Shown piece by piece: positions 1 through 42,596 of a stretch of 42,596 nucleotides of DNA. The DNA is from Opitutales bacterium (GTDB lineage Bacteria; Verrucomicrobiota; Verrucomicrobiia; Opitutales; UBA953), in NCBI GenBank assembly GCA_024697185.1, contig JAILGB010000012.1, forward strand, positions 1-42,596, in the 5' to 3' direction. The notes beneath the pieces were generated by a model, which did not search any database, was not told the origin of the DNA, and saw only the letters and a program-made list of their open reading frames with translations. Each line of letters starts with the position of its first letter. Within the stretch, counting starts at the first letter, position 1. The position numbers and the translations under genes were made by a program.

Positions 1-277
1 TGTAAGCCGAACCCGAAAAACCGTTTCCGATCCGAAGACCGTCGCCGGAGATGTTCAAATTCTTGCTCATCGTCAGCGTTCCATTTGCAAAATAACTGTT
101 CCCGTTGATGCCGTTCACATAAACCGTGCCGTCAGTCCCGGTATAATCGTCAAAATTAATATTTATTATTTCCCCTGACAACGGGCTGCCACTTGTGCCA
201 TCGCCTGCGCCAAGCGCATAAGGAGCCGCAACCGCGGCAGCGATGAGTGTAGAAAGAAGCAATGTTTTCGTCTTCAT
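1..277 (-). CDS. Secreted protein, N-terminal part only (runs off the window)
   Basis: The frame is open from an ATG at 277 to the window edge, giving 92 residues. The protein starts MKTKTLLLSTLIAAAVAAPYA, a classical signal peptide with a likely cleavage site near ALG-AG. The mature part is rich in Gly, Asn, Thr and Ser (segments such as NINFDDYTG, VNGINGNSYF, TMSKNLNISGDGLRIGNGF). That resembles the beta-helical passenger of surface or autotransporter-type proteins, but no family can be named from this fragment. A promoter-like sequence lies at 322-350. The gene is separated from the MFS gene by a strong terminator at 373-412, so it is transcribed independently. Confidence 0.75.
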   Translation of the reverse strand, partial: MKTKTLLLSTLIAAAVAAPYALGAGDGTSGSPLSGEIININFDDYTGTDGTVYVNGINGNSYFANGTLTMSKNLNISGDGLRIGNGFSGSAY

Positions 278-321
278 ATTTTTTCAGAGAATTTTTGGAA
301 TATTTAAAGTGGGGTAAAGCG

Positions 322-350
322 ATTCTATCGCATTTTTTTACTAATATAAA
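322..350 (-). promoter_or_regulatory. Candidate sigma70-type promoter for the secreted protein at 1-277
   Basis: On the minus strand, TAGAAT (327-322) lies 17 bp downstream of TTTATA (350-345). Transcription would start near 315, leaving an AT-rich leader of about 38 nt before the ATG at 277. The -10 is good and the -35 weak. It follows directly after the terminator of the upstream gene. Confidence 0.45.
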
Positions 351-372
351 CGCGCGCGGGATTTTTTGCAAT

Positions 373-412
373 AAAAAAGCCGTTCCCGCGGGGTGTCGGG
401 AACGGCTTTTTT
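373..412 (-). terminator. Intrinsic terminator made of an inverted pair of the iterated octamer
   Basis: Two 16-nt arms (373-388 and 397-412) are perfectly complementary around an 8-nt loop. Each arm contains one full octamer (CGTTCCCG and CGGGAACG) plus GC and a six-base A or T run. It lies 13 bp after the stop codon of the MFS gene and gives a U-tract on both strands. Confidence 0.9.
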
Positions 413-425
413 GAGGTTTTCCTTT

Positions 426-2042
426 TTAGGCTTTTTTCTTGGGCAAAAGGAAGAACGATGCGCCGCAAACGAGGAGCAAAACTCCGGCGATGCAGAGCGG
501 CAGCGTCAACGGGATTCCGAGATCCTTGATGTAGCCGCCGAGCCAAGAGATCAAGGCTCCCGCCGAGACGGATGTCAGGTTGAGGAGTCCGTATCCTGTC
601 GCGGAGAAGCGTTCGTCGATATTGGAGCGCAGAACGGGCATCAATGTCGCGTCGAGGGAGCCTTGCGCCACGCCTTGTGTCGCGACGAGCGCGAGCGTTC
701 CCGCGAGGCCGATGAGGGGCGCCATTCCCGGGAACATTGCGATCATGACGCAGGGACCGGCGATGCAGAAGCAGATGCCGGGGACATAGGCGCGGGCGTT
801 TTTGTTGCGCGAATACCAAAAGTCGGCGACGATGGCAGCCAAGAGGACGGCTCCGTATTTTGCGCCGTTAATCCAGATGGTCGCCTGCGGTCCGGCTTCG
901 GCTTCAGAGATACCGAAGAGGTCTTGGAGGAGGCGCGGATACCAGTTCATGATAAACCAGTTTGCAAATCCGGCGAAGGCATACATCGCGAGCAGCATCC
1001 ACATGGCGCGCCCGTGAAAGATCCCGCGGATGGCATCCATCATGCTGACATCGTCAGCCTTGGCGGGAACGGCTTCTTTTTCAGCCTCATCTGCCGCAGT
1101 TTCTTTTGCGGGAACGCCGGCTTGGGCGGATTCGGGATCGCGCATAAGGAGGACAACAATGATCGCATAGGCGACGCCGATAAAACCGAAGGCTTCAAAG
1201 GTGAGACGCCAGCCGAGATTGACTGGGCTGCCGGCAATCAAAGCGCCACAACCCGCCAACATCTGACCGGCATAAATACCGCTCATGTGAAGGCCGGTCG
1301 CCATCGAACGCGTGTTCCCGCGGTGATAGTCGGAGATCAACGCCAACGCGGCGGGAATATAGAAGGCTTCGGAAATGCCCATGGCGCCGCGCCAAAAAAT
1401 CAGTTCCTCAAAGGTCTGCGCCTTGCCGGTCGCCCATGTGACGACGGACCAGACGACGAGGGAGCATAGAATGATAAATTTGCGGCTGAACTTGTCCGCC
1501 AGATAACCGCCGACCGGGCTCAAAAGCGCATAGACGACCAAGAACGCCGATGTCACCAGACCGAACTGCGCCTGCGTCATCTCGATGCCGTTTTCGCCCG
1601 ACGTGATCGAGGAGTTGAGCACCGCGAGCAGTTGGCGGTCAAAGTAGTTGAGCATCACGACGACCCACAAAACCGCCACGGCGAGCCACGCCCAAAGACC
1701 GGGCTTGGCGACTGCCTCACCCAATGCTTTTTTCTTAAAACCGTTTTTAAAGCCGACCGCGATCGCGACAAGCGCGATTACCGCCGCCAGCCAAGGCGTA
1801 TAGTCCGCCATTGACGCCATACTGTCATGGATAAAGGAGACAATGCCTCCACCGCTCTCCGCCGCGGGTTGCGCCGCAGCAAGATCCGCCACGGGAACGG
1901 CGTCCGCGATCTGCTCCACCGTCTCGTTGATTTGCGCTGTCGTCGGCTCGACGACGGGTGTGGCTGCCGCCTGTTCTGCGGGCGCCTGGGTTATCGGCGT
2001 GGCTACAGCCTCCGCCTCCGTCAGTTGGGTAGTTTCGTTCAT
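426..2042 (-). CDS. MFS transporter (ACS/hexuronate-sialate type)
   Basis: A 538-residue major facilitator. The first 80 or so residues are an unusual low-complexity, Ala/Thr/Pro/Glu-rich stretch followed by one extra hydrophobic segment (YTPWLAAVIALVAIAVGF). The canonical 12-helix body starts near WLAVAVLWVVVMLNYFDRQ. NYFDRQ and the loop GYLADKFSRK between helices 2 and 3 are typical of the anion:cation symporter group that imports hexuronates, sialate and related acids. A central cytoplasmic loop carries the Val-Pro-Ala footprint of the iterated octamer. I chose the ATG at 2042 over a TTG two codons upstream. It lies 6 bp after the Kelch-protein gene in what looks like one operon. Substrate is inferred from that neighbour; a sialic acid or derived sugar is most likely. 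Confidence 0.8.
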   Translation of the reverse strand: MNETTQLTEAEAVATPITQAPAEQAAATPVVEPTTAQINETVEQIADAVPVADLAAAQPAAESGGGIVSFIHDSMASMADYTPWLAAVIALVAIAVGFKNGFKKKALGEAVAKPGLWAWLAVAVLWVVVMLNYFDRQLLAVLNSSITSGENGIEMTQAQFGLVTSAFLVVYALLSPVGGYLADKFSRKFIILCSLVVWSVVTWATGKAQTFEELIFWRGAMGISEAFYIPAALALISDYHRGNTRSMATGLHMSGIYAGQMLAGCGALIAGSPVNLGWRLTFEAFGFIGVAYAIIVVLLMRDPESAQAGVPAKETAADEAEKEAVPAKADDVSMMDAIRGIFHGRAMWMLLAMYAFAGFANWFIMNWYPRLLQDLFGISEAEAGPQATIWINGAKYGAVLLAAIVADFWYSRNKNARAYVPGICFCIAGPCVMIAMFPGMAPLIGLAGTLALVATQGVAQGSLDATLMPVLRSNIDERFSATGYGLLNLTSVSAGALISWLGGYIKDLGIPLTLPLCIAGVLLLVCGASFFLLPKKKA

Positions 2043-2048
2043 AAGCAA

Positions 2049-3191
2049 TCAGTAACCTTTCTTGAAATTGATCTTGAGAACATCGGTGCTGCGCACGCCC
2101 GGCATGGATTCGCCGTTGACGTAGAGATAGGAGCTGTCGCGATCTTCGAGTTTGATGAGCGTCGCTCCCGCGCGGGCTGTCTGCGGGATATTGTCGATAC
2201 ACGACCAGGGTTCCACTTTGCCGAGCGACAAAAGCAAGATGTCACCGTTAAAACGATACCATTGCGGCTCGTGGCGCAAATAGTCGCTGCCATATTTTCC
2301 CTCGACGGCATTTTTGAAAATCTTTGCATTGACGCCGCCCAAAACGACAATCTGTCCGCGCGGATTGACCGTCGCCGCCGCGCCGACCAAGCCCGCCTCC
2401 GAAACATTGTCGCCCAATGCGGGCAAAGTCTCCCAAGAAAGTTCATCGACGTAATAGGCCACGGCATCGCGCGGCAAAATCGCCTCCTTGCTCTCCGGAT
2501 CGACAGAATAGCCGCCGATCAGAACAAAGGCGTTCCCGCGATTGGTCTTAACACAAACGGCTGCCGGCTGAAGCCGCGGCGTTCCCGGAAAATCGGGCAA
2601 AGGCTGCCAGCCGTCCTCGATACGGTCAAGACGCAAAACCCACGCGCTCTTGCTCGCCTTGCCGGCGGCGTTCCCACCGGCGACAAAGACCCAGTCGTCG
2701 ATCGCCGCGGCGGCAAAATTGTCCAAGGGACCTGGCAACGGCGGCAAATCCTCCGCGTTGGCGCCAAAATCTTCCTCCGACTTGTAAACCGTCACTTTGG
2801 AGACGCTGCCTTTTTCGTTGCAGCCGCCCATGATCACCGTTCCCGCCGTCGTCGCGGCGGCAGCGCCGTAAGCCAACGGGAGCTCAAAATTCTGCCGTTC
2901 CCGCCAGTCGCCCTTGAGATTGTCCAAGAGCCAGACGGAACCGTAAAAATGTTTTTTGCCGCCGTCCGCGGGACCGGCTTCCGGGAAATTGCAACCGCCC
3001 AAAACAAAGGCGCCGCCGTCCGCCAAAGCTCCGCCGACCGCACCGGCGACGCCCTGCCCGCATCCGGTGTCCAAGGATGCGATTTCTTCGATGATGACTT
3101 CACGATCCGTCACTTTTTTGTGCACGAAATACGTTCCCGCCGCCAACGCGACGAGCGCCACCGTTCCCAAAAATAATTTATGAGCTTTCAT
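2049..3191 (-). CDS. Kelch-type beta-propeller, NanM-like / cyclically permuted mutarotase
   Basis: 380 residues. An N-terminal signal or anchor (LFLGTVALVALAAGTYFV) is followed by repeated Kelch blades with Gly-Gly pairs: FVLGGCNF, VIMGGCNE, VFVAGGN, FVLIGGYSVD, IVVLGGVN. The order resembles the cyclically permuted mutarotase family related to N-acetylneuraminate epimerase NanM, which interconverts sialic acid anomers before uptake. Length fits NanM (about 370 residues). The MFS gene follows 6 bp downstream and fmt ends 3 bp upstream. Exact substrate is not provable here; another N-acylated sugar acid is possible. The N-terminus puts it outside the cytoplasmic membrane, as expected for a periplasmic mutarotase. 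Confidence 0.7.
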   Translation of the reverse strand: MKAHKLFLGTVALVALAAGTYFVHKKVTDREVIIEEIASLDTGCGQGVAGAVGGALADGGAFVLGGCNFPEAGPADGGKKHFYGSVWLLDNLKGDWRERQNFELPLAYGAAAATTAGTVIMGGCNEKGSVSKVTVYKSEEDFGANAEDLPPLPGPLDNFAAAAIDDWVFVAGGNAAGKASKSAWVLRLDRIEDGWQPLPDFPGTPRLQPAAVCVKTNRGNAFVLIGGYSVDPESKEAILPRDAVAYYVDELSWETLPALGDNVSEAGLVGAAATVNPRGQIVVLGGVNAKIFKNAVEGKYGSDYLRHEPQWYRFNGDILLLSLGKVEPWSCIDNIPQTARAGATLIKLEDRDSSYLYVNGESMPGVRSTDVLKINFKKGY

Positions 3192-3194
3192 TGT

Positions 3195-4235
3195 TTAAGA
3201 AATCTGTTTTTTTACAAGCGGCCAAGGTTGCGGACGCGAGAGCGGGATCATCGGACGGGACTCGATCTGCATTCCCGTCGTGATTTTCATCCCCGTCAAA
3301 AAAATGTTGATCGGCAGCATTCTTCCACCAGGACGCTGCAGCGCGAGGATTTTCAAAAAACCATTCGAAGTCGCAATATACAGTTCGCCGTCGTGCGAAT
3401 AAACTGTTCCCGGCTTCATTTGCGCTTTTAAATCCTCCCTAATCTCGATGTTGTAAACCGGCTCGACCATCCCGAGTTTGAGCTCCATCCCGTTGAAAGG
3501 AATCGTGCAGCCCGGCCAGCCGCAAAGCGCCCGGACGCGCGCCGCGAGAATTTTAGCCTCGACATTAAAATCCAAGGCGGAGTCCGCACGGGAAATTTTG
3601 CGGGAATAGGAAACGTATTTTTCGCTCTGCGGGACCGGCTCCACCTCCCCTTTGATAATCGCCGGGATCGCCTGTTGGGTGATAAAGGTGCAGGCTTCAG
3701 AAATTTTTTCCCGCAAGCCCGCGCGAGTGGATTCCTGAGTTAACGGGATCACCGCGCTCTCGATAATGTCGCCCTGGTCGAGCGCGGGAACGATTTTTTG
3801 CAAGGTGACACCGGCGCCGCCGGCATTGGCTGCGATCGCCGCCTCAATGGGCGCGGGACCGCGATAATGCGGCAGGAGCGACGCGTGATAGTTGTAAAAA
3901 CCGTAAGTCGGGACTTCGAGCAGGGATTTTTTTAAAATATGCCCGTATGCCATCACAAGTCCGATATCGCAACGGAGTTCCCGCAGGCGTGCGATGTCTT
4001 CGTCGCCCAATTTTTCGGGTTGGAAAAGCGGGATGTTAAAATCCTTCGCCCACTGTGCGATCGGATTGGAGCTGACTTTTTGTCCGCGTCCGCGAGCGCG
4101 GTCGGGCTGGGAATAAATGCCGACAATCTTGACCCAGGCGCGCAAAGGCGCACTCATCAGCGTTTCCAAAATCGGCAGCGCTATCGCGTCTGACGCAAAG
4201 AAAACAACATTTTTACGTTCATATTTCGTTTCCAT
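3195..4235 (-). CDS. fmt: Methionyl-tRNA formyltransferase
   Basis: 346 residues. The enzyme transfers a formyl group from 10-formyl-tetrahydrofolate to Met-tRNA for translation initiation. The N-terminal Rossmann region carries VVFFASDAIALPIL, then the catalytic block NYHASLLPHYRGPAPIEAAI, matching the family SLLP-x-x-RG-x-APIQ signature with its Asn/His pair. GVTLQKIVPALDQGDII follows, as in Fmt. The C-terminal OB-like domain (from about 215) contains the expected RVRALCGWPGC segment. Length is close to the family norm (310-330). It lies 27 bp downstream of bamA and 3 bp upstream of the Kelch gene, so a housekeeping gene feeds into a sugar-uptake pair. No iterated octamer occurs from about 3390 to 4600, one of the longer gaps. 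Confidence 0.95.
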   Translation of the reverse strand: METKYERKNVVFFASDAIALPILETLMSAPLRAWVKIVGIYSQPDRARGRGQKVSSNPIAQWAKDFNIPLFQPEKLGDEDIARLRELRCDIGLVMAYGHILKKSLLEVPTYGFYNYHASLLPHYRGPAPIEAAIAANAGGAGVTLQKIVPALDQGDIIESAVIPLTQESTRAGLREKISEACTFITQQAIPAIIKGEVEPVPQSEKYVSYSRKISRADSALDFNVEAKILAARVRALCGWPGCTIPFNGMELKLGMVEPVYNIEIREDLKAQMKPGTVYSHDGELYIATSNGFLKILALQRPGGRMLPINIFLTGMKITTGMQIESRPMIPLSRPQPWPLVKKQIS

Positions 4236-4262
4236 CAGACGCGTGGTTCCTTTCTTGGCGGT

Positions 4263-6902
4263 TTAAAAGTTGGTTCCGAACGAAATGTTAAAGCGCATGC
4301 CGTCGTCGTTGTCGCTCGTCGCGTGGATCGGGAAGCCCAAATCGAGATTGAGCAACGAGCCCATTATCAGCAGTTTGAAGCCGAATCCGACGTTGTCGCA
4401 CCAGTCGTCCGGCTCCCAGTCAAAAGAGTCTTCGTTGACAAAACCGCCGTCGTAAAAGAGCGAGAAACGCAGATTGTCGAGCAGTTTGATCGAGTATTCG
4501 GCGCTCACAAAAGCGCCGCTGTCGCCGCCGCGAGGTTCATCGCCCTCAAACGGCGAAACATAGGAATATTTGAAGCCACGCAAGGTGTAGGGGCCGCCAT
4601 ACTTGATTTTTTCAAAAAACGGCACATAACTGTTCCCGAAGGCATGCGTCGTGTCCGCGCGAAAACGCAGGCGGATCGTCTGGTCTTGGAAATCAAAGAG
4701 CGGGAAATATTTGGACGCCTGGAAACGCAGGTGATAAAAATCACATTGTCCGCCGAAGGGACCGCCGACCAGTTCGTTGGTCAGTTCGATCTTGCCGCCG
4801 CTTGTCGGGAACAAATAGTTGTCCCGGGTGTCGCGCGACAGCGTGAAACCGCCTCGGGAGAGGAATGTGTAGCCCGCCTCGTCCCAAACAAATCGCGGAC
4901 AGGAACTGCTGATGTCGTCGATCTCGTAGTTGTCGATTTTCCAATACAGCGTTCCCGTGACGCGCTCGAACAAACGGCGTCTGCCGTAAAACTTGACGCC
5001 GGCGTCCTTGGTGTTGTAGTCCGAACTGACAAAGTTGTCCGACTTGTAATACGCATCATAGCCTGCCGCAATCTCGCGTCCGTAAATCATCGGCTCCTCA
5101 AAAGACTGCTCGATGCGCGTCGAACGCGTTCCCACCTGAACACGGGCACGGAACTTTTGGCCGCCGCCGCGAAAATAGTTGCGGTAGTTGAACAGATCGA
5201 AATTGCTCTGCGAAAACTCGACATAGGCGGAAAGGCTCTCGACCGTCGAAAAGCCCGCGCCCATGCTGAACGCTCCCGTCGCGGCTTCCGTCACGCGGAC
5301 AAGCAGATCCTTTTGATTGGCGACCGGCGTATTTACAGGCGTGAGCGAAATGGACGACTGGCCGCTCGGCTGGCGCCAGTAACTGGTGTTTTTGAGACGC
5401 GCCTCCGAAGTCTTCATGCGGACGGAGTCAAAAACTTCGCCGGGGGCCAAAACGAGTTCCCGCAAAATCACGTCCGAGCGCGTGATCGTGTTCCCGTCGA
5501 TACGAATCGAGCGCAAATAGGATTTTTCGCCCTCGTCGATTTTAAATTTCATCGACACCAGTCCCGTATCCACGTCGGGCTCGCGCACGAGCGTCACCTG
5601 ACAGTCAAGATAGCCGACCTGACCGTAGTAGTCCCTGATTTTTTCAATCGCGACTTTTGCGGCTTGGGGCGAATAGGGCATTCCTTTGTAAAGCCAGTCA
5701 AAGTTTAACTCGTCGTCCTTGCGAACGCCGCGCGGCGAGCGGGAGGCGAGCATTGCGACAATCGCGTCCGACTTGAAGCGCGGGAATTCTTTGCCCAGGC
5801 GATTGCCCTCGACGGAAATATCCCCGACAAAATAACGCGGTCCCTCGATAATGCGGATATCGATCGGCAGCCAGCCTTCCGTTTCCGTATTGTTGACCGA
5901 CTCGTAGCCCTCTGCGAGCTCTTCTTTGCTGTTCCCGTAAACTTTGCAGTCGAGGAAGCCGGCGTTTTGGTAAAAATTTTGAATCTTGACGAGGTCCCGG
6001 CGGTATTTTTCATAATCAAAACGCCCGAGATCCCGCAGTCCCGAAAACTTCATAAAACGTCCCGACGGCCACTCGCCCGGATCGATCGTATAGGCCCAAG
6101 TCGCCGTATCGAGCAGGTTGCGCAAAGTTTGGTCGTCAAATGTTTCGTTCCCGTCAAAACTGATGCGGTTAATCTTCGTGTTCAGGTTTTCCGTGATGTT
6201 GAAAATGACAATCGCCGTTCCCGTAGCTTCGTCTTCCTTAATCTCGTAGGCGACTTCGGCAAAAGGGAATTTGAGCGAATATTTCTTTTTGATCTTGCTG
6301 ACCGCCCGCATGATCAGGTTTCTGTCCAAGGGCTTGCCGACAAGCAGGCCCGCATTCGTGCATTCGGTGATCAGACGCCCTCTGAAAAAGTTCAGATTGG
6401 ACCAAAAACCCGTATCTTCCCCATTGTATTTGTCCACGATAAAACGACGGTAGTCGTAGCGGCTCAACTCCTTTTGCGAAACACCGGAAGCCCACTCGCG
6501 ATTGCCGTTAAAATAAATGCCCGTCAGCAACGGCCGCGAGATATAGGAAATTTTCAAATCGACGACTCCCGCACCGGCGTCCAGCTCCGGATCGATCACG
6601 ACAAAATCGAAGAGTCCCGTTTCATAAAGCGATTTCATCGACTCCGCGTTTTGCGGCGGGGAAAACTCATCGCCTTTTTTTGCACCGACATGAGCGATAA
6701 TCAAATCCTCGTCGATAACGGGACCGCCTTCGTTGCGAACATAGATATTGCGCACCGTAACCTTGGCGCGACGGACGGGAACGGCGTCCGCCTCGGGCTC
6801 GTCTCCGAATCCCACAGTCGCCGCATCTGCCAACGACGACAAAAAAAACAACGCGGCAAGCGTTCCCGCGCGCGACAAATCTTTTATACAAGCGTTGGCC
6901 AT
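4263..6902 (-). CDS. bamA: Outer membrane assembly factor BamA
   Basis: About 879 residues. BamA folds and inserts beta-barrel proteins into the outer membrane. The ATG at 6902 is preferred: it gives a good signal peptide (AGTLAALFFLSSLADA, cleavage after ADA) and follows GGAAG by 11 nt. An ATG at 6911 and a TTG at 6920 are alternatives. Several POTRA repeats fill residues 45-490 (VRNIYVRNEGG, INRISFDGNETF, VGDISVEGNRLG, LRSIRIDGNTITR). The barrel follows, with the typical GPYTLRGFKYSYVSP loop-6 segment (RGF signature) and a terminal Phe (ISFGTNF), the outer-membrane C-terminal signal. Length is slightly above the 800 residues of E. coli. It lies between a J-domain gene and fmt; no Skp/OmpH gene follows. 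Confidence 0.95.
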   Translation of the reverse strand: MANACIKDLSRAGTLAALFFLSSLADAATVGFGDEPEADAVPVRRAKVTVRNIYVRNEGGPVIDEDLIIAHVGAKKGDEFSPPQNAESMKSLYETGLFDFVVIDPELDAGAGVVDLKISYISRPLLTGIYFNGNREWASGVSQKELSRYDYRRFIVDKYNGEDTGFWSNLNFFRGRLITECTNAGLLVGKPLDRNLIMRAVSKIKKKYSLKFPFAEVAYEIKEDEATGTAIVIFNITENLNTKINRISFDGNETFDDQTLRNLLDTATWAYTIDPGEWPSGRFMKFSGLRDLGRFDYEKYRRDLVKIQNFYQNAGFLDCKVYGNSKEELAEGYESVNNTETEGWLPIDIRIIEGPRYFVGDISVEGNRLGKEFPRFKSDAIVAMLASRSPRGVRKDDELNFDWLYKGMPYSPQAAKVAIEKIRDYYGQVGYLDCQVTLVREPDVDTGLVSMKFKIDEGEKSYLRSIRIDGNTITRSDVILRELVLAPGEVFDSVRMKTSEARLKNTSYWRQPSGQSSISLTPVNTPVANQKDLLVRVTEAATGAFSMGAGFSTVESLSAYVEFSQSNFDLFNYRNYFRGGGQKFRARVQVGTRSTRIEQSFEEPMIYGREIAAGYDAYYKSDNFVSSDYNTKDAGVKFYGRRRLFERVTGTLYWKIDNYEIDDISSSCPRFVWDEAGYTFLSRGGFTLSRDTRDNYLFPTSGGKIELTNELVGGPFGGQCDFYHLRFQASKYFPLFDFQDQTIRLRFRADTTHAFGNSYVPFFEKIKYGGPYTLRGFKYSYVSPFEGDEPRGGDSGAFVSAEYSIKLLDNLRFSLFYDGGFVNEDSFDWEPDDWCDNVGFGFKLLIMGSLLNLDLGFPIHATSDNDDGMRFNISFGTNF

Positions 6903-6965
6903 GAGGTTCATCTCTTCCAATTTTAAACCTATCGGCGTTCCCGCGCGAGCGCAAAGAACAAAAAA

Positions 6966-7856
6966 TCAGGCTTCGTCCGAAAAAGATTTGAAAAAGCTCA
7001 ACAGAAGCGCGACAAAAAGCAGAACGGCGCCCACAAAGGTGAGCAGAAGCATTTTGACCTCAAGCGTCGGCAAAAAGATTTGCGCACTCCGCCACGAGCC
7101 CAAGGCGAACAAAATCGCCGCCGCCTGCAAGCCGACCGCCGGCAAAATCCGATGTCGGCAAGCGAACAGCGACAAAAGCCAAGTCGCCAAAAAGACAAGA
7201 ACGCAGGCGGGATTTTGAAAGTCTGCCAAACCCTCCCTCAACGGCTCCAAAAAATGCCAGACGCAGACAAGCGAAACCGAAAAAACGCCCGCGAGCAAAA
7301 ACGGATAGGGATTTTCCCCGAAACGCCATCCGGAAAAAAGCAACGCCGTCAAAACGAGAGCGAGCGTTCCCGCAACCTGCCAGGCGGAATATTCGAAGGC
7401 TCCCGCCGCCGACAAAAGCGCAAAGGCGGACAAAGCGAGCAACAGGGAAAATTCCGCGAGCAAAAAACGCGTTAAAAAACAATGCGGGCGATAGGCGAAA
7501 AGGATAAAAAACAGTTTGGCGAGGACGGAACGGGCGTTCCCGCGACTTTTTGCGGGAACGGCTTGAGCCGGCTCCGCGGGAACGGCAATGCGTTTGAGGC
7601 GATTATCATATTCCTTGCGGGAACGCGAATCGGACAAAATCTGAAACGCTTCATTGATCAGTGCGGAATAATCGGCGATTTCCTCCTGATTTTGCGCACC
7701 GATGTTTTTGTCGGGATGGTAAATCCGCTGGAGATTCTGCCACGCTTTGCGGATTTCCTCCGACGATGCCGACGGGGAAATTTCGAGAACGGCGTAATAA
7801 TCTATAAAATCGCGTTCCCGCACATTTACAAACTTTTCCTCGCCTTCACAAGCCAT
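6966..7856 (-). CDS. Membrane-anchored J-domain protein
   Basis: 296 residues. A J-domain covers about residues 17-85 (DYYAVLEISPSASSEEI, then the HPD tripeptide in IYHPDKN and FQILSDSRSRKEYD). The HPD motif stimulates Hsp70 ATPase, so this should recruit DnaK to the membrane. A linker with two Val-Pro-Ala steps follows. Residues from about 120 on are strongly hydrophobic, with six or seven predicted membrane segments (LLLALSAFALLSAAGAF, LALVLTALLFSGW, FLLAGVFSVSLVCVWHF, LLLTFVGAVLLFVALLL). There is no Gly/Phe region or zinc domain, so it is not DnaJ itself. It lies 6 bp after the TRIC-CutC gene and 63 bp before bamA, suggesting a link with envelope biogenesis. The client is unknown. Confidence 0.75.
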   Translation of the reverse strand: MACEGEEKFVNVRERDFIDYYAVLEISPSASSEEIRKAWQNLQRIYHPDKNIGAQNQEEIADYSALINEAFQILSDSRSRKEYDNRLKRIAVPAEPAQAVPAKSRGNARSVLAKLFFILFAYRPHCFLTRFLLAEFSLLLALSAFALLSAAGAFEYSAWQVAGTLALVLTALLFSGWRFGENPYPFLLAGVFSVSLVCVWHFLEPLREGLADFQNPACVLVFLATWLLSLFACRHRILPAVGLQAAAILFALGSWRSAQIFLPTLEVKMLLLTFVGAVLLFVALLLSFFKSFSDEA

Positions 7857-7862
7857 AGCGGA

Positions 7863-9215
7863 TCAGACATGAATGAATTCCCAAACTTTGACGGGATCGA
7901 TCGACGAATTGTAGTTGAGGCTTTTGCGGACAGCCCTGCCCATATGGATGTGTGTCAGACCGGCTTTGCCGAGAGCCGGCAGCTGCTTGGGCGACAAGCC
8001 GCCGGCGACACGCAGGGTGATCGGCGCCCGCGGCAATTTTTCAATCTCGGGCGTAAACGGCACCAAGACACAATCGACGCCAAGTGTCTCAAGCTGTTTG
8101 TAGGCCTCGAGCTGATTGGTGCGTTCGAACGCGCGATTGAAAGTCACCTTGAGCCTTCCCGCCTGCGACATCACGAGCTGCATGCGCTCGAAATCGATTG
8201 CATTGTCGCGCGTCAAAATCCCCAAACAAATGCCCTCCGCCATCGTCTCGTCACGGATGTAGCGTATGTCGTTCAGGATTCGGGAAAACTCTTCTTCGGT
8301 ATAAACGAAACCTTGGGAATTGGGACGCACCATCACTCTCACGGGAGCACGGCTTTGTTCACAGGCGGCTTTGATAAAAACACGCGACGGTGTCAGACCG
8401 CCCTCCTCCATCCCCGTCGCCAGCTCGACATAGGCGACGTCCGTTTCGTTGAGCGTCTCGACATCATCGAGAGAACAGGCGACAACCGAGAGATTGAAAT
8501 GCGCAAAATCATCGACCGTTCCCGCAGCGGCATAACGGCGCCACGGCGCGAGATCGTTCATGTCAAATTCCGCGACATCGCGACGGAGGACAGGCAAAGT
8601 CCAATGGTATTTCATCGAAACGCAACGCAAACCGATGACAGCCGTCGCCGTGAGGATTTGCAACAAAACCGACGGCAAGCCGAAATGCCAGCCGATCCAA
8701 TAGACAAAACCGCCGAAAATACACGCCATCGCGTAAATGTCCTTGCGGAAGACCAAGGGTTCGACATTGATAAAAATATCGCGGAAAATACCGCCGCCCG
8801 CGCCGGTGACCGTTCCCATCAGAATGCCGACCCAGATGGGGAAGCCGAACTGTAGGGATTTTTCGATGCCGACGACCGTAAAGAGTCCCAGACCGATCGC
8901 GTCAAAAATAAAAATCGTGTCGTTGATCCGCAAAAGCCAGCGTCCCAGAACCGTCACCACCACCAAGGCGAAAAGCACCACGAGCAGATAGGTGTAGCCG
9001 CCCGTCCAAAACGGATCTTTGGAACACATCCAAAACGGAGTTTGTCCCAAGAGCAGATCGCGCAAAGTGCCGCCGCCGCAAGCCGTTGCGAAACCGACGA
9101 CAATCGCGCCGAAGAGGTCAAACTGTTTGGCGGACGCCCGGCGGATACCCGAAATCGCAAACGCAAACGTTCCGATATAGTCGATGATAAGAGTAAAAAA
9201 CGCCGATGTGGTCAT
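7863..9215 (-). CDS. cutC: TRIC-type cation channel fused to a CutC-like domain
   Basis: 450 residues with two recognisable parts. Residues 1-215 are a TRIC/YadS (UPF0126) membrane unit: two three-helix repeats, each with a Gly-rich helix break (CGGGTLRDLLLG near 47 and GAGGGIFRDIF near 137). Residues 225-450 match CutC, a TIM-barrel protein tied to copper homeostasis: ACSLDDVETLNE, ELATGMEEGGLTPSRVFI, PVRVMVRPNSQGFVYTEEEF, LKVTFNRAFERT and VAGGLSPKQL follow the family order. CutC alone is about 240 residues and YadS about 205, so both are complete. The frame is continuous. I infer the TIM barrel sits on the cytoplasmic face of the channel. CutC function is poorly settled even in E. coli. Confidence 0.8.
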   Translation of the reverse strand: MTTSAFFTLIIDYIGTFAFAISGIRRASAKQFDLFGAIVVGFATACGGGTLRDLLLGQTPFWMCSKDPFWTGGYTYLLVVLFALVVVTVLGRWLLRINDTIFIFDAIGLGLFTVVGIEKSLQFGFPIWVGILMGTVTGAGGGIFRDIFINVEPLVFRKDIYAMACIFGGFVYWIGWHFGLPSVLLQILTATAVIGLRCVSMKYHWTLPVLRRDVAEFDMNDLAPWRRYAAAGTVDDFAHFNLSVVACSLDDVETLNETDVAYVELATGMEEGGLTPSRVFIKAACEQSRAPVRVMVRPNSQGFVYTEEEFSRILNDIRYIRDETMAEGICLGILTRDNAIDFERMQLVMSQAGRLKVTFNRAFERTNQLEAYKQLETLGVDCVLVPFTPEIEKLPRAPITLRVAGGLSPKQLPALGKAGLTHIHMGRAVRKSLNYNSSIDPVKVWEFIHV

Positions 9216-9224
9216 AAGACAAGA

Positions 9225-10583
9225 TTATTGGGGAAGTTCGACGACAAGCACCGGGCAGACGGTTTCCGCCAGGAGATGAAAAGTCGCGGGAACGCCGTTA
9301 TAGTTTAAGGCAAAATTTTCCAAACTCGCGCCCTCGGGCAAAAAGGCGTAAACGCGCCCGTCCTTTTGCCGGGTCGCCCAAACGGGCGTTCCCGCGGCGT
9401 CCGTCAGGCCAAAAAAAGCCTGGGTGCCATAAATCGCGTTCCCGTTGACGTCGAGCCATTCGCCGATTTTGACAAAAACTTTTTCCACTGCCGCGGGAAC
9501 GCTCCCGTCGGCGCGCGGATTGATGTTCAGCAAAAGATTGCCGCCCTTGGCGACGCATTCCTGCAATTTGTAAATGACGGTTTCCGGGCTCTTGATGTTT
9601 TTATCATAACGGTTGTATCCCCATTTGTCGCCGACCGTCATGCAGGATTCCCAATCGGTCCCGGGATAACCGGACGCGGGGATATGACGTTCGGGAGTGA
9701 CAAAGTCTCCGTATTTCGTGTCAAAATTTTCGATGACGGCGCTACTGTCCAATCCCGAGTAGGAAAAAAGCCGGTTGTTCATGATGATGCCCGGCTGGAG
9801 TTCGCGGCAAAGTTTGATAAGATCGGATGCTCCCCAGGCGAGATCGCCGGACGCCCGGTCTTGGGAATAGTCCCACCAGATAACGTCAACTTGCCCGTAA
9901 TTGCTCAAAAGCTCGCGAACTTGCGCCGCGAGATAGCGCTTGTAAGCCTCTTGATTGCGCGGAATAAATTTTTGCGTCAGCATCGTCGCCTGCCCTTCGG
10001 GATAGGCGAGATCGGGATTGATCGTCCAGTCGTAATTTTTTTGATGCCAATCCAAAAGGGAATGATAGAAGCCGATCCGGATCCCTTCTTTGCGAAAAGC
10101 CGTGACGTATTCTTTGACGAGATCGCGGCCGACTTGGGCGGCGGAAAAATATCCGTCTTCCTGTTCGGTTTCAAAAAGAGCGAAACCTTCGTGATGTTTT
10201 GTCGTCAGGACCGCATAGCGGCAGCCGGCTTTTTTTGCCAGCGCGGCCCAAGACTGCACGCAATTTTTTTTCGGTTTAAAAAGCGGCAGTGCCTCCGACA
10301 TATAAGTCTCCGTATCGACCTTGGCGTAACGCTGAATCCACTCCGAGCCCATGGGAACGCCACGCCATTCGCCCGCCAGTCCCGAATAAAGTCCGTAATG
10401 GATGAACATTCCGAACTTGGCGTCGCGCCACCAGGCCATTTTTTCGTCCCGGCTCATCGAAGAGCGCGTTCCCGCGGCTTCCGGCGCCGTTCCCGCGAGA
10501 TTTTCATCGGCGGCAAAAAGTTTCGTTCCCGCGGCAATGCACGCAAATGACAAAATGGAAAGAAGAAGGGGTAATTTTTTCAT
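9225..10583 (-). CDS. Secreted alpha-L-fucosidase, GH29
   Basis: About 452 residues. From the ATG at 10583 the protein starts with a signal peptide (MKKLPLLLSILSFACIAAG); a GTG at 10604 would add seven residues. The GH29 fold is plain: AWWRDAKFGMFIHYGLYS at the N-terminal strand, AVLTTKHHEGFALFET with the His pair, IGFYHSLLDWH, and DVIWWDYSQ carrying the Asp nucleophile. A C-terminal beta-sandwich with VYAFLPEG follows. GH29 enzymes release terminal L-fucose from glycans such as mucin O-glycans. It lies 9 bp before the TRIC-CutC gene and 33 bp after nadA, with a hairpin between. No fucose catabolic genes are seen in the window. Confidence 0.9.
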   Translation of the reverse strand: MKKLPLLLSILSFACIAAGTKLFAADENLAGTAPEAAGTRSSMSRDEKMAWWRDAKFGMFIHYGLYSGLAGEWRGVPMGSEWIQRYAKVDTETYMSEALPLFKPKKNCVQSWAALAKKAGCRYAVLTTKHHEGFALFETEQEDGYFSAAQVGRDLVKEYVTAFRKEGIRIGFYHSLLDWHQKNYDWTINPDLAYPEGQATMLTQKFIPRNQEAYKRYLAAQVRELLSNYGQVDVIWWDYSQDRASGDLAWGASDLIKLCRELQPGIIMNNRLFSYSGLDSSAVIENFDTKYGDFVTPERHIPASGYPGTDWESCMTVGDKWGYNRYDKNIKSPETVIYKLQECVAKGGNLLLNINPRADGSVPAAVEKVFVKIGEWLDVNGNAIYGTQAFFGLTDAAGTPVWATRQKDGRVYAFLPEGASLENFALNYNGVPATFHLLAETVCPVLVVELPQ

Positions 10584-10604
10584 AAACAAAAAATATTTTG
10601 CCAC

Positions 10605-10620
10605 CCGGCGGGAACGCCGG
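10605..10620 (-). terminator. Intercistronic hairpin with the iterated octamer in its loop
   Basis: A perfect 6-bp GC stem (CCGGCG / CGCCGG) closes on a GGAA tetraloop, so CGGGAACG spans the loop. It lies between nadA and the fucosidase gene. No immediate U-tract follows on the minus strand, so it may be an attenuator or mRNA-processing hairpin rather than a full terminator. Confidence 0.5.
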
Positions 10621-10637
10621 TTTTCAAGCCGCCGACT

Positions 10638-11606
10638 CTATTTGCTCCAGTCGAGCATCCGTTTGAGCGGAGCGTGAGCGGTCTGGCGCAAATTTTCATC
10701 GAGGATGATTTCCGGACTGAGATCGCGCAAGCAGTCGCGCAGGCGTTCCAAGGTATTCATCTTCATGAAACGGCATTCGTTGCAGGCGCAACGGGCTGTC
10801 GGTCCCGCGACAAAATGTTTGCCGGGAACTTGGGCGCGCAAGCGATGAATCATATTGGTTTCCGTGACAATGATAAAAGTGTCCGCCGGGGATTCTTTGC
10901 AGTAATTCACCATCTTTTCCGTCGAGCAGACCAGATCGGCGCAGGCGCGAACGCTTTCGACGCATTCGGGGTGAGCCAGAACGGGAGCTCCGGGATATTG
11001 GGCGCGCGCCTCTTCGATTTGCTCGACGCTAAACATCACATGCGCATAGCAGGAACCGGGCCAGAGTTTGATTTTGCGATGGGTTTGCGAAGCGACCCAT
11101 GAACCCAGATTCTGATCGGGAACGAATAGGATTTCGCGATCTTCGGGAACCTGTTCGACGATGCGTTTGGCGTTCCCGCTCGTGCAGATCACGTCTGCCA
11201 GCGCTTTAACCGCCGCGCTGCAGTTTATGTAGGCGACCACGTAGAGATCGGGATTGGCGGCTTTGACCGCCGCCAATTCTTCCGCGTTGCAAGAGTCTGC
11301 GAGCGAGCAGCCCGCTTCGAGCACGGGCAAAAGGACTTTCTTGGCGGGATTGACAATCTTGGCGACTTCCGCCATAAAATGAACGCCGCAAAAGACGATG
11401 ACATCCGCATTTTTTTCCGCTTCCGCCAAATAGGACAAACCCAACGAATCGCCCAAATAATCGGCGACGCGCTGGATTTCCGCACTCTGGTAATTGTGGG
11501 CGAGGATAACGGCGTTGCGCTCTTTTTTGAGGCGCAGGATTTCCTCCTGAAGCGGGGTCAGCGGCGGCAAAACGCCGTTGAAGGAATCAAAAACTTTCAG
11601 CTCCAT
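10638..11606 (-). CDS. nadA: Quinolinate synthase A
   Basis: 322 residues. NadA condenses iminoaspartate with dihydroxyacetone phosphate to quinolinate in NAD synthesis and needs a [4Fe-4S] cluster. Recognisable segments: VILAHNYQSAEIQRVADYLGDS near the N-terminus, CGVHFMAEVAKI, LLPVLEAGCSLADSC, NCSAAVKALADVICTSGNA and VLAHPECVESV. The C-terminal CACNECRFM supplies Cys residues; the three cluster ligands probably come from the GCSLADSC, HPEC and CNEC regions. Its ATG directly follows the stop codon of the rubredoxin-NuoE gene (TAA-ATG), implying translational coupling. No nadB or nadC is in the window. Confidence 0.95.
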   Translation of the reverse strand: MELKVFDSFNGVLPPLTPLQEEILRLKKERNAVILAHNYQSAEIQRVADYLGDSLGLSYLAEAEKNADVIVFCGVHFMAEVAKIVNPAKKVLLPVLEAGCSLADSCNAEELAAVKAANPDLYVVAYINCSAAVKALADVICTSGNAKRIVEQVPEDREILFVPDQNLGSWVASQTHRKIKLWPGSCYAHVMFSVEQIEEARAQYPGAPVLAHPECVESVRACADLVCSTEKMVNYCKESPADTFIIVTETNMIHRLRAQVPGKHFVAGPTARCACNECRFMKMNTLERLRDCLRDLSPEIILDENLRQTAHAPLKRMLDWSK

Positions 11607-12299
11607 TTATCCAAGCCATTCCGCCCGATTTTTGAAATCGGGGTCTTTTTTCCCGTAATCGGGATCGTTGAGGGATTCACGGATTTTTTGGGCGAGTGCC
11701 GGCACTTTTTCTTCCGTCACCTCTTCGTAAAGTTTGTTGTCAACCTGGACGACCGGTCCGGTCCCGCAACAAGCGATGCATTCGACAAAATCGACGGTCA
11801 CGTTCCCGTCGGCTGTCGTGTGACCGCGCCGGACACCAAACTCTTTTTCAAACGCCTCCATTGTCTTGTAGCTGCCGCGAAGCGCACAAGGCAGGGTGCG
11901 GCAAATCTTGATGTGGCGTTTGCCGATCGGCTCCAGACGGAACATCGGATAGAATGTCACGACTTCATAAACGTTGATCGGCTCGATTTCCAACTTCGCC
12001 GCGATCCATTTCATGGCGGCTTCGCTGACATAGCCCAGATTTTCTTGCGCCAAGTGGATCAGAGGCAGGGTCGCGCTGCGCGCCTGGGGATATTTGGCGA
12101 CAATGCTGTCCGCCTTTGCCAGGACTTCCGCCGACAAACCGGTCGCCGCCGCCAATTTTCCCATTTCTCCGTCTTCGAACACTTCGACGAGCTGCTCCGT
12201 AAACTTTTCCGCGGGAACGCCGCAAATCGGGCAAATCGCCGGAGCGGCATCGCCTTCGTGGACATAACCACATACAGAGCAAATAAAATTCTTTTTCAT
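11607..12299 (-). CDS. Rubredoxin-like domain fused to NuoE-type [2Fe-2S] subunit
   Basis: 230 residues. Residues 1-35 are a rubredoxin-like module as in rubrerythrin tails: CSVCGYVHEGD followed by CPICGVPAEKF, two CxxC pairs for one iron. Residues 50-205 are the 24-kDa NADH-dehydrogenase/HydA-type thioredoxin-like subunit: LIHLAQENLGYVSEAAMKWIA, VYEVVTFYPMFRLEPIGKRHI, then the four cluster ligands in CRTLPC and CIACC. NuoE normally transfers electrons between NADH:flavin subunits and the rest of complex I, a bifurcating hydrogenase or formate dehydrogenase. No NuoF or hydrogenase gene is adjacent; nadA follows instead. The frame is continuous and a good promoter lies 10 bp upstream. Confidence 0.85.
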   Translation of the reverse strand: MKKNFICSVCGYVHEGDAAPAICPICGVPAEKFTEQLVEVFEDGEMGKLAAATGLSAEVLAKADSIVAKYPQARSATLPLIHLAQENLGYVSEAAMKWIAAKLEIEPINVYEVVTFYPMFRLEPIGKRHIKICRTLPCALRGSYKTMEAFEKEFGVRRGHTTADGNVTVDFVECIACCGTGPVVQVDNKLYEEVTEEKVPALAQKIRESLNDPDYGKKDPDFKNRAEWLG

Positions 12300-12308
12300 A
12301 CTTCCGTT

Positions 12309-12337
12309 ATTCTAATCACTCGTGCGCGTGCGGGCAA
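12309..12337 (-). promoter_or_regulatory. Sigma70-type promoter for the rubredoxin-NuoE / nadA unit
   Basis: TTGCCC (12337-12332) and TAGAAT (12314-12309) are separated by exactly 17 bp on the minus strand. The predicted start is near 12302, only a few bases before the ATG at 12299, so the transcript would have a very short leader. Confidence 0.6.
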
Positions 12338-12366
12338 TCTGTTTTTGCGGGAACGGGCATTCGGGA

Positions 12367-13125
12367 CTAACGCGCCAAAAAATCGGCTACTCTGGAAAAA
12401 TCTTCCGGCAAGGGCGATTCGGCAAAAAAATTCACGGGAACGCCCTGCCACGGGAACGAGATTGCCGTCTCCGCCGCGTGCAAAAAAAGTCGCGGTCTGA
12501 CTCCCGCCGGCAATATCGGGGTGATCCCGTAATTTTCGTCGCCGACGATCGGCAATCGGTGTCCCGCGCATTGGACGCGCAGCTGGTGGGTTCGGCCGGT
12601 ATGCGGCAAAAGTTTGACGAGGGCGGCTTTGGCGTTCCCGCCCATACGGCGGATTTCGCAAACGGCTTCCTGGGCGCCGCGCATTCCCCGACGGGGTGCG
12701 ATAACGACGCGAAGAGGCTCGGAGGGTCGTGTTTTTTCGCGGATCAAATCATCGCGCCAAAACGCCTTTGTCGGGGCGTTCCCGACAACGACCGCATAGT
12801 AAATTTTTTTGACCTTGTCCGTCTCAAAGGCTTGGCGCGCGAGACGGGCGACCTGTTCGTTGGTGGAGCACAGGACGACGCCGCTGGTTGGTGAATCCAG
12901 ACGGTTGAGCACATAGATTTTTTGCGTTCCCGCGCAACCGGGAACACGCACGAGATAGCATTCCTGCTTGAGGCTGTAATCGGCGACGAGCATGGCCCGT
13001 TTGGCGGCGGCCACGCCCGGCGCATTGGGATGCGTCATCGTTCCCGCCGGTTTTTCCAAGGCAAAGATTCCGCAGGGATGCTCGGCGAGCAAACGGACAT
13101 TTTTGTTGAGCGGGAGCGGGATCAT
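12367..13125 (-). CDS. RluA-family RNA pseudouridine synthase
   Basis: About 252 residues from the ATG at 13125, 2 bp after the lpxK stop; a TTG at 13137 would overlap lpxK. The catalytic motif is LNRLDSPTSGVVL: the Asp that attacks uridine is present, while the usual His before RLD is Asn. GRTHQLRVQCAGHRLPIVGDENYG is the second hallmark of RluA, RluC and RluD. The N-terminal FALEKPAGTMTHP matches the family. There is no S4 domain, and the length is that of short members such as TruC and RluA. The target (23S rRNA or tRNA) cannot be fixed from sequence. Translation is probably coupled to lpxK. Confidence 0.85.
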   Translation of the reverse strand: MIPLPLNKNVRLLAEHPCGIFALEKPAGTMTHPNAPGVAAAKRAMLVADYSLKQECYLVRVPGCAGTQKIYVLNRLDSPTSGVVLCSTNEQVARLARQAFETDKVKKIYYAVVVGNAPTKAFWRDDLIREKTRPSEPLRVVIAPRRGMRGAQEAVCEIRRMGGNAKAALVKLLPHTGRTHQLRVQCAGHRLPIVGDENYGITPILPAGVRPRLFLHAAETAISFPWQGVPVNFFAESPLPEDFSRVADFLAR

Positions 13126-13127
13126 CG

Positions 13128-14303
13128 CTAATTGCAAATGCGTTCGACGGCGGCGTCAAAACTTTCCTTGTCTGACAAAATCTCAATCTCAAGCCGCAGG
13201 AAATAAAGCGGGAGCGGGAGCTCCAAGTCTCGCGCCAGACGCACCATGTCTTTTTCTGTAGTCACAACAAATTTTGCGTCCGCCTCGACTGCGGCAGAAA
13301 AAACGGCGTCGATATCCTTGCGGGTAAAATTGTAGTGGTCAAAAAAGCGTCGGTTGTAAACGATGCTGGCGCCGTATTGCATGACAAAGGCTTCAAATTT
13401 GTCCGGGGTTGCGATCCCGGAAAAAGTCGCGACGCGGGCGCCATTTAAGGTTTCGAGCGGCAGATTTTCCGTTCCGTCGCGTTCATAAACCGGGCACAGG
13501 CATTTTGGAGCATGGCGGCATTCGATGATTTCCGCCTTTGTGTTGTATTGGCGGATCAGTTTGTAGAGTTCCGGAGCCGGCTTGCCGTCTGATTTTGTCA
13601 AAAAAATAAAATCGCCGCGCCAAAGATGACTGACGGGTTCCCGCAAAATGCCGCGCGGGATCACGCAATGGTTGCCGAACGGATTTGTCTTATCGACCAG
13701 CAAAAGATTTAGGGATCCCTTAAGAGGGAGATATTGCAATCCGTCATCGAGGATGATGATGTCCGCGCCCAAGTTGCGAATCGCATACATGCCGGCATAG
13801 ACGCGATCGCGATCCACGACAACGCGCACGCCGTATTTTACCAGATTTCGCGCCAGCATATACGGTTCGTCGCCGGCGACGCTCGACGGCAGCAAGACCT
13901 CGTTCCCGTCGGAGACAACGCGCGGGAGCGGGCGTGGAGCCTGCGTGACAAAACGCCACCATTTTTTGTAAAAAGGCTCTTTTTTAGATTTGTAGCCCCG
14001 AGAAAGGATCGCCACTTTTCTGCCGTGGGATGCCATCACGCGCGCCATTTTTTCAACGACGGGCGTTTTGCCGGTGCCCCCCATCGTCAAGTTGCCGACA
14101 ACAATCACCCGGCAGCCGAGCGGCGTGTCGTGAAGAATGCGTTTTTCGTAAAGCCAAAAACGCAGTTTTACAATCGCCTTGAAGACGAAAGAAAAATAAT
14201 ACAGGACACGCGCCACCGCCTGCACCAATTTTCCCTCGGTGCGGGCGTCGTAAATCACGTCTTTGATAAAACGTGCAAAACGTTCAGCCGGCTTTTCCGT
14301 CAT
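13128..14303 (-). CDS. lpxK: Tetraacyldisaccharide 4'-kinase
   Basis: 391 residues. LpxK phosphorylates the lipid A disaccharide at the 4' position, near the end of the Raetz pathway at the inner membrane. An N-terminal hydrophobic helix ([16 protein letters not shown]) anchors it. [22 protein letters not shown] holds the P-loop, [12 protein letters not shown] follows, [15 protein letters not shown] gives the conserved DDG-x-Q step, and PRGILREP follows. The C-terminal part has [15 protein letters not shown] and [10 protein letters not shown], both typical. Length is above the usual 330. It shows that the organism builds lipid A and thus a Gram-negative outer membrane. Confidence 0.95.
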
Positions 14304-14939
14304 TTATTTTTTATCGCAACTGCAGCCGTCGCCCTTGTCGCACTTGCAGTCATGGTCGTCGCCGCAGCAGCAATCGTCGCCTTTGCCGCATTTGCAGTCG
14401 TGACCTCCATCTTGGTCGTGACAGCATCCGTCATCGCCGCCGTGGCAGCCGCAAGAGCAAGTCGGCTGATGCGGGCGTCCCTCCATCAGTTCGTGCTTGC
14501 CGGCATCGCGCACATCGACGATTTCGACATCGAAGAAAAGTTTGACGCCAGCCATCGGATGGTTGCCGTCGAGTTTTATCGTTCCCGCAGCCTCATCGAC
14601 GGAAACGACCGTCAGCGCGATCGGCATCCCTTCCGGAGTTTGGGCGTAAAATTGCATTCCTGCGACAATGTCGCCCTTAAAATCGATATTTTGGCGCGGC
14701 ATATCGACGACCAGGTCTTCGCGACGCAAGCCGTAGCCCTGCTCCGGTTCGACTTCAACGTGCTTTTGGGCTCCCGGCTCCAGCCCCAGCAATTCTTTTT
14801 CAAGTCCGGGAATAATATTATTGGCGCCGTGCAGATATTGCAGCGGCTCACCGCGATTGCCGGAACTGTCCAAGACCTTGCCGTCTTTGTCTTTCAAAGT
14901 GTAATGGAAAGAAACAACTTTTTTATCTTCGATTTTCAT
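14304..14939 (-). CDS. slyD: SlyD-type FKBP prolyl isomerase with Cys/His-rich metal tail
   Basis: 211 residues. Residues 1-70 and 120-150 form the FKBP domain (VVSFHYTLKDKDGKVLDSS, PGLEKELLGLEPGAQKHV), with the inserted chaperone flap between them (YGLRREDLVVDMPRQ). The last 55 or so residues contain 14 Cys and 4-5 His between Gly and Asp runs (TCSCGCHGG, DGCCHD, DCKCGKG, DCCCGDD). SlyD binds Ni(II) through such a tail and feeds hydrogenase maturation in E. coli; metallochaperone function here is inferred. It lies directly before lpxK and has its own promoter at 14977-15005. The tail has even more Cys than I recall for E. coli SlyD. Confidence 0.9.
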   Translation of the reverse strand: MKIEDKKVVSFHYTLKDKDGKVLDSSGNRGEPLQYLHGANNIIPGLEKELLGLEPGAQKHVEVEPEQGYGLRREDLVVDMPRQNIDFKGDIVAGMQFYAQTPEGMPIALTVVSVDEAAGTIKLDGNHPMAGVKLFFDVEIVDVRDAGKHELMEGRPHQPTCSCGCHGGDDGCCHDQDGGHDCKCGKGDDCCCGDDHDCKCDKGDGCSCDKK

Positions 14940-14976
14940 AATTTTTTTATCTTTTGGATTCCAATATTTTTAGATT

Positions 14977-15005
14977 ATTCTAAATTTTCGTTCCCGCGGG
15001 CTCAA
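14977..15005 (-). promoter_or_regulatory. Candidate sigma70-type promoter for slyD
   Basis: TTGAGC (15005-15000) and TAGAAT (14982-14977) are 17 bp apart on the minus strand; the spacer contains one CGGGAACG. Start near 14970 gives a leader of about 30 nt. It begins just past the U-tract of the terminator at 15009-15044, so slyD does not depend on read-through. Confidence 0.5.
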
Positions 15006-15008
15006 CAC

Positions 15009-15044
15009 AAATAAAAAACCATCCCGCCTTTTCAATCGGGATGG
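15009..15044 (-). terminator. Intrinsic terminator of the candidate small RNA
   Basis: An 8-bp stem, CCATCCCG (15019-15026) with CGGGATGG (15037-15044), is followed on the minus strand by TTTTTTATTT. The stem sequence differs from the octamer (CGGGATGG, not CGGGAACG). No annotated gene ends close by, since radC stops 156 bp upstream. Confidence 0.85.
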
Positions 15045-15137
15045 CGACTGACAGAGTCAGTACTTTATCTATGTTGGATTGGGAAATTTTGAACCTGACG
15101 ACACATTGCATTTATCAAACGGCCGCACTTGTTCACA
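15009..15137 (-). ncRNA. Candidate stand-alone small RNA between radC and slyD
   Basis: A consensus-like promoter (15144-15172) and a strong intrinsic terminator (15009-15044) enclose about 130 nt with no convincing open frame. Just before the terminator a short hairpin, ACTGAC-AGA-GTCAGT (plus-strand 15048-15062), adds structure. I looked for SRP RNA, tmRNA, RNase P and tRNA signatures and saw none. It could instead be an attenuated leader of slyD, but slyD appears to have its own promoter downstream. No known family is recognised. Confidence 0.45.
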
Positions 15138-15143
15138 TCTGCT

Positions 15144-15172
15144 ACTATATGTTATTTTTTGTGATAAAGCAA
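15144..15172 (-). promoter_or_regulatory. Promoter of the candidate small RNA
   Basis: On the minus strand, TTGCTT (15172-15167) and TATAGT (15149-15144) are separated by exactly 17 bp. The -35 abuts an AT-rich perfect inverted repeat (15172-15188). Confidence 0.55.
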
Positions 15173-15211
15173 TATATTATTAATATATCTTGACATATTA
15201 TTAAATATGTC
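15172..15211. repeat. Two adjacent AT-rich perfect inverted repeats (possible operators)
   Basis: The first is ATATATTA-T-TAATATAT at 15172-15188, with 8-bp arms around one base. The second is GACATAT-tattaa-ATATGTC at 15192-15211, with 7-bp arms, overlapping the radC stop codon. Both lie at the -35 side of the small-RNA promoter. They could be repressor sites, or the second could end radC transcription. No protein is known to bind them. Confidence 0.5.
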
Positions 15212-15884
15212 CGGCGTCATGGAAACTGTAGTAGCCTTGGAAATTCGGCGGGATGTTTTCTCTGCCGACAATCACGTGATCGACAAAATTTATCTCGACG
15301 ATTTTTGCCGCCTCCAACATTTTTTTTGTGATCTTCACATCTTCCCGCGACGGCGAAGAATCTCCCGAAGGATGGTTGTGCACCATCATAAACGAAACGG
15401 CGTTGGCGCGGACGGCGGCGCGCAAAAAATCCCGAGGGTGGAACTGCGAGCTGTTGGCGATCCCGCTTGTGATCTTGTCCGCGCGAATCAGGACATTGTT
15501 GGAGCCGAGCGAAACAATCCAGCATTCCTCATAGTCGAGATCGCGAAACTTGGATTTGAAATAGTCGAAAACTTTTTGGGGATTGTCAAAACGGATTTCC
15601 TTGTGGGACTCGATGCGATCTTCAAAGCGGCGGGAAAATTCCAACGATGTAGCCACGAGCACCGTTTGACGGTCGTTTAATCCGTAGTTTTTAAAATCTT
15701 CGACAGAAAAGCGGCTGAGATTGAAAATACTTTTTCCCGAACGCTCAAACAAAATATTCGCGAGGATAGCCGCGCTCTCCAATTTTTTTGTCTGCACCCC
15801 CTCCGACAAAATCGCCGCCAAAAGTTCCGTATCCGTAGCCATACGCGTGCCGCGTTTTAAAATCTGCTCTTGATATTTATTCAT
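15201..15884 (-). CDS. radC: RadC-family JAB/MPN-domain protein
   Basis: 227 residues. N-terminal helix-hairpin-like part (LLAAILSEGVQTKKLESAAILA, then SVEDFKNYGLNDRQ) followed by the JAMM metal site: MVHNHPSGDSSPSREDVKIT, with HxH, PSG and the zinc-binding Asp in the expected spacing. The family name is historical; DNA repair function is unsupported for most members and links to recombination or mobile elements are common. Length matches the family (about 225). The start at 15884 lies about four bases after the predicted transcription start of the promoter with TATAAT at 15900-15895, so the mRNA may be nearly leaderless. Confidence 0.9.
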   Translation of the reverse strand: MNKYQEQILKRGTRMATDTELLAAILSEGVQTKKLESAAILANILFERSGKSIFNLSRFSVEDFKNYGLNDRQTVLVATSLEFSRRFEDRIESHKEIRFDNPQKVFDYFKSKFRDLDYEECWIVSLGSNNVLIRADKITSGIANSSQFHPRDFLRAAVRANAVSFMMVHNHPSGDSSPSREDVKITKKMLEAAKIVEINFVDHVIVGRENIPPNFQGYYSFHDAGHI

Positions 15885-15894
15885 AATTTTTAAG

Positions 15895-15946
15895 ATTATA
15901 CAGGTTTTAAATTTTACTTTGCAATGACTGCTTTTGAGACTAAAAT
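15895..15946. promoter_or_regulatory. Divergent promoters sharing one palindromic -35 (TTGCAA)
   Basis: TTGCAA at 15919-15924 is its own complement. Leftward it is 18 bp from TATAAT (15900-15895), serving radC. Rightward it is 16 bp from TAAAAT (15941-15946), serving the lipoprotein at 15953. Both predicted starts fall at or within a few bases of the ATG codons, and neither gene has a Shine-Dalgarno sequence. Polymerase could occupy only one direction at a time. Confidence 0.5.
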
Positions 15947-15952
15947 ACTCTT

Positions 15953-17377
15953 ATGGTTTCAAGACAAAGCACCTCTCTTGTCGCCGCGGGAGCGTTCCTT
16001 TCTCTCTTTTTTAGCGCTTGCTCCACCTATCCGGAACGCGCGGCGAAAATTCGCGACGCCTGCGGGAATCAGGATTACGCCACCGCCGTCGAACTCGCAA
16101 AACAAGAAGCGGAAAACGCCAATGAAAACGACCGGCTCCAATGGCAACTCGACTATGCCACAACCCTGTGGCTGCAACAGGATTTCAGAACCGCTTCCGG
16201 CGCTTGGGACGACGCTCTCAAAACTTTTGAATATTGGGATGAAAAAGCCGATACGCTCATCTCCAAAGAGATTTCCGCCGGGCTCAGCAATCTCTCAGCC
16301 CTGCCTTATCGCGGGCAGGACATTGACCGCATCATGTTGCACACCTATCGTGCGCTGACCTATTTGGAGCTCGGAGACATTGCAGCCGCGCGCCCTGCCC
16401 TCAACGCCGCCTACCGCGAACAGACGCTCGCCGTCGAACGCAATGCCAAGGAGATTGAAAAAGCCAAGGACGAGTCCCAAAAAGAAGAAGTCGATCAAAA
16501 AACGCTCGCCGAACAAAACGACAAAATCAATAAAAAATTGGAAGAAGAACAAAAAAACGATTTCCAGTTTGAACACTACGCCGACTACGTCAATCCCTTC
16601 ACAACCTGGCTCTACGGCATCTATTTTCTCCATGCCGCCGCTGACAGCGGAGACATTGAACGTTCCCGCAACGCTCTCGAACGCGTCAATCAAATGGTTC
16701 CGGGCAATCCTGTTGTCAAAGCCGACCTGGATCTTATCGCCGGCGGACGGAAGCTCTCACAGCCGGTCACTTACATAATTTACGAATACGGCAAAATCGC
16801 CAATCTGCGCGAATGGCGTCTCGACTTGATCTTGCCCGATCCTATTACAGGATCGACAGCGCCCTTCGCCATCGCCTTGCCACGCATCAATTGTCCGAGA
16901 CTCGATCCCAAGACCAGCCACGCGAACAACTACGAAATCCCCTACATGAAGGCGAACGACTGCGAAGCCGCGCTCGTCTGCGATATGAATCGCGTCCGCG
17001 TCACCGAGTTTCACAACAAATACCCGTCAATCGTCATGAGAACGCTTACGACGGCCATCATCAAAACAACATCAGCAATCGCCGTCAATACGGCAGCCCG
17101 CAAAAGCAACAGCCTGGCATTCCAAGTCTTTTCCCTCATCGGGACATCCGTCTATACTCTCGGGAGCGCCGGCGCCGATCTGCGCGTCTGGCAAACGCTC
17201 CCGCGCTCTTTTTCCATCGCAAGAATCCCCACGCCCGAAAACAAAAAAATCACCGTCAGCGTTGCCGGGCGGGAGCTTGAAATCGACGTTCCCGACGCCA
17301 AAGTTTCCGTCATCTACGTCAATGCCGAATCCTATATGAGGGCGCCGAGAGCCAGCGCATTCGTGCTCAAGAAATAA
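15953..17377 (+). CDS. COG3014-type outer-envelope lipoprotein
   Basis: 474 residues and the only plus-strand gene in the first 40 kb. The signal peptide ends in a lipobox, SLFFSAC-ST, so Cys23 should be lipidated. Residues 30-290 form helical, TPR-like repeats (YATAVELAKQEAENA, RIMLHTYRALTYLELGDIAAARPALNAAYREQ), interrupted by a Lys/Glu/Gln-rich coiled-coil insert near 170-205. The C-terminal half (EYGKIANLREWRLDLILP, LRVWQTLPRSFSIARIP) matches the uncharacterised COG3014 family seen in many Gram-negative bacteria. Function is unknown. It ends at a two-way terminator shared with dnaX. No Shine-Dalgarno site precedes the ATG. Confidence 0.75.
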   Translation: MVSRQSTSLVAAGAFLSLFFSACSTYPERAAKIRDACGNQDYATAVELAKQEAENANENDRLQWQLDYATTLWLQQDFRTASGAWDDALKTFEYWDEKADTLISKEISAGLSNLSALPYRGQDIDRIMLHTYRALTYLELGDIAAARPALNAAYREQTLAVERNAKEIEKAKDESQKEEVDQKTLAEQNDKINKKLEEEQKNDFQFEHYADYVNPFTTWLYGIYFLHAAADSGDIERSRNALERVNQMVPGNPVVKADLDLIAGGRKLSQPVTYIIYEYGKIANLREWRLDLILPDPITGSTAPFAIALPRINCPRLDPKTSHANNYEIPYMKANDCEAALVCDMNRVRVTEFHNKYPSIVMRTLTTAIIKTTSAIAVNTAARKSNSLAFQVFSLIGTSVYTLGSAGADLRVWQTLPRSFSIARIPTPENKKITVSVAGRELEIDVPDAKVSVIYVNAESYMRAPRASAFVLKK

Positions 17378-17401
17378 GATCGTGACGAAAGCACCTTCCC
17401 G

Positions 17402-17435
17402 AAAAATCCCGTTCCCGAAAGGGGACGGTTTTTTT
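17402..17435. terminator. Bidirectional terminator between the lipoprotein gene and dnaX
   Basis: Stem CCGTTCCC (17409-17416) with GGGGACGG (17421-17428), one G-U pair, closes on a GAAA tetraloop. It is flanked by A5 on the left and T7 on the right. One arm is an iterated octamer. The dnaX stop codon overlaps the T run, so the convergent genes share it. Confidence 0.9.
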
Positions 17436-18990
17436 AATCCGGTTCTTCTATCGGTTCCGGATCATCGACTCCGGCTTCATCCGAAGTCTCGCCTTCGTCC
17501 ACACGGGCGCAAAATGTTTCCGTCGCGGGAACGACATTTGTAAAATCGACCGAAAGCTTTTCTTTTAAAAACGCCCGAATCTCGGCGGGAACGGTTTTTA
17601 GAGCCTCCTCCAAGGTCGGCAAAATTTCAGCGGGAACGGCAACCGTTGCCTCGGGAACGCTTCCCGTCGGCGGCATTTTCAAAAAAGCCTCCGGGATCGC
17701 CACTTGGGTTTTCGTGCGGGAAAATGCGGCGGGAACGATCGGGGTCGTCGTTTTTTCTTCCGCTTCGCGCGCTGTTTTATAGCGTGCGAAAGCGTCTTTA
17801 AACTTCATCAAAAGCGGCAGAGACTTTGAGGTCCCGCCGTCTTTACCGCTCAATTTTTTTTTTGCCCCGATGTCTATGGCATCGGCGGCGAGCGTTGAAA
17901 TATCCTTGATTAAACTGTCGATGGCGCGGGAACGGCTTTGTTCGACCGCTTTCAAGAGACAGACTTCAAAATTGGCTCGCTCGGAAAGTCCCAGGCGCAC
18001 GCCGCCCTCTCCGCGCTGCAAGGCGTCGAGCATTCTCAAAAGTTGTTCTGTGCGCATCGCCTGTCCCAAGAGAGTCGAGACTCCGCCGTTGCGAATCGAA
18101 TCAAGCAATGCCTCCCGAATCCGAATTTGCGTATGGCGCAAAACGCGCAAAAGGTCGCGTCCCTCCGTCACAAAAGTGTCCGCAAGCTTGACGACGGTCG
18201 CATAATCCGCAGCCGCCATCGCCGACGCCAAGCCTTCAATCTGCTCTTTGGACGCCAGACCGTAAATGTCGAGGACATCGCTTTCTGAAATTTTTTTGCC
18301 GCAAAACGAAATCACCTGATCGAGAATCGACTGCGAATCGCGCATCCCGCCGTTTGCCAGACGCGCAATGGCGAACAGCGCCTCACGGCTTGCCTCAACC
18401 GAATCCGTCGCCGTGATTTCTTGCAGACGCTTGACGATTTTTTCTTCAGGAATCGGCTGGAACTCGAAACGCTGGCAACGCGAAGTGATTGTCTCCAAAA
18501 CTTTGTCGGCCTCTGTCGTCGCAAAAATAAATTTCACATGTGCCGGCGGCTCTTCAATAACCTTCAAAAGTGCGTTAAAAGCGTCTTTTGAAAGCTGATG
18601 CACCTCGTCGATAATATAAATTTTAAAACGGCATTGCGCCGGAGCGAAAAAACATTCTTCACGAATTTTTTTGGCATCTTCGATCGAACGGTTCGTCGCC
18701 GCGTCAATTTCGATCACATCCAAACAGGAACCTGCGGTAATCGCCTGGCAGATGGGATCATCCTTTGCGGGAGCGACGCTCGGACCGCCGGTGCAGTTGA
18801 GCGCTTTTGCAAAAATGCGCGCCGTCGTCGTCTTGCCCGTGCCGCGCGGTCCGACAAAGAGATAGGCGTGTCCGATCCGTCCCGTTTCGATGGCGTTTTT
18901 CAACGTTTTTACGATATGCTCCTGCCCAACAATTTCATCAAACTGTTGGGGGCGCCAACGGCGTGCAATCACCTGAAAAGCTCCTGCCAT
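17434..18990 (-). CDS. dnaX: DNA polymerase III subunits gamma and tau
   Basis: 518 residues. DnaX is the clamp-loader motor and links polymerase cores. [18 protein letters not shown] is the P-loop, [24 protein letters not shown] the Walker B and sensor region, and [21 protein letters not shown] the SRC arginine-finger motif. Of the four zinc ligands of E. coli DnaX only the first and last are kept (NCTGG and PICQA); the two central Cys are Ala and Asp. Domain III ends near residue 370 and is followed at codons 376-379 by an A10 run (see the slippage site). The tau-specific tail is rich in Val-Pro-Ala-Glu steps and acidic at its end. It is convergent with the COG3014 gene. Confidence 0.95.
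17819..17863 (-). promoter_or_regulatory. Probable programmed slippage/frameshift site in dnaX
   Basis: The sense strand reads GGGGC, ten A (17863-17854), then TTGAGCGG. In the zero frame this is Ala376-Lys-Lys-Lys-Leu. One extra A, or a -1 shift, gives KKKIER then TAA. One missing A gives KKN then TGA. Either way a protein of about 380 residues ends right after domain III, the expected size of gamma here. Three bases downstream AGCGG can pair with CCGCT (near 17819), and AGAC with GTCT inside it, giving a stimulatory stem-loop. Thermus dnaX uses an A9 tract for transcriptional slippage, and E. coli uses A-AAA-AAG with a hairpin. Confidence 0.75.
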
Positions 18991-19014
18991 AATTTAAAAT
19001 CGTAAGGGTAGAAA

Positions 19015-19103
<89 letters not shown>

Positions 19104-19158
19104 GTGCGTAAACTCCATTAAAACATCTCACCCGCGCAAATGCAAGACGTTTTCACGG

Positions 19159-19710
19159 TCACTTCGTGTTTTGCCGGCGTTTATGCGCGGCGCTCACGAC
19201 GACATAACGCTCAGCCCAGTCGCGAATGCCCGACTGCGCTTCCTGCGACAAATTTTTCTTTATTGTCGCGGGGATGCCTGCAACCATCGTCCCCGCAGGA
19301 ACGACCATTCGGGGCGGCACTACCGTTCCCGCGGCGACAATACAGCGATCGCCGATTACCGCTCCGTCGAGCACCGTAGCGCCCATGCCGATAAGGCATT
19401 CGTTGCCGATCGTGCAGGCGTGCAACGTCACCGAATGCCCGACTGTCACATAATCGCCGACAATGGTCGGAAGATTTTCCGCCACATGGATGCAAACACC
19501 GTCCTGAATGCTCGTTCCCGCACCAATTTTGATTTCATCAATATCCGCCCGCAAAACGGCATTGGGCCAAATATTCGTTCCCGCGCCGAGCGTCACGGCT
19601 CCGATCAAAACAGCCGTCTCCGCAAGATAGGCATCCGCGGGAACGACAGGCTCTCGCGAAAGAAATTTTTCAAGGCAGGATTCCAGCGATTTTTTCTCAG
19701 GCTCTGTCAT
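19159..19710 (-). CDS. Gamma-carbonic anhydrase family protein (left-handed beta-helix)
   Basis: 183 residues of hexapeptide repeats: [37 protein letters not shown] is the standard opening of the family. Three His ligands for the metal appear in VCIHVAE and VGHSVTLHA, matching the positions in archaeal Cam. The trimer interface residues (RAD, QDG) are also kept. The acidic proton-shuttle loop of Cam is absent, as in the CamH/YrdA group, so hydratase activity is uncertain. The C-terminal helix ([27 protein letters not shown]) is typical. It ends 4 bp after the MscS-type gene and is probably in its operon. Confidence 0.9.
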
Positions 19711-19714
19711 AAAT

Positions 19715-20851
19715 TTAGCGTTGGTGGATTTTAAGCGAAAATTCCGGCGCGACGGTAATAAAATATTCGATCAGTCTCGCGGCGAGCTCTTCGTGAGGTT
19801 CAAAATCCGTCGTCTTGGAAAATGCATAAATCTCAATCGGCAATCCCCAGACGTCCGAATCGAGTTGTCGCACGATCACGGACAAATCGTTCCTGATGCC
19901 CGGATGATTTTTGAGATAGTTTTTGCAAAACGCTCTAAACAATGCGAGATTTGTCGTCTGCGGGATCTCGTAAAAGGATGTCTCGATTTGCGGGAACGCG
20001 GACTTGAGCTTTGCGATCTCCTCCTCTGTCGCGATATGGATCGTGCGCAAATCGACGCGAAACGCTCGCTTGATCCGGCGCGCTTTGGCGTCGGTCATGC
20101 CGCGCCAGTTGCGAATGCTCGTCGAAACAAGCGTGTAGGACGGCACACAGGCGACGGTGTTGTCCCAATTGATGATCTTGACCGTCGTCAAAGTAATATC
20201 GTTGACGACGCCGTCCACCGCCTGCCCCGGAATTTCGATCCAATCGTCTTTGCGAACAAGATCATTGATCATAATGGTCAATCCCGCCGTCAGCCCCAAA
20301 AGCGAATCCTTGAAGACAATCAGCAAAACCGCCATCGCTGCCCCCAGTCCCGAAAGGATATAAAGAGGAGACGTTCCTGTGAAAATGGCGAGAAGGCACA
20401 ACGCCGCTCCCGCGACGACAATGTATTTCACCGCCTGGACAAAACCTTTTAACGGGAGCGAGCGGACGCGCGTTTTGGAAATATAAATAATCCAAGCGTC
20501 CAAAAACGCACAGAGCGCGTAAGCCAGCGCGACAACAAAATAAGCGTTCCCGAAAAGCTCCGTCAAATGCTCAACCGTTTTTTCTCCGACAAACAAAACC
20601 GAAAGATAGTTGTAAAGCAAAAGTGCCACGACAATTTGCGCGAGGGAACGGAAAACTTTAGCGCCGACCAAAAAATCATCGATCCGATTTTTAGTCTTCC
20701 CCGCCCATTTTTTCACCTTGCCCTCCATCAGATTGGCAAACAAAATCGAAATCGACCAGAGTCCCAAAATAATTGCCAGAACCGCGATGAGCGAAACTGC
20801 AATTGTCAGCGGCTGCGACCAGCCGGCGTCTATCATCATCTGTGTTATCAT
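19715..20851 (-). CDS. MscS-family mechanosensitive channel, YbdG-like
   Basis: 378 residues. Four or five N-terminal membrane helices ([69 protein letters not shown]) precede the pore helix [26 protein letters not shown] with its Gly/Ala packing. The beta-domain follows: [32 protein letters not shown], the MscS hallmark. [14 protein letters not shown] resembles the YbdG/MscM branch rather than the small MscS. Such channels release solutes at hypo-osmotic shock. It overlaps no gene but lies 4 bp from both neighbours, so it is probably co-transcribed with miaB. Confidence 0.92.
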
Positions 20852-20855
20852 AAAG

Positions 20856-22253
20856 CTATCGTTTTATCGTTTCCGTCAACGTTCCCGTCAGCGCCGTCAC
20901 CGTCACCGACTCGATTTTAACCTTGACCAATGCGCCGATCAAAGAATCGTCGCCTTCAAAAATCACGCGGCGGTCGCCGTTATTGCGTCCCTGATACATC
21001 CGCTCGCCGCGCTTGGCGCGACCCTCGACCAAAACTTCTTGAACAGAGCCGATCAAGGCGCGATTGCGGGCGATCGAATAGCCTTCCAAAATCGCCAAAA
21101 GCTCTTTGTCCCGACGATCTTTTTCCGCCTCGGGAACAGGATCGCCCAAGATCTCCGCGGGAGCGCCCTTGCGAACGCTATAGCGAAAAATATAGGCCAT
21201 ATCAAAGCGCGCTTCGTGAAAAAGCGATTTTGTCAGCTCAAAATCCTCTTCCGTCTCTCCCGGGAAACCGACGATGACATCGGTGGAAAAAAACATATCC
21301 GGCCGGGCGGCGCGCAAATCGTTGATCAGCTGCATATAGCGTTCCCGCGTATATGGACGGCGCATCGCCTTCAAAATCATGTTTGAGCCGCTCTGCGCGG
21401 GGAAATGGATATAACTGCAAAGCTTAGGCAAATAGCGATATGCGTTTACGAGGTCTTCGCGAAATCCGGAGGGATGCGGCGAAGTGAAACGGATCCGCCA
21501 CAGCCCCTCGATTGCGCTAAGCCGTTCGAGCAGCTGCACAAACGGCGTTTTGCCGTCCACTGTCGGGAACTCTCTCAGTCCGTAGCGATTGACGATCTGC
21601 CCGAGCAACATCACCTCGCGCGTGCCGTGATTTTTGACCAGATCCTCGACTTCCCCAACAATATCGTCAATCGGCCTCGCACGTTCCCGCCCGCGCGTTT
21701 TGGGGACGATACAATAGGAACAGCGCATATCGCAACCTTGCATAATCGAAACGAACGCACTGATTTTTCTCCCGGGAACGTGATCTTTAATCGCATTTTG
21801 AGAACCCGCCTCCTCGTCGAGCGCGACGAGCGTGTGCGGTTCGGGGCCCAGGCCGCGTTGTGTCGCCACCAACTGTTCGAGCATTTCGGGAACGCGATGA
21901 AATTTTTGAGTCCCCACCAAGAGGTCCAAGTCCGGCAAACGGTCGAGCAAGTCCCGACCGCGATTTTGGGCCATGCAGCCCATAATCCCGACAATCCGCC
22001 GTCCGCCTTGCGGGAACGCCGCCGGCGGCAAGATGCTGCCGTCGCGGGAACGCCGCGGCAAAAGTCGCATTGTCTTGCCGATTGCCTTTTGCTCCGCCTG
22101 TTCCCGGACCGAACAGGTGTTTATCAAAATAATGTCCGCGTCAAATTCGTCATCGACAATCGTATAGCCGCGGGAACGCAACATTTCAGCGACTGCCTCA
22201 CTGTCGCGCTCGTTCATCTGGCAACCGTATGTTTTGATATAAACTCTATTCAT
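20856..22253 (-). CDS. miaB: tRNA-2-methylthio-N6-dimethylallyladenosine synthase
   Basis: 465 residues. MiaB adds methylthio to i6A37 of tRNAs using two [4Fe-4S] clusters and S-adenosylmethionine. Domain order: UPF0004 N-terminal part starting VYIKTYGCQMNERDSEAV with Cys11, NTCSVREQAEQKA and GIMGCMAQ; then the radical-SAM motif VSIMQGCDMRCSYCIVP (CxxxCxxC); then a C-terminal TRAM domain (QEVLVEGRAKR to EVKIESVTVTALTG-type strand). Length is typical. An iterated-octamer cluster in the linker near residues 75-90 codes for a Pro/Arg-rich insertion (LPRRSRDGSILPPAAFPQGGRR), longer than usual in the family. Confidence 0.95.
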   Translation of the reverse strand: MNRVYIKTYGCQMNERDSEAVAEMLRSRGYTIVDDEFDADIILINTCSVREQAEQKAIGKTMRLLPRRSRDGSILPPAAFPQGGRRIVGIMGCMAQNRGRDLLDRLPDLDLLVGTQKFHRVPEMLEQLVATQRGLGPEPHTLVALDEEAGSQNAIKDHVPGRKISAFVSIMQGCDMRCSYCIVPKTRGRERARPIDDIVGEVEDLVKNHGTREVMLLGQIVNRYGLREFPTVDGKTPFVQLLERLSAIEGLWRIRFTSPHPSGFREDLVNAYRYLPKLCSYIHFPAQSGSNMILKAMRRPYTRERYMQLINDLRAARPDMFFSTDVIVGFPGETEEDFELTKSLFHEARFDMAYIFRYSVRKGAPAEILGDPVPEAEKDRRDKELLAILEGYSIARNRALIGSVQEVLVEGRAKRGERMYQGRNNGDRRVIFEGDDSLIGALVKVKIESVTVTALTGTLTETIKR

Positions 22254-22274
22254 TTTTCACTTTTTTTGCAGCGG

Positions 22275-23195
22275 TCAATTTTCCAAACGCAACTGCGGTT
22301 TGATTTTTGCAAGCACAATTTCGCCGACAAGATTTAACAAAACCAAAATCAGCGCATAAAACATAACCGTTCCCACGATAAGGGTAAAATCGCGATTAAA
22401 CGCCGCCTTTACAAAAAACTGCCCCAAACCGGGGATGTTGAACATACTCTCCACCACAAACGACCCGCTGATCAGCCCCGCCGCCGTCGGTGCAATATAA
22501 CTCACAATCGGGATCAACGCGTTGCGCAAACCGTGCACAAAATAAATCCGCCACGGCGAAAGCCCCTTCGCTCTGGCTGTTTTCATAAAATCCGCCGTTC
22601 GCACTTCGAGCATGCTCCCGCGCATCAGACGCGCCACCGGCGCCGCATAGACAATTCCCAAAGTCAAACACGGCAAAACGGCATCCGCGGGAACGCTCCA
22701 GCCCGAAGCGTTAAACCAGCCCAACATGTTTGAAAAAACGAGCACCAGCAAGGGACCGATCACAAAAGTCGGCAGACAGATCCCCAATGTCGCCAAGCCC
22801 GTCGGCACCCGGTCGAGCCACGAGCCCGGCTTGACGGACGCCACACAGCCCAGCGGGATACCGAGCGCCAACGCGATCAAAAGCGCACCGCCGCCCAATG
22901 CCAGAGAAACGGGAACGCGATTGGCGATCAGCTCGCTCACTTCCCATCCGTGATATTTGTAAGACGGTCCCAAATCCCCGCGCAAAAGATTGCCCAAAAA
23001 ACGAAAATACTGTTGCGAAAGCGGCTGGTCCAAACCGTAATGCGCATTCATCTGCGCCTGAACGGCGGGCGGAAGCGGACGCTCTTCGTCAAAGGGACCG
23101 CCCGGGGCAAAGCGCGCCAAAAAAAATGTTGCCGTCGCGACAATCAACAAAACGGGAACGGCTTCCAGCAAACGCTTAACGACAAAACGAAACAT
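22275..23195 (-). CDS. ABC transporter permease, OppB/DppB type
   Basis: 306 residues. Starts with the conserved FVVKRLLEAVPVLLIVATATFFLARFAPGGPF, then YGLDQPLSQQYFRFLGNLLRGDLGPSY, the standard opening of oligo/dipeptide permeases. Six membrane segments and the EAA loop region (RTADFMKTARAKGLSPWRIYFVHGLRNALIP) are intact. LVVLNLVGEIVLAKIKPQLR closes the protein. Peptide or nickel import is typical; the substrate is unknown. The partner permease, ATPases and binding protein are not adjacent in this window, so it is an orphan here or its partners lie elsewhere. miaB follows 21 bp downstream. Confidence 0.92.
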   Translation of the reverse strand: MFRFVVKRLLEAVPVLLIVATATFFLARFAPGGPFDEERPLPPAVQAQMNAHYGLDQPLSQQYFRFLGNLLRGDLGPSYKYHGWEVSELIANRVPVSLALGGGALLIALALGIPLGCVASVKPGSWLDRVPTGLATLGICLPTFVIGPLLVLVFSNMLGWFNASGWSVPADAVLPCLTLGIVYAAPVARLMRGSMLEVRTADFMKTARAKGLSPWRIYFVHGLRNALIPIVSYIAPTAAGLISGSFVVESMFNIPGLGQFFVKAAFNRDFTLIVGTVMFYALILVLLNLVGEIVLAKIKPQLRLEN

Positions 23196-23240
23196 CGCTA
23201 ACCCGACGGCAAAACTTTCTTTTCCTTAAAAACAGCGTTC

Positions 23241-23546
23241 TTATTTGCCCTTTTTTTTGCGGGCTTCACGCTCTTTTTCCTGTTGCTGGCGCAATTCCTC
23301 AATCGAAAGCGTATGAGTGCTGCGGCTGTTGTTGCGATTGATCACCTCGATTTCCTCATCGCTGTAACCGCTCGAAACAAGGCGCTTAGTGCGTTCCTGC
23401 TCAATCTCTTCAATGTCGCGGTCTGCACGGTTGTCGTCATAATCATAATTTGACGCCTTATAAAGCATGTAGTATGTACAGGCGCTATTGGGCAAAACAG
23501 CACAAAAAAGCGCTCCCGCGACAAAAAAATTCTTCAGAGGATACAT
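23241..23546 (-). CDS. Small predicted lipoprotein, charged C-terminus
   Basis: 101 residues. The start MYPLKNFFVAGALFCAVLPNSAC looks like a lipoprotein signal ending in SAC, although Asn at -3 is unusual for a lipobox. The rest is very polar: a Tyr/Asp stretch (YKASNYDYDDNRADRD), then Glu/Lys/Gln/Arg-rich helix, probably a coiled coil (SIEELRQQQEKEREARKKKGK). No family is recognised. It lies 45 bp upstream of the OppB-type gene in the same direction. Composition and placement suggest a small envelope protein; no function can be given. Confidence 0.6.
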   Translation of the reverse strand: MYPLKNFFVAGALFCAVLPNSACTYYMLYKASNYDYDDNRADRDIEEIEQERTKRLVSSGYSDEEIEVINRNNSRSTHTLSIEELRQQQEKEREARKKKGK

Positions 23547-23587
23547 ATCGTCATACTAAAGCAAATTCTCGCGTTTCTCAACGACAT

Positions 23588-24529
23588 TCACTCCACGGGA
23601 ACGCAAAAAAGCGCACCCGACTCCGAACTTATGACGAGGGTCTTCTCGTCAACAAAAGCGACCCCCTCCGTCTGCCAGTCCAAAATCGGACTCGTCGTTT
23701 TGTAAAAATGCGGATTGTTAAAAAACCGTTCCCGCGGCTCCGTTTTTGTGTTGTCCACATCAAAAATCCAGAGTCCGTGATAAAGCAGGACCGCCAATTT
23801 TTTTTGAGACGGGGAAAGCGCCGCGTCCGTCACCATCCCTCCGGCGTCAAAACGCAACAGCGGTTGCGCCGCCTGATAAGCCTCCGTATCGGTGCGCACC
23901 CGCCACAAAACCGTTTGGGTGTCCGCCCAATGTTTTGTAAAAAAATAAATAAAATTTCCGTCCGCGGCAAAACAGGATTCGCAATCATAATTCTTGTTGT
24001 TGGCGGGAACGAAATTGTCCTGCGAAGGATAATAAAATGAAATTTTTCTCGCCTCCTCCGTAAACGGCGGATTTTGGACATTTTTGGGTTCCGGGACGAT
24101 ATAAAAAACCAAATTTTTCCGGTTGGAACGGTTGTTCCCCACATCGCCGATTATCAAGTTCCCTTGAGTGTCGCGACTGATGCACTCCCAATCGATATTG
24201 CGCCGGTGCGTGACTTTGACGCCGTTCCCGTAAACTTTTCCGTCGAGATCGATTGCAAAAATCTTAGGCTCGTTCCCGGAATCGTTAATCGTCCAAAAAA
24301 GTCGCGTTCCCGCCGAACACGGCGCCAGTCCCGAATTTTCACAAACGGGATTTTTCGAATGACGTGCGACGGGAACGAGTTTCAACTCGCCTTTTTTTAC
24401 CGTCTCAAAAATCGTCAACGGAGGCAGATCGCAGCGTTCCCGATGATTTGCCGGGCGCGTCGCCGTTCCCGCAAAAACGGAAAGAGCCGTTCCCGCAAAA
24501 AGCCAAAAACAGAGAATGGCTGTTTTCAC
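23588..24529 (-). CDS. Secreted protein, probable beta-propeller
   Basis: About 313 residues from a GTG at 24529, which gives a clean signal peptide (VKTAILCFWLFAGTALSVFAG). A further upstream TTG would run through the nagA terminator and is rejected. The mature part has repeated strand-turn units: LFWTINDSGNEPKIFAIDLDGKV, NIDWECISRDTQGNLIIGDVGNN, NFIYFFTKHWADTQ, MVTDAALSPSQKKLAVLLYHG, EGVAFVDEKTLVISSE. The DWE-x-I and GDVGNN segments recall an uncharacterised secreted propeller family related to SdiA-regulated or phytase-like proteins; I cannot assign activity. Codons 1-25 include two AGT steps from octamer copies inside the signal peptide. Confidence 0.65.
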   Translation of the reverse strand: MKTAILCFWLFAGTALSVFAGTATRPANHRERCDLPPLTIFETVKKGELKLVPVARHSKNPVCENSGLAPCSAGTRLFWTINDSGNEPKIFAIDLDGKVYGNGVKVTHRRNIDWECISRDTQGNLIIGDVGNNRSNRKNLVFYIVPEPKNVQNPPFTEEARKISFYYPSQDNFVPANNKNYDCESCFAADGNFIYFFTKHWADTQTVLWRVRTDTEAYQAAQPLLRFDAGGMVTDAALSPSQKKLAVLLYHGLWIFDVDNTKTEPRERFFNNPHFYKTTSPILDWQTEGVAFVDEKTLVISSESGALFCVPVE

Positions 24530-24545
24530 AATTTTATTTTTCAAC

Positions 24546-24590
24546 AAAAATCCGTTCCTCGGACAGATACCATCGCGGGAACGGATTTTT
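24546..24590 (-). terminator. Terminator of nagA with octamer-derived stem
   Basis: Arms AAAAATCCGTTCC (24546-24558) and GGAACGGATTTTT (24578-24590) pair perfectly over 13 bp around a 19-nt loop. It lies 16 bp past the nagA stop. The right arm is part of a full CGGGAACG; the left arm keeps only CGTTCC. Confidence 0.85.
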
Positions 24591-24606
24591 TTCAAATCAT
24601 TTGTTT

Positions 24607-25752
24607 TTATTTGGCATAAACCAATTTGCCGTCAACATAGGTGTGCGTCACCAGGAAATCGTCGCCGAGCAAGACAAAGTCCGCAGTAAAGCCCGGGGCG
24701 ATTTTGCCGAGATCGGTGTAGCCGAGGGATTGCGCCTGGTTCCAGGAAGTCGCCTTGACGATTTCCGAGAGCGGCAAGCCTGTGATCTTGCGAATATTGC
24801 GGATGCCGAGAGAATAGTTGAGCGTCGAGCCTGCGAGATTGCCGCTCATCAGACGCGCTTCGCCGTTTTTGACCATAATCGGCAAACCGCCCAAGGAAGA
24901 CGGTCCGTCCGGAAGTCCCGAACACGCGAGCGAATCGGTGATCATCATAATGCGCTCCGGCGTCAGCACTTTGAAAGCGAGCGCGAGCATATTGGGACAG
25001 AGATGCACCGTGTCACAGATCACTTCCACTTTGACTGTCGAATCAAGCAGACCGGAACCGACCAAACCGATCTCACGATGGTGCAAGGGCGACATCTGAT
25101 TGCAAAAATGTGTCAAATGCGCCAGACCTGCAGCCTTTGCCGCCTTGAACTGCGCGTTTGTTGCCGCGCTGTGTCCGGCGGAACAGCGAACGCCGAGTGC
25201 CGATGCCTTTGCGATAAAATCGACAGCGCCCTCGAGCTCAATCGCCATTGTGATGATTTTTACGGGCGCAATTTTATTGAGGTGTTCGACGATTTCATAA
25301 TCGGGATTCTTCAAAAATTCCGGATTTTGCGCGCCCGCCATTTTGGGATTGACGAAGGGGCCTTCCAAGTGGACGCCCGGGATTTTAATACCGTGCGGCT
25401 GCTTGTTGTATTCCGCGACCGCATACATTACTTTTTCGAGCGTGTCATAGCCGAGGGTGAGAGTTGTCGCGATATAGGAAGTGACACCTTCCCGCGCTTT
25501 GCATTCCGCGATTTTTTTGAGCGCGTCAACCGTGCCGTCGCAAGTATCCGCGCCGCCTGCACCATGAGAGTGGACGTCGATAAAGCCGGGCATCATCATT
25601 TTGCCGCCGGCGTCGATCGTTTCGTCCGCTGCCGGCAATTCGGCGCCGGTATCGTAAACTTGAACGAATTTGCCGTCTTCAACAAGGGCGGCGCCATTCT
25701 CAATATCAATTCCGGGGGAAATGATATGCGCATTCTTAATAAGTGTTTTCAT
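24607..25752 (-). CDS. nagA: N-acetylglucosamine-6-phosphate deacetylase
   Basis: About 381 residues. NagA deacetylates GlcNAc-6-P to glucosamine-6-P in amino-sugar catabolism and cell-wall recycling. The amidohydrolase barrel shows PGFIDVHSHGAGG (metal His pair), PGVHLEGPFVNP (metal Glu), RCSAGHSAATNAQ (His), THFCNQMSPLHHRE (His) and MMITDSLACSGLPDG (catalytic Asp). Length is typical. I chose the ATG at 25752; a TTG at 25764 is possible. It is its own transcription unit, with a strong promoter at 25783-25811 and a terminator at 24546-24590. No nagB is in the window. Together with the fucosidase and the NanM-like gene it suits a mucin-glycan diet. Confidence 0.95.
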   Translation of the reverse strand: MKTLIKNAHIISPGIDIENGAALVEDGKFVQVYDTGAELPAADETIDAGGKMMMPGFIDVHSHGAGGADTCDGTVDALKKIAECKAREGVTSYIATTLTLGYDTLEKVMYAVAEYNKQPHGIKIPGVHLEGPFVNPKMAGAQNPEFLKNPDYEIVEHLNKIAPVKIITMAIELEGAVDFIAKASALGVRCSAGHSAATNAQFKAAKAAGLAHLTHFCNQMSPLHHREIGLVGSGLLDSTVKVEVICDTVHLCPNMLALAFKVLTPERIMMITDSLACSGLPDGPSSLGGLPIMVKNGEARLMSGNLAGSTLNYSLGIRNIRKITGLPLSEIVKATSWNQAQSLGYTDLGKIAPGFTADFVLLGDDFLVTHTYVDGKLVYAK

Positions 25753-25782
25753 AAGGGTAAGCAATTGTTATTAACATAAAAA

Positions 25783-25811
25783 ATTATAATGTCCGTCACA
25801 AAAATAGACAA
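25783..25811 (-). promoter_or_regulatory. Strong sigma70-type promoter of nagA
   Basis: TTGTCT (25811-25806), 17 bp, TATAAT (25788-25783) on the minus strand. Start near 25776 leaves a 24-nt AT-rich leader without a Shine-Dalgarno site. The -35 begins just downstream of the preceding terminator. Confidence 0.7.
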
Positions 25812-25812
25812 T

Positions 25813-25843
25813 AAAAAAGCCCCGCGTTCCCGCGAGGCTTTTT
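25813..25843 (-). terminator. Terminator of the nucleotidyltransferase gene
   Basis: AAAAAGCCCCGCG (25814-25826) pairs with CGCGAGGCTTTTT (25831-25843), one mismatch, around a TTCC loop, so CGTTCCCG again spans the hairpin tip as at 10605-10620. It lies 16 bp past the stop codon. Confidence 0.88.
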
Positions 25844-25858
25844 GGAGACAAGGACAAA

Positions 25859-26764
25859 TTAGACGTTCCAAAGATTGTCGGGATATTCTCCCTTGGCGAT
25901 CAGGGCGTTGATGTTGGCTTGAACGACAGGTTTGTCTTCCTTGTAGGTGACGCCGAACCATGCGGAGTCTGTCCGCAAGACATTCACGGTCGCATTGCCT
26001 TCGTTAATCAACTGTCCGATTGTCATCGGGATAAAGCATTCCGATTTGAGCTCGGTGCCGCGTTCCTTCAAAAATTCCAAGAAAATGCGGTCGAGATGAT
26101 CGAAGAGCTTGGGTGTGCAACCCCACATGTTCATCGAAACCGGAGTGTCGCCCGGGATATCGGTCGTCGTGCCGTCTTCATTCGTGTTGCGACCGTTGTC
26201 GCCGACTTTGGCGATCTTGGTCAGCTCGGCGATCTCGACGAGATGATTGCTCGCATCGGTCTTGCAAACGCCGCGCGCGACGGTGCCGTGTTCCGAAAGC
26301 GTGTTCTTCATCAAAAATCCGACCATCGCGAAATCCGAACTCGCCGGATCGAGATCCTTGAGGTAGTTTGCGACCACCTCATAAGAATTGCGACCGTAAA
26401 AGTCGTCGGCATTGATAATGGCAAAATTTTCCTTCACGACACCCTTGGCGCACAAAATCGCGTGCGTCGTTCCCCAAGGTTTTTCACGTCCTTCGGGAAC
26501 GCTGAATCCGGCAGGAAGCTTGTCGAGCGACTGGAAAGCATAATCGACGGGAACGGGAAGCTTCTTCTTGGCGATCATTTCCTTGAAAGCCTGTTCAAAA
26601 TCGGGGCGGATAATGAACACGACTTTGCCGAAGCCGGCGCGAACTGCGTCAAACACGGAATAATCGAGGATTGTTTCTCCTGAAGGGCCCATCGGGTCCA
26701 TTTGTTTGAGGCCGCCATAACGGCTGCCCATACCTGCTGCCAAAACAAGAAGTGTAGGTTTCAT
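25859..26764 (-). CDS. Sugar-phosphate nucleotidyltransferase
   Basis: 301 residues. The N-terminal LLVLAAGMGSRYGGLKQMDPMGPSGETILDYSVFDAVRAGF is the nucleotide-binding signature (GMGSRxGGLKQ) of a nucleotidyltransferase group common in gut bacteria. VIIRPDFEQAF-type strand, FAIINADDFYGRNSYEVV (metal Asp) and a C-terminal part without a hexapeptide helix follow. The enzyme should couple a sugar-1-phosphate to a nucleoside triphosphate. In other gut bacteria relatives lie beside aminoglycoside-phosphotransferase-like or N-acetylhexosamine kinases; none is present here. The 592-residue gene ends 39 bp upstream, so both may be one unit. Sugar specificity is unknown. Confidence 0.82.
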   Translation of the reverse strand: MKPTLLVLAAGMGSRYGGLKQMDPMGPSGETILDYSVFDAVRAGFGKVVFIIRPDFEQAFKEMIAKKKLPVPVDYAFQSLDKLPAGFSVPEGREKPWGTTHAILCAKGVVKENFAIINADDFYGRNSYEVVANYLKDLDPASSDFAMVGFLMKNTLSEHGTVARGVCKTDASNHLVEIAELTKIAKVGDNGRNTNEDGTTTDIPGDTPVSMNMWGCTPKLFDHLDRIFLEFLKERGTELKSECFIPMTIGQLINEGNATVNVLRTDSAWFGVTYKEDKPVVQANINALIAKGEYPDNLWNV

Positions 26765-26803
26765 GGTTTTTAGGGGTTAATTGTTATTTTTTGAATAAAA
26801 AAA

Positions 26804-28582
26804 CTACGCGATTGTCGCAATATCCGGCTCGTAGGCGACTTCAATGGTCAGCGACTTCCCGGGAACGAGCGTCAGCGGCTCGGAACGCAAATATTCCTGA
26901 TAATAATAAATTTTTCCGATGCGCGTGCGATCCGCTTCCTGCGAGACATCGACATAAGGTTGCCACTGTCCCGCAAAATCGTCTTTCAAAACCTGGCAGC
27001 CGACATTTTTTTCACCCAGGCGGAACGCGTTCCCGCAATGCAGGGAGCTGTGGTAGAGCGCCGTCACATTGACCATGCGCATCTTGCTTAAAACACTGCG
27101 AACCTTAGGCATCAAAGTCCAACGGCCGATAATTTTGTTGCCGGAAAATTCCCACTCCACGCGCATTGAGGCGACAGAGGGAACGATTTTTTCATCGACC
27201 GTAATCAAATCCGGCTGTTCGAACGAAAGGACGAACGAGCCCGGGCGCGCGCCCATTCTCGGTTTGATGTTTTTGGCATAGTAGGAAGGCGTGAATGTCT
27301 TATCGTCGATAACAAATTCGGGAATAAACGCCGGAAGATATTTGTTGACGGGAACATCAAAGACACCCGGCATATGCGGGAACGCCAATGAGTCACAGGT
27401 GCCGCGACCGTTGTTGGAAACAATCGGAATTTGCACATACAAATTGCTCGCGGGATTGCGATAGATAATCAAGCCCTGCTCCTTGCTGCCGCGTTTGTCA
27501 AAAACCAAGAGCTTGTAAGCGGATTTTTCAAACAGTTTTGTCTTGGCGTCCGCGAGCGAGCCCCCGACTGTTTTCGCCAGACGGGACCATTGGCAGAGAT
27601 AGCGCGCCGCATCAAAATTCGCCATACGGGTCGAATGGTTGGGATCCGTATCGCGCTCACCGTCACGAATGACGATCTCTCCGCGTTCCGCATTAAAATA
27701 TGTTTCGTAAAAATACTGATAAAGCTTCATCAAAATGCCCTTATACAACGGCATTTGTTCCGCAGCGATCCAGCCGTCGCGCATCGATTGCAGGATAAAA
27801 CTGATCATATGCATTTGCCCATAGACACCGATGTTGGCGCCATAGGCGAAACCGACGCCGTCCTCTCTGACGATCTCCGGGATCAGCTTCAAATAACGGT
27901 CTGCCGGAGTGCGCAGCGAGGGGAGTTTGCGTTCCCGCAAATGGACGTTCGCGTGCAATTGCAGGCATTGGCGGATAAAAACATATTGCAAAAGGCCGTA
28001 AATGTCGAACACGCCGCCGAGCGCAGCGGGATTTTCCTCTGTCTTCGGACAAGAATCGCAATAGCCGCCACTCGAATTTTTTGAAATCCGCTCGATAAAA
28101 CGGTCGATCAAAGCCGGCGTTTCGTCTTTTTTGGAAAGCCCCAGCGAAAAACGCGTTACGCTTTTGCCGATATTGAACGCCTGTTGGAAATCGGAATAAT
28201 CGCTGCGCGTCAAAAGTTTCAAATCAATCGTTTTGCGCGTTTCCTCCGGGATCAACGCATAGGCGCGATTGCGATCTTTGGACGGACCGAAAGACAAAAG
28301 TCCCAGCGCGGCATAAGCCAAAGCGCTTTCCTTGGCGTTCGCCACCTGCATCTGAGCGTTAACACAGGCCGCTTCAAGTTTTACAATATCGACATTGTCA
28401 ATTTTTTCCTGTTGTGTCGCCCGATAAAACTCGCCCAAAGCGAAGGCGGCATGTCCGCTTTCATTTTCAAGCACCGCCTCCCCTTCCGCCGGAGAGACAC
28501 TGCCATCCTCGTTTATCGCAGCAATATTACGGCTCAAAATCGCACGAGCCATATCCATACACATCTCTGAAAAATTAATCAT
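26804..28582 (-). CDS. Uncharacterised 592-residue protein, possible alpha-toroid plus beta-sandwich
   Basis: No signal peptide, so cytoplasmic. The first 380 or so residues look alpha-helical, with paired helices and aromatic-rich motifs (ALGGVFDIYGLLQYVFIRQCLQLHANVHLRER, FAYGANIGVYGQMHMISFILQS, MRDGWIAAEQMPLYKGILMKLYQYFYETYF). The remainder looks beta-rich (LIIYRNPASNLYVQIPIVSN, MRVEWEFSGNKIIGRWTLMP). That layout recalls (alpha/alpha)6-toroid polysaccharide lyases or heparinase-like proteins, but I cannot see a definite catalytic signature, and enzymes of that type are usually exported. The adjacent nucleotidyltransferase and nagA suggest carbohydrate metabolism. Confidence 0.6.
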   Translation of the reverse strand: MINFSEMCMDMARAILSRNIAAINEDGSVSPAEGEAVLENESGHAAFALGEFYRATQQEKIDNVDIVKLEAACVNAQMQVANAKESALAYAALGLLSFGPSKDRNRAYALIPEETRKTIDLKLLTRSDYSDFQQAFNIGKSVTRFSLGLSKKDETPALIDRFIERISKNSSGGYCDSCPKTEENPAALGGVFDIYGLLQYVFIRQCLQLHANVHLRERKLPSLRTPADRYLKLIPEIVREDGVGFAYGANIGVYGQMHMISFILQSMRDGWIAAEQMPLYKGILMKLYQYFYETYFNAERGEIVIRDGERDTDPNHSTRMANFDAARYLCQWSRLAKTVGGSLADAKTKLFEKSAYKLLVFDKRGSKEQGLIIYRNPASNLYVQIPIVSNNGRGTCDSLAFPHMPGVFDVPVNKYLPAFIPEFVIDDKTFTPSYYAKNIKPRMGARPGSFVLSFEQPDLITVDEKIVPSVASMRVEWEFSGNKIIGRWTLMPKVRSVLSKMRMVNVTALYHSSLHCGNAFRLGEKNVGCQVLKDDFAGQWQPYVDVSQEADRTRIGKIYYYQEYLRSEPLTLVPGKSLTIEVAYEPDIATIA

Positions 28583-28624
28583 GCTTCTTTAATAATTTGC
28601 TTCTTAAAATGATACGCGTTCCCG

Positions 28625-28648
28625 CAAAAACGGTCAAGCGTATTGACC
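28625..28648 (-). terminator. Terminator of the SPFH gene
   Basis: GGTCAA (28632-28637) and TTGACC (28643-28648) form a 6-bp stem with a 5-nt loop, followed on the minus strand by GTTTTTG and then an octamer copy. It lies 24 bp after the stop codon. Confidence 0.7.
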
Positions 28649-28671
28649 TTGAAAATTCACAAGCCTTCCAA

Positions 28672-29499
28672 TTATTTTATCGGGAACATCGTCTGTGTCT
28701 CTTGTCCCAAAACCAATGTGTTCGGCATTTTCCCGTCCCATTTTTCAATCGCCTCAAGCAAAACGATATCCTTGTTCGCCTTGAGCGCTTCGCTCTTGAC
28801 CTTCAACGCTTCCGCTTCGCCGTTGGCGCGCGCGACCTTTTGCTCCGCCTCCGTTTTCGCCCGCTCCAAATCATAACGGGCTTTCAAACTCTCCTGATGG
28901 GCGATCTGCTTGCGTTCAATCGCGCGCTCATATTCATCCGAAAAATCAATGTTCACAAACGAAATGTCCTCAACGACCACGATCCCGTTCAGACGCTCTT
29001 GAGAGAGAGCGACCACCATTTTCCTTATCGATTCGCGACTGTCCAAAATCTCCTCCGCCTTGTAATCGGCGATTTTTTGTTTTAACGTGTCACTGATGCG
29101 CGGCAGAACCTGCGAAAAATAATTTTCGCCGATCGTCTCAAAAACGCGGCTCGCATCGGAAAACTGCAGGCGGAACAAAATATTCAGCTGCGTCTCCACC
29201 TGTTGCAAATCTTTTGAGAAACAAAGCGTTTTGTAACTGTAAGACTGCGTGCGGCAGTTCATTTTGTGGATCTGATCTACGGGATTTTTGAAATGAATCC
29301 CGGCATCCAAGGTCTCGCCTGTCACACGTCCGAAGCGCGTCGCCACGCCGATCGATCCCGTCGGCACGCATGTGACCGAATTCACAGAGAGCACAATCGC
29401 CAGCAGGATCAAAACCAAGAGGCTGATTTTAAGAGCCAGTCGCTTTTGCAAAAAATTAATAATGGAACTTTCAATATTGCTTTTCATATTTTTTTTCAT
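28672..29499 (-). CDS. SPFH/prohibitin-family membrane protein
   Basis: 275 residues. One N-terminal membrane helix (ISLLVLILLAIVLSVNSVTCV), then the SPFH domain: GSIGVATRFGRVTGETLDAGIHFKNPVDQIHKM and LNILFRLQFSDASRVFE. A long C-terminal helix rich in Ala/Glu/Lys (YERAIERKQIAHQESLKARYDLERAKTEAEQKVARANGEAEALKV) is typical of prohibitins and HflC. Such proteins form large membrane rings that modulate FtsH-type proteases or organise microdomains. Neither HflK nor FtsH is adjacent, so the single-gene prohibitin type fits better than HflC. An ATG at 29487 is an alternative start. Confidence 0.88.
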   Translation of the reverse strand: MKKNMKSNIESSIINFLQKRLALKISLLVLILLAIVLSVNSVTCVPTGSIGVATRFGRVTGETLDAGIHFKNPVDQIHKMNCRTQSYSYKTLCFSKDLQQVETQLNILFRLQFSDASRVFETIGENYFSQVLPRISDTLKQKIADYKAEEILDSRESIRKMVVALSQERLNGIVVVEDISFVNIDFSDEYERAIERKQIAHQESLKARYDLERAKTEAEQKVARANGEAEALKVKSEALKANKDIVLLEAIEKWDGKMPNTLVLGQETQTMFPIK

Positions 29500-29521
29500 T
29501 TTTCTTATTATTGGTATAAAA

Positions 29522-30199
29522 CTATTTTTTGAGCAAATTCTCCAAGTTTTCGCCTGTCGCCCGCCGAAGGGCGCGAACCGCCAGACAAAGGGCCAAGATC
29601 ATAAAGAACATACAGGGAATTACAATTACCGGCCACGACAAAGCCAGCATTTTCCCCAGTTCCACGTTAAATTGCTCCAAATCTTGCGCCGGATCCGTCA
29701 CGACGATCCAACGCGCCAGGCAAAAATTCAAAACCGCCGACAAGGCGAATGCCGCCACTGTCAAATACGAGGCTCGCTTCAAATCCGCCGAAAGCCGTTC
29801 CCGCGTTCCTCGTTCCCGACAAAGCGCCTCGATTTTTTCGATATGGAAAACTTGTCCGTTCAACAAAAAGCGTTCCGACGGGAACAAGGTGAAAAAAACG
29901 GCTATCAGCGCGGGAACGCAGGCCTCTTTGACGGCGACCCAAATCGGCGCCAGTTGAAAAAGTCCGACTCCTCCCGTCAAAAGCGTTCCCGAAAATCCCA
30001 GGACAGAAATCCAATTTGTCGTGCGACGACGCCAAAGATCGTAAAAGAAATAAGCGAACGGGAACGCCAACGACAAAAGAAGAATCTGCCAGGCCTCAAG
30101 CGCCGGCAGCCAGTCTTTCCCTTTTGACAGCAACAGCGCGGGAACGACAATATTCGCCCCGACTGATAATAAAAGATTTTCTTGTTTTTGAACTGCCAT
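29522..30199 (-). CDS. VC0807-type multi-pass membrane protein
   Basis: About 225 residues with five or six membrane segments. LSVGANIVVPALLLSKG, LLLSLAFPFAYFFYDLWRRRTTNWISVLGFSGTLLTGGVGLF and VAVKEACVPALIAVFFTLFP follow the pattern of the VC0807 family (distantly like IspA/YciB septation proteins). Function is unknown for the family. The C-terminus is basic (AVRALRRATGENLENLLKK). The start ATG overlaps the McsB-like stop codon as TGATG, so translation is probably coupled; mcsA, mcsB and this gene likely form one operon. Confidence 0.78.
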   Translation of the reverse strand: MAVQKQENLLLSVGANIVVPALLLSKGKDWLPALEAWQILLLSLAFPFAYFFYDLWRRRTTNWISVLGFSGTLLTGGVGLFQLAPIWVAVKEACVPALIAVFFTLFPSERFLLNGQVFHIEKIEALCRERGTRERLSADLKRASYLTVAAFALSAVLNFCLARWIVVTDPAQDLEQFNVELGKMLALSWPVIVIPCMFFMILALCLAVRALRRATGENLENLLKK

Positions 30200-31269
30200 C
30201 ACGACTTCCTTTTTTTCCGGGGCGGCGGCAAGCCTTCGAGCGTTTCCCTGATCAGGGTCGCCCGCTGTTCCAAACGCTGATCGGGGGCTGCAGACGGGAA
30301 CGCGCTATCGCAAAGATTGGGCGGCAGCAAGTCCAATTCCGTCTTCAAATCCTCCGGGAAATACCCGAGCCCGACGCCCAAAAGCAGCAAGGCCACGACA
30401 TTCATCGCCTGCCCGTATGAAAACATGGAGCAAAAACGCGCTTGCGCGTAACAGTCCTGGATCTTAAAAAACAAACGCTCGTCATCCGCCAATTTTTCAC
30501 GGGAACGCTCCTCCTGTCTGACGAGTTCCCCACACAATTCCGAAAATTTTCGAATCAACTCTTTAGGCGTTGTCCCCAACATTCTCGAAGTCTCAAGCGT
30601 AAAATAAGCGCCGGTCGAATCTGAATCTTTGAGACGATAGCCGCGAACACGCACACCGACAGCATTGCAGGCGTCAACAACCTGTCCCATCCGTTCCTCG
30701 ATCAAAAGCGCAGGCAAGTGCAAAAGCGCCTGCAAAGAAACCGCGTTCCCGACCATTTCGGGCGAACTTGTCAAATATCCCAAATCCGCCGTTTGGGCAA
30801 AATTCACAGTCTCCTCAATCTCAGAAACCAACCCGGACAGTTTTTCATAACGCGCCAGCCAGTCTTTTTCAGCATTGTCGTTCCCGCAGATGACAAATTG
30901 AAAATTGTCGCGGGCGTTGACATAGATCGCCGTATCCGGATTCCGGCGCGGCTCGATAACGACATCGGGGCTCCCCTTATCGTCAAAAAGGTGCAAATCC
31001 GCAAGCCTCACATAATCGTTCGGCGACAATTTTTCGTGATCGACAAAAATCCAGTTTTTTAACGGATCGCAGGACTCCAATATTTTTTTCAAGTCCTCGC
31101 CCATATTTTGTCGGGGAATTTTGTTGTCTTCCCTAAACGGGAAGCCCTCAACATCGCGGGTGATCAAAATCTGGCTCGCGACAAACGGCGCCTCGCGCAA
31201 ACGGCAAAACCTGCCTTCCGCCGTTTTAAGCAACGATTTGAAACTTGTCAGGGACTTATCGCTTCGCAT
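30199..31269 (-). CDS. mcsB: McsB-like protein, probable pseudokinase
   Basis: 356 residues aligned to protein-arginine kinase McsB: ASQILITRDVEGFPF (31-45), IYVNARDNFQFVI (115-127), GYLTSSPEMVGNAVSLQALLHLPAL (164-188), VRVRGYRLKDSDSTGAYFTLE, EERSREKL. The catalytic sites are broken. The phosphate-binding S-x-R-x-R-x-x-R motif reads SQILITR, so its first two Arg are Gln33 and Leu35. The NEEDH-x-R motif reads NARDNFQ, replacing catalytic Glu by Arg120 and the following Arg by Gln. The C-terminal RDxxRA phosphoarginine-binding motif reads RLEQRA. Phosphotransfer therefore looks impossible, though the fold seems complete. McsA overlaps upstream by 14 bp. A scaffold or sensor role is inferred. 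Confidence 0.85.
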   Translation of the reverse strand: MRSDKSLTSFKSLLKTAEGRFCRLREAPFVASQILITRDVEGFPFREDNKIPRQNMGEDLKKILESCDPLKNWIFVDHEKLSPNDYVRLADLHLFDDKGSPDVVIEPRRNPDTAIYVNARDNFQFVICGNDNAEKDWLARYEKLSGLVSEIEETVNFAQTADLGYLTSSPEMVGNAVSLQALLHLPALLIEERMGQVVDACNAVGVRVRGYRLKDSDSTGAYFTLETSRMLGTTPKELIRKFSELCGELVRQEERSREKLADDERLFFKIQDCYAQARFCSMFSYGQAMNVVALLLLGVGLGYFPEDLKTELDLLPPNLCDSAFPSAAPDQRLEQRATLIRETLEGLPPPRKKRKS

Positions 31270-31831
31270 GACCTTTTCCCCTCGGCGATTTCGGCGTTCC
31301 CGCCGGTTTTTTCGTTCCCGTCAGATTGCCGATAATTTCGCGCAGACGGATTGCCTCGTCGTAATCTTCAGCCGCCAACGCCTTATCGTAAAGCGTCTTG
31401 AATTCTTTGAGCGACTGCTTGTTTTTTGGGATTGCGGCGACGAGATGCAAATGTCGGGTCGTTCCGTGAATTGACAGCAAATCCTCTTCAATTTTTTTTG
31501 CAAACGCCTGATAACATTGCGGGCAGCCCAAACGATTTGTTTTCAAATACTCGGCAAGCGTTGTCCCGCAAATCGGGCAGCTTTCCTCATCCGAGCGACC
31601 GGCAGACACCGTCACTTCACCCGGAGCGACATCGGGAGCACCAAAAACCTCCGGCAGCTGCTGGCGATCCTGCTCCGAAAAAATCTTGCGCAACAAATCG
31701 TCCATCCCGATAGAATTCATCTTTTTGAAATAACAAACGCGACAAAGATAAATTTTTTGGGAAACTCCGTTGACGGTTTCCATCAAAACGACATCTGCGG
31801 GAGCTCCGCATTCCTGGCAACGTTCATTCAT
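31256..31831 (-). CDS. mcsA: McsA-like zinc-finger protein with UVR domain
   Basis: 191 residues. Two zinc fingers: CQECGAP with CRVC (residues 5-32), and CPICGTT with CPQCYQ (about 89-114). A UVR motif follows (LKEFKTLYDKALAAEDYDEAIRLREIIGNL, about 142-171), then a basic tail with Pro/Gly/Lys. In Firmicutes McsA activates McsB and helps deliver phosphoarginine-marked proteins to ClpCP. Here the partner kinase is degenerate while McsA looks intact. It overlaps the McsB-like gene by 14 bp. No ClpC or CtsR gene is in the window. Confidence 0.92.
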   Translation of the reverse strand: MNERCQECGAPADVVLMETVNGVSQKIYLCRVCYFKKMNSIGMDDLLRKIFSEQDRQQLPEVFGAPDVAPGEVTVSAGRSDEESCPICGTTLAEYLKTNRLGCPQCYQAFAKKIEEDLLSIHGTTRHLHLVAAIPKNKQSLKEFKTLYDKALAAEDYDEAIRLREIIGNLTGTKKPAGTPKSPRGKGHAKR

Positions 31832-31863
31832 CTTTTAAGATTTCTCCCGATATTGTTCCCGCG

Positions 31864-33258
31864 CTACAAACGGCAATCGACAAGCCGTCCGGCCACGGCT
31901 GCGGCAGCCACCATCGTCGGCGACATCAAAACGGTCCGTCCGGTCGGAGAGCCCTGTCTGCCCTTGAAATTGCGATTTGACGACGATGCACAAATCTGAT
32001 CCCCTTCGAGTTTGTCGGGATTCATCGCCAAGCACATCGAACAACCCGCCAGACGCCATTCGAATCCCGCGTCGATAAAGATCTTGTCGATCCCGCGTTC
32101 AATGCATTGGCGGGCGACGACTTGAGAACCCGGAGCGGCAATCGCTTTGACGCCCGGAGCGACATGACGGCCTTTCAAATAGCTTGCAGCCGCTTCAAAA
32201 TCCGAAAGTCTGCCGTTGGTGCAAGAACCGATAAACGCGACATCTATCGCCGTTCCCGCAATCGGCGTTCCCGCGGGGAAACGCGTATAGGCATAAGCTT
32301 CCCTCGCAATCGCCGCCTCTTCGTCCGTCATCGTCTCCGGGAGCGGGAACGTTCCCGTAATCGGCGCGTTTTGCGCCGGCGTAATCCCCCAAGTCACCGT
32401 CGGCGCAATCGTCGCCGCATCAACATTGACAATGTCGTCATAAACGCAGTCGGGATCGCTCGCGTAAGAACGCCAACGCGCGACAGCCGCTTCCCATTTG
32501 TCCGCCGACGGCGCATAGGGACGGCCTTTGAGATAGGCAAAAGTCGTTTCGTCCGGATTGACATAACCGACGCGCGCACCGCCCTCAATCGCCATATTGC
32601 AAACCGTCATGCGCTCTTCCATCGAAAAGCGGTCAAAAACCTCGCCGCCGTATTCGTAAGCGAAACCGATACCGCCGGCAACACCCAGCAGGCGGATCAA
32701 ATGCAAAGCGACATCCTTTGCCGTCACTCCCGTTCCCAAACGACCGTTAACATTGATCCGGCGAACTTTCAACGGGCTGAAGCCGAGCGTCTGCGTCGCC
32801 AAAACATCGCGAACCTGCGTCGTGCCGATCCCAAACGACACCGCGCCGAAAGCACCGTGTGTCGCCGTATGCGAATCGCCGCAACAAATCGTCTGTCCGG
32901 GCTGCGTAATGCCCTGCTCCGGTCCCACCACGTGAACAATCCCCTGACAACCGCTGCGCGTGTCAAAAAATTTAATCCCATTTTCCTGACAATTTTTTCG
33001 CAACTCGCTCAACATCGCCTGCGCGACTTCATCTTTGAAAGGTTCGACCGTCGATGTCGTCGGGATCACATGGTCCACGTTCGCAAAAGTCCGCTCCGGA
33101 TGGGCGACCTTCAATCCCAAATCACGCAACATGCCGAACGCTTGCGGCGATGTCACTTCATGAATATAGTGCGTTTCAATAAAAAGCTGCGTCCGACCGC
33201 TCGGCAAAACTGTCACCGTATGCGCGTCCCAGACTTTTTGAAATAATGTTTTACCCAT
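31864..33258 (-). CDS. leuC: 3-isopropylmalate dehydratase large subunit
   Basis: About 464 residues, starting [15 protein letters not shown] at 33258. LeuC isomerises isopropylmalate in leucine synthesis with a [4Fe-4S] aconitase-type cluster. Visible: [77 protein letters not shown] and [17 protein letters not shown] with the cluster Cys residues. The order and length match bacterial LeuC. leuD, leuB and leuA are not adjacent, unlike the usual operon. One octamer pair inside the gene forms a 14-bp palindrome (32344-32357). Confidence 0.95.
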
Positions 33259-33335
33259 ACCCAACCATTATAAATTGGCGGGCAAAAATTGACAAACGCA
33301 AAGCGTTCCCGAAAAGCGGACGTTCCCGAAAAAAA

Positions 33336-34850
33336 CTAATTGCCCGCCCAACGCTTTTTCGCCATCGACGTCACCGCCAAAAAAGCTCCCAAAGCCACAA
33401 GACCGCCCGCAATATATCCGAAATAAACGTAGGAAATACCCAAGCCGCCCGCAATCGGTTCCGCCAACAAAAAATACGAGATGCAGACCCAGGTCATAAA
33501 AACGGCTGGAAGACTCGCCACCCAATGCGGCTTGCCCAAGGAAATCAAAAACGATGTCGCCGCCCACAAAGTCACACTGGCGATCACCTGGTTGGCAATG
33601 CCCAAATAACGCCAGACAAGCTCAAAATCACCCGCGCACGCCAAAGCCGTAAAAACGACAATCGGCAGCGAAATCACAAGACGCATCCAAAAACTGCCTT
33701 GCGGGATCTTAAAAGTGTCCGCAATCGTCAGACGCACCGCCCGCAAAGCTGTGTCCGCCGAAGTGATTGCACAGACGATAATCCCGCTAACCGCCAGCAC
33801 CGCACCGAAAACTCCCAGCCAGTCCGAACAGATTTCATTGACTAAAACCACCAGTGAATACGACGAAATCATTGTATTGGCCCCTTCGATCCCGCCACAA
33901 TAGGAAACAGCAGCCGTCGCCCAGATCCACGCGACCAGCCCCTCCAAAATCATCGCCCCGTAAAAAACAGGACGCGCGTATTTTTCAGAAGTCATGCAAC
34001 GCGCCATCATCGGAGACTGCGTCGCATGAAAACCCGAGATCGCCCCGCAGGAAATCACCACGAACAGCATGGGAAAAATAAAATTGTGGACCGGATCCCT
34101 GTGCATATTTTTGAAAATATCCGCGAACGACAACTCCGGCACCGTGATTGCGCCCGTAAAACCGTAATAATAGATCGCTCCCGCCACACCGACCGCCATA
34201 AACACAAAAGCGACCGAAAAAATCGGATAGATTTTACCGATCAGCCTGCCAATCGGGAACAGGGTCGAAAGCAGATAATAGAAAAGCACAATCCCCATCC
34301 AGAGATATATGTTGTTGAATGAAAAAAGCATCGAGCGCAAACCCTCGTTCCCGTCAGACGCAGGAACGAAAGTTTCAATCAGTTCATTCGTCTGATTTTC
34401 GAGCAAACCCGCCGGCGCCTTCGTAAAAACAACTCCGACAACCATCAACAAAATACAGGTGAACACGATCATAATCCCCTTGGCATATTTGCCGAGATAA
34501 ATCCCGATCGCGTTCGGCAAGCTGATGCCGTCGTTGCGCAAAGAAACGAAGCCGCCAAAAAAATCATACATCGCGCCCATAAAAACGCAACCGAAAAGAA
34601 TCCAGACAAACGCCATCTCCCCGAACATCACGCCCATAATCGCACCGAAAATCGGTCCGAGCCCCGCAATGTTGAGCAACTGGATCATCAACATTTTCCA
34701 AAGCGGCATCGGCAAAAAATCGACACCGTCCGCCAGCCGTTTCACCGGTGTTTCTCGCCGCGGGTCGATCCCGAAAAACTTTTCAATAAACTTACCGTAA
34801 GTAAAATAACCGGCAATTAAAAACAAGATTCCACAAGTATATGTAACCAT
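33336..34850 (-). CDS. cstA: CstA-family carbon-starvation transporter
   Basis: 504 residues with about 14 membrane helices. The opening FLIAGYFTYGKFIEKFFGIDPRRETP and the blocks LLNIAGLGPIFGAIMGVMFGEMAFVWILFGCVFMGAMYDFFGG, LRNDGISLPNAIGIYLG and SGFHATQSPMMARCM are CstA signatures. Family members import peptides or pyruvate; which applies here is open. Shorter than E. coli CstA (about 700) but normal for the short subgroup. The promoter at 34860-34868 leaves only a few bases of leader. Two octamers lie just past the stop codon (33305-33332). Confidence 0.93.
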   Translation of the reverse strand: MVTYTCGILFLIAGYFTYGKFIEKFFGIDPRRETPVKRLADGVDFLPMPLWKMLMIQLLNIAGLGPIFGAIMGVMFGEMAFVWILFGCVFMGAMYDFFGGFVSLRNDGISLPNAIGIYLGKYAKGIMIVFTCILLMVVGVVFTKAPAGLLENQTNELIETFVPASDGNEGLRSMLFSFNNIYLWMGIVLFYYLLSTLFPIGRLIGKIYPIFSVAFVFMAVGVAGAIYYYGFTGAITVPELSFADIFKNMHRDPVHNFIFPMLFVVISCGAISGFHATQSPMMARCMTSEKYARPVFYGAMILEGLVAWIWATAAVSYCGGIEGANTMISSYSLVVLVNEICSDWLGVFGAVLAVSGIIVCAITSADTALRAVRLTIADTFKIPQGSFWMRLVISLPIVVFTALACAGDFELVWRYLGIANQVIASVTLWAATSFLISLGKPHWVASLPAVFMTWVCISYFLLAEPIAGGLGISYVYFGYIAGGLVALGAFLAVTSMAKKRWAGN

Positions 34851-34859
34851 AATGTTTTT

Positions 34860-34868
34860 ATTATAACA
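34860..34868 (-). promoter_or_regulatory. Extended -10 promoter of cstA, near-leaderless
   Basis: The minus strand reads TGTTATAAT, a perfect extended -10. The start would fall around 34853, two or three bases before the ATG at 34850, with no room for a Shine-Dalgarno site. No good -35 is seen 17 bp upstream. Confidence 0.5.
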
Positions 34869-34942
34869 CTTTCAGACAAAAAAATTACCGACTTTTAGCG
34901 TTCCCGCCAAAAGCGAAGAATTGTTTCGCGCAAATATAGCCC

Positions 34943-34962
34943 CGTTCCCGTCAGCGGGAACG
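34943..34962 (-). repeat. Perfect octamer inverted pair at the GDSL gene stop codon
   Basis: CGTTCCCG (34943-34950) and CGGGAACG (34955-34962) pair over 8 bp with a 4-nt loop; the stop codon lies in the loop. There is no U-tract on the minus strand, so it may protect the mRNA 3' end or act as a weak terminator. Confidence 0.7.
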
Positions 34963-35691
34963 CTCGATTTGCTTCAGCATTTCCTCAATCTGCAAAGCCA
35001 AACGTTCGTAGCCCGACTTGTTGGGGTGCACCACATCGCGCATATATTGCGAGTCCGCGATCTCGCCATTTTTTTGTGCCAACGCCAAACTCGCGTCCAG
35101 ATAAAAAACCCTTTTGCCGTCCGCCAGTTTTTTTAAGCCTTCATTGGTCGCTCCGATCAAAGAAGGTGACGCCGGTTCTTTGCGCGGCAAAACGCCGATC
35201 AGCAAAATCTTGGCGCGCGGCTGCTTTTTTTGGACAAGTTTCAAAAGACTTTTCATCTTATCGACACAAACATCCGGCTTGTCCTTGAGATGAAACAGAT
35301 TATTGGTGCCCAGCAATATCAGGATGACCCGCGGCTTAAAGCCGTCGAGTTCGCCGTTCTCCACGCGATAATAGGCATTGTCAATATAATCGAAACCGAA
35401 ACCGGCATTGGTCACCTTGCGTTTGGCGAAAAGGCGTTCCCACGAATCCGCCCCCTGTGCCGGAGGACGGACACTCGCGGGCTCGCCTCCCCAATGATGA
35501 ACAATCGAATCGCCGATAAAAATATAATCCGGACTCAATTTTTTATTGCGCCGGCAGACCTCTTCATGGCGCGCATCCCAATCGTAAGGATCCCGATGCT
35601 GCGGCTCCGGATTGAGTGCCGTTCCCGCCGACAAAATCGCGTTCCCGACAAAAAACAAAACAACAAAAAATAAGCGACAAGAAAAGTTCAT
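34951..35691 (-). CDS. Secreted SGNH/GDSL-family esterase or acetylhydrolase
   Basis: 246 residues with a signal peptide (MNFSCRLFFVVLFFVGNAILSAGTA). The SGNH blocks are in order: FIGDSIVHHWGG (Ser), NAGFGFDYIDN (Gly), ILLGTNNLFHL (Asn) and VVHPNKSGYERLA (Asp and His). It resembles platelet-activating-factor-acetylhydrolase-type proteins that deacetylate glycans in gut bacteria; the substrate is inferred only. It lies 7 bp downstream of sufS. The last codons, ERSR, are written by an octamer. Confidence 0.88.
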   Translation of the reverse strand: MNFSCRLFFVVLFFVGNAILSAGTALNPEPQHRDPYDWDARHEEVCRRNKKLSPDYIFIGDSIVHHWGGEPASVRPPAQGADSWERLFAKRKVTNAGFGFDYIDNAYYRVENGELDGFKPRVILILLGTNNLFHLKDKPDVCVDKMKSLLKLVQKKQPRAKILLIGVLPRKEPASPSLIGATNEGLKKLADGKRVFYLDASLALAQKNGEIADSQYMRDVVHPNKSGYERLALQIEEMLKQIERSR

Positions 35692-35697
35692 AAAACC

Positions 35698-36918
35698 CTA
35701 AAACATTTTCTTTATCCGGATAAGCGCGTCCGCCAAAGTGTCAATTTCCGCGTATGTGTTATAAAACGCGAGGGACGCCCGAACCGTTCCCGTGATGCCG
35801 AGCGCCGCCATGAGCGGCATCGCGCAATGATGGCCGACACGCGTGCAAATCCCGTAAGTGTCAAGCATTGTCGCAATGTCGCTCGGATGAATTTTTCCCA
35901 AATGGAACGAGAGAATCCCCGCCGTTCCCGCCGTTCGGACAGGACCGAAAAAACGCATGCCTTCGATCTCCGAGAGTTTTTCGACAGCGTATTGCGTCAA
36001 ACGGTGTTCATAGTCCGCGGCGTCTTTTTGAAAAGCCTTAAAATATTCCAAGGCGACCCCCAAGCCGACCGCACCGCAAATATTGGGCGTTCCCGCCTCA
36101 AAACGTGCCGGCGCCTCCCGAAATGTCGTTCCCGAAAAGCTCACGCGATCGATCATATCTCCGCCCGCCTGATAAGGCGGCATCGCATCAAGCAGATCTT
36201 TCCTGCCGTACAAAATGCCGATACCCGTCGGTGCGAAGGTCTTGTGTCCCGAAAAAACCAAAAAATCGCAAGCGAGTGCCTGGACGTCAATCGGGAGATG
36301 CGGCGCGGACTGGGCGGCGTCCACCAAAGTCAGCGCTCCCGCCGCGTGAGCCAGTCTTACCATTTCGCCAATGGGATTAACGGTTCCCAACGCGTTTGAG
36401 ATGTGACAAAAACACGCGATTTTCGTCTTGTCCGAAAGCTGGGAACGCCAATGTTCCAAATCGAGCGTTCCCGTCTTCGGATCCAATTTCGCCACACGGA
36501 CAATCGCTCCCGTCTCCTCCGCGACCAGCTGCCACGGCACAATATCCGCGTGATGTTCAAGTTCCGTCAACAAAATCTCATCGCCCGGCCGCAGACGGGA
36601 ACGCCCCCAAGAGGACGCCACGAGATTAATGCCTTCCGTCGCTCCGCGCGTAAAAACACAGGCGTCGGGTTCCGGCGCGTTGATAAACGCCGCCACGCGT
36701 TCCCGCGCCTTTTCAAACGCCGTCGTCGCCTCCGCGCTCAAATGATAGAGCCCGCGATGAATATTCGCATTTTCGCAACGATAAAATCGGGCGATTGCGT
36801 CAATCACAACCTGCGGCTTTTGAGCCGTTGCCGCATTGTCGAGATAAACGAGATCGCGCGTTCCCGACTTTTGTGACAAAATCGGGAAATCGCGACGGAT
36901 TTTCGCGGGATCGAACAT
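35698..36918 (-). CDS. sufS: Cysteine desulfurase, SufS type
   Basis: 406 residues. SufS takes sulfur from cysteine for Fe-S cluster assembly. YLDNAATAQKP opens the PLP fold, CVFTRGATEGINLVASSWG binds phosphate, LTELEHHADIVPWQ holds the cofactor-stacking His, FSGHKTFAPTGIGILYG carries the PLP lysine, and GICTRVGHHCAMPLM holds the persulfide Cys. The lobe order and length match group II desulfurases. SufBCD, SufE and SufU genes are not adjacent. It starts 2 bp after the lipoprotein ClpP-like gene stop. Confidence 0.95.
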   Translation of the reverse strand: MFDPAKIRRDFPILSQKSGTRDLVYLDNAATAQKPQVVIDAIARFYRCENANIHRGLYHLSAEATTAFEKARERVAAFINAPEPDACVFTRGATEGINLVASSWGRSRLRPGDEILLTELEHHADIVPWQLVAEETGAIVRVAKLDPKTGTLDLEHWRSQLSDKTKIACFCHISNALGTVNPIGEMVRLAHAAGALTLVDAAQSAPHLPIDVQALACDFLVFSGHKTFAPTGIGILYGRKDLLDAMPPYQAGGDMIDRVSFSGTTFREAPARFEAGTPNICGAVGLGVALEYFKAFQKDAADYEHRLTQYAVEKLSEIEGMRFFGPVRTAGTAGILSFHLGKIHPSDIATMLDTYGICTRVGHHCAMPLMAALGITGTVRASLAFYNTYAEIDTLADALIRIKKMF

Positions 36919-36920
36919 TC

Positions 36921-38321
36921 TTAATATTTATAAATGCCGTTGGGATCGTAAATCCACCAGCCGTCCGAAGGATCGAGCAAAAGAGGAAGCGTTTGACGGG
37001 ACTTTTCCTTTTTGTCCGGTTTCGCAGGCTCTTCTTTTTTGGGTTGCGGCATTGCCGGCAAATTATCCCCCAATTTTGGCGGATTGAGCATATTGACTCC
37101 GGTTTCTTCCGCACGGACGAGCACTTTGCCGACCCAGCCGAGTTTTTGGGCCTCCGCTGCACTTTCCGACCATTCGCCGCGCGAATTCTTTTTGTAGAGC
37201 AGTTCCTTGTATTCTGCCGGGCTGATGCCCATTTTTTGCGCGACAGCCGCGGAAAGTTTTCCGACCCAATATTCGATCAGGCGCATATCCTCGCGCATAA
37301 ACATCATGCTGGAACGATCGTTAAACTGCGCGAACGGTTCGCTTTGTTCGATCATGGCGTTTTCAAACGCGAACGAGCGTTCCGCCGTCGTCACGATAAA
37401 TGACGCCACACCTCCGCAGGCGCCTTTGACAACGACATAAATCGGCGCGCGGCTGCCGTCGAGGGCATTTTTCAAAAGCAATCCCGCGCGGATCGAACCG
37501 CCCTGACAAGTCGTGATCACGACAAAAATCGGCAGTTTTTCATCGCACTGGTTATAAAAACTGACCTGCTCGCAGGCACTCTGGACCAGTTCCGGCGACA
37601 ACAGACTGTCCAACTCGACGCGGCGATCGGAGATCACCAGCGTTCCCGTGGCTTCGTCATAGGGAGTTTCCGTATAAACCGGTTGCGAGTTGTTGATGTT
37701 TTTCGCAAGTTCCACTTGTTTTTTGGCGATCATTGTCGGTGCGACCAAATAGGCTTCGAGTTCCTTGGCTTCGACATCGATAGCGCGTTTTTCAATATTG
37801 ACGAGCATCAGTTCAAGTTTCTTCTTTTGCAGCGCGACAGAATCTTTTGCCTGCAAAAGCGCCAGCTGTGCCTCGCAACGGCTGCGCTCCTGGTTGGCGG
37901 CGAGCAATTCGTCCGCGAGGCGTTTTTCCGCCAGCGTATTCTCTTTTTGCAAGCGCTCCAATTCGCTAAAGGTCTCAGCAAGTTTCATATCCTGCTGCGC
38001 CCGCAGAATATCGCGTTGCGCGTTCATTTCCCCCTGCTTCATCCGCAAGCTGGCGATCTGCGCCTCCAAAGCGGCGATTTCCCTGCCCTTGGCCTGCATA
38101 TAGGCGACGGGATCCTCTATCGTCGCGGGAACGGCTTCCGCGGGAACGGCCTCCGCGGGAACGGGATTTTCGCTTTCTTTTACGACCTGCGTTTCCGTCG
38201 CGGGAACGGCATTCGTTTTTTCCGGCTCCGTTACGGGAACGCCTTGCGCCTCCGCGGGAACGTTATTGCAACCGGCCAATGTTACCGACGCGGCGATTAA
38301 AAAATAAAATAAATGTTTCAT
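36921..38321 (-). CDS. Exported ClpP-like lipoprotein lacking the catalytic triad
   Basis: 466 residues. The signal ends in a lipobox, TLAGC-NN (Cys18). Residues 20-75 carry Val-Pro-Ala-Glu repeats, written by seven octamer copies. Residues 75-200 are a long coiled coil. The ClpP/crotonase-like domain (about 225-385) keeps the glycine loop (VITTCQGGSIRAGLLLK). Against the paralogue upstream, the Ser position in KGACGGVASF is Gly, the His position in AMIEQSEPF is Gln or Ser, and the Asp position in AEYKELL is Leu. The protein ends in SDGWWIYDPNGIYKY, like the paralogue's tail. It is probably a non-catalytic partner. The two genes are 26 bp apart. Confidence 0.8.
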   Translation of the reverse strand: MKHLFYFLIAASVTLAGCNNVPAEAQGVPVTEPEKTNAVPATETQVVKESENPVPAEAVPAEAVPATIEDPVAYMQAKGREIAALEAQIASLRMKQGEMNAQRDILRAQQDMKLAETFSELERLQKENTLAEKRLADELLAANQERSRCEAQLALLQAKDSVALQKKKLELMLVNIEKRAIDVEAKELEAYLVAPTMIAKKQVELAKNINNSQPVYTETPYDEATGTLVISDRRVELDSLLSPELVQSACEQVSFYNQCDEKLPIFVVITTCQGGSIRAGLLLKNALDGSRAPIYVVVKGACGGVASFIVTTAERSFAFENAMIEQSEPFAQFNDRSSMMFMREDMRLIEYWVGKLSAAVAQKMGISPAEYKELLYKKNSRGEWSESAAEAQKLGWVGKVLVRAEETGVNMLNPPKLGDNLPAMPQPKKEEPAKPDKKEKSRQTLPLLLDPSDGWWIYDPNGIYKY

Positions 38322-38347
38322 CGTTTCAAATTCCTTTCACTCTCTGA

Positions 38348-39697
38348 CTATTTGCTCTCGCGATACATGCCGCGCGGATCCGTAAGCCACCAGGCGTCTC
38401 CGGACTCCAGGGGCGGCAATTGCAGATAGACTCTGCCCTGCTCGTCGCGGATTTCCGGCAAATCATAAGTCATCGCCGGCGTAAGATCTTTTTTGTTGAC
38501 CGAAGGCTTGACCTGCGATCCCGTTTCGACGACGTATTTCGCCACATGGTCAACCCATTTGCGTTCCTGAGCCTCCTTGCCAAAAACCAGCCAGTCGCCG
38601 CTTTGGAAATGCGCATACATGTCTGCGACAAACTCATCATAAGTGACGCCGACCTTTTCGCAGACGCGATTAAAAATATTTCCCGTCCACATTTTTGTCA
38701 GGTCATAGCTTTCCTTCATCACGGTCATATTGCCCTTCATGCTCGAGGACGGCTGGTGGTGAAGAATAATGGCGTTTTCAAGACAGTAGGAATGCGGCGC
38801 CAAAGTCGTAAAGACGGCGGCCATCGACGCGGCGTAGGACTTGACCAGCACATGCACGGGCGCACGACAGCTTTCGACAGCCTTCAACATCAGATAACCT
38901 GCAAAAACAGAGCCGCCGGGCGAACTGTCGATCACGACAAAAATCGGCTTCTTGGGATCCTGGTTGTCAAAAAACGCCAGGCGGTCGCAAATATATTTTG
39001 CCATATCCATCGTCACGGGACCGTTCATGTCGATACGGCGATCCGAGACATAGAGCACATCGTCCACAAAAGGTTCGTCCAGCTGCATCGGCTGCGCCTT
39101 GGCGATCCCGCGGGCGGCGTTCCCGTAAACAACGCGCATCGCATCCAGTTGCATCTGAGCCATCTCGTTTTCACGACGTCCCGAAGCGATCCGCGCCTCA
39201 ATCTCGCGGGCGTCCCAAAGACGATTGTTGCCGTAAGACTCCAGCGCCAGTTTCGCACCTTGCAAAGACGTTTGCGATTTCAAACGGGCAGTCTCCGCCG
39301 CCGACTCCGACAACTCCGCCTTCAAACGCGCATCCGCCAAACGCTGCTTGGCGGTCAGTTCCTCCGTTTGAAAATCCAAATCCATCAAACGCATCGCCGA
39401 CTCCTGACGCATCAAAGCGGCACGCATCTGCATCAAATCCGCCTGCGCCCGCAAAAGGCGCGCATTTATATTCGCCAAATCTTTTTCCGTCGGCAGAGGC
39501 TGCTGCGGCTTCACGGGAACAGCCTTTTCATCTGCCGGATTTGCCGCGGGAACAGCCTGCTCCGCGGGAACGGGATTCTCCGTTTTGCTCACCGTTGCCA
39601 CATTTTCGGTGGGAACGACCTTCGCCGGCTCTTCCTGGGCGCAGGCAAAAGGTGCCACAGCCAAAAGAGCCAATAATTTTAAACAACTCGTTTTCAT
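38348..39697 (-). CDS. Exported ClpP-like serine protease with intact triad
   Basis: 449 residues. A signal peptide (MKTSCLKLLALLAVAPFACA) and a Val-Pro-Ala/Pro-rich linker precede a coiled coil (about 70-195). The ClpP-like domain has VIDSSPGGSVFAGYLML (oxyanion loop), KSYAASMAAVF with Ser291, AIILHHQPSSS with His314 and YDEFVADMY with probable Asp359, all in ClpP spacing. The C-terminus GDAWWLTDPRGMYRESK shares a WW-x2-DP-x-G-x-Y signature with the paralogue downstream. ClpP is normally cytoplasmic and fed by an AAA+ ring; this one is exported without an obvious unfoldase. A promoter-like TATATA lies 5 bp before the ATG. Confidence 0.82.
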   Translation of the reverse strand: MKTSCLKLLALLAVAPFACAQEEPAKVVPTENVATVSKTENPVPAEQAVPAANPADEKAVPVKPQQPLPTEKDLANINARLLRAQADLMQMRAALMRQESAMRLMDLDFQTEELTAKQRLADARLKAELSESAAETARLKSQTSLQGAKLALESYGNNRLWDAREIEARIASGRRENEMAQMQLDAMRVVYGNAARGIAKAQPMQLDEPFVDDVLYVSDRRIDMNGPVTMDMAKYICDRLAFFDNQDPKKPIFVVIDSSPGGSVFAGYLMLKAVESCRAPVHVLVKSYAASMAAVFTTLAPHSYCLENAIILHHQPSSSMKGNMTVMKESYDLTKMWTGNIFNRVCEKVGVTYDEFVADMYAHFQSGDWLVFGKEAQERKWVDHVAKYVVETGSQVKPSVNKKDLTPAMTYDLPEIRDEQGRVYLQLPPLESGDAWWLTDPRGMYRESK

Positions 39698-39721
39698 AGG
39701 GGTATATAATCTTCGATAAAA

Positions 39722-39912
39722 ATAAAAAACTCCCCGCCTGTGCCGTCTGGCGGCAGATCTCTTATGCCTTTTATGTTTAGGTGGGCTTCAGATATGTTAA
39801 AGTGTTAGCTGCCATCGAGTGGCTGCGGTGTTTTAACCAGCGCCGAATCCCGTAATGAGTTCATCGGAAAAGAGGAGGTGTTTGCCTCAGGGTCGAACAC
39901 TACAGAGAGTTA
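39722..39912 (-). ncRNA. Candidate structured RNA, possibly 6S RNA
   Basis: About 190 nt between a consensus-like promoter (39919-39947) and an intrinsic terminator (CCGCC/GGCGG stem then TTTTTTATTTTT, ending near 39722). Length, isolation and a 5'-3' closing stem (TCTCT near the start with AGAGA near the end) fit 6S RNA, as does the 5' stretch CTCTGTAGTGTTCGACCCTGAG compared with the 5' part of E. coli 6S (CTCTGAGATGTTCG, then CCCTGAG). AGTGTT can also pair with AACACT to extend the rod. The central bubble was not proved by folding. No coding frame is convincing here. It could be another structured RNA. Confidence 0.5.
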
Positions 39913-39918
39913 TCTGTA

Positions 39919-39947
39919 ATTTTATGCCAAATCAAAACTTTTAACAA
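39919..39947 (-). promoter_or_regulatory. Promoter of the candidate 6S-like RNA
   Basis: TTGTTA (39947-39942) and TAAAAT (39924-39919) are separated by exactly 17 bp on the minus strand. Start is predicted near 39912. The remaining stretch 39950-40102 shows nothing else recognisable. Confidence 0.6.
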
Positions 39948-40102
39948 CAGAAAAGGCACCGAGTTTTTTTTGATACGGCGCGCATAAAAATTTTTCCTTG
40001 TTTATATTTGATGTTGGGCAAAATCATAGCTACTGCAAAGTCCTTGCGCCAGCTACATCATATCTGTCGCTTAATTTTGTCTTATCTGTTCCAATTACAA
40101 AA

Positions 40103-40837
40103 TCATAACGGGCGTGTCCCTAAAGGCGATAAAAAACGGATTGAATCCGGCAAATATTCCTGAGAGACATAAATTCGAACAATATATCTCAATGTCTTGG
40201 AAATGTCATATTGTATTTCAACGCAAAACAAATCGTCTCGATTATCAACTTTTGACGTAAAATAAAAACCGTTTTCAATCAGCTCTTTTAGCCAGACTTT
40301 TAAATATTTCCCGGAAAAAATTATTTCATCGTCCGTATTTTGATTGAATACGACACGAACAAGCGATGCCTTATTTATAATCGATTCGACGTCATTGCCC
40401 CATTTTAGGGAAATAAAATCAAAATATTTTTCCTTTATAATAATTTCCTCTTCCTTAATTTCTTTTACTTGATAATCAGAACCGAAAAATCTGCCTATAC
40501 GAGTAGATTCTTTTCCGCCCATAGAGTACAATACAAAGGGGGAAATCTGATATTGCGTATTAAAAACTTTATCTTCACCAAAATAAAAAGAGACGGACAG
40601 TAAATTTTCTTTTTTTTGACATTTAATTCTAAGGTCTAAAATAAAATCCTCGTCTATGCTGTTAAAAAAAATAAAGTTTTGATTTCTCTTTGTTTCTTCG
40701 ACATCGAAATAGGAGAAAGGAGCGATTAACTTAGCGCCAGTCAAATGAGTTTCCTCTTGGGGAAATTCAATGCAGATTGAAAATACGTTTACGCTATATA
40801 AAAGATAAGAAAGGAATGAGAAAATTATTTTTTGCAT
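40103..40837 (-). CDS. AT-rich orphan secreted protein, unknown function
   Basis: 244 residues. A probable signal peptide (MQKIIFSFLSYLLYSVNVFSICIEF) is followed by a Phe/Lys/Ile/Glu-rich protein with no known motif (FSYFDVEETKRNQNFIFFNSIDEDFILDLRIKC, VKEIKEEEIIIKEKYFDFISLKWG). Base composition is far more AT-rich than all other genes here, and no iterated octamer lies in it. Both point to horizontal acquisition. It lies beside an IS1595-type element. The C-terminus (LSPLGTRPL) may be altered by an insertion, as the end is abrupt. Function cannot be inferred. Confidence 0.65.
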   Translation of the reverse strand: MQKIIFSFLSYLLYSVNVFSICIEFPQEETHLTGAKLIAPFSYFDVEETKRNQNFIFFNSIDEDFILDLRIKCQKKENLLSVSFYFGEDKVFNTQYQISPFVLYSMGGKESTRIGRFFGSDYQVKEIKEEEIIIKEKYFDFISLKWGNDVESIINKASLVRVVFNQNTDDEIIFSGKYLKVWLKELIENGFYFTSKVDNRDDLFCVEIQYDISKTLRYIVRIYVSQEYLPDSIRFLSPLGTRPL

Positions 40838-40945
40838 TTACAGTTTCTCCAATTCTGTATTTGTTTTAATTTTATTTTTGGGGTAGATAACACGGTCGGA
40901 AGGTCCGGCGGTGCAATCTGTAAAATAATATGGAGGATTACCCCA

Positions 40946-41761
40946 ATGATGTCAAATATAAAATTTTTTAACGGGACGGCGAGGCTTGGAAATTGCCGGG
41001 GAAACAGGACGGCGAGGCTTGGAAATTGCCGGGGAAAGCGGGGCGCGGTGGTGAGAAGGTGTAAACTGTCGCCACAGACGCAGCAGATGCTGTTGCGCTG
41101 TTTTGCGGCGAATATGAGCGGACGGGAGGCGGGACGGTTTTGCGGTGTCAACTATAAAACCGCGTTGTTGTTTTTCAGAAAGTTGCGCGCGGTCATAAAA
41201 GCCGAGCGGGACTTAAAGGCTACCGGCTTTGACGGTTCCAATGCGGTCGCCATCGACGAGTGCTACATCAAAGGAAATTGGGACGGCGGGCGCGTTGCAA
41301 AAACGGTGAAACGCGGACGCGGGACGCTTGGCAAGTTTGTCGTCGGCGGGATCGTGTCGCGGGAGGGTGGGCACCTTAAACGGGTAAAATTTGAGGAGTT
41401 GTCCGGGATCTCCGCCGTCAAGTTGCTGGCGTTTGCAAAACAGCACATCGAGCCGGGCGCGACGGTCTGGACGGACGAGTTTCGAGGCTACAATAAACTC
41501 CGGACGGTTTATGAGCACCGGCGTTGCTGTCACGCGCGCGAGGAGTGGGTGGGCAAGACTGGCGCGACGACGGCTGGCTGTGAGGTGGCGTTTCGTTTTT
41601 TGCGAAAATATCTGAGGACCTACATGTCCGGGTATCGCTACAATTTTAAAATGTTTTTGGCGGAGTGCGAGTGGCGGGTGGAGACGAAAGTCGCGAACGC
41701 GTTCCCGGCGCTGTTGGACTTGTGCGAGCGGGCGCGGGCTGGATTTTTTGTCGCGGCGTAA
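40946..41761 (+). CDS. IS1595-type transposase
   Basis: 271 residues. The start is fixed by GGAGG (40932-40936), 9 nt before the ATG, a strong Shine-Dalgarno site unlike the other genes here. An N-terminal helix-turn-helix-like region (NMSGREAGRFCGVNYKTALLFFRKLR) is followed by the DDE-type core: VAIDECYIKG, GKFVVGGIVSREG, TVWTDEFRGYNKL and a C-terminal Glu in AGCEVAFRFLRKYLRTYM, as in ISXO2-like IS1595 members. The usual zinc-binding N-terminus is missing; a tandem 11-residue repeat takes its place. No convincing terminal inverted repeats or target duplication were found, so the element may be degraded. Confidence 0.85.
   Translation: MMSNIKFFNGTARLGNCRGNRTARLGNCRGKRGAVVRRCKLSPQTQQMLLRCFAANMSGREAGRFCGVNYKTALLFFRKLRAVIKAERDLKATGFDGSNAVAIDECYIKGNWDGGRVAKTVKRGRGTLGKFVVGGIVSREGGHLKRVKFEELSGISAVKLLAFAKQHIEPGATVWTDEFRGYNKLRTVYEHRRCCHAREEWVGKTGATTAGCEVAFRFLRKYLRTYMSGYRYNFKMFLAECEWRVETKVANAFPALLDLCERARAGFFVAA
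40946..41761 (+). mobile_element. IS1595-family insertion sequence (ends not defined)
   Basis: The transposase frame is intact, but I could not match terminal inverted repeats in the flanks (40838-40945 and 41762-41820). Limits given are those of the coding part only. The flanking gene on the left is AT-rich and the right flank G/T-rich, so the element sits in an accessory patch. Confidence 0.6.
40974..41037 (+). repeat. Tandem 33-bp duplication in the transposase N-terminus
   Basis: GGACGGCGAGGCTTGGAAAT starts at 40974 and again at 41007, with the following bases also repeated. The 33-bp period keeps the frame and encodes TARLGNCRG-NR then TARLGNCRG-KR. Confidence 0.92.
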
Positions 41762-41920
41762 AATTTTTTCGGAGTGTGTCAAACGTGTGAAAAATTGAGA
41801 CGCAAAAAAAAGCGCGGCGGTGCGCACCGCGGGGCGTTTGCGGGATAAAAGATTCCTTATTTTTGCCGGGGCGCGTTTGTTTTGGTGGTTTTGTTTTTTT
41901 GAGGGCGGACGGGGGCGCGG

Positions 41921-42007
41921 GGGTGTTGTGCCGGCGTGGCTCCCGGACGACGGGCGCGCGGGGGTGTTGCGCCGGCGTTGTGCGTGGGTGTTGCGCCGGC
42001 GTTGTGC
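41921..42007 (+). repeat. G/T-rich short tandem repeats, 24-bp period
   Basis: GGGTGTTGCGCCGGCGTTGT occurs at 41962 and 41986, with a degenerate copy at 41921. The gap 41762-42052 is otherwise strongly G/T-rich on the plus strand with no gene. An open frame across it (Cys/Gly/Val-rich) looks like repeat read-through. Confidence 0.75.
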
Positions 42008-42052
42008 GGTGGTTGGGTTGCGGGCGGGATGCGGTTGGTTTAAAATTTGCTT

Positions 42053-42568
42053 ATGAAAAAATCTTTTTGGCTTTTGTTTTTGTTGTGTTGTGCGTCTGTT
42101 TTTGCTTTTGCGGACGATGAGGCGAGTCGCGAGTGGGACGGGTCGGAGCCGTTGTTGATCTGGGCGGATCGTGAGGCGGAGCGTGCTTACTATGCGGCAA
42201 ATCCCGGAAAACCGCTTCCCAAAAATGAGAGGATGCGTTCAAAAATTTTGCAAAAATATTGGCCGAATTGCAAAAAGTATCTTGTTGAAAAAAAAGCGGC
42301 GGACAAATATGCAGCGCTATCCCGCAAGGAAAAGGCACAGCTTTGTCGCGGGATGGTGCGTGTTGTTTTTGCTGACGGTAATCCGGATTTTCGCGTTGCG
42401 ATCGTCAATGGCTATTCCCAGATACGTCCGGATGTTGTCCGCGTTGTTGGTGTTGATTGGTTTTTTAATCACATGGACCTGCGGGGAAATGCTTATAAAA
42501 TTCAACTTGTCTCGCCGTATGATAATCCAGACTTTACTGTTGAGCTTCGCTCGGGCTTTTGGTTGTGA
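42053..42568 (+). CDS. Small secreted protein, unknown function
   Basis: 171 residues from the ATG at 42053. Signal peptide MKKSFWLLFLLCCASVFAFA with cleavage after AFA, then an acidic to mixed mature part: DEASREWDGSEPLLIWADREAERAYY, PNCKKYLVEKKAADKYAALSRKEKAQLCRGMVRVVFADGNPDFRVAIVNGYSQIRPDVVRVVG. The second half alternates hydrophobic and polar residues and probably folds as beta-strands. Two Cys in the mature part (about residues 69 and 95) could form a disulfide. No family is recognised. Coding strand is G/T-rich like its upstream flank, and no iterated octamer is present, so it may belong to the acquired patch. Confidence 0.6.
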   Translation: MKKSFWLLFLLCCASVFAFADDEASREWDGSEPLLIWADREAERAYYAANPGKPLPKNERMRSKILQKYWPNCKKYLVEKKAADKYAALSRKEKAQLCRGMVRVVFADGNPDFRVAIVNGYSQIRPDVVRVVGVDWFFNHMDLRGNAYKIQLVSPYDNPDFTVELRSGFWL

Positions 42569-42596
42569 TTTGTTTCGGGAGTGTTTTGTAGGTTGT

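Follow-up and report, generated by a model that had tools for sequence, protein, structure and literature searches.

A tandem pair of predicted exported, stalked ClpP-like proteins in a gut Verrucomicrobiota bacterium, one of which has lost the catalytic triad

Introduction

ClpP is the textbook case of a chambered protease that relies on an unfoldase powered by ATP. Other proteases of the ClpP fold need no ATPase: SppA and NfeD/STOPP are envelope proteases of the S49 type that use Ser-Lys catalysis, and the partners of NfeD are the coiled-coil SPFH proteins. The ClpP-like head-maturation proteases of phages are virion assembly proteins and carry neither an export signal nor a stalk. Mixed ClpP-ClpR rings are found in cyanobacteria, plastids and apicoplasts, in the cytosol or the plastid, where AAA+ chaperones serve them (PMC7966870). 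Of 121 Clp homologues surveyed in 2008, only three were reported as multi-domain, and these were archaeal proteins of the NfeD type (PMC2605481).

The locus described here lies in a 42,596-nt stretch of DNA, referred to as the window, from a gut Verrucomicrobiota bacterium. It encodes two ClpP-like proteins, P1 and P2, which an initial annotation had described as a tandem pair with export signals, one active-looking and one dead. A literature search with poor coverage of subscription journals turned up no description of a ClpP that is exported and stalked, which is weak evidence.

The P1-P2 locus

The ORFs confirm two adjacent genes on the minus strand (Table 1). Their close spacing and the AAAGGA ahead of P2 suggest that the pair is probably expressed from one transcript. 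Homology between P1 and P2 spans almost the entire proteins (29% identity), and a score of 175 bits across that length shows that the likeness is not due to chance. The third-position GC of P2 is ordinary. The neighbors of the pair in this genome are SufS and a GDSL lipase. Upstream of the pair there is a transposase-like ORF (40832-41761) with apparent IS1595-type DDE residues, as judged by eye, adjoined by an ORF with no Pfam match (40103-40837).

Table 1. Positions of P1, P2 and their features in the window
Feature	Position	Strand	Basis
P1, exported ClpP-like protein, triad intact	38348..39697	-	449 aa ORF; PF00574 2.7e-20
P1 Sec signal peptide, residues ~1-20, LLALLAVAPFACA^QE	39638..39697	-	hydrophobic core and A-x-A, by eye
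P1 helical stalk, residues 71-198	39104..39487	-	AlphaFold2 model, pLDDT mostly 82-90
P1 ClpP domain, residues 217-388	38534..39049	-	Pfam, Foldseek, VIA-align
P1 catalytic Ser291	38825..38827	-	S in 136/138 homologues
P1 catalytic His314	38756..38758	-	H in 135/138
P1 catalytic Asp368 (GDW motif)	38594..38596	-	D in 135/138
P1 tail motif WWLTDPRGMY	38363..38392	-	pattern search
P1-P2 intergenic gap, 26 bp, with Shine-Dalgarno-like AAAGGA before the P2 start	38322..38347	-	
P2, exported ClpP-like lipoprotein, triad lost	36921..38321	-	466 aa ORF; PF00574 2e-9
P2 lipobox LAGC, predicted lipidated Cys18	38268..38279	-	sequence, by eye
P2 helical stalk, residues 74-209	37695..38102	-	AlphaFold2 model
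P2 ClpP domain, residues 229-404	37110..37637	-	Pfam; Foldseek to ClpP 3.2e-13
P2 Gly304 at the catalytic Ser position	37410..37412	-	138-homologue alignment
P2 Ser327 at the catalytic His position	37341..37343	-	alignment
P2 Glu383 at the catalytic Asp position	37173..37175	-	alignment
P2 tail motif WWIYDPNGIY	36930..36959	-	pattern search

Export signals are present on both proteins, as annotated: by eye, the N-terminus of P1 is of the Sec type and ends in ACA^QE, and that of P2 has the lipobox LAGC. Wherever the N-terminus of a sampled homologue is intact, it begins with a signal-like sequence, in which the letters are unrelated and the pattern is constant (K/R, a hydrophobic core, then A-x-A or a lipobox). 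The downstream copy has a lipobox, as P2 does, in six of the seven sampled relatives from the genus. P1 and P2 are thus predicted to reside in the periplasm and at the membrane.

AlphaFold2 models, built as monomers with family alignments, consist of i) a disordered proline-rich linker; ii) a single helix; iii) the ClpP domain, which is confident in both proteins (pLDDT mostly >90); and iv) the C-terminal tail. The long coiled coils that had been annotated appear as single long helices, of 128 residues in P1 and 136 residues in P2. The structural alignment of P1 with ClpP starts at model residues 191-200, where the stalk ends, and maps these onto ClpP residues 2-17 at the axial end. In the model, the stalk is attached at the place of the ClpP N-terminal axial segment.

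The two proteins share the annotated WW-x2-DP-x-G-x-Y tail. Searched as a DNA pattern, it is found exactly twice in the whole genome, in P1 and in P2. A role as a general sorting signal was rejected, the pattern (exact matches only) being confined to these two proteins.

ClpP domains and their active sites

Pfam CLP_protease (PF00574) matches both proteins above its cut-off. Sequence matches to the PDB, Foldseek and VIA-align all place ClpP first; the VIA-align Z for P1 against ClpP is 23.7 over 172-175 residues. The likeness does not extend to a full-length curated ClpP, since the best NCBIfam ClpP match scores 61.7 bits where the cut-off is 228. The next-best NCBIfam match of P1 is the phage head-maturation model NF045542 (3.3e-14; 53 bits against a cut-off of 120). 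The SppA model gave 12.9 bits against a cut-off of 155 (E 0.06), SDH-type families gave weak matches (E 0.01-0.02), and no crotonase family in Pfam matched P1 or P2 at E up to 1. The same genome encodes two further ClpPs that lack a stalk, one of which adjoins clpX (contig C29). We are nearly certain that P1 and P2 are an exported branch of the S14 (ClpP) family.

The catalytic columns are occupied almost invariably by Ser, His and Asp across 138 homologues (Table 1), and P1 conforms to them. Ser291 and His314 had been assigned correctly. Asp359, the third residue proposed, was rejected, as 85 of 138 homologues have Gln in its column. The catalytic Asp is instead D368, which lies within a conserved GDW and, in the alignment as read by eye, falls in line with the catalytic Asp (RD motif) of the genome's own cytosolic ClpPs. 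In P2, the first position has the reported Gly, the second has Ser, where Gln or Ser had been reported, and the third residue is Glu rather than the reported Leu. With its triad replaced by G304/S327/E383, P2 is classed as a non-peptidase homologue. Its glycine-rich loop, said to be kept, is kept in part (GGS).

P2 retains 36 of the 55 columns that are conserved at >=95%. Eleven of its 19 losses fall in active-site segments (D257, P260, 290-294, 312-315 and D368), a concentration that is unlike random decay. Besides P2, the only dead copy seen was the upstream one of a relative (G009), and the partner is intact in both cases. The G009 copy (L046 7900-9222) has Gly/Glu/Gln at the triad, and it is the downstream partner that is intact there.

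Distribution and origin of the pair

An alignment-based scan of genome contigs recovered 365 relatives, and a single-sequence scan none. Strong matches, defined by E <1e-110 (the best cytosolic-type ClpPs reach only ~1e-21), were found outside the host's family in 53 of the 384 genomes sampled from the class and, beyond the class, in three genomes of the phylum sample. Among the carriers with names are Haloferula, Phragmitibacter, Opitutaceae MAGs and one Elusimicrobia MAG. Together the relatives make up one coherent family of exported ClpPs, which spans Verrucomicrobiota and includes this Elusimicrobia MAG.

The two proteins co-occur in relatives: the tandem pair is present in 27 of 27 sampled relatives belonging to four genera of the host's family (g1, g2, g3 and g5). 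Another genus of the family, g4, has a single copy in nine of nine. Outside the host's family, most members occur as a single copy; one genome (G259) has a tandem pair of its own. Both triads are intact in 54 of 55 named two-copy loci, which overlap the genomes of the 27 relatives, and the remaining locus is truncated where its contig ends. The active-plus-dead layout is therefore lineage-specific, and the proposal that a ClpP/ClpR-like arrangement is the layout of the system does not hold.

In the tree, the upstream (A) and downstream (B) copies split with moderate support (SH-aLRT 76-89) and g4 joins B. Given this split with g4 inside B, the simplest reading of the sequences is one duplication before the radiation of the host's family, followed by loss of A in g4. 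P1 is copy A by position and by tree, where it joins the upstream copies of the genus. P2 is B by position and the dead copy of G009 occupies place A; the trees settle neither. The branch of P2 is by far the longest (2.7 to 4.4 changes per column), and so long a branch is drawn toward other long branches. A tree constraining P2 to the downstream copies of the genus was 1.76 log units above the free search, a non-significant difference (p-AU 0.58). Signature residues that split copies A and B amounted to six columns, which are too few.

Probable independence from an AAA+ unfoldase

In E. coli ClpP, Tyr60, Tyr62 and Phe82 are the aromatics that bind the IGF loops of ClpX/ClpA. These docking residues are changed in all 66 aligned exported copies: Y60 is replaced by F in 66, Y62 by V in 65 and by I in one, and F82 by S, A, T or G in 66. 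P1 has F, V and S at the three positions. Of the two cytosolic ClpPs in the same genome, the one next to clpX retains Y, Y and F, and the other has Thr, Tyr and Leu. Replacement of the docking residues, combined with the export signals, is a strong argument against an AAA+ partner; the export signals also uphold the annotated view that AAA+ unfoldases of the cytoplasm cannot reach the pair. Judged from the sequences, the family very probably works without an AAA+ unfoldase. Arg170, a contact between the two rings of ClpP, is mostly Gly in the exported copies, which makes ClpP-like ring stacking doubtful.

No conserved neighboring unfoldase or chaperone was found among the loci of the relatives, and the neighbors vary by genus. 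They are a DEAD helicase and TsaD in g1, and psd, an SSF transporter and a cytochrome in g2/g5. Some of the g2/g5 pairs (e.g. L058 86-3869) lie near a row of three proteases, namely a ClpP that lacks the stalk, a rhomboid and a tail-specific protease of the Prc type, making the surroundings protease-rich.

An exported, stalked ClpP that lacks the docking residues raises the question of how a chambered protease is fed without ATP. One model, to which we give even chances, is an ATPase-independent, stalked S14 protease ring of the envelope in which P2, in this organism, is a lipid-anchored pseudoenzyme subunit. Sec export would deliver P1 to the periplasm and P2 would be held at the membrane through its lipid. 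The ClpP domains would assemble into a ring as in ClpP, and the ~130-residue stalks would bundle above the ring entrance. There the stalks would replace the ATPase, serving passively as a clamp or filter and letting in polypeptides that are unfolded or short, to be cleaved by Ser291-His314-Asp368 of P1. Both copies would be active in most relatives; in this lineage, P2 would have lost catalysis, retained the scaffold, and most likely become a structural, lipid-anchoring subunit within a mixed ring. The parts of the model differ in strength. Formation of a ring by the exported ClpPs is likely; that P2 shares a mixed ring with P1 is plausible but falls a little short of an even bet; the axial stalk bundle and the substrates are what we infer. 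Single-copy members elsewhere show that the family can carry out its basic function without a mixed ring. More speculatively, and in our view less likely than not, the family may represent an undescribed, widespread protein quality-control machine of the envelope, in which a periplasmic ClpP ring carries coiled-coil tentacles that catch unfolded clients in place of AAA+ and, in one bacterial family, is built of paired A and B subunits, either of which can lose catalysis.

Alternative readings

The ClpP superfamily fold is shared with crotonases, and the weak SppA and SDH-type matches could be taken to mean that the domain is crotonase-like or SppA/NfeD-like (S49) instead of ClpP. This is hardly credible: Pfam, NCBIfam, and the PDB sequence and structure searches favor ClpP by a wide margin, and the residues of P1 form a Ser-His-Asp triad in ClpP order, with no Ser-Lys dyad. 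Family and fold searches thus rule out crotonase or SppA membership, and a better fit to crotonases, which would have counted against the initial annotation, was not seen. That the domain is genuinely ClpP would also suit ordinary cytoplasmic isoforms with N-terminal extensions. Such isoforms are very unlikely, however, because the signal-like N-termini recur across the family with differing letters in a constant pattern, the ATPase docking cleft is gone, and the genome has two other ClpPs, one beside clpX. We consider it just as improbable that P2 has remained an enzyme by rearranging its active site, e.g. by pairing Glu383 with another nucleophile. Glu is chemically similar to the Asp it replaces, and part of the glycine-rich loop persists, but the nucleophile and the general base are both lost, as are the oxyanion-site residues (P260 to Q, A290 and M292).

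A more serious competitor, though one we rate below even, is that P1 and P2 belong to separate assemblies, P1 being a lone envelope peptidase and P2 either a non-catalytic lipoprotein that binds peptides or acts as a scaffold, or a decaying relic. The single copy in g4 and in nearly all members outside the family is in its favor, the longest branch of the tree fits relaxed constraint on P2, and P2 has no firm position among its relatives. P2 is known from one genome. On the other hand, P2 has kept its reading frame at full length, the signal and lipobox, the stalk, the core of the fold and the tail are all still there, and its third-position GC is unremarkable; the clustering of its losses at the active site is also unlike random decay. 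The stalked ring with P2 as its anchored subunit remains our working model.

A repeated 9-mer in the genome

The 9-mer GCGGGAACG occurs 81 times in the window, against 0.4 copies expected from base composition (e.g. at 38125-38262, 39564, 7535-7625 and 10467-10532). The 1.59-Mb genome has 3488 copies, divided about equally between the strands, against 48 for a reversed-pattern control. Within the genus, eight of eight genomes have it in abundance, with 336 to about 4400 copies each; in the 33 other genomes of the family it stays at background level. In density and strand balance it is like the DNA-uptake sequences of Pasteurellaceae and Neisseriaceae, and on these grounds it looks like an uptake sequence; the rival reading is some other genome-wide signal. 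The genome has a ComEC-type competence gene (C12), and a literature search found no report of a DNA-uptake sequence in Verrucomicrobiota. At least five copies in the linker of P2 (38125-38262) and one in that of P1 (39564-39573) read Val-Pro-Ala. As the VPAE repeats of these linkers coincide with copies of GCGGGAACG, they may stem from accumulation of the DNA word and not from protein function.

Comparison with known systems

P1, P2 and their relatives would be a new family of envelope proteases in Verrucomicrobiota, and cultured genera, Haloferula for example, would allow it to be tested. That one of the paired copies lost its active site, in two separate lineages, provides a natural test of ring sharing.

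Like SppA and NfeD, P1 and P2 have the ClpP fold, a predicted envelope location and, very probably, no need of an ATPase. SppA and NfeD differ in using Ser-Lys, in lacking a fused stalk and the WW-DP tail, and in having very weak sequence likeness to P1 and P2. The phage head-maturation proteases (NF045542) are similar in being S14-like and, as is very probable for P1 and P2, ATPase-independent. The strongest likeness is to ClpP itself (MEROPS S14), in the fold, the Ser-His-Asp order of P1 and the glycine-rich loop. P1 and P2 depart from ClpP by their export, the long stalk and the added C-terminal tail; furthermore, the exported copies differ in the docking-cleft aromatics and Arg170, and have no adjacent or plausible AAA+ partner. 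P2 resembles ClpR in being a dead ClpP paralogue beside an active one, P1. The dead state is here limited to single lineages instead of being lineage-conserved, and the mixed ring is hypothetical.
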